Source: Acidobacteriota bacterium (GTDB taxonomy: Bacteria > Acidobacteriota > Vicinamibacteria > Vicinamibacterales > UBA2999). Taken from it: DNA of 64,000 bases. Position 1 is the stretch's first letter; each line of letters begins with the position of its first letter. The position numbers were made by a program, and so were the translations under genes. A model generated the notes under the pieces. That model was given only the letters and a program-made list of their open reading frames with translations. It was not told where the DNA came from and made no database searches. The DNA lies in contig JAKFYH010000003.1 of assembly GCA_021730945.1 (NCBI GenBank), forward strand, positions 62,001 through 126,000, read 5' to 3'. Below are positions 1-64,000 of this stretch, one piece after another.

Positions 1-135
1 TGCACGATTAAGCAGTCTCGCCCGTTGGACCGATAAGACGCTGGTAGGCTGGGGTTTGGCCGCCATGCGACCTCGTTCTCACCTATTCGTCGAGCTTGTT
101 CAAGGCCTGAGCGATAGACTAATATGGCACATAGA

Positions 136-190
136 GTCGTATTAAGTCGTATTACTCAAGTATCGATTACGATTTTGTCATGTAATCGAC
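136..190. promoter_or_regulatory. Repeat-rich leader upstream of the polysaccharide operon
   Basis: This AT-richer stretch lies just upstream of the likely first start codon of the operon (GTG at 202). It contains a 9-bp direct repeat, GTCGTATTA at 136-144 and 146-154 (10-bp spacing). It also contains a perfect 8-bp inverted repeat, TCGATTAC at 163-170 and GTAATCGA at 182-189, with an 11-nt loop. Its composition and position suit a regulator-binding site or mRNA leader hairpin. No regulator family is recognised and the promoter itself is not clear. Confidence 0.4.
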
Positions 191-201
191 AGGGCGAAGC
201 T

Positions 202-873
202 GTGGGCTACCCATCGATATTCGCGACCGGATTGGCGGTGCTGCTTGCCGTTGGGGCGGGGGCTTGTGCGGCGGCGCCGGACACGGGCCGTCGAATCGTG
301 CCGAGCTACGATGATTTCACCGGCCGGTTAGTGAGGCTCAGTGCCGACCAGGACGGTGATGGCCGCCTCGACCAATGGACCTACCTCGACGGCAATCGGC
401 CCCTTCGCGGTGAGGCCGACACCGATCGCGACGGCCGCATTGATCGTTGGGAGTATTTTGACGCCCAGGCGGCTCTGGTGTCGATCGGCACGTCGAGCCT
501 GAACGACGGCATCGAGGACACCTGGACCGAGCCGGCAGCGGCGGCGAATGGGCTGCTGCACGTGGCGTATTCGCGGCGGCGCGATCGCCAGCGCGATCGT
601 CATGAGTACTTCCGCGGCGCGGTTCTGGAGCGGGTCGAGGAAGACACCAATGCGGATGGCCGCATCGATCGGTGGGAACGCTACGAGGGGGCCGTCCTGC
701 GGGAGGCCGCGTTTGACACCATGCTGTCGGGTCGTCCGGCCGACCGGCGCGTGCTCTACGACGATCGTGGCCGTTTCATGTATGTCGACGCCGATCCGGA
801 CGGCGATGGCCGGTTTGTACGTGTGCAAGGTGACGAGGCCGCGCCCGCGCGCCCTCCTGGAGTGTTCGAATGA
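202..873 (+). CDS. Lipoprotein with Asp-rich calcium-binding-like repeats
   Basis: Predicted secreted lipoprotein of 223 aa. I chose GTG 202 over ATG 124 because an AGGGCGAAG stretch precedes it and translation then begins directly with a signal peptide ending in the lipobox AGAC (Cys 22). Four Asp-rich repeats of the type DxDxDGRxDxW lie near residues 49, 73, 148 and 196. They resemble EF-hand or thrombospondin type-3 calcium loops and each is followed by a short aromatic strand. The stop overlaps the start of the next gene (ATGA), so it is translationally coupled to an outer-membrane barrel at the head of the export operon. A structural or calcium-sensing envelope role is inferred; no named family is recognised. 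Confidence 0.7.
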   Translation: MGYPSIFATGLAVLLAVGAGACAAAPDTGRRIVPSYDDFTGRLVRLSADQDGDGRLDQWTYLDGNRPLRGEADTDRDGRIDRWEYFDAQAALVSIGTSSLNDGIEDTWTEPAAAANGLLHVAYSRRRDRQRDRHEYFRGAVLERVEEDTNADGRIDRWERYEGAVLREAAFDTMLSGRPADRRVLYDDRGRFMYVDADPDGDGRFVRVQGDEAAPARPPGVFE

Positions 874-2126
874 TGGTTGCGCGACCCGCCCAGATCTCCG
901 TGGTGCTCGTCCTAATGATCATGGCCCTGCTTGGCGCCCCGGAGGCACTCCACGCCCAGGCGAATGTTGGCACCGGGCCGCTGACCGGAACGCTGGCCGA
1001 GACGGAGCCCACCTCGGGCGTGCTGTCCCTGGGCCGCATCAAGGTCGCGCCCGGCCTGATCATCCGCGAGATCGGGTGGGACTCGAACGTCTTCGACGAG
1101 CCGGACGCCGAGTCGCCGAAGGAGGACTACGTGGCGTCGTTCCAGCCTGACGCGTCGATCTTCACGCGACTCAGGCTGTTCAAGATCTCGGCCTACGCCG
1201 GGTCGGAGTTGACCTACTACAAGAAGTACGCCAGCGAGCAATCGGTGGGCCATGCCTTGCGGGGACGCGTCGACATACTGCTCAGCCGTTTCCGGCCGTT
1301 CATTGGCGGGGGTCAAACCAAGTCGCGGACGCGGCCCAACGGCGAGATCGACGTGCGTGCCAATCGCAAGGAAGAAGAACTCTCCGGCGGCCTGTCGTTC
1401 GACCTGGGTGCGCACTCGCTCGTCTATGTCTCCGCGGTGCAGACCTATAACGGTTTTGAGAGCGCGGTTCAATCCGGCGTCGACCTCGGCGAGTCGCTGA
1501 CGCGTGACAGCTACCTCTATCAGGGTGGTGTCAGGACCGACCTGACGCCGCTGCTCACATTCACGCTGTCGGGCGGACTGCGCGAGGACCGTTTTCGCGC
1601 CGACCCCACCCGCGACAGTGACAGCCTGACCGCCTCCGCGCAATTCGGGTTTGCGCCGCAGGCCGTGGTCAGCGGCGGCGCGACGTTCAGCTACCGCAAG
1701 ATGAAGCCGGTCGACCCGCTGGTCACGCCGTTCGAAGGCATCCTGGGTTCGGTGACGCTGACCTATCCGTTCCTGGAAATCGGCCGCTTCAATTTCAGCC
1801 TGACGCGCAACATCGAGTATTCGTTTGACTCGGTCGAGGCCTATTTCCTCGAAAACACGGCCAACATCGCCTATACCCACCACCTGTTCGGGGTGGTTGA
1901 TGCGCAGGTCCGCGCCGGCCGTTCCTATTTCGACTATAGCGCCCGACCTACCTCGGCCGCCCGGACCGATACCCTGGATACGGTCGCGGGAAGCCTCGGT
2001 TATAATCTTCGCAACCGGACACGCGTTGCTGTGAACTACGAATACTCCCGCCGTCGATCGGAGCTGCTGGCCGAGCGCAACTACCAGCGGCGGCGCGCGT
2101 ATCTGTCGTGGTTGTTTGCGTTTTGA
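870..2126 (+). CDS. Outer-membrane beta-barrel protein (BBP2-like)
   Basis: Predicted 418-aa outer-membrane barrel. The N-terminus is a signal peptide ending near LHAQA (about residue 31). The rest alternates short polar and aromatic strands, and the protein ends in WLFAF, with the terminal Phe typical of BAM-inserted porins. Similar putative barrel porins occur in exopolysaccharide loci beside Wza-like proteins. It overlaps the upstream lipoprotein gene by 4 nt and ends 2 nt before the Wza-like gene. A role as polysaccharide exit channel or secretion accessory is inferred from position. An unrelated porin remains possible. Confidence 0.75.
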   Translation: MMVARPAQISVVLVLMIMALLGAPEALHAQANVGTGPLTGTLAETEPTSGVLSLGRIKVAPGLIIREIGWDSNVFDEPDAESPKEDYVASFQPDASIFTRLRLFKISAYAGSELTYYKKYASEQSVGHALRGRVDILLSRFRPFIGGGQTKSRTRPNGEIDVRANRKEEELSGGLSFDLGAHSLVYVSAVQTYNGFESAVQSGVDLGESLTRDSYLYQGGVRTDLTPLLTFTLSGGLREDRFRADPTRDSDSLTASAQFGFAPQAVVSGGATFSYRKMKPVDPLVTPFEGILGSVTLTYPFLEIGRFNFSLTRNIEYSFDSVEAYFLENTANIAYTHHLFGVVDAQVRAGRSYFDYSARPTSAARTDTLDTVAGSLGYNLRNRTRVAVNYEYSRRRSELLAERNYQRRRAYLSWLFAF

Positions 2127-2128
2127 TC

Positions 2129-2995
2129 ATGCTACATACATTGCTTTCGCTTGCCGTGTTCCTCGTGGTTCAGACCGCGGCGCCCCAGGGCCCGCGACCC
2201 GCGGCGCCCAAGCCGCAGTCGCCGCCGCAAGCCAGTGCCACCTACCTGATCGGTGCGACCGATGTCCTCAAGATCCGGGTGTTTGGTGAAGATCGCTACG
2301 ACGGCGACTACAACGTTGACGGCGACGGCACGATTACCTTTCCGATGATCGGCCGCCAACCGGTCGAGGGCAAGACCACCCGCCAGGTGGAGGACGACCT
2401 GACCAAGATGCTGGCGAACGGCTGGCTCAAGGACCCGCAGCTGTCGGTCGAAATCGGGTCCTATCGCAGCCGCTCGATCTTCGTCATTGGCGAGGTGCGG
2501 TCGCCCGGACGTTACACCATCGAAGGTCCGATGACGCTGCTCGAAGTGATCGGCCAGGCCGGCTCGCTGACGCCGGCCGCCAGCGACACCATCATCGTCC
2601 AGCGGTTTGAGAACGGCATTGCCGCGGCCCTCACCGCGCCGCCGGTCGCCGGCGATCCGCGGGCGAACGAAATCATGCGCGTCAGTCACGAAGAACTCCA
2701 GCAGGGCCGGATGACCGCCAACATCCTGCTCCAGGACAGCGATGTCATTTTCGTGCCGCCGGCCGAGCGCTTCTACGTGACCGGGTTTGTCAAGACCCCG
2801 GGAGCGTTTCCGCTCAAGCCGGGCATGACCGTGCGGCAGGCGATTGCGGTCGCCGGTGGCATTAGTGAACGAGGTTCGACCCGCCGGCTCAAGATCATGC
2901 GGATCGTCAACGGCAAGGAAGAAGAAATCGGCGTCGACATGGCGGACATCGTCAAGCCGAACGACACTATCCGCGTCCCGCAGCGTTTGATCTAG
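2129..2995 (+). CDS. Polysaccharide export protein, Wza/GumB-like (SLBB)
   Basis: Predicted periplasmic/outer-membrane export component of 288 aa. After a signal peptide and a Pro-rich linker, the poly_export domain is recognisable from YLIGATDVLKI and the FPMIGRQPVEGKT region, followed by SLBB-like segments (IFVIGEVRSPG and FYVTGFVKTPG). The start at ATG 2129 avoids overlap with the upstream gene; an in-frame GTG at 2108 is the alternative. Unlike classical Wza there is no Cys in the signal region, so it looks like a cleaved periplasmic protein rather than a lipoprotein. It sits between the barrel gene and the ABC exporter genes. Confidence 0.87.
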   Translation: MLHTLLSLAVFLVVQTAAPQGPRPAAPKPQSPPQASATYLIGATDVLKIRVFGEDRYDGDYNVDGDGTITFPMIGRQPVEGKTTRQVEDDLTKMLANGWLKDPQLSVEIGSYRSRSIFVIGEVRSPGRYTIEGPMTLLEVIGQAGSLTPAASDTIIVQRFENGIAAALTAPPVAGDPRANEIMRVSHEELQQGRMTANILLQDSDVIFVPPAERFYVTGFVKTPGAFPLKPGMTVRQAIAVAGGISERGSTRRLKIMRIVNGKEEEIGVDMADIVKPNDTIRVPQRLI

Positions 2996-3003
2996 TTCCT
3001 TCA

Positions 3004-3028
3004 CCTGGCGGGCGTCCCGTCCGCCAGG
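3004..3028 (+). other. Intergenic hairpin between export-protein and permease genes
   Basis: Perfect 8-bp inverted repeat CCTGGCGG (3004-3011) and CCGCCAGG (3021-3028) with a 9-nt loop. It occupies most of the 49-nt gap before the permease gene. There is no T-tract, so it may be an mRNA-stabilising or attenuating hairpin rather than a full terminator. Confidence 0.45.
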
Positions 3029-3044
3029 CGCTTCCGAGCGCCAA

Positions 3045-3857
3045 TTGAAAATCGTCATCGAACCCGGCCGCGCGGCCGCGCACTACTGGCGCGATCTGTG
3101 GCGCTATCGCGAGCTCATGTCCTTCCTGGCATGGCGCGATATCACCGTGCGCTACAAGCAGACCGCGATCGGCGTGGCCTGGGCGATCATCCGCCCCGCG
3201 CTGACGCTGCTGGTGTTTGTGGCGTTCCGGCGCATGGCGGGATTGACCGCCGGCGCGGTTCCCGACGTCATTCTCGTGCTGGCCGCGGTCCTGCCCTGGC
3301 AGTTCTTCTCGACCGCCCTGTCCGAGTCGGCCGCCAGCCTGATCAGCAACACCGGCCTGATCTCGAAGGTCTACTTCCCGCGGATGATCGTCCCGGCCTC
3401 CGCCGTGGTCACCGCCTTCGTCGACTTTGTCGTGACGCTGGCGCTGCTGGCGGTCCTGATGGCGTGGTACGGCGTGACGCCGGACGTCCGCCTGTGGGCG
3501 TTGCCGCTGTTCGTGCTGCAGGCCGGCGCCCTGGCGTTCGGCCTCGGCCTCGGCCTGGCTGCGCTGTCGGTGACCTTCCGGGATTTCCGCTACGTCGTGC
3601 CGTTCGCGGTCCAGCTCGGCCTGTTCGTCTCGCCGGTGGCGTTCGCGACGTCGCAGGTGCCGGCGGCGTGGCGCACAATCTACTCGCTCAATCCCCTGGT
3701 GGGCATCATCGACGGCTTTCGCTGGTCGATTCTCGGCGGCCGCGTCCCGATTGATGCCGCGGTGATGGCGATGTCGGTGGCCGTGACGCTGGTCGCGCTG
3801 GTGGCGGGCACGTGGTACTTCCGCCGCACTGAACGGGGATTTGCCGATGCCATCTGA
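3045..3857 (+). CDS. wzm: ABC-2 polysaccharide export permease (Wzm-like)
   Basis: Inner-membrane permease of 270 aa, the usual size for Wzm/KpsM. The N-terminus has the characteristic amphipathic segment and the motif LAWRDITVRYKQT, followed by about six hydrophobic segments between residues 50 and 265. It would move undecaprenyl-linked polysaccharide, or a glycolipid, across the inner membrane with the ATPase encoded next. The start is TTG 3045, giving MKIVIEPG; no better in-frame start precedes the conserved region. The ATPase gene begins 9 nt downstream. Confidence 0.9.
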   Translation: MKIVIEPGRAAAHYWRDLWRYRELMSFLAWRDITVRYKQTAIGVAWAIIRPALTLLVFVAFRRMAGLTAGAVPDVILVLAAVLPWQFFSTALSESAASLISNTGLISKVYFPRMIVPASAVVTAFVDFVVTLALLAVLMAWYGVTPDVRLWALPLFVLQAGALAFGLGLGLAALSVTFRDFRYVVPFAVQLGLFVSPVAFATSQVPAAWRTIYSLNPLVGIIDGFRWSILGGRVPIDAAVMAMSVAVTLVALVAGTWYFRRTERGFADAI

Positions 3858-3866
3858 GCCCACGCG

Positions 3867-5103
<1,237 letters not shown>

Positions 5104-5111
<8 letters not shown>

Positions 5112-6108
5112 CCCGCAACTGACCGTCTGCATCCCGGCCTACAACCAGCCGGAGTATCTCGCCGAGGCGCTCGAAAGCCTGTGTGATCAAGGCTTGTCTC
5201 GATCGCAGTACCTCGTCGCCGTCGCCGACGATGCGTCGCCGCTGCCGCTGGCGGCGGTGGTGGAATCATTTCAGTCGCGCCTGCAGGTGGTCTACGCGCG
5301 TCATCCCGGCAACATCGGCCACCTCGCCAACTGGGATGCCGCGTGGCAGCTCACCGCCACTCCGTACGTGTCCTTCCTTTCTCACGACGACGTGGTGGCG
5401 CCCGGCCAGTTGGGCCGGGCCCTGGCGGCGATCGCCGGCCAGCCCGACGCGGTCCTGGTGTCGTCACTTGCGCTTTACCAGAACCACCCCGGATCGCTGA
5501 CCACGGTGCTGCAGGGATGTTTCCTGCGCGGCGCCGGCGCGTCGTTCACCAAGCCTTACCGATGGACCCAGGCCGAGTGGATGGGCCTGGCATTGGCAGC
5601 GACGCCGATGTCGATCGTCGGGTCGGTGTTCCAGGTTGACGCGTTTCGCCGCTGCCGCGACTGGACCGGCTTTCCGATCTGGCACGATCGGCTGATGCTG
5701 GGCGAAATGGGCCGGCATGGTCAGGTGATCTCGTTGCCGTGGATCGGCGGCCACTATCGCACCGGTGCGGGGCAGTTGAGCCGCGCACTGTGGCAGCCCG
5801 ACATGAGCGAATTCCAGCAGGCCACCGCCGTGGTCCTGGGCTGGTGCGATCGCGACGGCATCCCGGTGCGGGAGTTCTGGGTCGATCACATCTGCGCCGC
5901 CACCGCCGACGATCGAATTCTCTACCTGCGCATGCTGCATGCCGCGCTCGACGCGCCGACCTACCGGGATATCAGGCAGCGCTGTGAGGCGCGGCTGCAG
6001 ACCCGGTTGCACCTCGGGGGACGCATGAACCGGCTCGGCATCCCCGCGCCGGTCGCCGCGCTGCTGCAACTCGCCGAGCGGCTGATCGAACGCCGGAGAT
6101 CCTCATGA
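5104..6108 (+). CDS. Glycosyltransferase family 2
   Basis: Predicted cytoplasmic-face GT-A glycosyltransferase of 334 aa. The N-terminal motif [13 protein letters not shown], the aspartates in VADDAS and the DxD-like [10 protein letters not shown] segment are standard GT2 features. The start at ATG 5104 follows the Wzt reading frame with an 8-nt overlap (ATGGCTAG); an in-frame ATG at 5086 is possible but deeper in wzt. The sugar and acceptor cannot be told from sequence. Confidence 0.85.
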
Positions 6109-7166
6109 AAACCATTCTCGTCACCGGTTCGTCCGGCCTGATCGGCTCTGAAGTCTGCACCTACTTTGCCCGGGAGCTGGGCTTTACCGTGCACGGCGTC
6201 GACAACAACCAGCGCGAGGTGTTCTTCGGGCCTCAGGGCAATACGCGCTGGAACCAGCAGCGGCTCGAGCGCGAGTTGAAGGGGTTCACCCACCACGAGC
6301 TGGACATTCGCGATCGGCAGGGCGTCCTCGACCTGGTGGCGGCGCTTCGCCCGCAGGTGATCGTGCATGCGGCGGCGCAGCCCAGCCACGACAAGGCGGC
6401 GGCGATTCCCTTCGACGACTTCGACACCAACGCCGGCGGCACCTTGAACCTGCTCGAGGCGGCGCGCCGGGCCTGCCCCGAATCGCCGTTCATTCACATG
6501 TCGACCAACAAGGTCTACGGTGACGCCCCCAACCTGATCCCGCTCACCGAACTCGACACCCGGTGGGACTACGCCGACCCGGCGTTTGCGCACGGCATTC
6601 CTGAGAGCTTCACCATCGACCAGTCGAAGCACTCGCTGTTCGGCGCTTCCAAGGTGGCCGCTGACGTCATGGTGCAGGAGTACGGACGCTATTTCGACAT
6701 GCCGACCTGTTGCCTGCGGGGCGGGTGCCTCACCGGTCCCAACCACTCAGGGGTCGAGCTGCACGGGTTCCTGTCGTACCTCGTAAAGTGCAATGTCGAG
6801 GGCCGGCCGTACACCGTGTTCGGCTACCAGGGCAAGCAGGTGCGCGACAACATTCACGCCCTCGACGTGACGCGGTTCATTGCCGCGTTTGCCGCGTCGC
6901 CGCGAAGCGGCGAGGTCTACAACCTGGGCGGCGGGCGCGGCAACTCGTGCTCGATCCTGGAGGCGTTTGCCATGACCGAAGCCATGACCGGCAAGGCTCA
7001 GGTTCATACCTACGTCGACCAGAACCGCGTGGGCGATCACATCTGCTACTACTCCGACCTGCGCAAGATGCGGGCGCACTACCCGGGCTGGGACATCACC
7101 AAGTCGCTATCCCAGACGGTGCGCGAGATCGTCGATGCCTGGCAGGGCGCCCGGGCGCATGCCTGA
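6105..7166 (+). CDS. NAD-dependent epimerase/dehydratase, CDP-tyvelose-epimerase-like
   Basis: Extended SDR enzyme of 353 aa. It has the NAD-binding glycine motif [10 protein letters not shown] at the N-terminus and STNKVYGD in the core, the latter recalling CDP-paratose/tyvelose 2-epimerases. It probably modifies a nucleotide sugar for this polysaccharide. The expected YxxxK catalytic tyrosine is replaced by Phe in HSLFGASK, although the Lys and upstream Ser/Thr are kept. This may be normal for its subfamily or may mark a changed chemistry. It overlaps the preceding glycosyltransferase by 4 nt (ATGA) and the following gene by 8 nt. Confidence 0.78.
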
Positions 7167-8343
7167 GACCCGCTGGCCCCGCCTGTTGTATGTCGCCGAC
7201 GTCCAGGTCGAAGCCACGCAGCACGGCTCAGCCCTGATTTACCGGGCGCTCGAGGAGTACCCGTCCGATCGCTTGCGGCTGGTTGAGACGGGCATGCCGT
7301 CCAGCCCGGGCCGTCGCCTGCCGGGTGTGTCGTATGCGGAGGTACCCCTGGCGCGCCGGCGGCTCCTCAATTCGCGCGCGCACGGCTGGTACTCGGCCTG
7401 GCTCACGTGGCGGGCCACGGCGCACGCCGGCAGGGTTCTGTCAGCCGTGCCTGGGTTTCGGCCGGAGGCTGTCGCCACCGTCGGTCACGGTTTCGGCTGG
7501 GCGACCGCGCAGGCGGTCGCCGACCGGCTGCAGGTGCCGCTCCACTTTATCGTCCACGACGACTGGCCCCGGCTGTCGGGGATGCCCTCGTGGGCGTTGC
7601 CGTGGCTGGACCGCACGTTCGCCGGTGTCTATCGCGCCGCCGCGACCCGGCTGTGTGTCTCGCCGTTCATGGCCGAAGTCTACCAAGCCCGCTACGGCGC
7701 GGCTGGCAGCGTCATGTACCCGTCGCGGTCGACTGCCTGCCCGGTGTTCGAGGCCAAGGCGCCCAGGACCATTGGCGACGACGACTTGGTGATTGGCTAC
7801 GGCGGCAACAGCGGGCCGGAGATGATGTCGTGCTTGACGGCGCTGGCGGCAACCCTGGCCGGGCGTCGCGCCCGGCTGGAGGTATTCGGGCCGTTCGACG
7901 CCGGCGCGCAGGCGCACTTGCTGGCGCGCTCAACCGCCATCACCTTTCACGGCCTGGTCCCGTTCCAGCAGATGATCCAGGGGCTGCGCGCGACCTCCGA
8001 TGTGTTGTTTGTGCCGATGAGCTTTGCCGAGGCCGACCGAGACAACCAGGTGGTGTCGTTTCCCAGCAAGCTGGCCGACTACACCGCCACGGGGCTGCCG
8101 CTGCTCGTCTATGGTCCCTCGTACTCGTCGCTCGTGCGCTGGACGCGCGACCAGGGCGAGGCCGGTGAAGTCGTGGTCGAGAGCGGCGACGCCGCGCTCG
8201 GAGCCGCGCTCGATCGTCTGCGTGCCGGCCACGACCGTCGTGGCGAGCTGGCCGTGCGGGCGGTACGAGCGGGGCGCGCGTGTTTTGACGCCGCCCGTGG
8301 CCGACAGGCATTTGCCGCGGCCCTGCAGGGACGCTCGCAGTGA
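7159..8343 (+). CDS. GT-B fold glycosyltransferase
   Basis: Predicted glycosyltransferase of 394 aa with two Rossmann-like halves. The C-terminal half contains [11 protein letters not shown], a donor-domain start, and [15 protein letters not shown], which matches the donor-site loop of GT4-type enzymes. An N-terminal hydrophobic strand ([12 protein letters not shown]) replaces the usual GxxGG opening, so it is a divergent member. The start at ATG 7159 overlaps the epimerase gene by 8 nt; an in-frame start at 7135 is less likely. The gene at 11251 is similar in its C-terminal loop. Confidence 0.75.
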
Positions 8344-9344
8344 GCACGGCCAGTGGCGCCGCCGACGTGCGCGTGTATCTATTCACGTACCGTCGCAACC
8401 ACCTGCTGCCGCGCGCCCTGCATAGCCTGCTGGCACAGACCCACACCAACTGGGTTTGCGAGTTACACAACGACGATCCGGCCGATCCGTATCCGGCGGC
8501 GCTGGTCGCCGAGGTCAACGACGCACGGGTCACCTGCATCACGCACTCCAGTAACCTTGGCCCCACGCGCAGCTTCAATCACGCCTTCCGCCCGGTGCGC
8601 GAACCATTTGTCAGCCTGCTCGAGGACGACAACTGGTGGGAGCCTGAACTGCTGGCACGGTTGCTCGCCGCCATCGAACCGCATCCCGCGATCAATGTGG
8701 CCTGGGGCAACAGTCACTTGTGGCACGAGACGGCCGAGGGCGGCTGGCTGCGCGACGGCACCATCTGGCCGGTGAGTGATGCCGATCCCGTCACCATCTT
8801 CGAGGTGCCCGATCCGCTGCAGGCCTGTCGCGCCATTCATTCCCATGGCGCGATGGTGTTGAGAGTGACACCCGAGACGATGGTGCCGTGCCCGGCATCG
8901 ATGCCGATTTTCGCCATTGAACCCATTCGCGAACGCGTCTATCCCGGGTCGCTATTGCTGGTTCGCGAACCCCTCGCCAACTTCGCGATCACCCGCGAGT
9001 CGTGGCGGAGCGAAACTGCCGACGAGAACATGCAAATTCTGGTGTTGCTGGCTGAGACGCTGATGATGACTTGCGCCGATGCCGGCGACTTCTACCGCCG
9101 CATGTGGGTGCACTGCCGCGGCGACCGCGGCCACAAGCACCGGGTGCTGGTGGTAGCCGGGGCCATGGCCGGACGCCTCTGGAGCGTCGTCAAGTCTGCT
9201 GGCGCCGCCGACCTCGCCCTGGTCGCAGGGTGGGCGCTGCGGCACCCACGCCGGATGGTCAACCTGTTCCGGGCGCGGCAGCGGTTTCCCGAGGTGTGGT
9301 CATTTCTGCGGGCGGCCGCCGAGGCGCGGATCGGCCAGGCATGA
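8340..9344 (+). CDS. Glycosyltransferase family 2
   Basis: GT-A type glycosyltransferase of 334 aa. It opens with VRVYLFTYRRNHLLPRAL, carries HNDDPADPYP as the nucleotide-sugar segment and LLEDDNWWEP as the DxD-like metal site. The GTG start at 8340 overlaps the stop of the upstream gene (GTGA). The C-terminal third is more hydrophobic and helical, as in membrane-associated GT2 enzymes. Donor and acceptor are unknown. Confidence 0.82.
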   Translation: MSTASGAADVRVYLFTYRRNHLLPRALHSLLAQTHTNWVCELHNDDPADPYPAALVAEVNDARVTCITHSSNLGPTRSFNHAFRPVREPFVSLLEDDNWWEPELLARLLAAIEPHPAINVAWGNSHLWHETAEGGWLRDGTIWPVSDADPVTIFEVPDPLQACRAIHSHGAMVLRVTPETMVPCPASMPIFAIEPIRERVYPGSLLLVREPLANFAITRESWRSETADENMQILVLLAETLMMTCADAGDFYRRMWVHCRGDRGHKHRVLVVAGAMAGRLWSVVKSAGAADLALVAGWALRHPRRMVNLFRARQRFPEVWSFLRAAAEARIGQA

Positions 9345-10273
9345 GGGATCGCATGCTGCTGGCCGCCTTGAAGGCCATACCGGTTTCGCTGGCGCGTCAC
9401 CTGATGTTCCTGCTGCGATCCCACCCCGAAGTGGCTGACGCCTGGGGCCATCACGTCCGGCCGATTCACTACTATGAACCGCTGCCGGATTTTCGTGAGA
9501 TTACGCCCGAGTCGGCGGGCCGGCGGCGCGAGCCACCCGCCATCGACTTCGACATGCCGGCGCAGCGGCAATGGCAGGCGCGCCTGGGCCGGGCCTACGG
9601 CGCCGAGTTGCAGGCGCTCGCCACCGCGGCCGATGGCTTCGATTTTCGTAACGGTTACTTCGATGGTCTCGACGCAGCGTTTTATTACGCGATCGTTCGC
9701 GACCGCAAGCCCCGCCGGGTTGTCGAAATCGGCTCCGGGTTCTCGACCCGCATCGCCGCCCGCGCCGTCCGCCGCAACCAGGATGAAGGGGCCCCGGCCG
9801 AGATTACCTGCATCGAGCCGTTCCCACAGCCACGGTTGCTCGACGCGGAGTTGCCGATCACGCTGGTGCGCGAGCGAGTCGAGCGCCTGCCGTTCGATCG
9901 ATTTGAGGCGCTCGAGGCCAACGACATCCTGTTCATCGACTCCAGCCACGCCGTCAAGTTTGGCGGCGACGTGTGCCGCGAGTTCCTTGAGATCCTGCCG
10001 CGGCTGAAACCTGGCGTGTGGATCCACGTGCACGACATCTTCTTCCCGCACGACTATCCGGCGGCCTGGCTGATCGACGACCGTCACGCCTGGACCGAAC
10101 AGTACCTGCTTGAGGCGTTCCTCGCCTTCAACCGCTCGTTCGCGCCAGCCTGCGCGGCTCACTGGCTGTGGTCGGACTTTGCCGATGACCTTGGTGCCGC
10201 CTGGCCGGAGGCCATCGTGTCGGCGACCGGGCCTCAGGGGCCGGCCAGTTTCTGGATGACGCGCGTTGAATAA
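9341..10273 (+). CDS. Class I SAM-dependent methyltransferase
   Basis: Predicted methyltransferase of 310 aa. The SAM-binding motif I is VVEIGSGFSTRIAA, followed by the acidic post-I segment TCIEPFPQP, the motif DILFIDSSHAVKFGGD and HVHDIFFPHDYP, a pattern of the Methyltransf_24 group. The ATG at 9341 overlaps the previous stop (ATGA). It may methylate a sugar residue of the polysaccharide; the acceptor is not predictable. Confidence 0.8.
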   Translation: MRDRMLLAALKAIPVSLARHLMFLLRSHPEVADAWGHHVRPIHYYEPLPDFREITPESAGRRREPPAIDFDMPAQRQWQARLGRAYGAELQALATAADGFDFRNGYFDGLDAAFYYAIVRDRKPRRVVEIGSGFSTRIAARAVRRNQDEGAPAEITCIEPFPQPRLLDAELPITLVRERVERLPFDRFEALEANDILFIDSSHAVKFGGDVCREFLEILPRLKPGVWIHVHDIFFPHDYPAAWLIDDRHAWTEQYLLEAFLAFNRSFAPACAAHWLWSDFADDLGAAWPEAIVSATGPQGPASFWMTRVE

Positions 10274-11258
10274 CCTGGAGAGGGCGCCGGTGGCGCCGAT
10301 CGCGGTGGTGATCGCGACGGTCGGCCGGGCCGATGCCCTGCAAGTCTGTCTCGACAGCCTGGTCACGCAGACCCTGCGGCCCGCCGTCGTGCTGGTGGTC
10401 CACAGCGGGAGCGATGGCGAGACCAGGCAGGTCTGTGATCAGGACTGGGCCGGCAAGGGCCTGCCGGTCGAGTACTTCGCCTACCCGCACAAGAGCGCGG
10501 CGCTCCAGCGCGACTTCGCGGTCCGGCGCACCGCCCAGCCGCTGATCATGTTTGCCGACGACGACATGGAGTTCGAGGCCGGATGGGTGGCGGCGTTGGC
10601 ACGGGTGCTCGACGGCGACCCTGCGATCGGGGCCACCATGGGCTGCATCCTCAACCAGCGAATCGCGGTGCCGACCCGGCTCTGGCGGCTGTACCGCCGG
10701 CTGGTCGCGCCGGCCGGCCGTGCGGCGGTGCCAGGCGCGATCATCGGGGCACTGGTCCCCAATGGGTTCCCGCTCGACGCGGAGGCGCCGCTGCCGGCCG
10801 AATGGGTGGGCGGATGCATCACGCTGATGCGCCGCGATGCCTACTTGTCGGTGAACGGTTTCGCGCCGCACTTTCGTGGCAGCTCGCCTGGGGAAGACCT
10901 GGACCTCGGCTACCGCATCAGCCGCCAGTGGCGTGTGCTCTACGTCCCGGCGGCCCGTTGTCTCCATCACCAGTCGCCATCCGGACGCGAGGGCATCGGC
11001 CGCCATCAGTACCTCTCGATGCGATCGCGCTATGCGTTTTGCCGCGCGAGTGTCGGCCTCGGAACGCTGGCTTCGCTCGGTCACATCACCTTGTGGGCGG
11101 CGTTCCAGACGGCCAGCGAGTTTGCGCAGTTGCGGCGGGGCCGGCTGCGGCCCGACGTGTTCCATGCCTTGTGGGGCCGCGTCCGTGGCGGATGGTCGTG
11201 CCTGGGCTGGGACCCGGCGTCGGAGCAATTCCCCGAATGGCACGACACGCATGCGTAG
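10266..11258 (+). CDS. Glycosyltransferase family 2
   Basis: GT2 glycosyltransferase of 330 aa. IAVVIATVGRADALQVCL opens the GT-A fold, ADDDMEFEAGW is the DxD region and the conserved acidic ED of GEDLDLGYRI fits the catalytic-base position. The start is TTG 10266, giving MNNLERAP and an 8-nt overlap with the methyltransferase gene. A rhamnosyltransferase-like role is possible but not supported strongly. Confidence 0.83.
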   Translation: MNNLERAPVAPIAVVIATVGRADALQVCLDSLVTQTLRPAVVLVVHSGSDGETRQVCDQDWAGKGLPVEYFAYPHKSAALQRDFAVRRTAQPLIMFADDDMEFEAGWVAALARVLDGDPAIGATMGCILNQRIAVPTRLWRLYRRLVAPAGRAAVPGAIIGALVPNGFPLDAEAPLPAEWVGGCITLMRRDAYLSVNGFAPHFRGSSPGEDLDLGYRISRQWRVLYVPAARCLHHQSPSGREGIGRHQYLSMRSRYAFCRASVGLGTLASLGHITLWAAFQTASEFAQLRRGRLRPDVFHALWGRVRGGWSCLGWDPASEQFPEWHDTHA

Positions 11259-12444
11259 CTGCCGCCTGTTGGTCCTCGGTGACTACCCGATCGGCTATGG
11301 CAACGGCATCGGCGAGACGTTGTCCGACCTGCTGGCCGACTGGCCCGACGGCGATCTCTTTCAGTTGCACCCGGCCCATCTGACGGCGTTACCCGGCCAG
11401 CAGCGCGGCCGGGCCTCCGCCTTTGACGTGCCGCGCCCGCCGGCCGGCCTTGGGTCATGGGCGGCAGCGTTCGGCAAGCCGCTGCTCAAAGCACGCCAGT
11501 ACCTGGCGCAGCGCCGGCTGGTCGCGCAGGCCGCGGAGCTGATCGGGCGCAACGGGATCCAGGCGGTCCTGACCTATCCCGTCACGCCCTGGGTCCTGTT
11601 TGCCGGCGTCGCGCTGCGCAGGGCGTTCCCGGACGTGCGTTTCGCCTTCTATGTCATGGACGACTGGGAAGGGCATCACACCTGTTTCGGCCTGCCCTTT
11701 ACGCCGCAGCGCCGCGCAGCCCTGACGACGATGGCGACGATGGCCGAGGCGCGGTTCGCCTGCTCGCACCTCATGCAGCGCGACTACGAGCAGCGCTTCG
11801 GCAACTCCTGGCAAGTGCTGCACAAGGGCATGCCGGTGCCGGCCTCGCCGGCGCCGCGCCCGGCCGGACCGTTCACCAACATTCTCTATACCGGCGCCAT
11901 GAACATGTTCCGGTTCGACGCCGTGCTGGCCTTCGCTGAGGGCTTGCGGCAATTTCGGCAGCGCTCGGGTCGCGACGTCACGCTGACTCTGCTCGGACCG
12001 GCCCCCGATCGTGAGTACACGGAGGGGTTGGCGCGGTTCGAGTTCATTCGCACCGAGCCTTGGGTAGATAACGAGGCATGCTTGCGACGGCTGGCCGGCG
12101 CCGACCTCTTGTATCTGCCTCTGTCGTTTGAGGATAAGCTCGCTCGCATTGCCAATCTCGCCATGCCGACCAAGTTCTCCGAGTACCTCGCGTCGGGGCG
12201 GCCGGCGATCTTTCACGTGCCCGCGGTCTCGGAGGTGCAGGCACTGGCGGCCAAGGCCGGCCTGCCGCTGACGCTGAACACAGTTGACCCCGAGGCGATC
12301 TGCGCGTTCCTGGCTCGACTCGACGCCGACGGCCTGGACGAGGCAGCCTACCAGCGCCAGGCGTCGTGGCTGCTCGACACTGAGTTCAACCCGGCGGCGC
12401 TCAGGCGGCGACTGGCGGAAGTGTGCGTGCCATGCGAATCCTGA
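11251..12444 (+). CDS. GT-B fold glycosyltransferase
   Basis: Predicted glycosyltransferase of 397 aa. The ATG at 11251 overlaps the upstream gene by 8 nt and opens directly with a beta strand (RLLVLGDYPIGYGNG); longer readings run through the upstream gene. The C-terminal donor domain contains LLGPAPDREY and AMPTKFSEYLASGRP, the loop typical of GT4 relatives. It shares this loop style with the gene at 7159. Specificity is unknown. Confidence 0.75.
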   Translation: MRSCRLLVLGDYPIGYGNGIGETLSDLLADWPDGDLFQLHPAHLTALPGQQRGRASAFDVPRPPAGLGSWAAAFGKPLLKARQYLAQRRLVAQAAELIGRNGIQAVLTYPVTPWVLFAGVALRRAFPDVRFAFYVMDDWEGHHTCFGLPFTPQRRAALTTMATMAEARFACSHLMQRDYEQRFGNSWQVLHKGMPVPASPAPRPAGPFTNILYTGAMNMFRFDAVLAFAEGLRQFRQRSGRDVTLTLLGPAPDREYTEGLARFEFIRTEPWVDNEACLRRLAGADLLYLPLSFEDKLARIANLAMPTKFSEYLASGRPAIFHVPAVSEVQALAAKAGLPLTLNTVDPEAICAFLARLDADGLDEAAYQRQASWLLDTEFNPAALRRRLAEVCVPCES

Positions 12445-13343
12445 TTCTCGGCGCCGCCGGCATGCTCGGCCACAAGGTGCTGCAGCACTTCAGTGCGCGC
12501 GGTTACGACGTGGCCGGTACGGTACGGGACGCGCGTGAGCGATCGGCCCTGGCGCAGCTGCCGCTGTTTGCCGGTGACAGCATCCTCTGGAACGTGGACG
12601 CCATGGACTGGCCCCACCTGCGTGCGACGCTGGAGAGACACCGGCCCGACGTGGTCATCAACGCCCTCGGCATCGTCAAGCAACGCCAGCTTGCCACGTC
12701 AGCGACTGCGTCGATCCAGATCAACGCGCTGCTGCCGCATCTGCTGGCCGATGCCTTGTCGGGGTGGAATGGCCGGCTGATTCACGTCAGCACGGACTGC
12801 GTGTTCAGTGGCTCGCGCGGAAGGTACCGCGAGTCCGACGTGAGCGACGCCGACGATCTGTACGGCCGCTCGAAGTTCCTGGGTGAAGTGATCGACATGC
12901 CGAACGCCGTGACGTTGCGTTCGTCGATCATTGGCCGTGAGTTGCGCCACCATCAATCGCTGCTTGACTGGTTCCTGGCCCAGAACGGCGGACGGGCGCA
13001 GGGCTACCGCCGGGTCATGTATTCCGGGCTGACCACCATCGAAATGGCAGTAGTGCTCGACCGCGTGGTTCACGAGCACCCAACCTTGGCCGGGCTGTAT
13101 CACGTCACCTCTGAGGCGATCAGCAAGCATGACCTGATCGTCATGCTGGCGGCGGCTTTTCGCATCGACGTGGCGATCACACCGGTCGACACGCCGGTCA
13201 GCGACCGGTCGCTGTGCGGTGATCGCTTTCACGCGGCCACCGGTTACCTGGCGCCGTCGTGGCCGGACTTGACCGCCGCCCTCGCCGCCGACTCCACTCC
13301 CTACGGCGAATGGCTCGCCATCCTCAGCAAAGACCCATCATGA
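12432..13343 (+). CDS. RmlD-like NDP-sugar 4-ketoreductase of the UDP-L-amino-sugar pathway
   Basis: SDR reductase of 303 aa with the NAD(P) motif GAAGMLG, STDCVFSG and a complete catalytic YGRSK (YxxxK). It is directly followed by FnlA/QnlA-like and FnlC-like genes. That makes it the probable second enzyme, reducing the 4-keto intermediate made from UDP-GlcNAc. It is RmlD-like and ends without the C-terminal cupin domain found in CapF/WbjC/FnlB. This resembles the WbvR/QnlB reductase of UDP-L-QuiNAc synthesis more than the L-FucNAc enzyme. The start at ATG 12432 overlaps the previous gene by 13 nt; GTG 12423 is an alternative. Confidence 0.8.
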   Translation: MRILILGAAGMLGHKVLQHFSARGYDVAGTVRDARERSALAQLPLFAGDSILWNVDAMDWPHLRATLERHRPDVVINALGIVKQRQLATSATASIQINALLPHLLADALSGWNGRLIHVSTDCVFSGSRGRYRESDVSDADDLYGRSKFLGEVIDMPNAVTLRSSIIGRELRHHQSLLDWFLAQNGGRAQGYRRVMYSGLTTIEMAVVLDRVVHEHPTLAGLYHVTSEAISKHDLIVMLAAAFRIDVAITPVDTPVSDRSLCGDRFHAATGYLAPSWPDLTAALAADSTPYGEWLAILSKDPS

Positions 13344-14416
13344 CTTCACCAGCCGTTCAACCGTTCGACAACCAGCGCATCCTGATCACCGGTGGCACCG
13401 GCTCCCTGGGACAGGTGCTGACCCGCCGCGTGCTGGGCGGCGAAATGGGCCGTCCCGCCAGCGTGACCATCTTCTCGCGTGACGAGGCCAAGCAGCATTT
13501 CATGCGTCTCGAGCACCAGAACACCCGAGCCGCGACCGACGAAGTGATTTACCGCCACGCACCGGACGTGCTGCGGTTTCACATTGGCGACGTCCGCGAT
13601 CGGTGGAGTCTGGCCTCGGTGCTCGGCGAGTCGGACATCGTCATCAACGCGGCGGCACTCAAGCAGGTGCCGACCTGCGAATACTTTCCGACCGAGGCCG
13701 TGCGCACCAACGTGCTGGGGCCCGAGAATATCGTGTCGCTGATCGAGACGCAGCGGCTGCCCGTTAAGGTCGTGGTCGGGGTGTCCACCGACAAGGCGTG
13801 CAAGCCGGTCAACGTCATGGGCATGACCAAGGCGATCCAGGAGCGCGTGTTGATCCAGGGGAACATGCGGTGCCATGGGACGCGGATTGTCTGCGTTCGC
13901 TACGGCAACGTGCTGGCCTCACGCGGATCGGTGATTCCGCTGTTTCACGAACAGATCAAGCGCGGCGGACCGGTGACGATCACCACGCCGCTGATGACCC
14001 GCTTCCTGCTGAGCCTGGACGACGCGGTTGATACCGTGTTTGCGGCGATCCGCGAGGGCCAGCCGGGCGACACCTACATCCCACGCGCGCCGGCGGCGCG
14101 CATGACCGACCTGGCGCGGGTGCTGATCGGCGATCGCCCGATCGAGACAGTGATCACCGGCATCCGGCCGGGCGAAAAGGTCCACGAAATCCTGATTAGC
14201 GAAGAGGAGGCCCAGCGGGTCGAGGAGCGCGGCCGGTTCTATGCCATTCGCGCGCTGCTGCCGGAAGTCAGCCCGCAGACGCCCAGCCGCGCCGGCCTCG
14301 ACCGCGAGTTCAGCTCCAGTGATCACGTGGTCGACGAGCCGGCCCTGCGAGCGCTGCTGGTCAGTAATCGCCTGATGGTGGGCGATACCGACGACGAAGC
14401 CGAGATCCTGCGATGA
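13340..14416 (+). CDS. UDP-GlcNAc 4,6-dehydratase/5-epimerase (FnlA/WbjB/QnlA-like)
   Basis: Extended SDR of the polysaccharide-biosynthesis type, 358 aa. The N-terminus has TGGTGSLGQVL. The active-site segment is VNVMGMTKAIQERV, where Met replaces Tyr of YxxxK as is known for inverting 4,6-dehydratases such as CapE and PseB. It should convert UDP-GlcNAc to a UDP-2-acetamido-2,6-dideoxy-4-keto-L-hexose. The start at ATG 13340 overlaps the reductase stop (ATGA), and the 2-epimerase gene overlaps its end. Neighbours on both sides support the pathway assignment. Confidence 0.87.
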   Translation: MTSPAVQPFDNQRILITGGTGSLGQVLTRRVLGGEMGRPASVTIFSRDEAKQHFMRLEHQNTRAATDEVIYRHAPDVLRFHIGDVRDRWSLASVLGESDIVINAAALKQVPTCEYFPTEAVRTNVLGPENIVSLIETQRLPVKVVVGVSTDKACKPVNVMGMTKAIQERVLIQGNMRCHGTRIVCVRYGNVLASRGSVIPLFHEQIKRGGPVTITTPLMTRFLLSLDDAVDTVFAAIREGQPGDTYIPRAPAARMTDLARVLIGDRPIETVITGIRPGEKVHEILISEEEAQRVEERGRFYAIRALLPEVSPQTPSRAGLDREFSSSDHVVDEPALRALLVSNRLMVGDTDDEAEILR

Positions 14417-15534
14417 AGATCCTGACCATGCTCGGGACGCGTCCCGAGATCATCCGCCTGAGCGAAGTGATCCGGATTCTCGATCGCGAGGCGGACCACG
14501 TCCTGGTCCACACCGGCCAGAACTACGACGCCAGCCTGAGCGACCAATTCTTCGCCGAGCTGCGGGTCCGCACGCCCGACGAGCACCTGGGCATTCGCGA
14601 GACCGGCCTCGGTGCCCAGATTGGCCGCATCCTCGAGGGCACCGAGGCCCTGCTGCGCCGGCACCGGCCTGATCGGCTGCTGATCCTCGGCGACACCAAC
14701 AGCGGCATGTCGGCGATCATCGCCCGCCGCCTGGGCGTGCCGGTCTATCACATGGAAGCGGGCAATCGCTGCTTCGACGATCGCGTGCCGGAAGAGGTGA
14801 ATCGCCGGGTGATCGACCATTGCAGCACCGTGCTGATGCCGTACACCGAGCGCAGCCGGGCCAACCTGTTACGCGAGGGCATTGACGGCTCGCGCATCTT
14901 CGTGACCGGCAACCCGATCAAGGAGATCATCGACGCGCACCGCGATCGGATTGACGCCAGCCAGGTCGTGGCCGACCGGCAACTGGCGCCGGGCCGCTAT
15001 TTCCTGGCCACGCTGCATCGCGCCGAGAACGTCGATCACGAAGGCCGGCTGCGCAGCCTGCTCGAGGCCTTCGCCCAATTGCATCGCCGCCACGGCATGC
15101 CGATCGTCTGTTCGCTGCACCCGCGCACCAAGGCCAGGATCGAGTCGTTTGGCATTGCCGCGGGCGACGGGATCCAGTTCGCGGTGCCGTTCGGATTCGC
15201 TGACTTTCTCAGCCTCGAGCAGCAGGCGTTCTGCACGCTGAGCGACAGCGGCACGGTCCAGGAAGAGGCCTGCATCCTGGGTGTGCCCAATGTCACCATC
15301 CGCGACGTTACCGAACGGCCGGAAACCATCGAGTGCGGCTCCAACATCCTGTCGGGTGCCACGCCGGAAGGGGTGCTGTCGGCGGTCGCGATTGCCACCG
15401 GGCCGGGACGGCGCTGGGTGGCGCCGGCCGAATACCTGCGCACCGATGTGGCGCCGACCGTGGCCCGCATCGTGCTCGGCGAGCGTCTGCCGGACCTGGC
15501 CGAAATCGAGTGGCGCGCGCGGTCGCGCGGCTGA
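14413..15534 (+). CDS. UDP-N-acetyl-hexosamine 2-epimerase (FnlC/WbjD-like)
   Basis: Non-hydrolysing UDP-GlcNAc 2-epimerase family member of 373 aa. It shows GTRPEIIRLSEVI, the active-site EAGNRCFDDRVPEE, TLHRAENVD and the UDP-binding SDSGTVQEE. FnlC/WbjD/WbvD are members of this family that act third in making UDP-L-FucNAc or UDP-L-QuiNAc. Position after the dehydratase and reductase genes supports that role over plain ManNAc synthesis. The ATG at 14413 overlaps the upstream stop by 4 nt. Confidence 0.87.
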   Translation: MKILTMLGTRPEIIRLSEVIRILDREADHVLVHTGQNYDASLSDQFFAELRVRTPDEHLGIRETGLGAQIGRILEGTEALLRRHRPDRLLILGDTNSGMSAIIARRLGVPVYHMEAGNRCFDDRVPEEVNRRVIDHCSTVLMPYTERSRANLLREGIDGSRIFVTGNPIKEIIDAHRDRIDASQVVADRQLAPGRYFLATLHRAENVDHEGRLRSLLEAFAQLHRRHGMPIVCSLHPRTKARIESFGIAAGDGIQFAVPFGFADFLSLEQQAFCTLSDSGTVQEEACILGVPNVTIRDVTERPETIECGSNILSGATPEGVLSAVAIATGPGRRWVAPAEYLRTDVAPTVARIVLGERLPDLAEIEWRARSRG

Positions 15535-15538
15535 CGCC

Positions 15539-16369
15539 ATGAATTTCAGTCACTGGCGCGACGTGCTTCGCAACCATCCGCGGCCGGCGCGGCTGGTCGC
15601 GGCGCGGTTTCTCGAGCGCACCGGGTTGTCGCCGCTGTTCACCGTGCCGCTCGACGGCTATCGGCTGCGGTTCTATCCCACCAACGTCTCCGCCAATCTC
15701 TGGATCAACGCCGATACCCGGGTGCACGGGCTCGACCTGTTCAAGGACTATTGCCAGCCTGGCGACGTGGCGGTGGATGTCGGCGCCAATATCGGTGAGG
15801 TCTCGATCATCCTGAGTCAGCGGGCCGGTGCGGCCGGCCGGGTGTTTGCCTTCGAGCCCAATCCGCGAATCTACCGCTACCTGCTTGGCAACCTGCAACT
15901 CAATCGCCGCGACAACGTCGTCGCCGCCAACCTCGCGGTTGGTGCCGTGCCCGGCGTCGTGCGCATGTCCGACGACAAGTATGACGACATGAATCGCATT
16001 GTCGAAGGCGGAGCCATTGAAGTGGCCTGCACGACTCTTGACGCCCAGATTCCCGCCGGACCGATCGCCTTCATGAAGATCGATGTTGAGGGCAGCGAAT
16101 TGCGCGTCCTCGAAGGGGCCCGGCAGACGCTGGCGCGCACCGCCTGCGTGAACTGCGAGATGGGGGAGGCTCACTACCGCCGCTACGGTTACGGCATGTC
16201 GGACTTGATCGCGCACCTCCAGCAGGCCGGCTTGCAGACCTGCGTGGTCGATGGCGCGCGCCGGCTGCGGCGGATCGCTCCTGCATTCGCCGAACCCGGC
16301 GGCCACGAACTGGTCGCCGTGAGAGACCCGGCGGATTTCGTCCGCCGCACCGGATGGACTCTGCTGTGA
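15539..16369 (+). CDS. FkbM-family SAM methyltransferase
   Basis: FkbM-type methyltransferase of 276 aa. Typical motifs are VAVDVGANIGEVSIIL (SAM binding), VFAFEPNPRIYRYL and FMKIDVEGSELRVLEGA. The start at ATG 15539 lies 4 nt after the 2-epimerase stop and is the first after it. In polysaccharide loci these enzymes usually O-methylate sugars, which might provide a cap recognised by the Wzt C-terminal domain (inference). Confidence 0.86.
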   Translation: MNFSHWRDVLRNHPRPARLVAARFLERTGLSPLFTVPLDGYRLRFYPTNVSANLWINADTRVHGLDLFKDYCQPGDVAVDVGANIGEVSIILSQRAGAAGRVFAFEPNPRIYRYLLGNLQLNRRDNVVAANLAVGAVPGVVRMSDDKYDDMNRIVEGGAIEVACTTLDAQIPAGPIAFMKIDVEGSELRVLEGARQTLARTACVNCEMGEAHYRRYGYGMSDLIAHLQQAGLQTCVVDGARRLRRIAPAFAEPGGHELVAVRDPADFVRRTGWTLL

Positions 16370-17235
16370 CCATTCCGGTGACGGCGATCGTCACGGCCTA
16401 TCGGCGCGCCGATGAACTCGTGCGCACGCTCCGCCTGTTGCGCGCGTGCGAACCGGCGCCGGCCGAGATCCTGGTTCATGTCGATGGCGATCAACGCGCG
16501 TGCGCCGAGGAAGTCGCCCGTGAGTTCCCCGACATCCCGGTGGTGGTCAGCAACGAACGGGTAGGCCCTGGCGGCGGTCGCAACCGGCTGATGGCCGTGG
16601 CGCGACATGAACTGGTCGCCAGTTTCGACGACGATTCCTATCCGATTGATCGTGACTATTTCAGCCGCGTCGAGCGGCTGTTCGCTGAATTCCCGGACGC
16701 GTGGGTGGTCGATGCGCGCGTCTATCACCTGAACGAGCGGATCGAACCCGATGCCACCACGGCCGAGTGGGTTGCCGATTTTTCCGGCGGCGCCTGCGCT
16801 TATCGCCGGCGGCGGTACCAGGAGACCGGCGGCTATGTGCCGCTGCCGACGGCCTACGGCATGGAAGAGGTCGACTTTGGCCTCCGGCTCCACGCCCTGG
16901 GCGGGCGAGTGCTGCGCTCGGCGCGCCTTCGTGTGTTTCACCATACCGATCTTGCACATCATGCCGACCCCGCCATCACCTCCGGCAGCATCGTCAATCT
17001 CGCGCTGCTGACCTACCTGCGATATCCGTTGAGCATGTGGGCCGTCGGCGCCGGCCAGTGTCTCAATCGCATTCAGTGGCTGATTCGTCATGGCCGCCGC
17101 CGCGGCGTCCTCTCCGGTGTGGCCGCCATTCCGTGGACGATCGTGCGTCATCGCCACCGCCGCCTTCCGCTGCCCGCGCCCACCGTACGGTCGTTCCTGG
17201 CCCTGAGGCGGCGGGCCATCCCCGCGACCCCGTGA
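16366..17235 (+). CDS. Glycosyltransferase family 2
   Basis: GT2 glycosyltransferase of 289 aa with VTAIVTAYRRADELV at the N-terminus, SFDDDSYPID as the DxD-like metal site and GMEEVDFGLRLH as the catalytic acidic segment. I chose GTG 16366, which overlaps the previous stop (GTGA); an in-frame ATG at 16354 would add four residues. A hydrophobic, basic C-terminus suggests membrane association. Confidence 0.83.
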   Translation: MTIPVTAIVTAYRRADELVRTLRLLRACEPAPAEILVHVDGDQRACAEEVAREFPDIPVVVSNERVGPGGGRNRLMAVARHELVASFDDDSYPIDRDYFSRVERLFAEFPDAWVVDARVYHLNERIEPDATTAEWVADFSGGACAYRRRRYQETGGYVPLPTAYGMEEVDFGLRLHALGGRVLRSARLRVFHHTDLAHHADPAITSGSIVNLALLTYLRYPLSMWAVGAGQCLNRIQWLIRHGRRRGVLSGVAAIPWTIVRHRHRRLPLPAPTVRSFLALRRRAIPATP

Positions 17236-18449
17236 CCGCACCCCTCTGGATTTGCTGCCACCTCGGCGCGCGTGAGCACTACGCCATTCCCCGCGCGCTG
17301 CATCGCGCGCAGCGGTTGCGAAGCTTGATCACCGACGCGTGGGCGGCCCCGGCCAGCGTGCCGGCGGGCCTTGGCGGCGCCTTCGCCCGGCTCAGCCAGC
17401 GCCACCATCCGGACCTGGCTGATGTGCCCGTGCGGGCCTTCACCACCGCGTTGTTGATGCGCGAGGCGGGATGGCGGTTGCGCCGGCTGGAGGGCTGGCA
17501 CCTCGCGATCGCCCGCAACCAGTGGTTTCAAACCCGCGCGATTGACGCGCTGCCAGACGATGTGCCTGACGGCCCGGGGACCATGCTGTTCGCCCACAGT
17601 TACTCCGCGGCGCGGATTTTCGCCGAGGGTAAGCGACGAGGCTGGACCACCGTCCTCGGCCAGATCGATCCCGGCGCCGAACACTACGAGCTGGTCCAGC
17701 GCCTGGCGGCGTCGCGCCCGGAGTTCGGTCCGGCGCCGCCGTCGCCGCCAGCCGGATACCTGGACGACTGGCGCAACGAGTGCGGCCTGGCCGACTGGAT
17801 CGTGGTCAATTCCGAATGGTCGGGTGAGTCGCTGCGGCGCGCAGGCGTGCCGGCCGCGAAGCTCAAGGTGATTCCGCTTCCGTACTTGGCCGAAGCCGGC
17901 GCGGCTGGGTTTGTCCGCACGTATCCTGAGGCGTTCACGGTCGAGCGGCCGCTGCGCGCGTTGTTTGTCGGCACCGCCTCGGTGGCCAAAGGGGTCGGCG
18001 AGCTTCTCGACGCGTTTGACACTCTCGGCGGGCTGCCGGTCGAGCTGCGCCTGGTCGGCGACTGCGCGATGCAGGTGCCGGCTCGGTTCGTCGGGCATCC
18101 GCAGGTGACTTGGGTCGGCGCCGTCGACCGCGCCACCGTCATGGCGCACTATCGCGCGTGTGACCTGCTGGTGTTTCCCTCGCACAGCGATGGATTCGGC
18201 ATGGCCCAGGTCGAAGCCCAGGGATGGAGCCTGCCGATTCTTGCCTCACGCCACTGCGGCCGCGTCGTGCGTGACGGTGACAACGGCCGTCTGCTTCACG
18301 ACGTCAGCGCGAACGCCATCAGCGACGCGCTGCGCTGGGCGGCCGGCGCCCCCCGCGAACTCGAGCGCTTCTCCGCCAACTCGGCCCCGCTGCGGTCCGC
18401 GGGCCTGGCCCCGCTGACCGACGCCCTGCTGGCCTTGGAGCCCGCGTGA
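17232..18449 (+). CDS. Glycosyltransferase family 4
   Basis: GT-B retaining-type glycosyltransferase of 405 aa. The donor domain contains RALFVGTASVAKGVGELL, LRLVGDCAMQ and the E-x7-E-like region FPSHSDGFGMAQVEAQGW. GTG 17232 overlaps the upstream stop (GTGA); no closer in-frame start fits the N-terminal strand. Sugar specificity is unknown. Confidence 0.83.
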   Translation: MTAPLWICCHLGAREHYAIPRALHRAQRLRSLITDAWAAPASVPAGLGGAFARLSQRHHPDLADVPVRAFTTALLMREAGWRLRRLEGWHLAIARNQWFQTRAIDALPDDVPDGPGTMLFAHSYSAARIFAEGKRRGWTTVLGQIDPGAEHYELVQRLAASRPEFGPAPPSPPAGYLDDWRNECGLADWIVVNSEWSGESLRRAGVPAAKLKVIPLPYLAEAGAAGFVRTYPEAFTVERPLRALFVGTASVAKGVGELLDAFDTLGGLPVELRLVGDCAMQVPARFVGHPQVTWVGAVDRATVMAHYRACDLLVFPSHSDGFGMAQVEAQGWSLPILASRHCGRVVRDGDNGRLLHDVSANAISDALRWAAGAPRELERFSANSAPLRSAGLAPLTDALLALEPA

Positions 18450-19486
18450 GCCAGACCGTGGACCCGTGGCTGCTCGACCGGCTGGTGTGTCCGCGCGACC
18501 GCGGCGCCCTCAGTCAGACCGGCGACCGCCTGGCTTGCCAGGCCGGTCACAGCTATCCGGTGGTGGACGGCCTGCCGGTCATGGTGCTTGATGATGTGCG
18601 CCAGACCTTTGGTGCGGCTGCCGGCTCACTCCGTCTAGCGGCCGCGCACGCGGCGCCGCCGGCCGGCGTCGAGTTGTACCTGGACTCGATTGAGATCAGC
18701 GAGGCGGAAAAGCAGGGCGTAATCGCGTTGGCTGCCCGACAACCCACCATCGATCCCGTCGTGGCCTACCTGGTGGCCGCGACCAACGGCCTCATGTACC
18801 GTCACCTGGTCGGGAAACTCGAGGCTTATCCGATTCCGGTGCTCGACCTGCCGAAAGGGCAGGGACAGCCGCTTCTCGATATCGGCTGCAGCTGGGGCCG
18901 ATGGACGATCGCCGCCGCCAGGCTGGGGTACGACGCGGTTGGCATCGATCCATCGCTCGGCGCGGTGATGGCGGCCCGGCGCGTGGCGCGGAGCATGAAC
19001 CTGCGCGCTCACTTCGTGGTGGGCGATGCCCGCTACCTGCCGTTCGCCGACGGCGCGTTTGCCACTGCGTTCTCCTACAGCGTCCTGCAGCACTTTTCAC
19101 GCGAGGATGCCGGGCGAGCCGTCGGCGAGGCCGGCCGCGTGCTCGCGCCAGGCGGCAGGGCTCGCGTGCAAATGCCGACCCGCTACGGGATCCGCTGCCT
19201 GTATCACCAGGCCCGTCGCGGGTTTGGCGACGGCACCGGATTCGAGGTGCGATACTGGTCGGTGCCTGCGCTGCGCCGAATGTTTTCCGACCGGATCGGC
19301 TCAGCCACGGTGACGGTCGATGGCTACTTCGGGATTGGGTTGCAGCCGTCCGACGCACCGCTGATGACGCCCGGCCGCCGTGGCGTCTTGCGCGCATCTC
19401 GGTGGTTGAAGCGGGTCCAGGCCCACGTGCCAGCCCTGATCCACGTCGCCGACAGCGTCTACATCGAGGCGACGAAGCAGCCGTGA
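18446..19486 (+). CDS. Class I methyltransferase with N-terminal Trm112-like domain
   Basis: Predicted 346-aa methyltransferase. Residues 8-45 (LVCPRDRGAL ... LACQAGHSYPVVDGLPVM) resemble a Trm112/zinc-ribbon-like domain, with a CPRD start and a second Cys. The SAM-binding fold follows with LLDIGCSWGRWTIAAARLG and GDARYLPFADGAFATAFS, then SVLQHFSREDAG. GTG 18446 overlaps the upstream stop. Such two-domain proteins are common in surface-glycan clusters; the substrate is unknown. Confidence 0.82.
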   Translation: MSQTVDPWLLDRLVCPRDRGALSQTGDRLACQAGHSYPVVDGLPVMVLDDVRQTFGAAAGSLRLAAAHAAPPAGVELYLDSIEISEAEKQGVIALAARQPTIDPVVAYLVAATNGLMYRHLVGKLEAYPIPVLDLPKGQGQPLLDIGCSWGRWTIAAARLGYDAVGIDPSLGAVMAARRVARSMNLRAHFVVGDARYLPFADGAFATAFSYSVLQHFSREDAGRAVGEAGRVLAPGGRARVQMPTRYGIRCLYHQARRGFGDGTGFEVRYWSVPALRRMFSDRIGSATVTVDGYFGIGLQPSDAPLMTPGRRGVLRASRWLKRVQAHVPALIHVADSVYIEATKQP

Positions 19487-20583
19487 GCGCCTTGACCGCC
19501 GCCGAGCGCACGCTGGTAGTGACCCATTTCCCGTCGCCCTACCAGGTCGAACTCTTCAACGAAGTCGAGCGGGTCCGCCCAGGCGCGATCCAGGTGTACT
19601 ACTTGCACCGCCGGCTGACGGCTCGCAAGTGGACCGGCGTGCCTCCGCTGCACGAACATCGCTATCTGGACGCGGGTCCACTTGAACTGGAGGCTGCCCG
19701 CCAGGCGATGCACCAGTTCGGGCTCGTCGTCTTTAACTTCTACAACGAGATCATCCCCGCAAAATTGATCCGTCTGCGTCAGCGATCCGGCTTGCCCTGG
19801 TGCTTCTGGGGTGAGCGTCCCGGTTACCGGTTTCCCTGGCTGGCCCGCCTGGCCCGGCGCGGGCGGCTCTCGGCCTTGCACGCCGGCCGTCAGCCGATCT
19901 GGGGCATTGGCCAGTGGGCCGTCGACGCCTACCAGCAGGAGTTCGGGTCGTCTCGCGCGTATGTCAACCTGCCGTATTTTTCCGACCTGGCTCGCTTTCA
20001 GCGCTCACAGCCCGGCGCCCCGGCGGATGGGACGACGTTTCTGTTTTCGGGTTCGCTCTCGCACCGCAAGGGCATTGAAGTGCTCGCGCATGCTTTCTTG
20101 CGACTGGCCGGCGTCGCTCCTCGAGTCAGGCTGACCATCATGGGCGAAGGGCCGCTCGACGCCAGGCTGCGGCGCCTGCTGGCGCCGTGCGACCGCGTCT
20201 CGTGGCTGGGCTTTCGCGACTGGAATGATCTGCCGGCGGCCTATCAGTCGGCGCACGTGCTCTGCGTCCCCTCGCGCCATGATGGATGGGGACTCGTGGT
20301 GCCGGAGGGACTGGCGTCGGGACTGCCCACGATTGCGACCACGCGGACCGGGGCCGCTCTCGATTTGATCGAGCCGGGCCGCAACGGCTGGTTGATCCCG
20401 GCCAACTCGGTGGAGGCGCTCTACGGGGCCATGGCCGAGGCGGCGGGGTTGCCGGTGGCGGCGTGGTCGGTGCTCAGTCGCGGCGCCAGGGACAGTGTGG
20501 CCGGCCACCAGTTGTCGCATGGGGCCGTTCGCCTGCTCAACGCGGTGGATGCCGCGCGCACCACCAGCGGCGGGGCGGTTTAG
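19483..20583 (+). CDS. Glycosyltransferase family 4
   Basis: GT4-type enzyme of 366 aa. The donor half has FLFSGSLSHRKGIEVLAHAF, LTIMGEGPLDARL and the PSRHDGWGLVVPEGLASG loop with the E-x7-E-type acidic residue. GTG 19483 overlaps the upstream stop (GTGA). The N-terminal half begins TLVVTHFPSPYQVELFNEV. Specificity cannot be predicted. Confidence 0.86.
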   Translation: MSALTAAERTLVVTHFPSPYQVELFNEVERVRPGAIQVYYLHRRLTARKWTGVPPLHEHRYLDAGPLELEAARQAMHQFGLVVFNFYNEIIPAKLIRLRQRSGLPWCFWGERPGYRFPWLARLARRGRLSALHAGRQPIWGIGQWAVDAYQQEFGSSRAYVNLPYFSDLARFQRSQPGAPADGTTFLFSGSLSHRKGIEVLAHAFLRLAGVAPRVRLTIMGEGPLDARLRRLLAPCDRVSWLGFRDWNDLPAAYQSAHVLCVPSRHDGWGLVVPEGLASGLPTIATTRTGAALDLIEPGRNGWLIPANSVEALYGAMAEAAGLPVAAWSVLSRGARDSVAGHQLSHGAVRLLNAVDAARTTSGGAV

Positions 20584-20588
20584 CCGGT

Positions 20589-22400
20589 ATGTGCGGGATT
20601 GCCGGTATCGTCGGTCGTGAGCCGGGCCGTGATCTGCGAACCCCGCTCGATCGGATGCGCCGGGCGCTGGCCCATCGCGGTCCAGACGACGAGGGCTCGT
20701 GGCAATCACCCGGCGGTCTCGCCGGGTTCGCGCATACCCGGCTGTCCATTCTTGATCCCTCGCCGGCCGGCCATCAGCCGATGACGGTGGCAGACGGGCG
20801 ATTCACGATCACCTACAACGGCGAGATCTACAACTTCGGCGCGTTGCGGCAATCGTTGCTCGGCGCCGGCGTCGCCTTTCAGTCGCACAGTGACACGGAA
20901 GTCATCCTGCGCCTGTACCAGGCCGAGGGGCCGGCGTGTGTCGAACGCCTGCGCGGCATGTTTGCGCTGGCGATCTGGGACGAGGCCGAGCAGACCTGCT
21001 TTCTTGCCCGCGACCGTTTCGGAATCAAGCCGCTCTATTTTCACGACACCGGCAGTCGCCTGGCCTTCGCGTCGGAGACGCGCGCGCTGGTCGCCTCTGG
21101 ACTGGTCGCTCCGCAAGTCGACCGGCAGGCGGCTTACGAGTACTTCCGGACTGGATCGGTGCCGGAGCCGCTGACGCTGATTGCCGGCGTGACCGCGCTT
21201 GAAGCCGGTCATCACCTGACCTGGTGTGCTGGCCGCCGGGTGTCGAAGCGCTACTGGGCCATCAGCTTCAGGCGCGGGCCGCTCGCGGGCGATCCGGTGG
21301 CGCGAACGCGCGAAGCGCTAATTGATTCCATTAAGCATCACTTCGTGAGTGATGTGCCGGTCGGCGTCTTCCTGAGTGGCGGCGTGGACTCGACGGCCAT
21401 TGTCGCCCTGGCGCAGGCCGCCGGCATGGGTCCGCTGCCGACCTTCTCCCTGACCTTTCCCGGGTTTGACGTCGATGAGGGGCCGGCGGCCAGGCGAACC
21501 GCCGCGCATTTTGGTACCACGCATACGGAGCATCCACTCGACTCGGCCGGCGCGCGCCAGCTGTTCCACCAGTTCATCGGCTCGGCCGACCAGCCGAGCA
21601 TCGATGGGTTCAACACCTACACAGTCAGCCGCCTGGCCCGCACGCACGGCATCAAGGTGGCGCTCTCGGGCCTGGGCGGCGACGAGTTGTTTGGCGGCTA
21701 TCCGTCGTTTCGCGCCGTTCCGCGACTGTTGCGGTTGGCCCGCCTCGCCCGGCTTGGCGGGCCGTTGGCGCCGGCGGCCGTACGGCTGGCCGGCGTGGTG
21801 GGTGGTTCACGCATCGCGCGGATGGCGGACCTCGTGTCGGCGCCACCCACGCTCAGCACCGCCTATCGCGCGTTCCGCGGCATCTTCAGTGATCGCGACG
21901 CCGCGGCGCTGACCGGCTTGCTGACGGATCCCGGTGAGGCATCGTGGACCGCGGACCAAGCGATCGGCGGCGCGCCGGCGGCCGAAGACGACGACCCAAC
22001 CGTGCTTGATGCGATCAGCCGGCTGGAGGTGTCGCGCTATATGCGTAACCAGTTGCTTCGCGACGCCGACGTGATGAGTATGGCGTCGGGTGTTGAATTG
22101 CGAGTACCGTTTCTCGATGCCTCTCTGGTGGCGGCGGTGACCGACATTCCGAGCGAGGTCCGCTGCCGGCCCGGCAAGGACCTGCTCGTGCGGGCCGTCC
22201 CGGAACTGCCACCCTGGGTGGCGAACCAGCCGAAGCGCGGGTTCCTGTTTCCGATGGCGCAGTGGCTGGACCGCGACTGGTCCGAGGCCCTCCAGGACGG
22301 CGGCGGGGTATCAGGCGTGAAGTTGGACACGTGGTATCGCCGGTGGGCGGTCATGGCGTTTCGACAGTGGCGAGAGCGATTGAGGGAGCACCATGGCTGA
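20589..22400 (+). CDS. asnB: Asparagine synthetase B (glutamine-hydrolysing)
   Basis: AsnB-type amidotransferase of 603 aa. It begins MCGIAGIVG, giving the N-terminal nucleophile Cys2 after Met removal, and carries RLSILDPSPAGHQPM and the ATP-pyrophosphatase PP-loop SGGVDS (263-268). AsnB homologues are frequent in polysaccharide clusters, where the acceptor may be a uronic acid on the glycan rather than aspartate; this is inference. The gene starts 5 nt after the glycosyltransferase stop and overlaps the next gene by 8 nt. Confidence 0.92.
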   Translation: MCGIAGIVGREPGRDLRTPLDRMRRALAHRGPDDEGSWQSPGGLAGFAHTRLSILDPSPAGHQPMTVADGRFTITYNGEIYNFGALRQSLLGAGVAFQSHSDTEVILRLYQAEGPACVERLRGMFALAIWDEAEQTCFLARDRFGIKPLYFHDTGSRLAFASETRALVASGLVAPQVDRQAAYEYFRTGSVPEPLTLIAGVTALEAGHHLTWCAGRRVSKRYWAISFRRGPLAGDPVARTREALIDSIKHHFVSDVPVGVFLSGGVDSTAIVALAQAAGMGPLPTFSLTFPGFDVDEGPAARRTAAHFGTTHTEHPLDSAGARQLFHQFIGSADQPSIDGFNTYTVSRLARTHGIKVALSGLGGDELFGGYPSFRAVPRLLRLARLARLGGPLAPAAVRLAGVVGGSRIARMADLVSAPPTLSTAYRAFRGIFSDRDAAALTGLLTDPGEASWTADQAIGGAPAAEDDDPTVLDAISRLEVSRYMRNQLLRDADVMSMASGVELRVPFLDASLVAAVTDIPSEVRCRPGKDLLVRAVPELPPWVANQPKRGFLFPMAQWLDRDWSEALQDGGGVSGVKLDTWYRRWAVMAFRQWRERLREHHG

Positions 22401-23763
22401 GGAATTCGGCGGACGTTCGGGCGCCATCATTGGCTTTTCCACCACCAGCGCGGGGCTGCTGATCGCCCTGGCCATGTTCCCGGCCAACCCGAGCCCGCAG
22501 GGCGCGCTGATGTGGCCCGCGACGATCCTGGCGCTCGGCATCATGGCGGTGCCCCTCGCGCGTGGCATCCTACGGTCGCCGAGAATTCTCGACGCCGAAA
22601 ACCTGGTGGCCTTTGGCTTCGTGTTCTGGATCTTGTTGGATTTGATCCAGGGCGCCTACGAATTGGACGAGGCAGCCGACTGGGCACTGCGCGATGCCTT
22701 CATCTCGGTCGGTGTGTCGGCCATGGCCATGTGGGTGGGCGTCGCCGGCCGGCCGTGGAAGGTACCAAAGTGGCTGGCTGAGATCGCGGCGCGGCCGATG
22801 GATACCAAGATCGTGAGCCGGCTGGTTCCGGTTTGCTTCCTGTTGGGCATGTTCCAGTACGCCCTGGCCACCGACTTCGACATTCCCTACATGTTCTCCT
22901 TTATCGGCCAGCCACGATGGGCGGCGCCGTGGGGCCGCGGTCAGTTGGGCGGATGGGATGCGTTTATCGACCAGTTGCAGTACTTCGGCTATGTCCTGCC
23001 CAGCCTGACCGCCCTGATGATTGCCCGCCGCGGGTTCACCTTCAGTGTGTTGCTGTCGGTGGCCGCGTCCGGCATCATGCTGGCGTTTCTGTCACAAGGC
23101 GGCGGCCGGCGCATCATCGGCGTGACCGTGGGTGCCGCGATCATCGTCTGGATCCAGGCGCAGCGGGCGCTTCCGTTCCGCCGGTTGATCGTCGCCGGCG
23201 CCGCCGCCGTTGGACTGTTGACGGCCATGCAGTTCATGCTGAACATCCGCACCGTCGGATACGACGAGTTCCTCTTTCGCGGCGAGCAGGAATACGACTA
23301 CCTGCACGTTGACGACAACTTCCTGCGGCTGGCCCAGGTGATCGAACTGGTGCCGGCGGCGCACCCGTTTATCGAATATCGCCAGCTGACCTTTACCCTG
23401 GTTCGTCCGGTGCCGCGTGTGTTCTGGCCAGGCAAGCCCGTCGACCCTGGATTCGATCTGCCGGCGATTCTGGGAATGAAGGGCCTCAGCCTGTCGACCT
23501 CCATCATCGGTGAGTGGTACTTGAGTTACGGGTGGTTCGCCGTCGTCATCGGCGGCTGGTTGCATGGGCGACTGGCACGAACGGCGAATGTGCTGCGCGC
23601 AACCGATGCCTTTCGCGCCAACCCGATCGTCTATGCGCTGGCGGTGATGGTGCTGGTGTCGGGGATGCGCTCGATGCAGGATCTGGTCATCATGAGTTAC
23701 GCACTGGTGGCGTGGTGGGCGGCCAACCGCCTGACCCAGTCGCGGGTCGAAGCCACGCGGTGA
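22393..23763 (+). CDS. Wzy-like polysaccharide polymerase (multi-pass membrane protein)
   Basis: Integral inner-membrane protein of 456 aa with roughly ten or more hydrophobic segments. A large polar loop near residues 300-370 contains RPVPRVFWPGKPVDPG and STSIIGEWYLSYGW. That loop recalls oligosaccharide repeat-unit polymerases. The ATG at 22393 overlaps asnB by 8 nt (ATGGCTGA). It could polymerise repeat units in the periplasm. A flippase is less likely because the large conserved loop and topology do not look like MATE/Wzx proteins. Confidence 0.65.
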   Translation: MAEEFGGRSGAIIGFSTTSAGLLIALAMFPANPSPQGALMWPATILALGIMAVPLARGILRSPRILDAENLVAFGFVFWILLDLIQGAYELDEAADWALRDAFISVGVSAMAMWVGVAGRPWKVPKWLAEIAARPMDTKIVSRLVPVCFLLGMFQYALATDFDIPYMFSFIGQPRWAAPWGRGQLGGWDAFIDQLQYFGYVLPSLTALMIARRGFTFSVLLSVAASGIMLAFLSQGGGRRIIGVTVGAAIIVWIQAQRALPFRRLIVAGAAAVGLLTAMQFMLNIRTVGYDEFLFRGEQEYDYLHVDDNFLRLAQVIELVPAAHPFIEYRQLTFTLVRPVPRVFWPGKPVDPGFDLPAILGMKGLSLSTSIIGEWYLSYGWFAVVIGGWLHGRLARTANVLRATDAFRANPIVYALAVMVLVSGMRSMQDLVIMSYALVAWWAANRLTQSRVEATR

Positions 23764-24932
23764 AGCTGCTGCAGGTGGTCGCGTCGTACCTGCCGGCGGT
23801 GCGCTACGGCGGCACCATCGTGTCGGTGCACGGGCTGGCCAGGGCCCTGGCGGCGCGCGGCCACGATGTGCACGTGTATACGACCAGCGTCGACGGGGCC
23901 GGCGATTCGGATGTGCCGCTCGGCGTGCCGGTGGAGCGCGACGGGGTCAAGGTCTGGTACTTCCGGTCGCCCAATCTTCGCCGCCTCTACCGCTCTCCCG
24001 ATCTCGGGGCCGCGCTTGCCCGCTCCGTCGGCGGTTTCGACGTGGTCCACACTCACGCCATCTTCCTGTGGCCGCTGTGGGCGGCGGCGCGAGCGGCGCA
24101 CCGTGCCGGCGTGCCGTACGTCGTCTCACCGCGCGGCATGCTGGAGCGCGACCTGATCGCCGAGAAGAGCACGTGGCTGAAGGGGATGTGGATTGCCATG
24201 GTTGAGCGGCGGTCGCTCGAGCAGGCGTCGGCGCTGCACGTGACCAGCGCCCGCGAGGCCGCTGAAGCTGCGGCCTTTGGATTTCGCCTGCCGGCCATGC
24301 ACGTCATTCCCAACGGCGTCGACCCTGACCCGGCCTCGAGCCGCGCGCCGTCGGCGGCGATTGCCGAAATCGCCGCCGGGCCGCCCTTTGTCCTCTTCCT
24401 GGGCCGGCTCAATTGGAAGAAGGGCATCGACCGGTTGTTCGGGGCGATGGCGCGCGTCCCGGGTGTGAGGCTGGTATTGGCCGGGAACGACGAGGACGGT
24501 TACCGGGCCGTCCTGAACGAGGTGGCCGCCCGGGTCGGCGTGTCGTCGCGGGTGGTCTACACCGGCGCTGTTGATGGCGCCGACAAGGCGGCGCTGCTGG
24601 CGCAGGCACGGATGCTGGTGCTGCCGTCCTATTCAGAAAACTTTGGCAACGTGGTGGTGGAAGCGATGGCGGCCGGTTGCCCGGCGATCGTGACGCCCGA
24701 AGTGGGCATGGCCGACGCCATCGGCGAGACCGGGGCCGGATGGGTCGTTGATGGCGATGCGGTGGACCTGTCGGGGGCGATCGCGCGGCTTGTGACCAAT
24801 GCGGCGCTGCGCGCGGAGATGGGCGAGCGCGGACGGCAGGCGGCCGCGACCCGCTTTTCGTGGGCCACGGTCGCCGGCGAAATGGAAGCTCTCTACGAAA
24901 GTGTCCGGCATCCGCAGGGACAAAGAGCGTGA
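23760..24932 (+). CDS. Glycosyltransferase family 4
   Basis: GT4 enzyme of 390 aa with a full two-domain layout. The acceptor-side N-terminus has RYGGTIVSVHGLARALAARG and VVHTHAIFLWPLWAAAR. The donor side has VLFLGRLNWKKGIDRLFGA and LPSYSENFGNVVVEAMAAG with the E-x7-E glutamates. GTG 23760 overlaps the previous gene by 4 nt. It resembles mannosyl/glucosyl GT4 enzymes but the donor is not assignable. Confidence 0.89.
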   Translation: MKLLQVVASYLPAVRYGGTIVSVHGLARALAARGHDVHVYTTSVDGAGDSDVPLGVPVERDGVKVWYFRSPNLRRLYRSPDLGAALARSVGGFDVVHTHAIFLWPLWAAARAAHRAGVPYVVSPRGMLERDLIAEKSTWLKGMWIAMVERRSLEQASALHVTSAREAAEAAAFGFRLPAMHVIPNGVDPDPASSRAPSAAIAEIAAGPPFVLFLGRLNWKKGIDRLFGAMARVPGVRLVLAGNDEDGYRAVLNEVAARVGVSSRVVYTGAVDGADKAALLAQARMLVLPSYSENFGNVVVEAMAAGCPAIVTPEVGMADAIGETGAGWVVDGDAVDLSGAIARLVTNAALRAEMGERGRQAAATRFSWATVAGEMEALYESVRHPQGQRA

Positions 24933-25693
24933 CATCGATCGCCGGTCTTGTCCTGACCTTCAACGAGGCGCCGAACCTTGCCCGGACCCTGGCCAAATTG
25001 ACCTGGCTGAGCGAGGTCGTGGTGGTGGACAGTGGCAGCACAGACGGCACGGTGGCGATCGCCGCGTCGTTCGCCAATGTCCGGGTGGTGCCGCGCACGT
25101 TCACCACTCACGAGGAGCAGTGGAACTTCGGGCTCACGGACACCGGGCTGACGGCTGACTGGGTGCTGGCCCTTGACGCCGACTACGTGCTCAGCGACGG
25201 CCTGGTTCGCGAACTTGAAACGCTCGAGCCGCCCGCCGGCACCTCCGGCTATGCCGCCTCGTTCCGCTACTGCATCGACGGCCAGCCGCTGCGCGGCGCC
25301 GCCTATCCCCCGGTGACCGTGCTCTACCGGCGTGCCGACGGCCGCTACGTCCAGGACGGCCATACCCAACGCGTCCGGATCATGGGCACCGTCGGCGTCT
25401 TGCGCGAACCCATCTTTCACGACGACCGCAAGCCGCTCAGCCACTGGTTGTGGTCACAGGCCCGCTATATGGAACTCGAGGCCGAGAAACTGGCCTCTCC
25501 CGGCCAGGTTAGCTTCGTCGACGGCGTGCGGAGGTGGATTGTGATCGCGCCGCCGGCGATGTTTGTCTATTGCTACGTGGTGCGCGGCGGCATCCTGGAC
25601 GGCTGGCCTGGCCTGTACTATGCACTCCAGCGCGCGACTTCAGAGATCATCCTGTCGCTGTTCCTGGTGCGGCGCTGGCTAGGGCCCGCCTAG
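24929..25693 (+). CDS. Glycosyltransferase family 2 (WaaE/KdtX-like)
   Basis: GT2 enzyme of 254 aa, last gene of the + strand operon. Motifs are GLVLTFNEAPNLARTL, VVVDSGSTDGTV and the DxD-containing LALDADYVLSDG. The size and motifs fit the short WaaE/KdtX-like group that adds glucose in LPS cores, although the acceptor here is likely the locus glycan. GTG 24929 overlaps the preceding stop. A hydrophobic segment near the C-terminus suggests membrane contact. Confidence 0.84.
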   Translation: MTSIAGLVLTFNEAPNLARTLAKLTWLSEVVVVDSGSTDGTVAIAASFANVRVVPRTFTTHEEQWNFGLTDTGLTADWVLALDADYVLSDGLVRELETLEPPAGTSGYAASFRYCIDGQPLRGAAYPPVTVLYRRADGRYVQDGHTQRVRIMGTVGVLREPIFHDDRKPLSHWLWSQARYMELEAEKLASPGQVSFVDGVRRWIVIAPPAMFVYCYVVRGGILDGWPGLYYALQRATSEIILSLFLVRRWLGPA

Positions 25694-25719
25694 GCGGCGG
25701 CCACGACCCGGCCCGCCGC
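25694..25719. terminator. Hairpin between converging operons
   Basis: GCGGCGG (25694-25700) pairs with CCGCCGC (25713-25719) around a 12-nt loop. It lies exactly between the ends of the converging + and - strand operons. There is no clear T-tract, so terminator function is inferred from position and stem strength. Confidence 0.5.
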
Positions 25720-25725
25720 AGCCTG

Positions 25726-26892
25726 CTAGGCCGAACTGGCGAGCCGCCCGAACAGCGCCCGGCGCGCCGGCTGATGGCGCAGGAGCGCCAGGATGAAGTC
25801 GCGGTGCCGGTTGAAGCGCGCCGTCTGGCGCACGATCGGCAGGATGCCGTCGGTCTTCGCCAGTTCGAACAAGGCATCGATATCGGTGTCGCGCATGCGT
25901 TGGGCGACGAAGCGCAGCGCCAACTGTGCCTTGAACTCCGGCTGAAACCGCGCCCGCCAGCGCCGCTCGTATTCACGCAGCGCGCCGGCGGTCAAGTTGT
26001 CTGCAGCCAGGGCCGAGTGCAGGACCTCGGCCGCGATCTCGCCGCTGACCACGCTGTAGTAAATCCCGCCACCAGTGGTCGGCTTCACCAGACCCGCCGC
26101 GTCACCCACCGCCAAGATCCGGTTGGCATAGCTGCGCCGCACGCCACCGAGCGGCAGCATCCGCCGCCGCGGGCTCGAGGCATCGGGCACCGCCACTGAC
26201 CAGCGCTCGCGCACCCGCGCCAACATCCGCGAAAAGTACTCACCGGCGTCGGCGTCGGCCATCACGCCAATGCGAACGAAGGTGCCGTAGGACCGCTGCA
26301 CGGGCACGGCCCAGGCGAAGCCCTTGGGGGCGATCTCCGATCCGAAGTGAATCTCGACATCGCCGAGGCGATCGGCCGGCAGCTCAAGCTGGGCTGACTG
26401 CAAGAACGTCGACGGCATGCCCAAGCCGAGGCGGCGCTGAAACGTGTAGTTGGCGCCGCACGCCAGCACTGCCGCGCGCGCAGTCATGATCTCGCCGCTC
26501 GCCAGGGTGATGCGGACGTCGTGGTCGCCGGGCTCGACTGCGGTGACCCGCTGGCCGCGCAGCACAGTCGCGCCTGCCGCTTCCGCCCGCCGCGACAGCG
26601 CCTCGTCGAAAACGGCGCGGTCGATGACGACGGCTTCGGTGGTTGCGGTGGTGTATTCGAACGAGTGGCCGGCCGGCGCCACGAACTTGACGGTCGATAG
26701 CGGGTTCAAGACCGACTCGGCCGGCAGGTGCAACGGTTCGATGGCGTCCTGCGCGAGCACGCCGGTGCAGTGCACCGGCATGCCGATCGCCTCGTGCTCT
26801 TCGAGCACGGTGATCGAGCGCCCGAGGGCCGCGAGGGTGCGGGCCACCGACATGCCGCCCGGACCTCCGCCAATGATCACCACATCGAGCAT
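25726..26892 (-). CDS. FAD-dependent oxidoreductase, geranylgeranyl-reductase-like
   Basis: Flavoprotein of 388 aa. The N-terminus has the FAD dinucleotide motif VVIIGGGPGGMSVA and a second FAD contact ILAVGDAAGLVKPTTGGG. The MPVHCTG cysteine segment and KGFAWAVPV resemble motifs of the geranylgeranyl reductase family. It could saturate isoprene units of the polyprenyl carrier lipid used by this locus (inference), or oxidise a sugar or phenol instead. A near-consensus -10 (TATAAT on the - strand, 26901-26906) lies 8 nt before its ATG. It is the last gene, though not necessarily co-transcribed, of the - strand block. Confidence 0.78.
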   Translation of the reverse strand: MLDVVIIGGGPGGMSVARTLAALGRSITVLEEHEAIGMPVHCTGVLAQDAIEPLHLPAESVLNPLSTVKFVAPAGHSFEYTTATTEAVVIDRAVFDEALSRRAEAAGATVLRGQRVTAVEPGDHDVRITLASGEIMTARAAVLACGANYTFQRRLGLGMPSTFLQSAQLELPADRLGDVEIHFGSEIAPKGFAWAVPVQRSYGTFVRIGVMADADAGEYFSRMLARVRERWSVAVPDASSPRRRMLPLGGVRRSYANRILAVGDAAGLVKPTTGGGIYYSVVSGEIAAEVLHSALAADNLTAGALREYERRWRARFQPEFKAQLALRFVAQRMRDTDIDALFELAKTDGILPIVRQTARFNRHRDFILALLRHQPARRALFGRLASSA

Positions 26893-26900
26893 TGCGTCAG

Positions 26901-26932
26901 ATTATACAGGCTGGTGCTGCGATCGCCGTCAA
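26901..26932 (-). promoter_or_regulatory. Promoter for the FAD oxidoreductase gene (leaderless-type)
   Basis: On the - strand TATAAT (26906-26901) is preceded by TG and lies 8 nt before the ATG at 26892. TTGACG (26932-26927) is a possible -35 with a long 20-nt spacer. The short distance leaves no room for a Shine-Dalgarno site, so the transcript may start at or next to the ATG. Confidence 0.5.
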
Positions 26933-27534
26933 ACCTTCGGGCCGCGATTCTCCCAGCGGCCGCGCACGGTGATCCAGAACGACACCAGGATCAGCCGCAG
27001 GTCCAGGCAGAATCCAGCGCGCTGCTGGTAGAGCTGGTCATAGCGAAACTTGCCGGTGCGTGGCAGATCGCGCGAGGCATATACCTGCGCCAGGCCGGTC
27101 AGGCCCGGCCGCACCCGGTGTCGGGCCTCGTAGCCGCGAATGTCACTGAGCAACAGGTGGCGGCCATCCGCGGTCGTGTCCGCTTCGCCGGGCCGCAGCG
27201 GCCGCGGCCCGACCACGCTCATGTCGCCGCGGCAGATGTTCCATAACTGCGGCAGCTCGTCGAAGGCGGTGGCGCGCAACACGCGGCCCACGCGGGTGAC
27301 CCGGGGGTCATTGGCGGTCGCCTGCACGGCGCCGGTCAGCTTTTCGGCGTCGACGACCATCGACCTGAACTTGTAGGCCAGGAACACCCGCCCGCCGCGG
27401 CCGACGCGCTCCTGCGCGAACAACACCGGTCCGCCATCGTCGAGTTTGATCGCGACGGCAATCACCAGAGCCACCGGCGAAAAAGCGAGTAACCCGGCGC
27501 CCGAGACGAGTAGGTCGAATGCGCGTTTCAGCAT
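26929..27534 (-). CDS. Initiating sugar-1-phosphate transferase (monotopic PGT, PglC-like)
   Basis: Small bacterial sugar transferase of 201 aa, consisting of the catalytic domain only, as in PglC. It has an N-terminal re-entrant hydrophobic helix (about 8-30), AYKFRSMVVDAE, the catalytic dyad in FDELPQLWN, DMSVVGPRPLRPGE and RPGLTGLAQV. It should load the first sugar-1-phosphate onto undecaprenyl phosphate at the inner membrane. The start overlaps the end of the upstream glycosyltransferase by 7 nt. The sugar is unknown; a UDP-HexNAc donor would fit the amino-sugar cassette. Confidence 0.9.
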   Translation of the reverse strand: MLKRAFDLLVSGAGLLAFSPVALVIAVAIKLDDGGPVLFAQERVGRGGRVFLAYKFRSMVVDAEKLTGAVQATANDPRVTRVGRVLRATAFDELPQLWNICRGDMSVVGPRPLRPGEADTTADGRHLLLSDIRGYEARHRVRPGLTGLAQVYASRDLPRTGKFRYDQLYQQRAGFCLDLRLILVSFWITVRGRWENRGPKV

Positions 27535-28751
27535 CGGCCGCCGACCTCATTGAGGACGCGCGCATGCGCGGCGACCTGGCGGTCCCGCGCGAACAGCGCC
27601 GACGCCGCGCGGGCGCGGATGCCCATCGCCAGGCGGCGGGCCGGGTCATCGGCCAGCGCCACGATCGCGGCCGCCAGCTCGCCGGCGTCGCCCGGCGTGG
27701 TCAGGACGCCGCTGCCATGGGCGGTGGTCAGCGCCGCCACCTCGCTTGAGGGTTCAACGGCCGCGAGGTATGGCCGGCCGGCCGCGAGGATCGGGTAGAG
27801 CTTGCTCGGCACGATGTAGCCGGCGAGTCCGGGCTTCAGCGAGACCAGGCAAACATCGCTGCTGGCGTAGGTCCAGCGCAGTTGGTCGCGCGGCTGGAAG
27901 GGGAGGAAGCGCACGTTGGCCAGCCCGCGTTCGACGACGGCGGCCTCCAGCGCGGGCCGGCGATTGCCGTCGCCGATGAAGAGGAACAGGATGTCAGCCC
28001 GCGCGCGCAGATGCGCGGCCGCCTCGATCACGGCGTCGAGGTTCTGGGAGTGGCCGATGTTGCCGGCGTGCAGGACCACAAAACGATCGCCAAGGCCATG
28101 AGCCGCGGCGAAGACGTTGTGCTTGTCGGCCGGGACAATCGCCTCGGTGTCGGCCCAGTTGTGAATCACGGTAATGGTCGAAGGCCGCGCGCCCTTGCCA
28201 TCGACCAGCCGCTGGGCCATGGTGTCGCCGAGCGCGACCACGCGGGCGGCACGCCGCACCAGCAGGCGGTTGAGCCGATCGAGCACCGCATTCACCATCG
28301 GGCTGTGAAAGTCCGCCAGCAGGCCCGCCACCTCCGGAAAGATGTCCTGGCAGAAGAACACCATGCCCCGGCGCGGCCGCGCCGCCAGCGCGGCGAGGCC
28401 GATGATCGGCGGATCGGTCAATGCCACCGTGACATCCTGCCGCGGCAGCCGCACCGCCGCCCACAACGCCGAAAGAAAATAGGTGAGGTAGTTGGTGGCG
28501 CGGCCGGCGAAGCGACGCTGCGAAAATGTCGTCCCCGCGGCGCGGACAATCTCAACACCGTTGCGCGTCTCCCGGCCCGGCAGTTGCTCGCCCGTGATCG
28601 GATGACCGGTCACGACCGTAACAGCCATGCCGTGGACCGCCACGAGGTCCTCGGCCAGTTCGGTCAGCAACTGGCCGGTCGCGCCGGTGTCAGGCCAGTA
28701 CGAGCGGTTGAAGTAACAGACCCGCAGCGGAGCGGTAGCAGGTGCGGGCAT
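27528..28751 (-). CDS. Glycosyltransferase family 4 (WbuB-like)
   Basis: GT4 enzyme of 407 aa. The acceptor half has YWPDTGATGQLLTELAEDL and VFFCQDIFPEVAGLL. The donor half has FVVLHAGNIGHSQNLDAVIEAA and VPSKLYPILAAGRP. This pattern matches WbuB/WcaI-type enzymes that act early, next to the initiating transferase. Its start shares one base with the carbamoyltransferase stop (TGATG), and its end overlaps the PGT start, consistent with consecutive steps. Confidence 0.87.
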   Translation of the reverse strand: MPAPATAPLRVCYFNRSYWPDTGATGQLLTELAEDLVAVHGMAVTVVTGHPITGEQLPGRETRNGVEIVRAAGTTFSQRRFAGRATNYLTYFLSALWAAVRLPRQDVTVALTDPPIIGLAALAARPRRGMVFFCQDIFPEVAGLLADFHSPMVNAVLDRLNRLLVRRAARVVALGDTMAQRLVDGKGARPSTITVIHNWADTEAIVPADKHNVFAAAHGLGDRFVVLHAGNIGHSQNLDAVIEAAAHLRARADILFLFIGDGNRRPALEAAVVERGLANVRFLPFQPRDQLRWTYASSDVCLVSLKPGLAGYIVPSKLYPILAAGRPYLAAVEPSSEVAALTTAHGSGVLTTPGDAGELAAAIVALADDPARRLAMGIRARAASALFARDRQVAAHARVLNEVGGRC

Positions 28752-30502
28752 CAGCTGGGCTTTCGCAGCATGTGCGAGCCCATGACCAGCACGTCCATGT
28801 CCGTGCGCAGGAAGCAGTCCAGCGCCTGTTCGGGCCGCTCGACGATGGGTTCGTTTTCGTTGAACGAGGTGTTCAGCAGCACCGGCACGCCGGTGTGGGC
28901 GTGGAAGGCGCGGATCAACGCCCAGTAGCGCGGGTTGCTGGTCTGGCTCACCGACTGCAGGCGGCCCGAGCCGTCGACGTGGGTGACCGCGGGAATGACC
29001 TCGCGCTTTTCCGGCCGCACCGGATAGACCTGGATCATGAAGGGGTCGTGCACGGCGTCGATGAAATACTCCTCGATCGCCTCGGCGAGGATCGAGGGCG
29101 CGAAGGGCCGGAAGCGCTCGCGGAACTTGATCTTCTGGTTGATGATGTCGCGCATGTCACGCCGGCGCGGATCGGCCAGGATGCTGCGATTGCCGAGGGC
29201 GCGCGCCCCCCACTCCATCCGCCCCTGGTACCAGCCGACCACGTTGCCGGCCGCCAATAGCGCCGCCGTGGCGTCACATAAGGCCGCCTCGGACTCGATC
29301 GTGGTCAGGTGGCAGCGGCCCTGCGCCACCACGCCGCTGGTGCGAATCACCTCGGCGATGGCGGTGTCCGAGTATTCGGTGCCCCAGTATGAATGCTCCA
29401 TGCGCGGGGACGGTGCCCGCTCGCCGCTGCCATGCCACGCTTCGAGCGCGGCGCCCAGTGCAGTGCCGTTGTCACCGGCAGCCGGCTGGATGAAGACCGT
29501 TCGGAACGGCGTATTCTGCCGGATCTTGCCGTTGGCGACGCTGTTCATCGCGCACCCCCCGGCCAGGCACAGCGTATCGACCGGCACCTTCTGGTGGACG
29601 CCACCGAGCACGTGGAAGGCCGCGTCCTCAAACACCCGCTGCACCGACGCCGCCAGGTCCTCGTGGCGGCTGGTTACCGGCTCGTCCGGGTGCCGGCCGG
29701 GGCCCAGCAGGTCGATCAGCCGATCGGTGTAGACATCCGGCACGTTCGGTTCGCCGGCATTCCAGGTCATGGTGGCTTCGCCGGTCCAGTGCCGAAAGTA
29801 GTCGAGATTGAGGCGGAAGCCGCCGCCGGTGTCGAGCTGCAGGAGCTGGTGAATCGCCTCGGCGTGGCGGGGCGAGCCGTACGGCGCCAGGCCCATCACC
29901 TTGTATTCGTCGCCATACTTCTTGAATCCGAGGTACTGCGTGATGGCGAGATAGACCAGCCCGAGCGAATGCGGGAAGTAGACGCGGTCGAGGACATCCA
30001 TGCGTCCGTGACGGCCGTGCGCGATCGAGACGCTCACGAAGTCGCCGAAGCCGTCAATCGCGCAGCAGGCCGCTTCGTCCACGCCGCTGGTGCGGTAGGC
30101 GCTGGCCAGGTGGGCGGGGTGATGCTCAACGTAGCGCGTGCGGGCGGCCACCGTGGCGCGGTCCAAGTGGAACGTGGCCGCGATCACGTCGGGAATGCCG
30201 GCGCTCTTGCCGGCCGTGTTGCGGTACTGGTCGAGCAAGCCGGCACCGGGCCGGTGCCGGATCGCGAACCACGCCTTTTGCAGCAGGTGGACACGGCGTC
30301 CGCGCGCGATGGCCCAGATGTCGACGTCTTCGGGACGGGCATTCGCCATGAGCAGTCCGCGCTCGACCGCCCGTGCCGGAAAACCGGACACGTGCTTGAT
30401 CCGGGAGAACCGCTCCTCTTCGAGCGCCGCCACCAGTTCGCCGTCACGGAGCACCGCCGCCGCGACATCGCCGTGATACGCATTCAAGCCGACAATCAAC
30501 AT
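28751..30502 (-). CDS. Carbamoyltransferase (NodU/TobZ family)
   Basis: Carbamoyltransferase of 583 aa. I placed the start at the ATG at 30502 because the protein then begins MLIVGLNAYHGDVAAAVL, the normal N-terminus of the family; the longer reading adds Cys/Arg-rich shadow sequence. Family motifs include ALEEERFSRIKH, VEHHPAHLASAY, LAGGCAMNSVANGKI and MEWGARALGNRSILADP. It would transfer a carbamoyl group from carbamoyl phosphate to a sugar hydroxyl. It lies 7 nt from the upstream ligase/polymerase gene, so it is probably a decoration enzyme of this glycan. Confidence 0.9.
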   Translation of the reverse strand: MLIVGLNAYHGDVAAAVLRDGELVAALEEERFSRIKHVSGFPARAVERGLLMANARPEDVDIWAIARGRRVHLLQKAWFAIRHRPGAGLLDQYRNTAGKSAGIPDVIAATFHLDRATVAARTRYVEHHPAHLASAYRTSGVDEAACCAIDGFGDFVSVSIAHGRHGRMDVLDRVYFPHSLGLVYLAITQYLGFKKYGDEYKVMGLAPYGSPRHAEAIHQLLQLDTGGGFRLNLDYFRHWTGEATMTWNAGEPNVPDVYTDRLIDLLGPGRHPDEPVTSRHEDLAASVQRVFEDAAFHVLGGVHQKVPVDTLCLAGGCAMNSVANGKIRQNTPFRTVFIQPAAGDNGTALGAALEAWHGSGERAPSPRMEHSYWGTEYSDTAIAEVIRTSGVVAQGRCHLTTIESEAALCDATAALLAAGNVVGWYQGRMEWGARALGNRSILADPRRRDMRDIINQKIKFRERFRPFAPSILAEAIEEYFIDAVHDPFMIQVYPVRPEKREVIPAVTHVDGSGRLQSVSQTSNPRYWALIRAFHAHTGVPVLLNTSFNENEPIVERPEQALDCFLRTDMDVLVMGSHMLRKPS

Positions 30503-30509
30503 GCTGGAA

Positions 30510-31922
30510 TCAATCCTCGTCCTGGCGTCGATACGAGTCCGGCGCCGACCGCGACCCCTCGCGCCGGAAGACCAGCAGGCCGGCGAGCACGCCACACAGG
30601 ACGGCGTTGGCCGGCATGACCAGCGGCACTTCCCACACGCTCTGGGTGGCAATGCCCGCCAGCCCAGCCGCGGCACCCACCCGCACCCAGAACATCTCTC
30701 CCTTATCGGCACTGACCGTCCGCCGTGCCAGCGCGTACAGGCAGGCCAGCGCCGTCACCACCGGCAGCACCAGCAGCAGGCCGCCTTCGCTCGCCAGTTG
30801 CAGGTAGCCCGAGTGCGCGTTGTTGAAGTGGGCCCATCGTTGCATGGAGCCCACCCAGACCCGGGTTTGCTGGTACTGCGTCATGGCGTCTGAGTAAGTG
30901 CCCGCCCCTGAGCCGGTCAGCCAGAAGTCGCGAATGATCGGCACGCTTTCGCGCCAGATGGTGATCCGGCTGAATCCGGCCGGGTCGGCATTCAGACTCT
31001 GTTGCAGCCGCACGGCCCAGCCATCCAGATCGATGAAGGCCATCGCCCCAAGCAGGGCCACACCGGTCATGCCGAGGATCGCCGGCAGGTTGGTGCGCTC
31101 GATGGCCATGCGCGGCCGCCCCAGCGCCCAGCCGCAAATGGCCGCCGCCCCGAGGCCGAGCACGGCGGACCGCGAGAGGGTGGCCAGGAGCACGAGCAGC
31201 ATGGTGAGCAGGGCCGCCGCGGTAATCACGATGCCGGAGTTCATGAACCGGCCGAACGCCTCACGCCAACTGCGGGCGCGAAAGGTCGGGTGCGTGCGCA
31301 GCCTGGCGATCATGTAGCCGCAGCTGGGCGCGATCACCAGCAGCAACCAGGCGGCGAAGTGATTGCGATTGGTGAAGGCGCCGAACGGGTTGGCGCTCCG
31401 GCTGTCTGGAGGCAGCACGAACAGCAGCAGCTTCGGCGTTGCCGCCTTCTGGACGATCGCGGCGACCGCGACGGCCGCGCCGAAGAGCGCCAATCCCCGG
31501 CAAAAGCTGCGGGTGTTGCCGCCGGCGCCGAAGGCCGCCCGCGCGATCCAGAAGGCGAGAATGCCCAGCGCGACCGTGGCGGCGCTCAACAGCGTTGCCC
31601 GCGGGTCGACGGACAGCGTGGTCCAGGGCGATGCTTCGGTGGTGGCAAATGTCAGAGAGGCGCGGACCCGGCCGGCGGCCGGCGACAGGGTGGCGGCCAG
31701 ATCGGCCGGCAACGGAACCGCCTGGAGCAGCACGGCGCCAAGCACCAGCAGGAGCGCCGCATCGAGCGCCCGTAGCGAGCGTGGGAAGGCCAGCGTGCGC
31801 ACCGGAGCGGCCAGAACCCCCAGCGCCGCGAGGCCGAGCAGCGGACCGATCGTCCATGGCGGCCCGCCGGCGACTAGCAGGTAGGACCCGGCGACCAGGA
31901 GAAACAGCAGCGTGCGCTGCAC
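30510..31922 (-). CDS. O-antigen ligase / Wzy-type polymerase family membrane protein
   Basis: Multi-pass membrane protein of 470 aa. Many hydrophobic helices surround a large periplasmic loop that contains GAFTNRNHFAAWLLL, RITIWRESVPIIRDFW and WAHFNNAHSGYLQLASEGG. These are the Wzy_C/O-antigen ligase signatures, including the conserved NAHS-type His. It either polymerises repeat units or ligates glycan to an acceptor. It lies 3 nt from the tyrosine-kinase gene and 7 nt from the carbamoyltransferase gene. Confidence 0.87.
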   Translation of the reverse strand: MQRTLLFLLVAGSYLLVAGGPPWTIGPLLGLAALGVLAAPVRTLAFPRSLRALDAALLLVLGAVLLQAVPLPADLAATLSPAAGRVRASLTFATTEASPWTTLSVDPRATLLSAATVALGILAFWIARAAFGAGGNTRSFCRGLALFGAAVAVAAIVQKAATPKLLLFVLPPDSRSANPFGAFTNRNHFAAWLLLVIAPSCGYMIARLRTHPTFRARSWREAFGRFMNSGIVITAAALLTMLLVLLATLSRSAVLGLGAAAICGWALGRPRMAIERTNLPAILGMTGVALLGAMAFIDLDGWAVRLQQSLNADPAGFSRITIWRESVPIIRDFWLTGSGAGTYSDAMTQYQQTRVWVGSMQRWAHFNNAHSGYLQLASEGGLLLVLPVVTALACLYALARRTVSADKGEMFWVRVGAAAGLAGIATQSVWEVPLVMPANAVLCGVLAGLLVFRREGSRSAPDSYRRQDED

Positions 31923-31925
31923 GGA

Positions 31926-34160
31926 TCAGGCCGCCGGCGATTCTGCGTAGTAGTTCTTGTACTGGTGGCCGTAGTAGCGCGAGTAGTAGTACTTGTTGCG
32001 CCCGAAGTTGACCTTGTTGAGCACCGCGAGCACGTTGCGCGGGTTGCTGCTGAGCAAGGTTTCGACCGCGCGCTCGGCCAGGCGCCAGCGGGTCATCTCG
32101 GCGCCGATCACGAACACCACCGCGCCGACCAGCGGCGCCAGGATGACCGCGTCGGTGACCGCCAGCACCGGCGGCGTGTCGATCACGATCCAGTCGAACG
32201 GTCCGCTCTCGAGGCCGGTCAGCAGCGCGCGCATGCGGTCCGACGCCAGCAGTTCCGACGGGTTGGCCGGCGTGCGGCCGGCGGTGATGGTGAGCAGGTT
32301 GGGATCGTGCGTGCGCTGCACCACTTCGCGCATGCGGGCCTGGCCGGCGAGCAGTTGCGACAGGCCCCGGTCGTTGGTCATGCGCAGCGCCTTGTGGACA
32401 CTGGGCCGCCGCATGTCGGCGTCGATCAGCAGCACCCGCGCGCCGCCGACGGCCAGTGCCATCGCGATGTTCACGGCGGTGGTGGTCTTGCCTTCAAGCG
32501 GTTGCGAACTGCCGACCGCGATCACGCGCGGGCCGTCGTGCGAAAACTGCGCGGCGAGCGACGTGCGAATGGCGCGGTAGGCCTCGCCAAAGTCGTGGGG
32601 CACCGGGCCTGAAATCAACGGGTGACGTTCGCCGGAGACGATCGGCACCAGGCCCAGGAAGCGCAGCTTCAGGCGGCGGGTGACGTCGTCCGGCGTCTTG
32701 ACCGTGTCGTCCAGGTAGTCGATGCCAAAGGCGATGCCGAGGCCGAGCGCCAGCCCCAGGGCGATGGCATAGGCCCAGTCGCGCCGGTGGTTGGGGCTGA
32801 ACGGCGCGCCCGGCACTTCGGCCTGGTCGATCACGCGGATGTTATTGGTGCGGCTGTTGGCGACCACGCGCAGTTCCTTCTCGCGCGTCAGCAACTGGTT
32901 GTAGATGGTCTTGTTGGAATCGGCCTCGCGCAGCAGCACGGCGTAATCGACGCTCTTGCGGCCCAGGTCGGTGGCGGCCGCCTTGGCCTCGTTCAGTTGC
33001 TGCTGCAGGACCCGTTCCTGGGTCGCCGCGGCTTCGAATTCACTGCGGGCGTTGTTGATCGCCTTGCGCATCTCGTTTTCGAGGTTGCGCTCGGCGTTGG
33101 CCACCGCGGTTACGGCCTTCTGGTAATCAGGGTGCTTCTCGCCGTAACGCTCGGCGGCACGGGCACGGTCCTGCTGCAGCGCCGTCAGCGCGGTGCGCAG
33201 GTTCTGGAGGAAGGTGTTGTTCAGGACCGAGGAGATCGAGTCGACATCGGTGCCGGCATCCTGGATCTGCCGCCACAGGCCCTCCTTCTGGATGCGCTCC
33301 AGGCGCGCAGTGGTGAGGGCTTCGTTCGACTGGGTCAGCCGCATGACCACGATGTTCTGGTTGCCGTCGAGTGCGCCGGCGTCACGCGATTCCTTGTACT
33401 GCGCCAGCGCCAGTTCGCTCTGCTTGACCAGTTCAGCCTGCTTTTCGACTTCGCCGGTCAGCCATTCCGCGCTCTTTTCGAGCGTCGATACCTTGAAGGC
33501 CAGGTTGTTGTTGACGAACTCTTCCGAGTAGACGTTGACTGCGCGGGCGGCGAACGCCGGGTCGGCCGAGTCAAACGTGATGTCCACCAACTGGCTGCCA
33601 CGCACCAACTCGACGCCGAGCCGGCCGATCAGCGCATCCGGGTAGCTCGCTTCGTCTTCGGCGGTCAGGTTGGCAATCGGCAGCGGCGTCACGTCCTGGG
33701 TGCCGGTAATGAGCCGGTACGGCCACGCGGCGTAAAACTTGACCAGGGCGATGCCAATGGCCAGTTGCGTCGGCTTGGGACCCTGTCCGTTGAATTCGGG
33801 GACCCGGTTCAGTTCCAGCCGGCCGGCCACGCGCTTGGCCAGATCGCGGCCGCGCATGATGCGCAACTGGGTCTGCAGGTAGATCTCCGGATCGCCCAGT
33901 GTCACATTGCGGGCGATTTCGGTCGGCGTCGTCACGTCGTTGTTGGGATCCTCAATCAGCACCCGCGCGGTGGCGCGGTAGATCGGAATGCGGGAATAGC
34001 TATCCACCATCACCCAGCCGACCACCAACGCAAACACGGTTATGGTCGCCCAGCGGTACTTGTACAGCACCGACAGGCGATCAAACAGGTGAGGATCGGG
34101 TCCTGAGACGAGCGGCGCTGGCGCCGGCGTGGGACGGGTTTCGGCTGCTTCGTTCGACAT
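31926..34160 (-). CDS. Polysaccharide co-polymerase with tyrosine autokinase (Wzc/GumC-like)
   Basis: Inner-membrane PCP-2a-type protein of 744 aa. A Wzz-like domain starts after a hydrophobic helix near residue 35, followed by long coiled-coil helices (about 200-420). A second membrane helix lies near 465 after PGAPFSPNHRRDW. The cytoplasmic BY-kinase has Walker A LEGKTTTAVN, Walker A' VLLIDADMRRPS and Walker B DWIVIDTPP. The C-terminal tail is Tyr-rich (YYYSRYYGHQYKNYY), the autophosphorylation cluster. It would control chain length and link synthesis to the Wza-like exporter at 2129. Confidence 0.92.
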   Translation of the reverse strand: MSNEAAETRPTPAPAPLVSGPDPHLFDRLSVLYKYRWATITVFALVVGWVMVDSYSRIPIYRATARVLIEDPNNDVTTPTEIARNVTLGDPEIYLQTQLRIMRGRDLAKRVAGRLELNRVPEFNGQGPKPTQLAIGIALVKFYAAWPYRLITGTQDVTPLPIANLTAEDEASYPDALIGRLGVELVRGSQLVDITFDSADPAFAARAVNVYSEEFVNNNLAFKVSTLEKSAEWLTGEVEKQAELVKQSELALAQYKESRDAGALDGNQNIVVMRLTQSNEALTTARLERIQKEGLWRQIQDAGTDVDSISSVLNNTFLQNLRTALTALQQDRARAAERYGEKHPDYQKAVTAVANAERNLENEMRKAINNARSEFEAAATQERVLQQQLNEAKAAATDLGRKSVDYAVLLREADSNKTIYNQLLTREKELRVVANSRTNNIRVIDQAEVPGAPFSPNHRRDWAYAIALGLALGLGIAFGIDYLDDTVKTPDDVTRRLKLRFLGLVPIVSGERHPLISGPVPHDFGEAYRAIRTSLAAQFSHDGPRVIAVGSSQPLEGKTTTAVNIAMALAVGGARVLLIDADMRRPSVHKALRMTNDRGLSQLLAGQARMREVVQRTHDPNLLTITAGRTPANPSELLASDRMRALLTGLESGPFDWIVIDTPPVLAVTDAVILAPLVGAVVFVIGAEMTRWRLAERAVETLLSSNPRNVLAVLNKVNFGRNKYYYSRYYGHQYKNYYAESPAA

Positions 34161-34173
34161 TGTTCAGCGACGG

Positions 34174-34737
34174 CTACGGCGAAACCGGCTCCCCGGAATT
34201 CACCGGGGGGATGTTCTGGTTGTTGGCGATCGTAATGGTGGTGGCGGTCATGGTCGTCTCAGCGCTGACACCCATGAACGTTGAAAATCCCTGCTGGGGA
34301 ATCATGTTGCTGGCGACCGCATCCCAGCGCCCGGGAAGCATGATCACCGTCTGCATGGTCTCGTATCGTGCCACCGACCCGGCGTTGCTGAGCGACAGGA
34401 TCTGTCCATCCACCAGCACCATCTCGACGACATAGCTGCCCGATGAATCCATTTCGAATTCGTACTCACCGTTTTCGTTGGACTCGGTGACTTCTTCGAC
34501 GACACCGGTGGTCAGGTTACGCAGTTGCACCTTCGCCCGCTTGACGGGGGTCTGCTTGATGTCGATCACCGTGCCAATCACGCGCGTGGCGCCGCTGCCG
34601 CTGTTAGGGCGCCAGGGTTCGGCGAACTTCATGTTCTGCACGCGTGGCACGAGCGTCGCGACACCCTGTTTTGCGCCCAGGCCGACCGCCGTGACCGCCA
34701 ACAGGCCGCAAATGACCGCAATATTGTGCTTCTTCAC
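34174..34737 (-). CDS. Secreted protein with carboxypeptidase-regulatory-like domain
   Basis: Predicted exported protein of 187 aa. The GTG at 34737 is preferred over an upstream start because a GAAGGAA ribosome site precedes it and the product then opens with VKKHNIAVICGLLAVTAVG, a signal peptide. Residues of about 50-115 (VIGTVIDIKQTPVKRAKVQL ... NENGEYEFEM) resemble a carboxypeptidase-regulatory-like beta-sandwich. The remainder is Thr/Asn-rich. It is the first gene of the - strand operon, 13 nt upstream of the tyrosine-kinase gene. Function unknown. Confidence 0.7.
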   Translation of the reverse strand: MKKHNIAVICGLLAVTAVGLGAKQGVATLVPRVQNMKFAEPWRPNSGSGATRVIGTVIDIKQTPVKRAKVQLRNLTTGVVEEVTESNENGEYEFEMDSSGSYVVEMVLVDGQILSLSNAGSVARYETMQTVIMLPGRWDAVASNMIPQQGFSTFMGVSAETTMTATTITIANNQNIPPVNSGEPVSP

Positions 34738-35011
34738 GCTCTGTTCCTTCCCGGAGCCGAGGCTTTGGCCGACCGGCAACCCCACGGGCCGGCGCCTCCT
34801 GCAACTATAGTGACCTTCTAGGTATCGGACCGGTATTCAGGGCCGACAGTCGATATGACAATATACGACACAAACGCATTATTTGTCTACCATTGCACGC
34901 AACCCGTGGTTTTTTGTCGAACCAGTCATCTTTTCCACGGCTGGAAATGGCCAGGAATCGTCCGGCTCGAACAGGTAGCATTCTCCTACCGGCTGGTTTC
35001 GTAAACGGCAC
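34738..35011. promoter_or_regulatory. AT-richer divergent promoter region
   Basis: This 274-nt stretch separates the - strand polysaccharide operon from the + strand propeller operon and is visibly richer in A/T than its surroundings, especially 34855-34930. On the - strand TATAGT (34809-34804) is a possible -10. An imperfect inverted repeat (GACACAAA and TTTGTC) lies near 34868-34888. No convincing -35 pair was found, so promoter positions are uncertain. Confidence 0.45.
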
Positions 35012-37270
35012 GTGAAAGGATCGCGTAAGCCCATCATGCCTTCTGCATTCTTGCCATCTGTCCTGCGCCGAACCGGCGTTGTTGCCGCGTTGGTGGCTGG
35101 GACCATCGCCGTGACCGGTGCAGCCGACTGGCCCGAATGGCGCGGGCCGTCGCGCGACGGCTCGTCCATCGAGACCAACCTGCCGGCCTCCTGGTCGCCG
35201 GCTGGCGATAATCTGGCCTGGCGGGTGCCGATTGGCAGCCGCTCCGCACCGGTGGCGTTTGGCAATCGCCTCTATCTCAACACTCCGGGAGGCGACATCG
35301 AGCACACCCAGGAACGGTTGGTTGCCCTGGACGCCGAGTCCGGCAAGGTCGTCTGGGAGCGCCGCTTCAGCCTGTATTTGAGCGACGTGCCCCAGCATCG
35401 CGCGTCCTGGGCCTCGCCGTCGGTGGATCCGGAAACCGGCAACATCTATCTGTTCACGGTGGCGGCGCAATTGGTGTGCGTGGCGCCGGACGGCAAGGTG
35501 TTGTGGGATCGGTCGTTGACCGACGAATACGGCGCGGTGACCACGCATGGCGGCCGTACCACCTCGCCGATCATCGAAGGCGACAAGGTCATCCTGAACG
35601 CACTGGTTCTGGCCTGGGGCGACCTCAACCGCACCGGCAACCGCTATTTCGCCTTCGACAAGAAGACGGGGCAGACGGTGTGGATCGCTTCGCCACAGAC
35701 CCGCCACTACGACACCAACTACTCGACGCCGGTCGTCAGCACCATCGACGGCACGCGCACGATGGTGGTGGGTGGCACCGACGGCGCCTACCATGCACTC
35801 AAGGTCAACACCGGCGAGCCGCTGTGGTCGGTGGAAGTCAGCAAGCGGGCCATCCTCAACAGCCCGCTGGTTCGCGGCAACACCGCGTATATCACCCACG
35901 GCGAAGAGAACATGGACACAACCGAGATGGGCCTGATCGCGGCGGTCGATGCCACCAGGCGCGGGGCGCTGGCCGCCGACGCGTTCCGGTGGCGCACGCG
36001 CGGCTTCCTGCCCACCTTTGCCTCACCGGTGGCCGACGCGGGGCGCTTGTACACCGTGGACAACAGTGCCATCGTCGGCGCATTCGATCTCAAGACCGGC
36101 GCGCGGTTGTGGGAAAAGACCCTGGGCACGCTGCAGAAGGGCTCGCCGGTGCTGGCCGACGGCAAGCTGTATGTCGGCACCGAGAACGGCAAGTTCTTCA
36201 TCCTGCGTCCCGGCGCCACCGGTGTCGAGGTGCTCGATGAGGACCTGCTCGGCACGGCGCAGGACCCGGAACCAATCGTGGCATCGCCGATCGTGGCCGA
36301 TGGCCGTGTCTACGTGACGAGCATGGACGCGCTCTATGCGATCGGCAAGCGTCGGCCCTCCCCGCCTTCGCGGCCGGAGGCCGCTTCGGCGAGGTCTCGC
36401 CGTAGCTCGCCGGAATCTGCGCGAGCGGAGGCGGAAGCGCCTGCGTGGGTGCAGGTGTTCCCCTACGAGTCGCTGCTGCTGCCTGGCCAGTCAGTGTCAC
36501 TCACGGCGCGGCTGTTCGACGCCAGGGGCAATTTCATTCGCGACGAACCCGCCGCCCAGTGGGCCGTCGAACAATTGACGGGTGCGGTCGACGCCGTGGG
36601 CAGCTACACCGCCGCCAGGTCGGGGTCGACGGCCGGCGTGGTGACGGCCACGGTTGGCGGGCTGAGCGGCCGGGCGCGGGTGCGCGTGATTGAGCCGCTG
36701 CCCTGGAGCTGGGACTTCGACGCCGCGGCCAGCGAGGCGCCGCCGGCCTGGTGGACCAGCGCGCCGGGCAAGGTGTTCCAGCGCACGGTGGACGGCGTGG
36801 GCAAGGTGCTGGTGCGGCCGCGCGACGAAACGGTTGGCCGCCGCGCCAAGGTCTTCTTTGGGCCGCCGACCCTGGCGGGCTACACGGTGGAGGCCGATAT
36901 TCGCGGCCGCGAGCAGCGCCGGCAACGCGGTGATGTCGGCCTAATCAACCAACGCTACGGCCTGGTGCTCTTTGGCAACGGCCAGAAGCTCGAGTTGCAT
37001 CCCTGGCAGGCGGCCGACGAGATGACGGTCCGCGTGCCCTTTGCGTGGAACGCCGATACCTGGTATCGCATGAAGTTGCGCGTCGATCACCTGGCCGACG
37101 GCACGGCCCGCGTGCGCGGCAAGGTCTGGCCGGCCGCTGAGACCGAGCCGGCGGCCTGGACGATTGAGAAGGTCGACTCGATTCCGCACCGAATGGGCAG
37201 CCCCGGCATCTACGCCGATGGGATTTCCGACGTCTATTTTGACAACGTCAAGGTTTACAAGAGCCAATGA
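35012..37270 (+). CDS. PQQ-like beta-propeller protein with C-terminal lectin-like domain
   Basis: Secreted protein of up to 752 aa. The signal sequence is VVAALVAGTIAVTGAADW. The start is GTG 35012 or ATG 35036; neither has an ideal ribosome site. Residues of about 35-445 are PQQ/BamB-like propeller blades (for example LVALDAESGKVVWERRFSL). After a low-complexity Arg/Ser/Pro linker (about 448-475) come an Ig-like segment and a C-terminal beta-sandwich (about 570-750) like LamG/3-keto-disaccharide hydrolase domains. The linker is encoded by a palindromic element (36362-36434). It overlaps the next propeller gene by 4 nt. Function unknown; extracellular binding is plausible. Confidence 0.75.
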   Translation: MKGSRKPIMPSAFLPSVLRRTGVVAALVAGTIAVTGAADWPEWRGPSRDGSSIETNLPASWSPAGDNLAWRVPIGSRSAPVAFGNRLYLNTPGGDIEHTQERLVALDAESGKVVWERRFSLYLSDVPQHRASWASPSVDPETGNIYLFTVAAQLVCVAPDGKVLWDRSLTDEYGAVTTHGGRTTSPIIEGDKVILNALVLAWGDLNRTGNRYFAFDKKTGQTVWIASPQTRHYDTNYSTPVVSTIDGTRTMVVGGTDGAYHALKVNTGEPLWSVEVSKRAILNSPLVRGNTAYITHGEENMDTTEMGLIAAVDATRRGALAADAFRWRTRGFLPTFASPVADAGRLYTVDNSAIVGAFDLKTGARLWEKTLGTLQKGSPVLADGKLYVGTENGKFFILRPGATGVEVLDEDLLGTAQDPEPIVASPIVADGRVYVTSMDALYAIGKRRPSPPSRPEAASARSRRSSPESARAEAEAPAWVQVFPYESLLLPGQSVSLTARLFDARGNFIRDEPAAQWAVEQLTGAVDAVGSYTAARSGSTAGVVTATVGGLSGRARVRVIEPLPWSWDFDAAASEAPPAWWTSAPGKVFQRTVDGVGKVLVRPRDETVGRRAKVFFGPPTLAGYTVEADIRGREQRRQRGDVGLINQRYGLVLFGNGQKLELHPWQAADEMTVRVPFAWNADTWYRMKLRVDHLADGTARVRGKVWPAAETEPAAWTIEKVDSIPHRMGSPGIYADGISDVYFDNVKVYKSQ
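36362..36434. repeat. 73-bp palindromic element inside a coding gene
   Basis: The element is bounded by near-perfect 10-bp inverted ends, CCGCCTTCGC (36362-36371) and GCGGAGGCGG (36425-36434, one mismatch). It contains two perfect internal hairpins: GCGGCC-GGA-GGCCGC (36370-36384) and GGCGAG-GT-CTCGCC (36388-36401). It is read in frame as the Arg/Ser/Pro linker of the propeller protein. The layout resembles REP- or MITE-like interspersed palindromes; copy number in the genome is not visible here. Confidence 0.6.
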
Positions 37271-38688
37271 TGAAATCCGCGTTCGTTCTGTTTGTGTTCA
37301 TCGCTGCCACCACCACCGGCCTGTCCGCGGACTGGCCGATGTGGGGCGGTACGCCCAGCCGCAACATGGTGTCGTCGATGACCGGCTTGCCGGCCACCTG
37401 GGACATCAAGACCGGGAAGAACGTGAAGTGGGTGGTCGAGCTCGGCTCGCAGTCGTACGGCAATCCCACCGTGGGCGGGGGCGTCGTGCTGATCGGCACC
37501 AACAACGAGGCGCTGCGCGATCCCAAGCAGCCCGGGGACCGCGGCGTGCTGATGGCGTTTCGCGAGACCACCGGCGAGTTCCTGTGGCAGGCGACGTTTG
37601 AGAAGCTGGCGTCGGGCCGCGCCAACGACTGGCCGTTCCAGGGCATCGCCAGTTCGCCGCTGATTCTCGATGGCATCGCCTACTTCACCTCGAATCGCGG
37701 CCAGATTATCGCGGCCGACCTGCAGGGTTTCCACGACAAGGAGAACGACGGTCCCTTCAAGGACGAGAAGCTGACCGGTCCGCACGATCCCGACATTCTT
37801 TGGATCTTCGACATGCTCGAGGAGGTCGGGGCGTTCCCGCACAACCTCGCCAACTGTTCGCCGGTGGCCGATGGCGACTTGCTCTACTGCAGCACCGGCA
37901 ACGGCCAGGACGAGAGCCACGTCAACATCCCGTCACCGAAGGCGCCGTCGATCGTCGCCGTCAACCGCCATACCGGGACGCTGGTCTGGGAGGACAACTC
38001 GGTGGGCGATCGCATCCTGCACGGCCAGTGGTCGACGCCGGCGGTCGGCGACATCGGCGGTGTCCGCCAGGTCGTGCACGCGCAGGGCGACGGCTGGGTG
38101 CGCGGTTACGAGGCGCAGTCGGGCAAGAAGCTGTGGGAGTTCGACACCAACCCCAAGGACTCGCTGTGGCCGAAGACCCGCAACGAAGTGATCAGCACGC
38201 CGGTGATCTTCGAGAACGCCGTCTACATTTCGAATGGCCAGGATCCGGAACACGGCGAGGGCGTCGGCCACGCCTATGCGATCGACGCGACCAAGCGCGG
38301 TGATATCACCGAGTCGGGACGGATGTGGCACTTCGACAAGATCCGGCGCTCGATCTCGACGGCCGCCATCAAGGATGGGCTGATCTACCTGGCCGACTTC
38401 AGCGGCTTCCTGCACTGCCTCGACGTCAAGACCGGCCAGCTCTACTGGACCCACGACATGTTCGCGGCCATCTGGGGCTCGCCGATCCTGATTGGCGACA
38501 AGGTCTACCTCGGCGACGAGGACGGCGATGTCGCGGTGATCGAACATGGCAAGGTGTTCAAGCTGGTGTCGGAGCTGAACATGGGAAGTTCCGTCTATGC
38601 CACGCCGGTGCCGGCCAACGGCACGCTGTTCGTGATGAACCGCAACCAGCTGTACGCGCTGGCTGAAGGGGCGCAGTTGAAGCAGTGA
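37267..38688 (+). CDS. PQQ-like beta-propeller protein
   Basis: Secreted propeller protein of 473 aa with an N-terminal signal peptide ending near GLSADW. It has repeated blades (for example VNRHTGTLVWEDNS, YEAQSGKKLWEFDT, LDVKTGQLYWTHDM). Like its neighbour it begins the mature part with W-P-x-W-x-G, a hallmark of quinoprotein-like propellers in Acidobacteria and Planctomycetes. ATG 37267 overlaps the upstream stop. Whether it binds PQQ or only has the fold cannot be judged. Confidence 0.82.
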   Translation: MMKSAFVLFVFIAATTTGLSADWPMWGGTPSRNMVSSMTGLPATWDIKTGKNVKWVVELGSQSYGNPTVGGGVVLIGTNNEALRDPKQPGDRGVLMAFRETTGEFLWQATFEKLASGRANDWPFQGIASSPLILDGIAYFTSNRGQIIAADLQGFHDKENDGPFKDEKLTGPHDPDILWIFDMLEEVGAFPHNLANCSPVADGDLLYCSTGNGQDESHVNIPSPKAPSIVAVNRHTGTLVWEDNSVGDRILHGQWSTPAVGDIGGVRQVVHAQGDGWVRGYEAQSGKKLWEFDTNPKDSLWPKTRNEVISTPVIFENAVYISNGQDPEHGEGVGHAYAIDATKRGDITESGRMWHFDKIRRSISTAAIKDGLIYLADFSGFLHCLDVKTGQLYWTHDMFAAIWGSPILIGDKVYLGDEDGDVAVIEHGKVFKLVSELNMGSSVYATPVPANGTLFVMNRNQLYALAEGAQLKQ

Positions 38689-39812
38689 AGCGCCGCGACT
38701 TCCTGATGGCCTGCGGCGCGCTGGCGGTCTCGCGCCGCCTGCTCGCGCAGGGCCCGGCGCCGGCGGTCTCGCCCGCCGATCGCTGGGTCCAGTTTCGTGG
38801 CACCCCGTCGCTCACCGGCCTGTCGGCCACGACCATCGCCGCCGCGCCGAAGCTGGTGTGGGCCTGGGAGGGCGGCGAAGCGTTTGATTCGTCCGCCGCG
38901 ATCGCCGATGGGGTGGCCTATGTCGGCACCGCCACCGGCGAGCTCATCGCGGTGGGGCTGGCGGACGGCAGGCTGCGGTGGCGCTACAAGGCCGGCGAGG
39001 CGATCGGCGAGTCGTCGCCGACCATCGCCAACGGCCGCGTGTTCATCGGCGACCTGATCGGCGTGGTCCACGCGGTGAATGTCGCCGACGGCACGCCGGC
39101 GTGGACGTTCAAGACTCAATCCGAGATCAAGTCATCGCCGGTTGTCGCCGGCGACCTGGTGTTGATGGGCTCGTACGACGGCCAGCTGTATGGCCTGAAT
39201 GCCGCCACCGGCAAGCAGGTGTGGGCCTATCGCACCGAGAACTACGTGCACGGCACTCCCTGCATCGTCAACGGCGTGGCGCACTTTGCCGGCTGCGACG
39301 AGATCTTCCATGCGGTCGACGTCAAGACCGGCAAGGAGCGTCTGAACACGTCGGCCACGGCCTATACCGGTGCGTCGGTGGCGATGGTCAACGGCGTCGC
39401 CTACTTCGGCACCTTCGACAACCAGGTGCTGGCGCTCGACCTGGCGTCACGCAAAGTGCTGTGGCGCTACGAGCACCCCGATCGCCACTTTCCGTTCTAC
39501 TCGTCGGCCGCGGTGATCGACGGCACGGTCGTCATCGGCGGGCGCGACCGCATGCTTCACGCACTCGACGCAAAGACCGGCGTGGCGCGCTGGACCTATA
39601 TGACCCGCGCGCGCATCGACTCGTCGCCGGCGATCGCCGGCGGCCGGGCCTACGTCGGTTCCAACGATGGCCGGCTCTATGCGTTCGACCTGGCCAGCGG
39701 CAAGGTGGTGTGGGAGCACGACGAAGGCGCCGCCCTCACCGCGTCGCCGGCGCTGGCCGCCGGCCGCATCGTGATCGGCTCGACCGAAGGCCGCCTCCTC
39801 TGCTTCGCCTAG
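38685..39812 (+). CDS. PQQ-like beta-propeller protein with Tat-like signal
   Basis: Third propeller of the run, 375 aa. The N-terminus MKRRDFLMACGALAVS looks like a twin-arginine signal. Seven or eight regular blades follow (VADGTPAWTFKTQ, LNAATGKQVWAYRT, LDAKTGVARWTYMT, FDLASGKVVWEHDE), ending with LLCFA. It is close to BamB in layout but lacks the lipobox. GTG 38685 overlaps the previous stop (GTGA). Tat export would fit folding or cofactor loading in the cytoplasm (inference). Confidence 0.82.
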   Translation: MKRRDFLMACGALAVSRRLLAQGPAPAVSPADRWVQFRGTPSLTGLSATTIAAAPKLVWAWEGGEAFDSSAAIADGVAYVGTATGELIAVGLADGRLRWRYKAGEAIGESSPTIANGRVFIGDLIGVVHAVNVADGTPAWTFKTQSEIKSSPVVAGDLVLMGSYDGQLYGLNAATGKQVWAYRTENYVHGTPCIVNGVAHFAGCDEIFHAVDVKTGKERLNTSATAYTGASVAMVNGVAYFGTFDNQVLALDLASRKVLWRYEHPDRHFPFYSSAAVIDGTVVIGGRDRMLHALDAKTGVARWTYMTRARIDSSPAIAGGRAYVGSNDGRLYAFDLASGKVVWEHDEGAALTASPALAAGRIVIGSTEGRLLCFA

Positions 39813-39825
39813 CGCCAGCCGTTCG

Positions 39826-42450
39826 TTATCGCCGACGCGCGTCGGTGGGTGGCATCCAGTTCAGGACCGCCGTGAGTGGCGGCACTTCCTCGCGGGCCAC
39901 CGTTTCGAGCAGGAAACGCTGTCCATCCCTGGTCACGACGTAGTCGAAGTTGGGAATGGTGTCGGCCGGCGACACTGGCGCCGCGGAGAACAGCTCGTGC
40001 GGCGTGCCCAGGGCAAGCCCTCCGCTGTCGCGCACATCCACCGCCATGATTCCCCGCGCCGATCGATAGAACAGCTCGGCGCCATCACCGCGCCAGGATG
40101 GCTTCACGCCGCCGTTGGACGAGACCCGCGTGCGCTCTCCGCCATCCGGAAACCGCTGCAGGTAGATCTCGGCTCGGCCGGATTCAGACGATCGATACGC
40201 GAGCCACCGGCCGTCGGGGGAGAGACGTCCCTCGAAGCCGCCGCTTACGAGCAGCCTGGGTTCAGCCGATCGGTCGGCCGCGATGGCGGCCAGGCCCGCC
40301 GGTGTCACGCCAAGAATCCACCGGCCGTCAGCCGACCAGTCACAGACGAAGCCGAAGAAGCCCTGAGCGCGCAGCGGACTGACCTCGCCGGCCAGCGTCA
40401 ATTCGAACCCCACGAACCGGCCGGTCTCTGTGGAGTGGAACGCCAGTCGAGTGCCGTCGGGGGCCCACACCGGTTGTCCGACCGAGTACGGCTTCACCAA
40501 CAGGGGACGTGCGAGATTGCGTCGCAGGTCGGTGAGCCACAATTCCATCAGGTTGCTATCGAGGTTGAAGTGCTCCGAGGCCAGCGTGTGGCCGTCCGGA
40601 GACAACGAGAGATGGCCAAAGGCGGTGTCGGTCTCGACCACGCCCACTCCACGCCCATTGCGATCGAACCAGGTCAGGGACTTATTCACGAATGCGTGTC
40701 CACTTCGGTAGACCAGCAGCGCCGGTGAAGCGCCGTATGCGCCGTTACGAACGGTCATGCCAATCGCCAGACGCTGGCCGAGTGCGATCGGTTCGCCGTC
40801 GAGGGCGCGCTTGGCGGTATCCAGTCGCTGCGCGAGCAAGGTCGCCCCGCGCACGAAGACGAGCCACCCGGTGCCGTCTCCGGATTGGGCGAAAGCCGGC
40901 GCCGTCTCGTCATCGACCAGCCGCACCGGGGCGGGGCCGTCAACGCTGCCGAGGTAGATGCCGCGGACTTCGGGCCGCAGACTGCGTTTCATGAAGACGA
41001 AATCGCGTCCGCCAGGCAGCCAGCGTGGATACAGGTGGGCGATCTCGCGCGCGCCCTCGATCGAGGTCACTCGCACCGGCGGGCTGCTGGCGGAGACTCG
41101 CGATATCCCTTCGTTGATGTCCCAGTAGAGAAACTCGCCCTTGTCGCTCCACGAGACCGAGTGGCCGCAACCAGGCGCCTCGACTTCGGTGGTCGTGCCG
41201 CGATCGATCGAGATGACCTTCAGCCGGCCGGCCGCGCAGTACACCAGGGCGTTCGAGTTGGCGGACCACGCCGGCTCCGTTGCATCCTGCGTGCCCTCGA
41301 CGGCGGCCGCCTCGCCGGTGCGAAGGTCGTGGATCCAGAGGCGCCGGCCTGCGGAGCTGGCGCCGATGAAGGCCACTCGCGTTCCATCTGGCGATGCCGA
41401 TGGACTGGGGTCAGTGGGCGCGGTCCCCCAGGTCACGCCTGGTGGCGGCGGAATCACGAACCGCATCGGTCCGGGAGCCGTGCTGCCGCTGCGTGGCGCC
41501 AGCGCCCAGGCGGCCACCGCCATCGCGACGGCTCCCGTGGCCACGCTCCACGCGAGCCAGGAGGAACCGCCGGCGCGGGCGGCGGGCGTGCTGCCCGTCA
41601 CCTCACCGGTCGCACCGAGCGCCAGCCGCGCATCGCCGATGTCGCGCAGCCGATGCCGGGCATCCTTAGCCAGGCATTGCGCCAGCAGCCAACGCACGTG
41701 CGCCGGCGTCGATGCCGGCAGCTGCGACCAGTCGGGCTCACGGCTGAGGACGGCGGTGATCGTGTCCGCAGGGGATGGGCCGCTGAACGTGCGGCGGCCG
41801 GTCAGCATTTCGTGCAGCACACAACCAAACGCCCAGATATCCGTTCGCTTGTCGGCCGCCTGGCCCACGGCCTGCTCCGGCGACATGTAGCCGGCCGTGC
41901 CCAGAATCAGGCCGGGCGTCGACACCGCCGGCACGGTGACGGTGCCGCCGGTCGCCTCGAGTCCACGGTCGTCGATGGTTTTCGCGAGGCCGAAGTCGAG
42001 CACTTTCACGGTACCGTCCGGCCGCACCTTGATGTTGGCCGGCTTCAGGTCGCGATGAATGATCCCCTGCTCGTGGGCCGCGTCGAGGGCGGCGGCGATC
42101 TGTCGCGCGATGGCGAGCGCGTCGGCCACGGGCAGGGCGGCCCGCGCGATTCGTTGCGACAGGTCATCGCCTTCCACCAGTTCCATGATGAGCGCCGCTG
42201 AACCGCCAGCGTCCTCGAGTCCGTAGATCTGGGCGATGTGGGGATGATTGAGCGCCGCCAGCGTGCGTGCCTCGCGTGCGAAGCGCGAGCGCCGATCGGC
42301 ATCGGCCGCAAAGGCCTCGGGCAGAATCTTGATGGCGACGTCGCGGCCGAGTTTCAGGTCGCGCCCGCGGTAGACCTCGCCCATGCCACCGGCGCCGAGC
42401 CGCGCCGTGACCTCGTAAGAGCCGATTCGCGAGCCGACCGCCAGACCCAT
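39826..42450 (-). CDS. Transmembrane Ser/Thr protein kinase with TolB/WD40-like sensor
   Basis: PknB-type kinase of 874 aa. The kinase domain (11-280) has GAGGMGEV, the ATP-binding Lys 41 in VAIK, HRDLKPAN with catalytic Asp 134, DFG (152-154) and GYMSPEQ. One membrane helix lies at about 297-317. The extracytoplasmic half (330-874) is a WD40/PD40 propeller like TolB, with repeats such as SPDGTRVAFIG and LSPDGRWLAYRSSES. This architecture is abundant in Acidobacteria. It converges with the propeller operon with a 13-nt gap. TAGAAT on the - strand (42467-42462) lies 11 nt before the ATG. Confidence 0.92.
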   Translation of the reverse strand: MGLAVGSRIGSYEVTARLGAGGMGEVYRGRDLKLGRDVAIKILPEAFAADADRRSRFAREARTLAALNHPHIAQIYGLEDAGGSAALIMELVEGDDLSQRIARAALPVADALAIARQIAAALDAAHEQGIIHRDLKPANIKVRPDGTVKVLDFGLAKTIDDRGLEATGGTVTVPAVSTPGLILGTAGYMSPEQAVGQAADKRTDIWAFGCVLHEMLTGRRTFSGPSPADTITAVLSREPDWSQLPASTPAHVRWLLAQCLAKDARHRLRDIGDARLALGATGEVTGSTPAARAGGSSWLAWSVATGAVAMAVAAWALAPRSGSTAPGPMRFVIPPPPGVTWGTAPTDPSPSASPDGTRVAFIGASSAGRRLWIHDLRTGEAAAVEGTQDATEPAWSANSNALVYCAAGRLKVISIDRGTTTEVEAPGCGHSVSWSDKGEFLYWDINEGISRVSASSPPVRVTSIEGAREIAHLYPRWLPGGRDFVFMKRSLRPEVRGIYLGSVDGPAPVRLVDDETAPAFAQSGDGTGWLVFVRGATLLAQRLDTAKRALDGEPIALGQRLAIGMTVRNGAYGASPALLVYRSGHAFVNKSLTWFDRNGRGVGVVETDTAFGHLSLSPDGHTLASEHFNLDSNLMELWLTDLRRNLARPLLVKPYSVGQPVWAPDGTRLAFHSTETGRFVGFELTLAGEVSPLRAQGFFGFVCDWSADGRWILGVTPAGLAAIAADRSAEPRLLVSGGFEGRLSPDGRWLAYRSSESGRAEIYLQRFPDGGERTRVSSNGGVKPSWRGDGAELFYRSARGIMAVDVRDSGGLALGTPHELFSAAPVSPADTIPNFDYVVTRDGQRFLLETVAREEVPPLTAVLNWMPPTDARRR

Positions 42451-42461
42451 GGCCGGCCAGG

Positions 42462-42467
42462 ATTCTA
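42462..42467 (-). promoter_or_regulatory. Possible -10 box of the kinase gene
   Basis: TAGAAT on the - strand ends 11 nt before the kinase ATG, in the short gap after the lipoprotein gene. No good -35 is visible and the kinase could also be co-transcribed from upstream. Confidence 0.35.
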
Positions 42468-42474
42468 CCCCGAG

Positions 42475-43278
42475 CTACTTGAACTCGACGCTGATCGACG
42501 GGCCGTCGACCTTGATGCCCTTGATGTCCTTCAGGAACGGCTTGATCGCCGAGAGCGACATGTCGCCGCCGAGCTTGCCCTGCAGCACCTTGAGCTTGGC
42601 CTCGTCGGCCAGCAGTGAGTCCAGGTCCATTTCGAGCAGGGTCACCCGCGATCCGGTGACGTATTCGGCGTTGGTCCTGACGATGGCGCCGGCGACCTGG
42701 AGGTCGATGTTGATCTTGAACCCGGCAAACATGCCCTTGAGCATGCCCATCATCATCGGGTTGGTCAGGTCCATGTCGCCCATCGGGTTTGCGCCGGCGT
42801 CGGCCTGGCCGCCGCCGGGCTGATCGATAAACGCGATCGTCAGTGTCGAGGTGCCGCCAGATCTGGTCAGCTTGAACTTCACCGGGTCGTCCGATGTCGG
42901 CTCCGACGTCCTGCGGCTGTCGCCGCCTCCCATACCCGGACCCTGGTTGACCTGGATCTGGTTGATGTCGTCGAAGGCGAAGATGGCCTTCGAGCCTTCG
43001 AAGCCATTGGCCGCCTTGAAGGGTTCCGCCGACACCAGCCGCACGCCCTTGCCCATGCTGGCCGCAGTGCGCTCCAGGTCGGCCTGATTGACCCCGCCGC
43101 CGGCCACCTGGGTGTTGCCGCCCGGCATCATCCCCTTGATCGCGGCGGTGTTCATCAGCGTGGTCTGTTCGACCGTGCCGCTGCCGTCGGCGTTCAGCTT
43201 GATCAGCGTCGTACTGTTGATACATCCGGCCAGGCCGACCGCGGTAACGAGAGCAAGCAGAGCGCGTAGTGGACGCAT
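42475..43278 (-). CDS. Hypothetical lipoprotein
   Basis: Lipoprotein of 267 aa. The ATG at 43278 is clear: a strong GGAGGA site precedes it by about 7 nt and the product begins with a signal peptide ending in the lipobox GLAGC (Cys about 19). The following N-terminal motif TTLIKLNADGSGTVEQTTL resembles the start of several bacterial lipoproteins of unknown function. The middle is Gly/Met-rich. It lies 24 nt upstream of the kinase gene and may be co-transcribed. No function is assigned. Confidence 0.75.
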   Translation of the reverse strand: MRPLRALLALVTAVGLAGCINSTTLIKLNADGSGTVEQTTLMNTAAIKGMMPGGNTQVAGGGVNQADLERTAASMGKGVRLVSAEPFKAANGFEGSKAIFAFDDINQIQVNQGPGMGGGDSRRTSEPTSDDPVKFKLTRSGGTSTLTIAFIDQPGGGQADAGANPMGDMDLTNPMMMGMLKGMFAGFKINIDLQVAGAIVRTNAEYVTGSRVTLLEMDLDSLLADEAKLKVLQGKLGGDMSLSAIKPFLKDIKGIKVDGPSISVEFK

Positions 43279-43321
43279 TGGGGAATCCTCCGGTAATGGA
43301 CGGCTCATCATAACAGGACGG

Positions 43322-43377
43322 TTGAACCCTCGTGCTTGAACCCTCGTGCTTGAACCCTCGTGAATTGAACCCCCGTG
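43322..43377. repeat. Tandem array of 14-bp units
   Basis: Unit GTGCTTGAACCCTC occurs perfectly at 43332-43345 and 43346-43359, with a partial unit before (43322-43331) and a diverged 15-bp unit after (43360-43374). It fills most of the gap between the divergent lipoprotein and SDR genes. It shares the GTGCT core with arrays at 51867, 61225 and 63344. Confidence 0.85.
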
Positions 43378-43381
43378 TCCG

Positions 43382-43387
43382 TATACT
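43382..43387 (+). promoter_or_regulatory. -10 box of the SDR gene
   Basis: TATACT lies 5 nt before the ATG at 43393, immediately after the tandem array. No good -35 at 16-18 nt is visible. The transcript is probably leaderless. Confidence 0.45.
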
Positions 43388-43392
43388 GCCGT

Positions 43393-44202
43393 ATGACGCG
43401 AGAAGGGGAGGGCAAGACCGCGCTCGTCACGGGCGCGTCGGCGGGCATCGGCCAGGCGTTTGCCGAGTTGCTGGCCGCCAAGGGCTACGCCGTGGTCCTG
43501 ACCGCTCGCCGCCGGGACCGGCTCGAGCAACTGGCGGCCGCGCTTTCCACCAGGCACGGCGTGGCTACACACATCATTGTTGCCGACCTGGCGGAACCAG
43601 GCGCCTCGGCCGAGATCGCGGCGGCGCTCCAGGCGCAGGCCCTGCCGATCGATGTGCTCGTCAACAACGCCGGGTACGGCGTGCCCGGCAGCTTCGTCAA
43701 CGTGGCGTGGGCCGATCACCTGCGGTTCATGCAGGTCATGATGATTGCCGTGTGCGACCTGACCTATCGCCTGTTGCCGCCGATGCAGCAACGCGGCTGG
43801 GGCCGGGTGATCAACATCGCGTCGGTGGCCGGCATGGTGCCTGCCCCGGCCGGACACACGCTTTACGGCGCCAGCAAGGCGTTCGTGATTCGTTTCTCCG
43901 AAGCGCTCCATGCCGAGAACGCCGCGAAGGGTGTGCATGTGGCGGCGGTGTGCCCGGGGTTTACCTTCACTGAGTTTCACGACGTGACCGGCACGCGCCA
44001 GCAGATGAAGGGCGTGCCGGCCATGCTGTGGCTGAAGGCCGGCGACGTCGCGAGCGAGGGCTACGGCGCGGTCATGCGCGGTGACGCGGTGGTGGTGAAC
44101 GGCCGGTTCTATCGCCTCCTGCTGGGGTTGATGGGCCTGGTGCCGGCGCGGCTGGTCAAGGCCATTTCGCGGCGGGCCGGCCGGCAGTACCGGAAGGCCT
44201 GA
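43393..44202 (+). CDS. SDR-family oxidoreductase
   Basis: Classical SDR of 269 aa with the cofactor motif TGASAGIGQAFA, the structural NNAGYG, catalytic Ser in NIASVAGM and YGASK (YxxxK). The ATG at 43393 is preferred to GTG 43375 because a TATACT box lies just before it and TALVTGASAGIG follows closely. It resembles DltE/short-chain dehydrogenases of unknown substrate. It is probably a single gene; the permease gene downstream starts 43 nt later. Confidence 0.85.
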   Translation: MTREGEGKTALVTGASAGIGQAFAELLAAKGYAVVLTARRRDRLEQLAAALSTRHGVATHIIVADLAEPGASAEIAAALQAQALPIDVLVNNAGYGVPGSFVNVAWADHLRFMQVMMIAVCDLTYRLLPPMQQRGWGRVINIASVAGMVPAPAGHTLYGASKAFVIRFSEALHAENAAKGVHVAAVCPGFTFTEFHDVTGTRQQMKGVPAMLWLKAGDVASEGYGAVMRGDAVVVNGRFYRLLLGLMGLVPARLVKAISRRAGRQYRKA

Positions 44203-44245
44203 TCCGGAACCGAAACTTCTGTCGGTCGCCCTCGTCTAAGGGGAC

Positions 44246-46732
44246 GTGGACGCCCTGCTCAACGACCTTCGTTATGCGCTGCGGTGGATGGCCCGGAGTC
44301 CCGGCTTCTCGGCGGTCGCCATTCTCTCGCTCGGGCTTGGCGTCGGCGTCAACACCGCGATGTTCTCGCTGGTGGATTCGCTGTTGTTCCGGCCGCTGCC
44401 GGTCACCGAGCCGGCGACGCTGGTCGACGTCTTCACGTCCGGCGGCGATGGTGATGAATACGCCACCTCGTCTTATGCCGACTTCCTCGACCTCAAGGCA
44501 CAGAACACCGTCTTTTCCGATCTGACCGGCTACAGCCCGATGATGGCGCCGCTCAGCCTGGGCGATCGGTCGCGGATTGCGCTCGGCCAGGTCGTGACCT
44601 CGAACCACTTCACGATGTTCGGCGTGCAACCGTTCCTGGGACGGCTGTTGGTGCCGGCCGACGATGAACCCTCGGCGTCGCGCGTGGTCGTGATTTCGCA
44701 CCGCATGTGGCAGCGCGAGTTCGGGTCCGATCCGGCGATTGCCGGCAAGTCGCTGACACTGCGCGGCCTGACCTACACCATTGCCGGGGTCGCGCCGGCG
44801 TCGTTCACCGGCGTGGTGCCGCTGCTGACGCCGGAGCTGTGGCTGCCCGTGCGGCAGGTGGAAGAGGTCGAACCCGCCGGCATCACCGATTCGGTGCCCT
44901 CGCCGGTTGGCACCACGCGCCTCGAACGCCGCGGCATGCGCTGGATGTTCGTCAAGGGCCGCCTCAAGCCCGGCGTCTCGGCCGCCCAGGCTCATGCCAA
45001 CGTCGCCCTGATCGGCACGCAGTTGGCGGCGGACAACCCGGTGACCAACCGGGACCGCACGATGGCGGCGATCCCCACTTCTGAGGTTCGGCTGCTGGTG
45101 CCGCAAGCCGGCGGCGTCCTCTCCATCGGCGCGGCTGGTCTCATGAGCATTGTCGGCCTGGTGTTGCTGATTGCGTCCGCCAACGTCGCCGGCATGTTGC
45201 TGGCTCGCGCCTCGGCCCGCCGTCGTGAGATCGGTGTCCGGCTGGCAATTGGCGCCAGCCGCGCGCGGCTGATCCAGCAACTGCTGGTTGAAGGCTTGTT
45301 GCTCGGTGTGTTGGGCGCCCTGGCCGCGTCGGCGCTCGCCTGGGCGCTGGTGCAGGGCATGCAGACGATGCAGTTGCCGCTGCCGGTGGATGTCGCGTTC
45401 GATCTGCGGATCGATGCGCGGGTGTTGTCGTTTTCCCTCTTGATCGCCGCCGGCACGGGGCTGCTGGCCGGGCTGCTGCCGGCGCTCAAGGCCTCGGCAC
45501 CCAGCCTGGTGGGCGACCTGCGGGGCGATGCGCCGGCGTCGAAGGTGGGGAGCCGCCGTTGGAACCTGCGCGATGCGCTGGTGGTGTCACAGGTCGCGCT
45601 CACCGCCGTGTTGCTGGTGGTGGCCGGCCTGCTGCTGCGCAGTCTCGACGCCTCGCAGCGGGCCGATGTCGGCTTTCGCACCGCCGGGTTGGCGGCCATC
45701 GCGTTCGACACCGACATGGTGCGCTACGAGCCGGCGCGCGGCGTCGAGTTCTGGCGGCAGGCGCTGGCGCGGGTGGAAGCGCTGCCTGGCGTCCGGTCGG
45801 CCGGTCTGGTGACGCCGACCCTGCCGTTCACCTTCAATTTCAACCAGGCCGAGTTGCGGATCGACAACCGCACCTATTCCGAAGGGCAGCGGGCCGAGAT
45901 CATCGAGAGCGTCTCGGTCTCACCGGGTTACCTGGATACGCTTGGCGTGCCGCTTCGCGATGGCCGCGGCATCGACGCGACCGACATTGCCGGCGCGCCC
46001 GACGTGGCGGTGATCAACGACACCATGGCGCGCACGTACTGGCCCAACGAGTCGGCCGTGGGCCACACATTCCAGCTCGTGTCGATCAAGCGCAGCTATC
46101 GGATTGTCGGCGTCGTGCGCGATCACAAACGTCACGGCGTACTCGAGCAGCCGTCCCCGTTTGTCTACTATGCCGCGGCGCAGCGGCCATCACGTTATAA
46201 CTTCGTCCTGGCGCGGACCAGCGGCGATGCCACCGCGCTGCTGAGCGACATGCGGCGGGAATTGCTGACGATGGAACCGGGCCTGGTCTTCATGGCCAGC
46301 AACACGATGGATCAGAACCTGGCGCTCAGCCTGATGCCGGCGCGGGTCGGCGCCCTGCTGGCGGCGGCGTTTGGCGGACTGGGTACCTTGCTGGCCGCGA
46401 TCGGTCTCTACGGTGTGATTGCGTTCTCGGTGGCGCGCCGCACCCGCGAGATCGGCGTGCGGATGGCGCTTGGCGCCCGGCCCGAACGGGTGATGGGCAT
46501 GGTGATGCGGCAGGGCTTCATGATCGTCGCCATCGGTCTGGCCACCGGCGGGGTGCTGGCGGTGGCGGTGGCGTTCGCCCTTCAGGGTGTGCTCTACCAA
46601 GTGCGGCCGCTTGATCCGCTCGCCTGGGGACTGGCTTTCCTCGCCGTGGCGGTGGCGGCCGGCCTCGCCAACTTCGTCCCGGCCCGCCGCGCCATGCGCA
46701 TCGATCCGATGACGGCGCTGCGGACCGACTGA
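44246..46732 (+). CDS. ADOP-like ABC transporter permease
   Basis: Large inner-membrane permease of 828 aa. It begins with LLNDLRYALRWMARSPGFSA, the typical opening of acidobacterial duplicated permeases. It contains two copies of the MacB periplasmic core plus FtsX module, with helices near 22-45, 285-420 and 710-820. Both FtsX copies carry arginine-rich family motifs (RRREIGVRLAIGASRARLI and RTREIGVRMALGARPERVM). GTG 44246 has AGGGG just upstream. No partner ATPase gene is adjacent, as is usual for this orphan family. Substrate unknown. Confidence 0.88.
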   Translation: MDALLNDLRYALRWMARSPGFSAVAILSLGLGVGVNTAMFSLVDSLLFRPLPVTEPATLVDVFTSGGDGDEYATSSYADFLDLKAQNTVFSDLTGYSPMMAPLSLGDRSRIALGQVVTSNHFTMFGVQPFLGRLLVPADDEPSASRVVVISHRMWQREFGSDPAIAGKSLTLRGLTYTIAGVAPASFTGVVPLLTPELWLPVRQVEEVEPAGITDSVPSPVGTTRLERRGMRWMFVKGRLKPGVSAAQAHANVALIGTQLAADNPVTNRDRTMAAIPTSEVRLLVPQAGGVLSIGAAGLMSIVGLVLLIASANVAGMLLARASARRREIGVRLAIGASRARLIQQLLVEGLLLGVLGALAASALAWALVQGMQTMQLPLPVDVAFDLRIDARVLSFSLLIAAGTGLLAGLLPALKASAPSLVGDLRGDAPASKVGSRRWNLRDALVVSQVALTAVLLVVAGLLLRSLDASQRADVGFRTAGLAAIAFDTDMVRYEPARGVEFWRQALARVEALPGVRSAGLVTPTLPFTFNFNQAELRIDNRTYSEGQRAEIIESVSVSPGYLDTLGVPLRDGRGIDATDIAGAPDVAVINDTMARTYWPNESAVGHTFQLVSIKRSYRIVGVVRDHKRHGVLEQPSPFVYYAAAQRPSRYNFVLARTSGDATALLSDMRRELLTMEPGLVFMASNTMDQNLALSLMPARVGALLAAAFGGLGTLLAAIGLYGVIAFSVARRTREIGVRMALGARPERVMGMVMRQGFMIVAIGLATGGVLAVAVAFALQGVLYQVRPLDPLAWGLAFLAVAVAAGLANFVPARRAMRIDPMTALRTD

Positions 46733-46765
46733 TCGCGAATCGGCGCCCGCCGCGTCGTCGCGAAC

Positions 46766-46808
46766 TTCACGCCCGATCCATCTGCTGCTAGAATTTCCCG
46801 CAACGGAG
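46766..46808 (+). promoter_or_regulatory. Promoter and ribosome site of the cytochrome gene
   Basis: TTCACG (46766-46771) and TAGAAT (46789-46794) are spaced 17 nt apart. ACGGAG (46803-46808) is a plausible Shine-Dalgarno site before the ATG at 46817. This gene has a normal short leader, unlike several neighbours. Confidence 0.55.
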
Positions 46809-46816
46809 ATCCCTTG

Positions 46817-47791
46817 ATGAACAAGGTGTTGAAGATTCTGGGTGTCGTGGTCGCGCTCGTGGTGGTGGTGGCCCTGGGGGGTGTCGGCTACCTGATGATG
46901 GCGTTCCCCAACGTGCCGCCGCCGGCGGTGGTGACCCTGGAGCCGACGCCCGACCGCCTGGCGCGCGGCAAGTACCTGAACGACCACGTGGTCGGATGCA
47001 CGACTTGCCACACCCAGCGCGACTGGACCAGGTTTTCGGGTCCCATCAAGCCCGAGTTACTCGGCGCCGGCGGCGAGCCGTTCAGCCTTGGGCCGGCCGG
47101 CGTCCTCTACGCGAAGAACATCACGCCGGCGGCCATCGGGTCGTGGACCGACGGGGAACTGCAGCGGGCGGTGACGGCCGGGGTGTCACGGGACGGCACG
47201 CCGTTGTTTCCGCTGATGCCGTACCCGCACTTCGGGGCGATGGCCGCCGACGACATGCACGCAGTGCTGGCCTACGTCCGCACGCTCCGCGCCATCGAGG
47301 GCCCGGTGCCGCCGCGCACCCTGAACTTCCCGATGAACCTGATCGTCCGGACCATTCCCGCTGCCGCCGCGCCGCAGCCCCGGCCGTCGCCGGACGACAA
47401 GGTCGCCTACGGCCGTTACATGACCCGCTCGGCGTTGTGCGCCGACTGCCACTCGCCGATCGACGATCGAGGCCAACCGCTGCCCGGCCGCGACTTCGCC
47501 GGCGGCACGGAATTCCTGGAAACGGGCTACCGCGTACGTGCGGCGAACATCACGCCCGACGCCGATACCGGCATCGGCTCCTGGACCGAGGCGCAGTTCA
47601 TTGACAAGTTCAAGGGCTTCGAGACACCTTCACTTGCCGTGCTGAGCGAAACGGAGCGCCGGCAGAACACGCCGATGCCGTGGACCGCGTATGCCGGCAT
47701 GACGCGCGAGGACCTCGGGGCCATTTACGCCTACCTTCGCACCCAGCCGCCGGTCGTGAATCGTGTCACCCGGTTCCCCGACGCGCAGTAA
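46817..47791 (+). CDS. Membrane-anchored diheme cytochrome c
   Basis: Cytochrome c of 324 aa with an N-terminal uncleaved membrane helix (about 5-30) and two c-type heme sites, CTTCH (61-65) and CADCH (208-212). The two domains each carry later Met or His candidates for distal ligands. Similar proteins act as electron-transfer subunits of periplasmic dehydrogenases. No dehydrogenase gene is adjacent, although the PQQ-like propellers at 35012-39812 could be imagined as partners (speculative). ATG 46817 is chosen for its ribosome site; TTG 46814 is possible. Confidence 0.87.
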   Translation: MNKVLKILGVVVALVVVVALGGVGYLMMAFPNVPPPAVVTLEPTPDRLARGKYLNDHVVGCTTCHTQRDWTRFSGPIKPELLGAGGEPFSLGPAGVLYAKNITPAAIGSWTDGELQRAVTAGVSRDGTPLFPLMPYPHFGAMAADDMHAVLAYVRTLRAIEGPVPPRTLNFPMNLIVRTIPAAAAPQPRPSPDDKVAYGRYMTRSALCADCHSPIDDRGQPLPGRDFAGGTEFLETGYRVRAANITPDADTGIGSWTEAQFIDKFKGFETPSLAVLSETERRQNTPMPWTAYAGMTREDLGAIYAYLRTQPPVVNRVTRFPDAQ

Positions 47792-47802
47792 AGTAGGAGT
47801 CG

Positions 47803-48711
47803 ATGTTCGAGTACCTGACCGGCGTCTACAACATTACCCCCACGCCTTTTCAACCCGATGGCGCGCTCGACGAGCCGAGTTTGCGGCGCCTCACAAAGTT
47901 CACGCGCGGCACCGGTGTTGATGGCATGACCATCCTCGGCGTGCTGGGCGAAGCGGACAAGCTCACGGAAAGTGAGCGCGATCGCGTCACCGCGATCGTG
48001 ATCGAAACCGCCGGCGCCGGGTTTCCCATCTGCGTCGGGACCACCCATGCCGGCACTGATGGTTGTATCGCCTATTCGCGGCGGGCCCAGGAGCTGGGCG
48101 CGAAGGCGGTGATGGTGGCGCCGCCCAAACTGGCGCGCACCAACGACGCGGCGCTCGAGCGCCACTACCTGGCGGTGGCCGCGGCGGTCGAGATCCCTGT
48201 CGTGGTGCAGGACTTTCCGCCGGCGGTCGGCGGCATCACCATGAGCGTCGAGTTGATCGCCAGGCTGGCCGCGGCGACGCCCCGGCTGTCGTTCCTCAAG
48301 CTGGAGGACGAGCCGGCGCCCATGAAGGTGACGCAGATTCTCGCGGCGTCGAAGGACGTGAAGATTTTCGGCGGCCTGGGCGGCATGATGTTTCTGGAGG
48401 AACTGCGGCACGGCGCCATCGGCACCATGACTGGTTTCGCCTTCCCGGAGATCCTGGTCGACATCTACCGGCGGTTCACCGCCGGCGACCTCAACGGCGC
48501 CACCGAAGTCTTCTACCAGTTTCTGCCGATCATCCGTTTCGAGAACCAGCCGCGCATCAACCTGGCCCTGCGCAAGCACATCTACCAGTTGCGCGGCGTG
48601 ATCAGCCACTCGCGGGTGCGGTCGCCGTTTACGCCGGTCGACGCCGACACGCTCGCCGATCTCGACGACATCCTGGCGCGTCTCGACCTGCTGGCGGCAC
48701 ACCCAAAGTAG
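47803..48711 (+). CDS. Dihydrodipicolinate synthase-superfamily aldolase
   Basis: DapA-superfamily protein of 302 aa. The Schiff-base Lys is probably K166 in LSFLKLEDEP. The usual YNxP tyrosine is replaced by Phe (QDFPP, about 136-140), so true DapA activity is unlikely. A different pyruvate-dependent aldolase or lyase is expected. AGGAG precedes the ATG at 47803, and TAAAGT (47789-47794) could be a -10 box 8 nt upstream. An SDR gene follows after 107 nt; a shared catabolic pathway is possible. Confidence 0.78.
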   Translation: MFEYLTGVYNITPTPFQPDGALDEPSLRRLTKFTRGTGVDGMTILGVLGEADKLTESERDRVTAIVIETAGAGFPICVGTTHAGTDGCIAYSRRAQELGAKAVMVAPPKLARTNDAALERHYLAVAAAVEIPVVVQDFPPAVGGITMSVELIARLAAATPRLSFLKLEDEPAPMKVTQILAASKDVKIFGGLGGMMFLEELRHGAIGTMTGFAFPEILVDIYRRFTAGDLNGATEVFYQFLPIIRFENQPRINLALRKHIYQLRGVISHSRVRSPFTPVDADTLADLDDILARLDLLAAHPK

Positions 48712-48736
48712 CCACGGAGGACTCCGAGGACGCAGA
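48712..48736. repeat. Copy of a 25-bp interspersed motif
   Basis: Begins CCACGGAGGACTCCGAGG and continues to CGCAGA. The reverse complement of 59651-59675 matches it at 19 of 25 positions. It lies directly after the stop of the aldolase gene. Function unknown; such sequences are often seen between genes in bacterial genomes. Confidence 0.5.
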
Positions 48737-48818
48737 GTCATCCAGAAAAATGCGGTGCCATTGACCCTGGCCACCGTGCGGCGTGTTTGAAGGGCATTAC
48801 TCATAACAAGGGCGGTAT

Positions 48819-49607
48819 ATGGAATTTGGACTAAAGGGAAAGCGGGCCATCGTCATGGCCGCCAGTCGCGGGCTTGGGTACGCATCGGCGCTCGGCCTCG
48901 CGCGTGAGGGGTGTCACCTGGTGGTGTGCAGCCGCGATCAGGCGCGGATTGACGCCGCCGCCGATGCCATCCGCAAGCAGACCGGCGCGCGGGTCAAGGC
49001 CCTGGTCGCCGACGTGAGCAGTGGCAGCGAGGCGGCCCGGCTGGTCGAGACCGCGGTCGCCGAGTACGGTGGCCTTGAGATCGTCGTCCACAACGCCGGC
49101 GGGCCGCCGGCTGGTGAGACCCTGGCGATGACCGACGAGCAGTGGCAGAAGGCGTTTGAACAAAACCTGCTCAGCTTCACCCGCATTGTCCAGGCGGCGG
49201 CGCCGGAGATGAAGAAGGCCGGCTACGGGCGCGTTCTTACCATCGCCTCGTCTTCGATCAAGCAGCCCATTCCCAATCTTGCCCTCTCCAATGCGTTGCG
49301 GGCCGGCGTGTGGGGCATTGCCAAGACGTTGTCGCGCGAATTGGCGTCGCAAGGGATTCTGGTCAACGTTGTCGCGCCCGGCCGGATCGACACCGAACGG
49401 ATTGCCGAACTCGACCAGGCCAACGCGCAGAAGAGCGGCAAGGCGCTGGACGAGGTGCGCAAGGCGTCGGTCGCGAGTATTCCGCTGGGCCGGTTGGGCC
49501 GGCCCGAAGAACTGGCCAATCTGGTGGTGTTTCTGGCCTCGCAGGCCGGCAGTTACATCACCGGCCAGGCCATCACCGTGGACGGCGCCGCCGGCAACGC
49601 GCTCTAG
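48819..49607 (+). CDS. Divergent SDR-family oxidoreductase (FabG-like)
   Basis: SDR protein of 262 aa with the cofactor segment MAASRGLGYASAL, HNAGGPPAG and a C-terminal GQAITVDGAAGN as in FabG-like enzymes. The catalytic segment is IASSSIKQPIPNLALSNALR: the standard YxxxK tyrosine is missing, as in a known divergent SDR subgroup. AAGGGCGG lies before the ATG at 48819. It probably works with the upstream aldolase in a small catabolic route (inference). Confidence 0.78.
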   Translation: MEFGLKGKRAIVMAASRGLGYASALGLAREGCHLVVCSRDQARIDAAADAIRKQTGARVKALVADVSSGSEAARLVETAVAEYGGLEIVVHNAGGPPAGETLAMTDEQWQKAFEQNLLSFTRIVQAAAPEMKKAGYGRVLTIASSSIKQPIPNLALSNALRAGVWGIAKTLSRELASQGILVNVVAPGRIDTERIAELDQANAQKSGKALDEVRKASVASIPLGRLGRPEELANLVVFLASQAGSYITGQAITVDGAAGNAL

Positions 49608-49613
49608 GGGTTG

Positions 49614-49623
49614 AAAGCGCTTT
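49614..49623. promoter_or_regulatory. Perfect 10-bp palindrome, operator-like
   Basis: AAAGCGCTTT, flanked as TTG-palindrome-GACC, lies just after the SDR stop. It resembles LacI-family operators (TGAAAGCGCTTTCA type). It may be chance; no LacI-family gene is in the window. Confidence 0.25.
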
Positions 49624-49632
49624 GACCAGGAG

Positions 49633-49652
49633 GGCGGCACTTCAGTGCCGCC
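49633..49652 (+). terminator. Rho-independent-like terminator
   Basis: GGCGGCAC (49633-49640) pairs perfectly with GTGCCGCC (49645-49652) around TTCA. A short GCTGTTT T-rich tail follows. It is well placed to end the SDR transcript before the transglycosylase gene. Confidence 0.65.
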
Positions 49653-49677
49653 GCTGTTTGGGAAGTAGAGTGGGAGG

Positions 49678-50676
49678 GTGACCCTGAAGATCGTACTGGC
49701 GATCGCGATCGCACTGCAGGTCTCCGTACCTCCGTCCCAGGAGCGCCCGGACTTCTCCGCATTCCTCGCGCAGCTCAAGGAGCAGGCGCTGGCACGCGGG
49801 ATCAGTGCGTCAACGGTGGAGGCTACGCTAGGCGGACTCGAGCCGCTTGACGTGGTGATTGAGCGCGACCGTACGCAGGCCGAGACCGTGCTCACCATCG
49901 ATCAGTACCTTGAGCGCCGGCTCACCCGCCGGTTCGTCCGGACCGCGCGGGAGAAAGCCGCCGCCGAGCGCGCGCTCCTCGCCCAGGTGAGCCGTCACTA
50001 CGGCCCGCCGGCCTCGTTGTTGGTTGCGGTCTGGGGCATGGAGTCGAACTTCGGGCGGTTCACCGGCACGCGGCCCACCGTCCAGGCCCTGGCCACGCTC
50101 GCCTGGGACGGCCGGCGCGGCGAGTTTTTTACCTCTGAGTTGATGGACGCTCTGCAGATCATCGACAAGGGTTTCATCACGGTGGACGAGATGAAGGGCT
50201 CATGGGCAGGCGCGATGGGGCAGACGCAGTTCATGCCGTCAAGCTACCTGGCTCATGCGCAGGATTTCGATGCTGACGGCCGCCGCGACATCTGGACGGG
50301 CCTGCCCGACGTGTTTGCCTCGATTGCCAACTACATGAAAGCGTACGGCTGGATCGAAGGGCAGGCATGGGGTCGCGAAGTGAAGCTGCCCGCCGGCGGG
50401 GCGGCGCCGTTGGTCCAGAAGGCGGGCTTGCGGCAAAGTGGCTGCCGCGCGGCGCGCGAACTGACCGTGCCGGTCCCGCTCGGGCAATGGCAGGCGTGGG
50501 GAGTTCGGACCGTCGCCCAGGGGCCATTGCCCAAGGTGGCGCGCGACGCCTCGTTGCTGCGGGCCGGGAAGAAAAGCTACCTGGTGTACTCGAACTACGA
50601 CGTGCTGCTGGGCTACAACTGCGCCCACGCCTACGCGCTCGCCGTCGGCCTGCTGTCAGACCAGATTGGTCGCTGA
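49678..50676 (+). CDS. mltB: Lytic murein transglycosylase B-like
   Basis: MltB-type SLT_2 transglycosylase of 332 aa, exported by an N-terminal hydrophobic signal. It has the catalytic Glu 122 in VWGMESNFGRF, SWAGAMGQTQFMPSSYLAHA and DGRRDIWTGLPDVFASIANY. It cleaves peptidoglycan glycan strands with 1,6-anhydro product formation in the family. No lipobox is seen, so it may be periplasmic-soluble. The start is GTG 49678; TAGAGT (49666-49671) is only 6 nt upstream, suggesting a leaderless mRNA. Confidence 0.88.
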   Translation: MTLKIVLAIAIALQVSVPPSQERPDFSAFLAQLKEQALARGISASTVEATLGGLEPLDVVIERDRTQAETVLTIDQYLERRLTRRFVRTAREKAAAERALLAQVSRHYGPPASLLVAVWGMESNFGRFTGTRPTVQALATLAWDGRRGEFFTSELMDALQIIDKGFITVDEMKGSWAGAMGQTQFMPSSYLAHAQDFDADGRRDIWTGLPDVFASIANYMKAYGWIEGQAWGREVKLPAGGAAPLVQKAGLRQSGCRAARELTVPVPLGQWQAWGVRTVAQGPLPKVARDASLLRAGKKSYLVYSNYDVLLGYNCAHAYALAVGLLSDQIGR

Positions 50677-50694
50677 CCTGGCAATTGATAGAAT
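50666..50694 (+). promoter_or_regulatory. Promoter of the small membrane protein operon
   Basis: TTGGTC (50666-50671) and TAGAAT (50689-50694) are spaced exactly 17 nt. The ATG at 50703 is 8 nt after the -10 box, so the transcript is likely leaderless or nearly so. The promoter overlaps the end of the transglycosylase gene. Confidence 0.55.
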
Positions 50695-50702
50695 CAAGGT
50701 CT

Positions 50703-50879
50703 ATGGGTAACAAACCCTCAGTGGCCGTGGTGTCAGCGGTGCTGTGCAGCGCCGTGGTGTCGATGCTGGCGGCCGTGTATTTCGGCGGTAATGGTCAACT
50801 CCCGTTGGCCATGACCGGAACTGGACTTTTCGTCATCCTTGGAGGCGTGGGCTTTGAGCTCGCGCGTCGTCGATCATGA
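50703..50879 (+). CDS. Small two-helix membrane protein (58 aa)
   Basis: Short hydrophobic protein with two predicted membrane helices (about 7-27 and 33-52) and an RRRS tail. It has its own promoter-like sequence and overlaps the following lipoprotein start by 4 nt, which supports that it is real. No family is recognised. It is missed if only long ORFs are considered because its frame also runs through the upstream gene. Confidence 0.6.
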   Translation: MGNKPSVAVVSAVLCSAVVSMLAAVYFGGNGQLPLAMTGTGLFVILGGVGFELARRRS

Positions 50880-51310
50880 AGCGTATTGTCACTGTCGTTG
50901 CCCCACTCGTCGTGATTTCCCTGGCGGTCGCCTGCGGCGGGAGCGCCCCGGCGAGCGCGCCGGCGAGCGCGCCGGCCCCCACCGCCGCCCCGGCTGCGGC
51001 GCCAGCAGCCGAGGCGCCGATGCCGTCGGCCACCCTCACGTTGATCGAGCCGATCGCCGGCGCCATGGGCGGGCATATCGACACCTTCCGCTGGTCGGCC
51101 GTCGAGGGCGCCGATGCGTATATCGTACGCATCCTCGCGGTGTCGGATGGCCGCGTGGTGTGGGAGAGCCCGGCGCTGACGGTGACCGAGACCAAGCTGC
51201 CCAACACGGTCGCGCTCGAGCCCGAGGTCCATACCTGGCAGGTGACCGCCCGCAAGGCGGGCGAACCGCTCACGGCGTCGGCGGTGCAGCGGTTCACGAT
51301 TACGCCATAG
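50876..51310 (+). CDS. Lipoprotein with fibronectin-III-like domain
   Basis: Lipoprotein of 144 aa with a signal peptide ending in the lipobox SLAVAC (Cys about 20). An Ala/Pro-rich linker (21-48) follows, then a beta-sandwich-like domain (about 52-144) with FRWSAVEGADAYIVRI and TWQVTARK, resembling FnIII-type 'structure-like' domains. The start overlaps the small membrane protein gene, so they are co-translated. Role unknown. Confidence 0.72.
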   Translation: MKRIVTVVAPLVVISLAVACGGSAPASAPASAPAPTAAPAAAPAAEAPMPSATLTLIEPIAGAMGGHIDTFRWSAVEGADAYIVRILAVSDGRVVWESPALTVTETKLPNTVALEPEVHTWQVTARKAGEPLTASAVQRFTITP

Positions 51311-51329
51311 CAGACTGCGAAACAGCATC

Positions 51330-51851
51330 ATGACCAAAGACTTACTGAAGGGCCTCAACGAGCATCTCAAGCTCGAGTTCCGCGCGTCGCATGAATATTT
51401 GGCGATGTCGATCTGGCTGTCGGAGCACGACTTGCCTGGTTTTGCCACCTGGATGCGCAAGCAGTCGTCCGACGAGCTGCTGCACGCGCAACGGATCATC
51501 GACCACCTGGTCGAACGCGATCAGAAAGTGGCGCTGCCGGCGATTGCCGCGCCGCCGATGACCTGGAAATCAGCCGAAGCCCTGTGCGCGCACGTCCTCA
51601 AGAACGAACAGGACGTCACCGCATCCATCAACGAGCTGTACGCCATGGCCGAGAAGGCCAAGGATCGCCCGGGCGTGGTGATGCTGCAGTGGTTTGTCAC
51701 CGAGCAGATGGAAGAGGAAGCCGCCGCGCGGGCGGTGCTGGGCCGCATTCGCCTGGCCGGCAATACCGGCGTCGGCCTGCTGATGATCGACCAGGAGTTG
51801 TCAGGTGGTGCCGTGCCCGGCATGCCAGCGGCGCCTGCCGGCGCGGCGTAA
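51330..51851 (+). CDS. Ferritin (FtnA-like)
   Basis: Non-heme ferritin of 173 aa. Diiron ligands are recognisable in LEFRASHEYLAMS (first-helix Glu), SSDELLHAQRI (Glu and His), KNEQDV and TEQMEEEAA (Gln/Glu of the third site). It stores iron as ferric mineral in a 24-mer in the family. No separate promoter is clear; it starts 20 nt after the lipoprotein gene and may be co-transcribed. The tail is Pro/Ala-rich and longer than usual. Confidence 0.92.
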   Translation: MTKDLLKGLNEHLKLEFRASHEYLAMSIWLSEHDLPGFATWMRKQSSDELLHAQRIIDHLVERDQKVALPAIAAPPMTWKSAEALCAHVLKNEQDVTASINELYAMAEKAKDRPGVVMLQWFVTEQMEEEAAARAVLGRIRLAGNTGVGLLMIDQELSGGAVPGMPAAPAGAA

Positions 51852-51866
51852 CCACCAAACGAACGA

Positions 51867-51944
51867 TCGTGCTTAACGCCCGTGCTCAACGCCCGTGCTC
51901 AACGCCCGTGCTTAACGCCCGTGCTTAACGACCGTGCTTAACGA
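51867..51944. repeat. Tandem array of six 13-bp units
   Basis: Six head-to-tail units of the form CCGTGCTYAACGM occupy 51867-51944 without spacers (first unit begins TC). It lies between the ferritin and cupin genes and fills most of that 120-nt gap. The units share the GTGCT core with the arrays at 43322, 61225 and 63344. Function unknown; slippage-prone variable repeat is likely. Confidence 0.9.
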
Positions 51945-51971
51945 ACCTGGGTTGCCGGGCACCTGACGGTC

Positions 51972-52277
51972 ATGGCGGTCCAACGCTGGAACACTTCCGA
52001 CGGCCCGGTCACCGAGGCGGCGCTGCGCGCCCGGCTCGAAGCCCTCGGCTACACCGTGGCCAGGTATACCTACCAGCCTGGTACCGTATTCCCCGATCAC
52101 CGTCACGACGTCGACAAGATCGACGCCGTCGTCTCGGGCCGCTTCCGGCTGGTGGTGCGCGGCCACATGAAGGTCTTGACCGCGGGCGACTGGATTGAGA
52201 TTCCGCGCGGCACCGTCCACAACGCCGCAGTCATCGGCGACCAACCCGTCGTCAGTCTGGATGCAGTGAAACTGTGA
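51972..52277 (+). CDS. Cupin-domain protein
   Basis: Small single-domain cupin of 101 aa. The metal-site motifs are visible: FPDHRHDVDKIDAVVSGRF (HxH with the later Glu replaced by Asp) and IPRGTVHNAAV with the final His. The enzyme or sensor role is open. It overlaps the reductase gene downstream by 4 nt. Confidence 0.82.
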   Translation: MAVQRWNTSDGPVTEAALRARLEALGYTVARYTYQPGTVFPDHRHDVDKIDAVVSGRFRLVVRGHMKVLTAGDWIEIPRGTVHNAAVIGDQPVVSLDAVKL

Positions 52278-53191
52278 AGATCGCGATATTCGGTTCCGGC
52301 GGTGTCGGCGGCTATTTTGGCGGCCGCCTGGCTGCCGCCGGTGAAGACGTCACGTTCATGGCCCGCGGCGCCCACCTCGCGGCGCTGCGGCAGGGCGGTC
52401 TTCACATCGAGAGCCCGAACGGCGCGTTGCACCTGCCCACGGTCCAGGCCACCGACCGGCCGGCCGATGTCGGTCCGGTCGATGTCGTGCTGTTCACGGT
52501 GAAGCTGTACGACGTCGCCGCCGCCGCGGCCACCCTCGCGCCGATGATTGGCCCCGATACCGTCGTTGTTACGCTGCAGAACGGCGTCGAGGCGGTCGAC
52601 ATGGTGGCCCAGCATGTCGGCGCCGATCACGTGGCGGGCGGGGTCGCCTACATCGTGGTCGTCGTCGACCAGCCCGGTCACCTGCGCCACACCACGGCCC
52701 AGCAACTGGTGTTCGGTGAGCGCGACGGGTCGCGGTCGCCGCGGCTGGTGGCGTTCGAGCAAGCTGGTCTTCGCGCCGGCTTCCAGGCCCGGGCCAGTAC
52801 CACGGTCGAGGCCGATCTGTGGACCAAGTTCGTGCGCCTGTCGACGTGGAGTGGCATGACCGCGGTGACGCGATCGCCGATGGGCGTCGTCCGCGACAAC
52901 CAGGACCTGTTCGCGATGATGATGACGGCGGTTGACGAGACGATCGCGGTCGGCCGGGCCCGCGGCGTCGTGTTTCCAGCCACGCTGGTGGATGACACGG
53001 TGGCGTTGATCCGCAGTTTTCCGGCCAGCTCGAAATCGTCGATGCTCGAAGACCTCGAGCGCGGCCGCCGGCTCGAACTGCCGTGGCTTAGTGGCGCCGT
53101 GGTGCGGCTTGGCCGGGAAGTGGGCGTACCGACGCCCACTCACCAGTTCATCACGACGGTACTGACGCCGTTTGTGAACGGCGCCGGGTAG
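52274..53191 (+). CDS. panE: 2-dehydropantoate 2-reductase family (PanE/ApbA)
   Basis: Ketopantoate-reductase-family protein of 305 aa. The NADP-binding motif is FGSGGVGGYFGGRLA. Further family regions are TVVVTLQNGVEAVD and GGVAYIVVVV, and the C-terminal helical domain contains SSMLEDLERGRRLEL (the conserved family helix with S-x-x-x-D/E). It would make pantoate for CoA synthesis, but many homologues reduce other 2-keto acids. GTG 52274 overlaps the cupin stop. Confidence 0.85.
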   Translation: MKIAIFGSGGVGGYFGGRLAAAGEDVTFMARGAHLAALRQGGLHIESPNGALHLPTVQATDRPADVGPVDVVLFTVKLYDVAAAAATLAPMIGPDTVVVTLQNGVEAVDMVAQHVGADHVAGGVAYIVVVVDQPGHLRHTTAQQLVFGERDGSRSPRLVAFEQAGLRAGFQARASTTVEADLWTKFVRLSTWSGMTAVTRSPMGVVRDNQDLFAMMMTAVDETIAVGRARGVVFPATLVDDTVALIRSFPASSKSSMLEDLERGRRLELPWLSGAVVRLGREVGVPTPTHQFITTVLTPFVNGAG

Positions 53192-53197
53192 CCGCCG

Positions 53198-53608
53198 TTA
53201 CTTGCGGTCCCCGAGCACGGCGCCAATCGCCGCGCCGGCGCACGCCATCTGCACCATGGCGATCAGGGGATCCACCAGCGTGGCGGTGAGATTCGCCATG
53301 TTGGTCGTGCCAAACAGCGTCAGGTCGTAGCCCAGTCCGATCAGCAGACCGGAGATGGCGCCGATCTTGAGACCGGTGGCGACGCCGCCCGCCTGGGCCC
53401 ATTTGTCCATCACGATCGCCAGATACACGCCGAGCACCAGTTGGCCGAGCACCAGGTGCACGTAGTCGGGCGCCACCTTGATCGCTCCGACTGCCGACCC
53501 TTGGTTGGCCTCGAAGAAACTGGCGGCGAGCACGCCGTAGAACACCCCCCCGACCAGGAACACCACGACGCCGCCCGCCAGTGCCGCCAACAGGAATCGA
53601 TTGGACAT
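53198..53608 (-). CDS. Four-helix membrane protein of unknown function
   Basis: Membrane protein of 136 aa with about four hydrophobic segments (5-30, 48-68, 77-98, 105-130). The ATG at 53608 is chosen because AAGGAGA lies 5 nt upstream and the product opens with a helix; upstream in-frame codons lack support. Its length and topology recall DUF1761-type small membrane proteins, but the match is weak. It converges with panE (6-nt gap). Confidence 0.65.
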   Translation of the reverse strand: MSNRFLLAALAGGVVVFLVGGVFYGVLAASFFEANQGSAVGAIKVAPDYVHLVLGQLVLGVYLAIVMDKWAQAGGVATGLKIGAISGLLIGLGYDLTLFGTTNMANLTATLVDPLIAMVQMACAGAAIGAVLGDRK

Positions 53609-53664
53609 GCCCGTCTCCTTTGAAATGGTTGCGGCATGATAGCCGAAACCAGAGCGCTCGTGCG

Positions 53665-54756
53665 TCAGGCCAAGAACACCCGTTCGACAAACCAATACAG
53701 CCCGGCCACAACCACTCCGGCCGAACCGGCCAGGGCCACCCAGTGCGCGGCGGCCGCGCTTTGCCGCCGCACCAGATACAGCGGCGCCGCCACCGCGCCG
53801 ACAATCACCAACTGGCCGATCTCGACGCCAAGGTTGAACGCGAACAGCGACCAGCCGAGCGCCGCTGGTGGCAAGCCGAACTCCTTCAGCACATAGGCAA
53901 ACCCGAATCCGTGAATCAGGCCGAATCCGGCCGCCAGCCAGGCGCGAATATCGGTGACGTCGCGGGCGCGGTCGCTCGATCCGCTAAGGACCAGGATGTT
54001 GTCGGCGCCGACCACCACGATCGTGAGGGCAATCAGCGGCTCGATGAACTGCGGCGAGGGGGAGAGGATGTCGAGGGCGGCGAGCGACAGCGTGATGCTG
54101 TGGCCCACGGTGAAGGCCGTCACAATCAGCGCCAGCCGCCTGAGCGAACCGCCGAGCAGCAACAGGCCCACCAGGAACAGGATGTGGTCGGGGCCGATCA
54201 GGATGTGCTCAATGCCCGACGCCACGAAGGTTCGAACCACCGACATCCGCCCCTGCGCGGTGCCCGAGTAGTAATCCAGTGTTTGCCGGGTGGCATCGAG
54301 GATCGCCTGATGTTTGAGCGCCGCGTCTTCGTAGATGTTCACGAACGTCTGGTGAATCGGGTCGTACGGGAAAGTGAGCGCGCGAAGGCTCAGGTGTGCC
54401 GGCCGCTGGCCCGCCACCACGAAGGCCAGTCGTAGACTCTGGCGATCGGGAACGACGTCGAGGTTTCCCCAGGTAACGCTCACGGGTTGGCCATCGAAGA
54501 CCAGGCGCAGGCGCGGCGTCAGCAGTGCCACCAGCGCCTCGCGATAGCGGCCGGCTACCGCCGGGTCGAGCAGCGAGTCGGCCGCGGCCACCTCCAGGTC
54601 GTGAGCCGCATCCAGGTCGTGGACCACGAGTGTCCCGCTCACGCCGCTGGCGTCGAGGTGGAAGTCGAGATAGCTGAACGGGGCCGGGTGGGCGGTCGCC
54701 GGGGCGGCGGTCAGCAGGCACAGCACGGCCACGGCCGAACCGATTGCCTTCCTCAT
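53665..54756 (-). CDS. HupE/UreJ-family membrane protein
   Basis: Protein of 363 aa with a signal peptide (about 1-22), a periplasmic beta-rich domain (23-170) and six C-terminal membrane helices. The helices contain GIEHILIGPDHILFLVGLLL and GLIHGFGFAYVL, the HupE/UreJ_2 signature with conserved His residues. Family members are proposed metal (nickel/cobalt) transporters or hydrogenase/urease accessory proteins; no hydrogenase or urease gene is nearby. The start at 54756 overlaps the PAP2 stop (ATGA). Confidence 0.87.
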   Translation of the reverse strand: MRKAIGSAVAVLCLLTAAPATAHPAPFSYLDFHLDASGVSGTLVVHDLDAAHDLEVAAADSLLDPAVAGRYREALVALLTPRLRLVFDGQPVSVTWGNLDVVPDRQSLRLAFVVAGQRPAHLSLRALTFPYDPIHQTFVNIYEDAALKHQAILDATRQTLDYYSGTAQGRMSVVRTFVASGIEHILIGPDHILFLVGLLLLGGSLRRLALIVTAFTVGHSITLSLAALDILSPSPQFIEPLIALTIVVVGADNILVLSGSSDRARDVTDIRAWLAAGFGLIHGFGFAYVLKEFGLPPAALGWSLFAFNLGVEIGQLVIVGAVAAPLYLVRRQSAAAAHWVALAGSAGVVVAGLYWFVERVFLA

Positions 54757-55361
54757 TTCTTCTTCAAGACGAGGCGGGCGGTCGCCCAGATCCAGACGAG
54801 GCAAATCGTGGACGTCAGGATGACGTCACTCGGCCAGTGCGCGCCCAACGCGACCCGGGCCGCGCCGCCGAGCGCCAGCATGACCAGGCCGAAGACGAGG
54901 ATGCTGATCGACAGCGGCGTCTTTCGGACCCGTGCGGCGATCACCGCCAGCAAACCAAACGTCACCGAGAAGAAGGTGATGGTGGTCGACGGGAAACTGA
55001 AGCCGGATGGCGATCCCACGACCGCGATCAGTTCCCGTGAAGGCCGGGCCCGGCCGAACCACGCCTTGGTCGATTCGGCCCCCCACTGTTCAAGCGCGAT
55101 CCACGCGGCGGCCAGCACCAGCCCGCGCCATCCGGCCAGCACGAACGCCAGGATCGCGGTCAGGCCCATGACGTAATAACTGTTCGGCGCCGGCGCCAGG
55201 CGACTGACCGGCGTGGCCCACCATCCGGGGTCCGGAGCCGCCGACTGCAGCGCCAGTGCGCCGGCGACGTCGCCGGCAAAGTAGGGTTCCAGGGCGACCG
55301 CCGCGCCGATCAGCACCGAAACCACGGCCGCGAGAGCAAAGGGTAGGAGGCGGGTTCGCAT
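54753..55361 (-). CDS. PAP2-family phosphatase-like membrane protein
   Basis: Six-helix membrane protein of 202 aa related to type-2 phosphatidic acid phosphatases. Motif 1 is KAWFGRARP. Motif 3 is ARVALGAHWPSD with His and Asp kept but Ser changed to Ala. Motif 2, normally PSGH, reads SFPSTT, so the catalytic His is absent. It may be inactive or mechanistically different. It is transcribed divergently from the gene at 55402 through a shared palindromic promoter and overlaps the HupE-like gene by 4 nt. Confidence 0.78.
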   Translation of the reverse strand: MRTRLLPFALAAVVSVLIGAAVALEPYFAGDVAGALALQSAAPDPGWWATPVSRLAPAPNSYYVMGLTAILAFVLAGWRGLVLAAAWIALEQWGAESTKAWFGRARPSRELIAVVGSPSGFSFPSTTITFFSVTFGLLAVIAARVRKTPLSISILVFGLVMLALGGAARVALGAHWPSDVILTSTICLVWIWATARLVLKKK

Positions 55362-55369
55362 CGGAAGTT

Positions 55370-55395
55370 CACTCTAGCGCAAACGCGGTAGAGTG
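55370..55395. promoter_or_regulatory. Palindromic divergent promoter
   Basis: CACTCTA (55370-55376) and TAGAGTG (55389-55395) form a perfect inverted repeat. Each arm supplies a TAGAGT -10 box for one of the divergent genes: + strand 55389-55394, 7 nt before ATG 55402; - strand 55376-55371, 9 nt before ATG 55361. ACGACA on the - strand (55399-55394) is a fair -35. Both mRNAs would be leaderless. Confidence 0.5.
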
Positions 55396-55401
55396 TCGTT
55401 T

Positions 55402-55959
55402 ATGAAGCGCTGGTCGTTCCTCCCGCTTTTTACCCTGTCCCCGTGGTGGTGGTTGCCGATCGCCTCGCTACTGGTCGGGGTTGACTACCTCACCGGACCG
55501 TTCTTCCAGTTTCCCTCGGTCTACATCCTGCTCGTGGTCGTCGCGGCCTGGACCTCGGGACTCACAACCGCCCTGGCTCTGTCGGTGGTCATGCCGGTCA
55601 GCCGGGTGGTCTTGATGCTGACGCTCTGGAATGAGCCGTGGGATTCCACGGTCTTCATCGCGACCGCGGCGACCCGATTCGTGGTGTTTTCGGTGATGGC
55701 GCTGGTGGCCGCCCGCCTGGCCGATCACGAACGTGCCATGGAACACGAAGTCGAAGTGCTGACTTCGTTGCTGCCGGTCTGCACCTACTGCCGCAAGATC
55801 CGGCGCGCCGACGACCGCTGGACCTCGCTTGAGGCATATGCCCAGGAAGCGACGCACGAGTTTTCCACCGGCTTATGCCCGGAATGCTCGTCGTCACATT
55901 TGCCGGAATACGCCCCGGTCACCGAAGAGCAAACGGGCGGTCCGCGTAGAGTGCTTTGA
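55402..55959 (+). CDS. Membrane protein with C-terminal zinc-ribbon-like domain
   Basis: Protein of 185 aa with three or four membrane helices (about 5-115). It ends in LLPVCTYCRKIRRADDRWT followed by CPEC, a four-Cys zinc-ribbon-like module. Very similar tails (CxxCKKIRD...CPEC) are usually found at the ends of sensor histidine kinases and response regulators, but here no kinase domain precedes it. The start at ATG 55402 is used because a TAGAGT box lies 7 nt upstream; GTG 55393 is less likely. Its 3' end overlaps the convergent gene by 41 nt. Confidence 0.75.
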   Translation: MKRWSFLPLFTLSPWWWLPIASLLVGVDYLTGPFFQFPSVYILLVVVAAWTSGLTTALALSVVMPVSRVVLMLTLWNEPWDSTVFIATAATRFVVFSVMALVAARLADHERAMEHEVEVLTSLLPVCTYCRKIRRADDRWTSLEAYAQEATHEFSTGLCPECSSSHLPEYAPVTEEQTGGPRRVL

Positions 55960-57166
55960 TCGCGCCGGCGCCACCATCGCCGATCGTGCGGCGCACCGCC
56001 GCCCGCCCGCCTGAATACGCCAGCACTCGCGCCCGAAACCGTTCAGCGAACGCCAGCAGCGCGTCCGGGTCCAGGGTCAAGGCCTCGTCGCGCAGGCGAT
56101 TGGCCGCCGCCACTTGCGTGTTCCGGCCGTCCAGGTAGTCGCCGATGATGCCGGTGGCGGTTGGTTCGAGCGACGCGATCAAGTCCTCGATGCGCGCCAG
56201 CCGATCGGCTTCCGCCGACGGCAGGCCGGCCAGCGGGAAGAGCACGTCACGATACAGAGCAACGCGCGCCGCCAACGGGAAGGCCAGGTCGGCCGCCACC
56301 TCCGCCGCGCCCTCGTTGACCAGCAGGTGACGGCCGAACATCGGCACCAGGTTGAACTCCTGCCACCCTCGCCGCTTCACCAACTCGTCGTCGATCGCCA
56401 TGAACTGCCAGTGATGGCCGGGGTAGCCTTCGTGGCAGGCCAGGCGCAGCGCCCTCGTCACGTCCATGGCTGCACGTCGGTTGACGGTAATGCGGGTGCG
56501 ATGGCCGCCCAGGTACTCGGCAAAGCCGTCCCATGCCGACTCGTTCGCGAAGACCAGTTCGATCGATTCGTCGGCCGGCAGACCAAGGGCGTCACGCGCC
56601 ACACCCCGGCACGCCTCAAGTGCCGCTTGCATCAGGTCATCGGCTTTCGCGGCAGGCACCGCCAGCCGCTGCCGGTACTCGGCATAGCGAAGTGCCAGCG
56701 GTTGCCCGCCCGGCAGTGCCGCGGACAAGGCCTCGCGGCTCGCCGCCGCCGCAGCCTGGTCGGGCATCGTGACCTCGAACCCGAAACTGGAGCGGGCCTC
56801 GCTCCCGAACGTGCCCGAGGCTCCCAGCAGGCGTCGCGCGGCCCACTCAAGAGCGGCCAACTGACCGGACAGGTAGGCGCGGCGATCGTCGGCCGCCGGC
56901 TCGGTGTTGTCGGCCAGCGCCTGTTGCAGCGCCGCAATGCGCTCGAGCAGCGGCGCCACCGGCTGACGGGGGCCTGGCCGCCACGCCGGTGTGCCCCGCC
57001 ATTGTTCAACCAGGGTGGGATCGTGCTGCGCCAGTTGCAGCGCAACCCGGACGTACTGTTCCGCCAGATCATCAAGCGACGGGACGGCCGGCGAGGCGCA
57101 GCCGAAGGCGGCCACCAGCAGCCATGGATGCAGCCATCGCATCTGTCGCATCCCGACCCGTGTCAT
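55919..57166 (-). CDS. DUF885-like lipoprotein, putative peptidase
   Basis: Secreted lipoprotein of 415 aa with signal peptide LHPWLLVAAFGC (lipobox Cys about 23). The centre carries ACHEGYPGHHWQFM, matching the HExxPGHH-type motif of DUF885 proteins, a putative metallopeptidase family, with downstream NEGAAEVAADLAF as possible third ligand region. The start codon is uncertain between 57166, 57151 and 57142. The last 41 nt are antisense to the end of the convergent membrane-protein gene. Confidence 0.75.
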   Translation of the reverse strand: MTRVGMRQMRWLHPWLLVAAFGCASPAVPSLDDLAEQYVRVALQLAQHDPTLVEQWRGTPAWRPGPRQPVAPLLERIAALQQALADNTEPAADDRRAYLSGQLAALEWAARRLLGASGTFGSEARSSFGFEVTMPDQAAAAASREALSAALPGGQPLALRYAEYRQRLAVPAAKADDLMQAALEACRGVARDALGLPADESIELVFANESAWDGFAEYLGGHRTRITVNRRAAMDVTRALRLACHEGYPGHHWQFMAIDDELVKRRGWQEFNLVPMFGRHLLVNEGAAEVAADLAFPLAARVALYRDVLFPLAGLPSAEADRLARIEDLIASLEPTATGIIGDYLDGRNTQVAAANRLRDEALTLDPDALLAFAERFRARVLAYSGGRAAVRRTIGDGGAGAIKALYADRPFALR

Positions 57167-57263
57167 TTGTTGTCCATGGCAGTTGACTTCCGGCCACCGG
57201 TGAGGCTGAATGCTTCATCTCATCACAAAGCGGCGCCCGCAGGTGGCGCCAGCAGGAGGATCC

Positions 57264-58952
57264 ATGCGTCGGGCCGTCATTTCTCTTTTCGCCGTACTTG
57301 CTGTCGGCGCTTGCAACCAGGCGGCGCCGCCGGCGGCCGCTCCCGCACCGGCCGCCAAGAAGCTCGGCATTCGCCCGGCCGGCGACACCGAGATTCAGCC
57401 CGACCTGAGCCAGTTGCCGCCCGACGTGCAGCAGGTCTTTGCACACATCGACGAGAACATCGACACCCACGTCGAGAACCTGCAGAAGTGGATTCGGCAG
57501 CCGAGCATTTCCAACTCGGGCGAGGGCATTCCTGAGTCCGCGGAAATGGTGAAGGGCTTCTTCGACGAACTGGGCTGCCAGCAGACCCAGGTCTTCGATG
57601 TCGGCGTCACCGAATACGGCTCGCCCGGCAATCCCGTCGTCTATGCCAAGTGCGACGAGGGCGCCGAGAAGACGGTTCTGATCTATTGGATGTACGACAC
57701 CATGCCGATCACGCAGCCCGATGCGTGGACCTCGCCGCCGTTCGAAGCGCGACTGGTCGAGCAGGCGCCTTACAAGAAAGTGCTGATTGGCCGTGGCGCC
57801 ACCAATTCCAAGGGCCCGCAGATGTCGCAGTTGAACGCCCTGCGCGCCATCAAGGCCGTGCACGGCAAGCTGCCGGTAAACGTAATCTTTGTCGCCGAAG
57901 GCGACGAGGAACGCATGGACATCGGCCTCCGCAAGTTCGTAAAGGACCATCCCGAGCTGCTGGCCGGCGCCGATGCCATGTTGCTCTTTGGCGGCCAGTC
58001 GCCGAGCGGCGGTGGCGGCTACGGCGGCGGTTCCGAGGGCTGTGTCTACGTCGAACTGACCACCAGCGGCACGGCCTGGGGCCGCGGGCCCACCGGTTCC
58101 GACATTCACGGTTCCAACAAGCGCAGTGTCGACAGCCCGGCCTGGCGCCACATCAAGATGCTGGCGTCCCTGGTGTCAGACGATGGCAATACGCCGCTGA
58201 TCGAAGGCTTCTACGAAGGCATGCAGCCGATCGAGAAGTTCCAGGAAGCTGAACTGCGCACCGCCGCCGAGCGCACCGACCTCAAGGTGGCGGCCGAAAA
58301 CATCGGCGTTGCCCGCTTCACCTCGGACGACCCGTTCACCATGCTCAAGAGCCAGCGCTACGGCACCTCCTTCAATCTCGACGGCATCTGGGGCGGCAAC
58401 ATGTATGCGGGCGGCGCCGGCGCCATCCTGCCGAACAAGGTCACCTCGAAGCACAACTTCCGCTACGTGCCGAACATGACCGGTCCGGGCATCGTCAAGA
58501 AGCTGCGGGCGCAGCTCGACAAGAACGGCTACAAGGATGTCGACGTCAAGATGATCGGCGACGTGCCATGGGCCAAGATGAGCGCCGACTCCGAAATCGG
58601 CCGCGCCATGAAGCGTGCCTACGAAGTGATGAACATCCCGCACGGCGAGCCGCGGGCCGAATGGTCGATCGGCGGCGGCGGCGCGGCGGCCGGCGGCTAC
58701 TGGCCCGCCTACATGTTCGGCAACGGCGAGGTTGGCGAGAAGATCTCCAACTTCAAGGGCGTGCCGATCGTCGGCGGCGGCGCCGGCCATGGCGGCCGCG
58801 CCCACGCGGCCAACGAGTACTACGTCATTGAAGGCGCCGGCAAGGTCTACGGCATGGCCGGGGCCGAGAAGGCGGTGGCGGCGCTGATGTACGCCTACGC
58901 CGGCAAGATTCCACCCGCTCCCGCCAAGCCAGTGCCGGCCAAGACCAACTGA
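57264..58952 (+). CDS. M20-like metallohydrolase lipoprotein with altered metal ligands
   Basis: Lipoprotein of 562 aa; AGGAGG lies upstream of ATG 57264 and the lipobox is AVGAC (Cys 17). The fold follows M20 dipeptidases: TVLIYWMYDTMP, GRGATNSKGP, FVAEGDEE and a lid domain, ending near HGGRAHAANEYY. In active M20 enzymes the first motif is GHxD and the second has bridging Asp; here they are WMYD (Met 143) and Asn 181. Catalysis may be changed or lost. The stop shares a base with the ABC ATPase start (TGATG), so the two are coupled. Confidence 0.8.
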   Translation: MRRAVISLFAVLAVGACNQAAPPAAAPAPAAKKLGIRPAGDTEIQPDLSQLPPDVQQVFAHIDENIDTHVENLQKWIRQPSISNSGEGIPESAEMVKGFFDELGCQQTQVFDVGVTEYGSPGNPVVYAKCDEGAEKTVLIYWMYDTMPITQPDAWTSPPFEARLVEQAPYKKVLIGRGATNSKGPQMSQLNALRAIKAVHGKLPVNVIFVAEGDEERMDIGLRKFVKDHPELLAGADAMLLFGGQSPSGGGGYGGGSEGCVYVELTTSGTAWGRGPTGSDIHGSNKRSVDSPAWRHIKMLASLVSDDGNTPLIEGFYEGMQPIEKFQEAELRTAAERTDLKVAAENIGVARFTSDDPFTMLKSQRYGTSFNLDGIWGGNMYAGGAGAILPNKVTSKHNFRYVPNMTGPGIVKKLRAQLDKNGYKDVDVKMIGDVPWAKMSADSEIGRAMKRAYEVMNIPHGEPRAEWSIGGGGAAAGGYWPAYMFGNGEVGEKISNFKGVPIVGGGAGHGGRAHAANEYYVIEGAGKVYGMAGAEKAVAALMYAYAGKIPPAPAKPVPAKTN

Positions 58953-59686
58953 TGATCGCCGTTCACGACCTGGCCAAGCAGTATCACGTTGGCGACCACG
59001 TGGTGCACGCCCTGAAGGGCGTCACCATGGCGGTCGCCGCCGCCGAGTTCGTGACCATTGTCGGACCGTCGGGATCGGGCAAATCCACCTTCATGCACAT
59101 CCTGGGATGTCTCGATCGGCCGACCACCGGGCGCTACGTGCTGAACGGCCGCGACGTCTCGACGCTGCCGCCCGATGAATTGGCGCGCGTGCGCAACGAG
59201 ACCATCGGCTTCGTGTTCCAGGGCTTCAATCTGCTGGCCCGCACGTCGGCGCTCGAGAATGTGGAACTGCCGCTGTTGTATACGCGGCAGGGCGTGGTGA
59301 AAGCGGCGGAGCGCCGTGACCGCGCCATGCAGGCGCTCGAGGCGGTGGGGCTGACCGACCGCGCCGAGCACCATCCCAATCAGTTGTCGGGCGGCCAGCA
59401 ACAACGCGTGGCGATTGCCCGCGCGCTGGTCACCCAGCCCTCGTTGCTGCTGGCCGATGAACCGACCGGTAACCTCGATAGCACCACCAGCCACGAGGTC
59501 ATGGAAATCTTCGCGCGTCTGGCCAGCGATCGCGGTATCACCATCGTGGTGATCACCCACGAACGCGACATCGCCGCCTATGGCTCACGGACGGTCGACT
59601 TCAAGGACGGCCTGGTGGTGACTGACCGGACCAACGACGCCCTGCGATCGTCTGCGTTATCTGTGTCATCTGTGGCCCTGGATTAA
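58952..59686 (+). CDS. ABC transporter ATPase (MacB/LolD type)
   Basis: ATPase of 244 aa with Walker A GPSGSGKST, Q-loop FVFQGFNLLARTS, signature LSGGQQQRVAIARAL, Walker B LLLADEPTGNLD and switch His in ITHERD. It should power the two MacB-like permeases that follow. The last about nine residues (SALSVSSVA) are encoded by an interspersed 25-bp motif (59651-59675), so the normal C-terminus may have been extended. It is coupled to the upstream lipoprotein gene. Confidence 0.92.
   Translation: MIAVHDLAKQYHVGDHVVHALKGVTMAVAAAEFVTIVGPSGSGKSTFMHILGCLDRPTTGRYVLNGRDVSTLPPDELARVRNETIGFVFQGFNLLARTSALENVELPLLYTRQGVVKAAERRDRAMQALEAVGLTDRAEHHPNQLSGGQQQRVAIARALVTQPSLLLADEPTGNLDSTTSHEVMEIFARLASDRGITIVVITHERDIAAYGSRTVDFKDGLVVTDRTNDALRSSALSVSSVALD
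59651..59675. repeat. Copy of a 25-bp interspersed motif inside a gene end
   Basis: Begins TCTGCGTTATCTGTGTCATC and ends TGTGG. Its reverse complement matches 48712-48736 at 19 of 25 positions. It forms the 3' coding end of the ABC ATPase gene. Confidence 0.5.
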
Positions 59687-59688
59687 CC

Positions 59689-61224
59689 GTGCGCAAATTC
59701 CTGCGTCATCCGGTCGTCGACACCGCCGTCAAGGCTCTCAGTCGCAATCGCCTGCAAACGGTGTTGACCATGCTTGGCATTGCCGTCGGCGTGGCCACGG
59801 TGTTGGCGATGATGGCGGTGGGCGCCGGGGCGCAGCGGTCGATCGAGCAGCAGGTCCGGGCGGCTGGGTTGAACCAGATCACCATTCGCGCCGGCAATTG
59901 GCGGCCCAAGATCACCGACAGCGACGAGGCGGTAGCGCACCAGGGCGATGCCCGCGAGTCGCTGCGTCATCCGCTCGACCGATTCACCGGCGACGTCGTG
60001 CCGATCGCGTTTCATCCCGAAGACGACCCCATGGAGAAGCACGATCACCCGACCGCGCGGCAGCGGCTCGGCGACCTCGAAGCCGGCCTGGGCTCGGCCG
60101 CGACCATGACCTTCGGTGATGCCGAGGCGCTGCGGCGCTTGCCGGGTGTGCAGTATGTGGCCGGCGGCATTCACGAGAACGTGCGCGTGCATCTGGATGG
60201 CGCTTCGCACAGCCCTGGCCGAGGCCCTTCGACAAGCGCTGGGCCAGGCAAGCGCTGGTTCACGCGCATGCATGGCACTGACGTCATGATGCCGTCGATC
60301 AAGCGCGCCTGGACGTTCGCCGGCGGACGCTTCTTCAGCGAGCGCGAGCAGGAACGGGCCGCGCAGGTCATCGTCCTGGGCCAGGTGGTGGCCGACAAGC
60401 TGTTTGGCCCCGGTGTCACGCCGGTGGGCCGGCAGGTGACGCTGTGGGCCCAGCCGTTCGAGGTGGTCGGCGTGGTAACCAGTGCCACCTGGGTAGTGCA
60501 GCCCACCCCCGGCGACGATCAGTTTGACGCCGTCTACATGCCTTACACCACGACCCAGCGGCTGTTGAACCTGTCGAAGCTGAACGACATCACCGTGACC
60601 GCCGAGTCGTCCGGTGACATCTCGCGTCTTTCGCGTGAGATCACCAAGCTGTTGCGAGTCCGGCACGGCATCGGCGACAACGATCCGGACGATTTCACCC
60701 TGATCACCCAGGCCACCAAGGCACTGACCACCGGCGGCCTGCCGCCGAGTGTGGCCCGCGCCGTCGCCTCGAATGTGGCCGAGCTTGAGAAGGTCACGCT
60801 GGAACAACTGGCACTGACCATGGAGCGGGCGAGCCGGACCATGACGTGGCTGCTCGCCGCGGTGGCGGCGGTGTCGCTGCTCGTGGGCGGCATCGGCATC
60901 ATGAACATCACGTTGCTGTCGGTGACCGAGCGGACGCGCGAGATCGGCCTGCGCATGGCGGTGGGCGCGCGCAGCCGCGACGTCATGCGGCAATTCCTGT
61001 TCGAGGCCGTCGTGATCAGCGCCGCCGGCGGCCTGGCCGGCATCGTCGTGGGCGTGATCGCCTCCGTGGGCATTGCCCGGGCGCTGCAGTGGGCGACGGT
61101 GGTGTCGCCGTGGTCGGTGGCGCTGGCCTTCGGCATCGCCACCGGTGTTGGCGTGTTCTTCGGCTGGTATCCTGCCCGTCGCGCCTCGAAACTGGATCCG
61201 ATCGTCGCCCTGCGGCGCGACTGA
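59689..61224 (+). CDS. MacB-type ABC transporter permease
   Basis: Permease of 511 aa with one N-terminal helix (about 18-42), a MacB periplasmic core domain (45-370) and three C-terminal helices (about 383-495). RTREIGLRMAVGARSRDVM is the FtsX-family cytoplasmic motif. GTG 59689 starts 2 nt after the ATPase stop. A palindromic stretch at 60214-60258 is read as SPGRGPSTSAGPGKR and looks like an in-frame insertion. Together with 61262 it would form a heterodimeric permease; the substrate is unknown. Confidence 0.88.
   Translation: MRKFLRHPVVDTAVKALSRNRLQTVLTMLGIAVGVATVLAMMAVGAGAQRSIEQQVRAAGLNQITIRAGNWRPKITDSDEAVAHQGDARESLRHPLDRFTGDVVPIAFHPEDDPMEKHDHPTARQRLGDLEAGLGSAATMTFGDAEALRRLPGVQYVAGGIHENVRVHLDGASHSPGRGPSTSAGPGKRWFTRMHGTDVMMPSIKRAWTFAGGRFFSEREQERAAQVIVLGQVVADKLFGPGVTPVGRQVTLWAQPFEVVGVVTSATWVVQPTPGDDQFDAVYMPYTTTQRLLNLSKLNDITVTAESSGDISRLSREITKLLRVRHGIGDNDPDDFTLITQATKALTTGGLPPSVARAVASNVAELEKVTLEQLALTMERASRTMTWLLAAVAAVSLLVGGIGIMNITLLSVTERTREIGLRMAVGARSRDVMRQFLFEAVVISAAGGLAGIVVGVIASVGIARALQWATVVSPWSVALAFGIATGVGVFFGWYPARRASKLDPIVALRRD
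60214..60258. repeat. Palindromic stretch inside permease gene
   Basis: CCTGGCC (60214-60220) pairs with GGCCAGG (60242-60248), with an overlapping alternative stem GGCCC/GGGCC at 60223-60245. A 9-bp direct repeat AAGCGCTGG occurs at 60234-60242 and 60250-60258. It is in frame and resembles short interspersed palindromes containing CCTTCGACAAGC. Confidence 0.5.
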
Positions 61225-61261
61225 AGCACCCCAGCACCCCAGCACTTGAGCACTTGAGCAC
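61225..61261. repeat. Tandem octamer array filling an intergenic gap
   Basis: AGCACCCC twice, AGCACTTG twice, then AGCAC fill the 37 nt between the two permease genes. The ATG at 61262 follows directly, so the second permease has no Shine-Dalgarno site. Related to the arrays at 43322, 51867 and 63344. Confidence 0.9.
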
Positions 61262-62599
61262 ATGATTCCCTTCCTGATCGTCAGCGCGCAGATTGCCGTG
61301 CGGGCCCTTGGCCGCAATCGCCTGCGCACGGCCCTCACCATGCTCGGCGTGGTGATCGGCGTGGCGGCGGTGATTGCCATGGTGGCGCTCGGCACCGGGG
61401 CGCGCGGCTCGGTCGAGACCTCGCTCAAGTCGGCCGGCACCAACATCATCCAGGTCAGCGCCGGTAACTTCACCCGTGGCGGCGAGAGCATGAACATCGC
61501 CAGCGGGTTGGGCGCGGCCACGACGCTCACCCAAGACGATGCCGCGGCAATTCGCGGGATTGCCGGCGTGCAGACCGTGGCTGGCGGCGTGCGCAACCGG
61601 GCGTTCGCCAAGTCGGCGCACCGCCAGTACTTCACGCAGATTCGCGGCGTCGAGCCGGCGCTGGCCGACATTCATGGCTGGGAGTGGCTGGGCGGCCGTT
61701 TCGAGGGCGGCGCCAACCAGGCGGTGATGGGGCGGGCCGCGAGCCGCGAGTTGTTTGGTGAGGGTTTCGATCCGGTTGGCGATCGCGTCACGATTGGCGA
61801 CCGCGAGTTCGAGGTGTCGGGGTACTTCCGCACCAACGACACCGACATGGACGAGACAGTGTTTGTGCCGCTGGCGGCCGGCCAGGCGATGGTGAAGATC
61901 GGCCACTTGCACACCATCACCGTCGCGGTAGAGCAGGCGGGTGAGGCCAGCCGGGTGGCCGCGGAGATCACCGACTTACTCCGCGAGCGTCACCGGCGTG
62001 GCCGGCAGGCGGCGACCGTGACCGGGCTCGGCGGCAACCAGTTGCCGGGCGGCGGCGCCAGCGCCGACGATTTCACGGTCAAGACACAGGCGGCGGCCAA
62101 CGTTACCAAGGGTCTCTACACCTCGGTGGCGGCGTTTGCCCTGGCCAACATGCCCAAGTTGGACGAGGTGACGCTGCAGGAGATGTCGAGCACGCTTAGT
62201 CGGGCCGGGTCGACCATGACGGCGCTGCTCGGCAGCATTGCCGCGATTTCCTTGATCGTTGGCGGCATCGGCATCATGAACATCATGCTGGTGTCGGTGA
62301 CCGAGCGCACCAAGGAGATCGGCATCCGCCTGGCGGTGGGGGCCCGTCGGCGCGACGTGATGGTGCAGTTCCTGGTCGAAGCCATGGTGATGAGCTTGAT
62401 CGGCGGTGTGATTGGCGTCGGTCTTGGCCTGGCCACCTCGCGCGGCCTGACCGCGGTGCTTGACTGGCCGACCGAAGTGTCGCCGGTCACGGTGGCGGCC
62501 GCCTTTGGCATTGCCGCGCTGGTCGGGATTGTCTTTGGCTATTACCCGGCCCGCCGCGCGTCCCGCCTCGATCCGATCGAGTCCTTGCGCTATGAGTAA
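61262..62599 (+). CDS. MacB-type ABC transporter permease
   Basis: Second permease of the operon, 445 aa, with the same layout as its neighbour: N-terminal helix, MacB core (about 45-315) and three C-terminal helices. It carries GGIGIMNIMLVSVTERTKEI and RLAVGARRRDVMVQFLVEA. The two permeases are paralogues but differ in length because of the N-terminal periplasmic core. The ATG at 61262 abuts an octamer array and lacks a ribosome site. It overlaps the next gene by 8 nt. Confidence 0.88.
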   Translation: MIPFLIVSAQIAVRALGRNRLRTALTMLGVVIGVAAVIAMVALGTGARGSVETSLKSAGTNIIQVSAGNFTRGGESMNIASGLGAATTLTQDDAAAIRGIAGVQTVAGGVRNRAFAKSAHRQYFTQIRGVEPALADIHGWEWLGGRFEGGANQAVMGRAASRELFGEGFDPVGDRVTIGDREFEVSGYFRTNDTDMDETVFVPLAAGQAMVKIGHLHTITVAVEQAGEASRVAAEITDLLRERHRRGRQAATVTGLGGNQLPGGGASADDFTVKTQAAANVTKGLYTSVAAFALANMPKLDEVTLQEMSSTLSRAGSTMTALLGSIAAISLIVGGIGIMNIMLVSVTERTKEIGIRLAVGARRRDVMVQFLVEAMVMSLIGGVIGVGLGLATSRGLTAVLDWPTEVSPVTVAAAFGIAALVGIVFGYYPARRASRLDPIESLRYE

Positions 62600-62933
62600 G
62601 CAAGCCGAGGAAGCGTTACGCCAGCGGCTGACGGCGCGACTGTTCAGGAATGCGCAGGTGGCAGTCGCCGTGATCGCGGTCTCGCTGGCGATTGGCATGG
62701 CCGGCTATCACTGGCTGGCGCCGATGTCGTGGATCGATGCGTTCCTGAATGCGGCGATGCTGCTCGGCGGCATGGGGCCGGTCGATACCCTGACCAACGA
62801 CGGCGCCAAGCTGTTCGCCGGCTTCTATGCGCTGTACTGCGGCGTGGTGTTTATCGCCACGGCGGGCCTGTTGATTGCGCCGCTCGGCGCGCACATCCTG
62901 CACAAATATCATCTCGATCAGGCCGGCAAGTAG
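62592..62933 (+). CDS. Small membrane protein resembling a two-helix ion channel
   Basis: Membrane protein of 113 aa with two hydrophobic helices (about 23-42 and 76-98) around a loop DAFLNAAMLLGGMGPVDT. The arrangement resembles a two-helix potassium channel pore (helix, pore loop, helix), but the TVGYG selectivity filter is replaced by GGMGP. It ends HILHKYHLDQAGK. The start at ATG 62592 overlaps the upstream permease by 8 nt. Channel function is uncertain. Confidence 0.6.
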   Translation: MSKQAEEALRQRLTARLFRNAQVAVAVIAVSLAIGMAGYHWLAPMSWIDAFLNAAMLLGGMGPVDTLTNDGAKLFAGFYALYCGVVFIATAGLLIAPLGAHILHKYHLDQAGK

Positions 62934-63404
62934 CTACGAGGCTGGGATCGTGAACGGGATCTCGATCTCGAACGGCTCGCCGCGCAGCACGTAGGTGACT
63001 TTGGCCGTCACCTCGCCCGGTGCCACGGGTTGTCCCGAGGCCACCCAGCTTTCGCCGCTGTCGTCGATCGCCAGCACCAGCGGCTCGTCCGGCGCGCCGG
63101 CCCGCACGATGGTCATGGTGACCCGGGTGGCCTGCGACGCCGGCAGGTCCTCGCGCACGGCGTCGCTGAACCAGATGCGATGGCGGCCGCTCTTGTCGAG
63201 CACCACCTCGTAGTGCACCTCGCCGTTCATCAACACCAGGCCGCCGTGATGCGCGCTGTGATCGCCGTGCGGGGTGGTGATGCCGGCATGCTGCGCGTCC
63301 CTGGGCTGCGGCGCCGGCTCAGCCGCCGGCGGCGTCGCGGGTGAGCACCCCAGCACCAGCGCACTTGAGCACCCCAGCACCAAAGCACGCCAGCACCTCA
63401 GCAC
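62934..63404 (-). CDS. Lipoprotein whose signal peptide is encoded by an octamer array
   Basis: Protein of 156 aa. Its first about 20 residues (MLRCWRALVLGCSSALVLGC) are the - strand reading of an octamer repeat and contain a period-8 peptide ALVLGCS with two possible lipobox Cys (12 and 20). The array also gives a GAGGTG Shine-Dalgarno-like site upstream of the GTG start. The mature part has a His-rich segment (HGDHSAHHGGLV) and a beta-sandwich-like domain ending EIPFTIPAS. A copper/metal-binding role is possible. Its end lies next to the channel-like gene end. Confidence 0.65.
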   Translation of the reverse strand: MLRCWRALVLGCSSALVLGCSPATPPAAEPAPQPRDAQHAGITTPHGDHSAHHGGLVLMNGEVHYEVVLDKSGRHRIWFSDAVREDLPASQATRVTMTIVRAGAPDEPLVLAIDDSGESWVASGQPVAPGEVTAKVTYVLRGEPFEIEIPFTIPAS

Positions 63405-63431
63405 CTGAGCACCTCAGCACCTGAGCACCTC
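63344..63431. repeat. Tandem array of eleven octamers, partly coding
   Basis: Eleven head-to-tail 8-bp units, ten starting AGCAC and one CGCAC, with exact period 8. The - strand is read as the signal peptide of the lipoprotein gene (start 63404). The last bases provide part of the TCA (stop codon, - strand) of the amidase gene at 63430. It is the longest of the four related arrays. Confidence 0.92.
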
Positions 63432-64000
63432 ATCTGAAGATCCCCTTCGGCATCTTCACGTGCACCCCCATGGTGCCATCCACCAACTGAGTAATGGCGA
63501 CGTCGCCGGCCATGCTCGTCAGCTGGTAGGCCTGATGCTTGTCCATTTTCCCGGTCGCGGCGAGGAAGTCGACCATCTCCTGGATCGCGATGCGGGTGGC
63601 CGCGGTGAGGTCGACATCAGTCCCCATGCTGATGAAGTGGGTGCTGGTCTCGGCGCGGGGCCAAGTCAGGGTCATGCCCTTGCGGACGGTCAGCTGCACC
63701 CGGCCGCGCAGCGACGTCTCAAGGCCGGTCTGGTCCACCTCGCCGTCGCCCTGGGCGGCGTGGCCGTCGCCGATCTCGAACAGGGCGCCAGGCACGTGCA
63801 CGGGAATCCACAGGGTCGTGCCGGCGACCAGTTCCTTGTTGTCGAGGTTGCCGGCGTGAATCCCCGGCGGATTGCTGCTGACACGGCCAAGGGCCGGTGG
63901 CGGCGCCACGCCCATGCTGCCGAAGAACGGCTTGAGCCCAATCACGATGCCCGGCAGGAACGTCGCCGTCATGGCGGTGCGATCCATCTGGATGATCGTG
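63430..64000 (-). CDS. Acetamidase/formamidase family, 3' part (cut by window edge)
   Basis: C-terminal 190 residues of an FmdA/AmdA-family amidase; the 5' part lies beyond the window. Visible motifs are SSNPPGIHAGNLDNKELVAG, GALFEIGDGHAAQGDGEVDQ and ETSLRGRVQL, typical of this family. It would hydrolyse a small amide such as formamide or acetamide. Its stop lies in the octamer array and its end faces the lipoprotein start. Confidence 0.87.
   Translation of the reverse strand, partial: TIIQMDRTAMTATFLPGIVIGLKPFFGSMGVAPPPALGRVSSNPPGIHAGNLDNKELVAGTTLWIPVHVPGALFEIGDGHAAQGDGEVDQTGLETSLRGRVQLTVRKGMTLTWPRAETSTHFISMGTDVDLTAATRIAIQEMVDFLAATGKMDKHQAYQLTSMAGDVAITQLVDGTMGVHVKMPKGIFR

Follow-up and report, generated by a model that had tools for sequence, protein, structure and literature searches.

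A dispersed tandem octamer as the probable source of a lipoprotein start codon and signal peptide in an acidobacterial genome

Signal peptides evolve fast and tolerate nearly any hydrophobic sequence; to our knowledge, the origin of a new one has rarely been observed. Repeats can become part of proteins, as in Rickettsia, where palindromic elements are long palindromes inserted in frame within coding genes. The STRR heptamers of Nostoc and Calothrix, and the GGGAATC and GGGGAYT heptamers of Xanthomonas and Nostoc, are dispersed and mostly intergenic, often overlap stop codons or lie at most 50 bp from starts, form G-quadruplexes with four units preferred, and are under-represented in coding regions (PMC4692102). 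The TAACTGA direct repeats of Beggiatoaceae are dispersed tandem 7-mers just 5' of starts, some of which overlap stops; copies within ORFs lie mostly at protein ends, one orientation has stops in all frames, and the section on in-ORF copies mentions no signal peptide role (PMC4679880). It has also been reported that a mobile repeat in Yersinia forms part of one predicted signal peptide, the signal sequences of the homologues being unrelated; the enterobacterial RU-1 and RU-2 elements are MITE-like and 127-168 bp long (PMC2759123). Tandem repeats of Borgs are both intergenic and intragenic, and the proteins that bear them are enriched in exported ones; within genes, every Borg unit is perfect and has a length divisible by three, and the units encode disordered regions (PMC9879509). 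In the literature available to search, nothing was found on such repeats in Acidobacteria.

The repeat described here resembles the heptamers in that its units are short, dispersed, and mostly intergenic. Unlike them, the units are octamers built on a fixed GCAC core; they reach into the 5' end of coding sequence, where they encode signal peptides, and they are not of the G-quadruplex type (the unit is 8 bp, and GGGG occurs in CCC-type units only, most units being without it). Unlike TAACTGA, the octamer has one orientation that is hydrophobic and mostly stop-free and that replaces conserved signal peptides. Whereas RU-1/RU-2 provided one predicted case, we find short tandem arrays in several genes of two species, with orthologue comparison and evidence of selection; and whereas the Rickettsia elements lie within proteins, these short tandem arrays lie at the N-terminus. 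The octamer shares with the Borg repeats an occurrence both between and within genes, but its units are imperfect and 8 bp long, encode one peptide whatever the frame, and make up signal peptides. Dispersed heptamers are already known from other bacteria, as is one signal peptide made from a repeat; what looks new is that a short tandem array has been recruited again and again.

Coordinates are those of the window, the whole 64-kb stretch of DNA analysed, in which an Rfam search gave no match. The features concerned are:

62934-63404, - strand: lipoprotein gene, 156 aa, HGDHxxHHGG-containing, with no family match in Pfam or NCBIfam
63344-63432, no strand assigned: tandem octamer array of 11 units, AGCACYYS on + and SRRGTGCT on - (Tandem Repeats Finder and unit listing)
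63345-63404, - strand: array-coded signal peptide, residues 1-20 (VLRCWRALVLGCSSALVLGC), residue 1 read as Met
63345-63347, - strand: lipobox Cys20 codon, with Cys conserved across the nine orthologues aligned
63402-63404, - strand: proposed GTG start codon within the array, anti-SD duplex -9.3 kcal/mol
63410-63415, - strand: SD-like GAGGTG from the repeat (sequence and anti-SD pairing of the start region)
63398-63433, - strand: relic ATGA start with an 11-aa reading, MRCSGAEVLRC and stop, ending in a TGA that shares bases with the new start (GTGCTGA)
63430-63999, - strand: acetamidase/formamidase gene (PF03069), 3' part, Pfam E 6e-22
61225-61264, no strand assigned: another array of this octamer family, which takes up the space separating two MacB/FtsX-type genes

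Tandem Repeats Finder assigns the main array a period of 8, 11.1 copies, 0% indels, and 75% matches. The eleven exact-period octamers of the initial annotation are therefore exact in spacing, but the units differ among themselves. In the second array the final unit, AGCACATG, provides the ATG of the next gene (61262-62599). In a search of the same genome the three-unit pattern AGCACYYSAGCACYYSAGCAC matched 86 times (45 forward, 41 reverse), against 0 for the reversed pattern used as a control, and shuffled loci contained 0 arrays, so the arrays are not due to chance. At least 51 arrays with 294 units (0 in shuffled sequence) were counted over the stretches of the genome examined, a lower bound rather than a genome total. 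They are mostly intergenic at gene junctions, often spanning a stop codon to the next start codon, and some lie in coding sequence. Unit positions 2-5 (GCAC) are near-invariant (about 97-99% of units) and positions 6-8 variable; this fixed core with three freely varying last positions holds in the non-coding arrays too (51 arrays). The family is of the STRR kind: its short unit (8 bp) is tandemly repeated at many loci, for the most part in non-coding DNA close to the ends of genes, and it is restricted to certain lineages (15 genomes out of 193 in the class). It is strongest in its own genus and in G030, strong also in G007, and has few or no arrays in most relatives.

Assembly artefact was ruled out because homologous arrays share sites across independently assembled genomes: our genome (G000) and G006 at the 63344-63432 locus, and G000 and G007 in a NuoL-like loop and at waaC-like and ybdK-like starts. 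Local slippage of native sequence was ruled out as the whole origin because the family occurs genome-wide. The arrays have no fixed ends, and some form back-to-back inverted pairs that are hairpin-capable (L062 1997-2096, L091 1995-2062). A rare two-unit block, AGCACCAA-AGCACGCC, is found in two arrays only, the main one (at window 63376-63407) and that at L097 1985-2048, which suggests copying of unit blocks between loci. Other species have dispersed families of their own. That of G036 is a 10-mer, GGTGCGGGCG, which matches over 70 sites in the one genome, frequently as long arrays (L160-L179); G002 and G001 have a 13-mer. The window also contains a 14-mer array (TTGAACCCTCGTGC, 43322-43377), dispersed elsewhere in the genome as well, and a 13-mer array (CGTGCTTAACGCC, 51868-51943).

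Read as codons, SRRGTGCT gives GTG CTS RRG TGC TSR RGT GCT SRR, which translates as V L (R/G/K) C (W/S) (G/S) A (x). Because 8 equals 2 modulo 3, all three frames of an array yield one peptide: hydrophobic VL(R/G)C(W/S)GA(x) whatever the frame in the GTGCT orientation, and a polar peptide in the AGCAC orientation (mean Kyte-Doolittle values for non-signal arrays of 0.76 and -0.82, respectively). Units with GGG read V-L-G-C, a ready-made lipobox. By direct reading, every unit contains a GTG, and GAGG units set an SD core 7 bases ahead of the next GTG. The repeat is usable as an export signal because it supplies both a frame-independent hydrophobic peptide with its lipobox and units that each carry a GTG and in many cases a GAGG SD element.

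At the lipoprotein locus, the start codon (GTG, 63402-63404) and SD-like GAGGTG (63415-63410) that the initial annotation placed on the - strand of the array are both present, and the array does contribute bases to the amidase stop, as it had also proposed, since the TGA (63432-63430) falls within 63344-63432. The - strand ORF begins at this GTG and reads VLRCWRALVLGCSSALVLGCSPATPPA at its N-terminus. GTG start codons are weaker than ATG. The region upstream of GTG 63404 pairs with the anti-SD tail at -9.3 kcal/mol, a value matched by 4.8% of random positions, and translation probably starts at this codon. The relic reading from ATGA ends at a TGA (63400-63398) that overlaps the proposed start in GTGCTGA (63404-63398); from this overlap of leader stop and GTG, termination-reinitiation may perhaps take place. 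The gene for a peptide-binding lipoprotein (L089) has the same GTGCTGA geometry, with the leader MKQVLRC and stop. The array-coded region has cysteines at residues 4, 12, and 20. Both Cys12 and Cys20 had been put forward as lipobox cysteines; PROSITE pattern PS51257 fits Cys20 and fails at Cys12, as it does at residue 4, and the Cys20 column is Cys in 9/9 sequences aligned. The product thus has both a hydrophobic signal peptide and a lipobox, as expected of a lipoprotein, and we infer that it is exported and lipidated. A stricter G+LPP-like lipobox pattern does not fit the window peptide, nor the orthologues in G003 and G008.

Orthologues of the lipoprotein were found in 16 of 60 relatives. 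The named records are acidobacterial metagenome assemblies, except that JAIEMQ010000007.1 (L205), which carries the acidobacterial locus, is labelled 'Cyanobacteria bacterium', probably a misnaming. In G008 and in a second copy in G006, the ATG overlaps the amidase stop (ATGA) and is followed by an ordinary lipoprotein signal peptide; G001 has a GTGA overlap and likewise an ordinary signal peptide. The closest orthologue, in G006, has the same octamer array, with an in-frame reading from ATGA through the array (MTCWSAGVLRCWGARVLGCSGAMVLIAGCS). Other relatives have different repeats at the junction: another octamer in G003 (GGGGGCTT), the 13-mer in G002, and the 10-mer in G036. The mature lipoprotein is under purifying selection (dN 0.11, dS 0.70, dN/dS 0.158 against G006). 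The G000 and G006 arrays have variant units in common at their 3' ends (GTGC-G-NTGGTGCT), which suggests that the array is older than the split of the two, with selection continuing afterwards.

Six further genes of the same genome have signal peptides wholly or partly coded by arrays. Signal peptides were classified by eye, some cases being weak, and the protein names, like those given below for the AGCAC-sense arrays, come from reading the sequences rather than from a family search:

L060: array-coded signal peptide MKCWGAQVLGCLLVGSAMFVLPATAAAQA
L078, EnvC/M23-like: array-coded signal peptide MGLGCWGAGVLRSLGAMVLATGVVALAAQ
L079, AttH-like: array-coded signal peptide MRNSSRCWGAEVLRCSSAVVLAVAILMGVSMAGQA
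L089, peptide-binding lipoprotein: array-coded signal peptide MLKCWGAEVLRCLGAMVLGGVISGCQ
L097, cytochrome/TPR: array-coded signal peptide MKKVLRCWGAEVLACFGAAVLMCTPAGAQ
L058: array-coded signal peptide, a weaker case

The sister species G006 has two more (L155 and L158, also classified by hand). Coding arrays in the GTGCT sense are signal peptides in 10/10 cases and those in the AGCAC sense in 0/8, as sorted by hand and with two homologous pairs included (the window gene and C178 of G006 are homologous). The AGCAC-sense arrays occupy polar sites, namely NuoL-like, heme A synthase-like, and GlgA-like loops and a MetH-like linker, as well as the N-termini of LeuC- and CsoR-like proteins. In the NuoL-like protein of two species, the array encodes a polar HAPQHLSTPAPEHLSTP loop (L064 2008-2071, L144 1471-1518). 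Hydrophobicity is higher in the signal-peptide arrays than in the remaining arrays of the same sense (Mann-Whitney P 0.002, the compared frames not being independent). The signal-peptide arrays are enriched for A at unit position 7 (7/52 versus 6/242, P 0.003), which changes the polar x codon to Met, Leu, or Val.

Orthologues were examined for three of these genes. For the binding protein, G001 has a GGTGCAYG octamer, G005, G006, and G008 have CACGGAAT/TTCGGTG octamers, and G002 has GGGGGCTT; no repeat was found in the orthologues of G003 and G004. The CACGGAAT/TTCGGTG octamers at this gene form inverted pairs resembling those at L062 and L091. For EnvC, G001 has an in-frame octamer and G006 and G007 a GGCTTGA heptamer, with no repeat found in G002 and G008. 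The cytochrome/TPR orthologues in G001 and G005 (L116, L115) have a palindromic repeat (GCGATGGCTTCAGCCATCGC type) in the signal-peptide region. When examined for signal-peptide use, the G036 10-mer and G002 13-mer were found mainly in n-regions or non-coding sequence, L046 and L184 excepted. Across relatives, tandem repeats occur at 13/26 signal-peptide sites and at 6/19 sites of three control genes (P 0.24); under a criterion chosen post hoc (2.5 or more copies of a period not divisible by 3) the figures are 12/26 and 1/19 (P 0.003).

We propose, with a probability of roughly three in four, that a junction-dwelling, species-specific repeat either inserted into or grew at the 5' end of the lipoprotein gene, replaced its ancestral signal peptide, and now acts as its export signal. 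The array would be one copy of a dispersed family of short tandem repeats found mainly at gene junctions. At that time the ATG of the gene would have shared bases with the amidase stop (ATGA), and the ancestral signal peptide would have given way to the repeat. In our lineage, the number of units would then have pushed ATGA out of frame, and translation would have moved to GTG 63404, perhaps by termination-reinitiation at GTGCTGA. The array, its dispersal, the orthologue comparison, the open frame, and the purifying selection are what the sequences show directly; the exact start, reinitiation, export, and lipidation we infer. The initial annotation's view of a repeat recruited as start and export signal is supported by the ordinary signal peptides of orthologues, the invariant lipobox Cys, purifying selection, and the parallel cases.

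One might instead suppose that the array is chiefly non-coding, a regulatory, structural, or selfish element of gene junctions, and that its signal-peptide reading is incidental or neutral. Most of the 51 arrays are intergenic, and the known heptamer families are mainly intergenic and thought to be regulatory (PMC4692102, PMC4679880). We consider this unlikely, as the window locus has no other source for the conserved lipobox Cys and hydrophobic stretch, and the coding arrays depart from the family consensus toward hydrophobic codons; a non-coding origin followed by coding use would be compatible with both readings.

A contingency locus, in which slippage in unit number turns the lipoprotein on and off, seems very unlikely. 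The 8-bp unit length cannot be divided by 3, and the G006 array differs by one unit from ours. However, gain or loss of 5' units, or deletion of any single translated unit, leaves a start and an open frame: simulated unit changes did not abolish the reading frame but kept one opened by a GTG, in nearly all cases upstream of the hydrophobic stretch, since the unit length is not divisible by 3 and a GTG is present in each unit. With GTG starts in all frames, the case for phase variation is weak. The array units are also heterogeneous, and heterogeneous repeat units normally lower slippage. The earlier expectation that unit-number changes would shift the frame therefore holds only relative to the ancestral ATGA start, and the comparison of array length and frame then suggested bears it out to that extent, G006 reading in frame from ATGA and our genome from the internal GTG. 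That the array broke the gene and left a decaying relic is barely credible: the ATGA start does now run 11 codons to a stop, but the mature part is intact, the frame is open across the array, and residues have changed no faster in our lineage than in that of G006 (6 versus 9 changes in the mature part).

A wider proposal we hold only tentatively: short dispersed tandem repeats may be a standing source of new signal peptides in this genus. Families whose sense strand is hydrophobic in every frame would be recruited time after time where genes for exported proteins begin, different families occupying the same sites from one species to another, and frame-blind GTG/SD cassettes would keep translation going. 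Gene finders should be warned, because true starts would lie within repeats that annotation may skip. The source of a signal peptide is visible here, a genomic repeat that carries the same hydrophobic peptide in all frames together with its own start and SD elements, and the locus is a natural test of how repeats turn into coding sequence.
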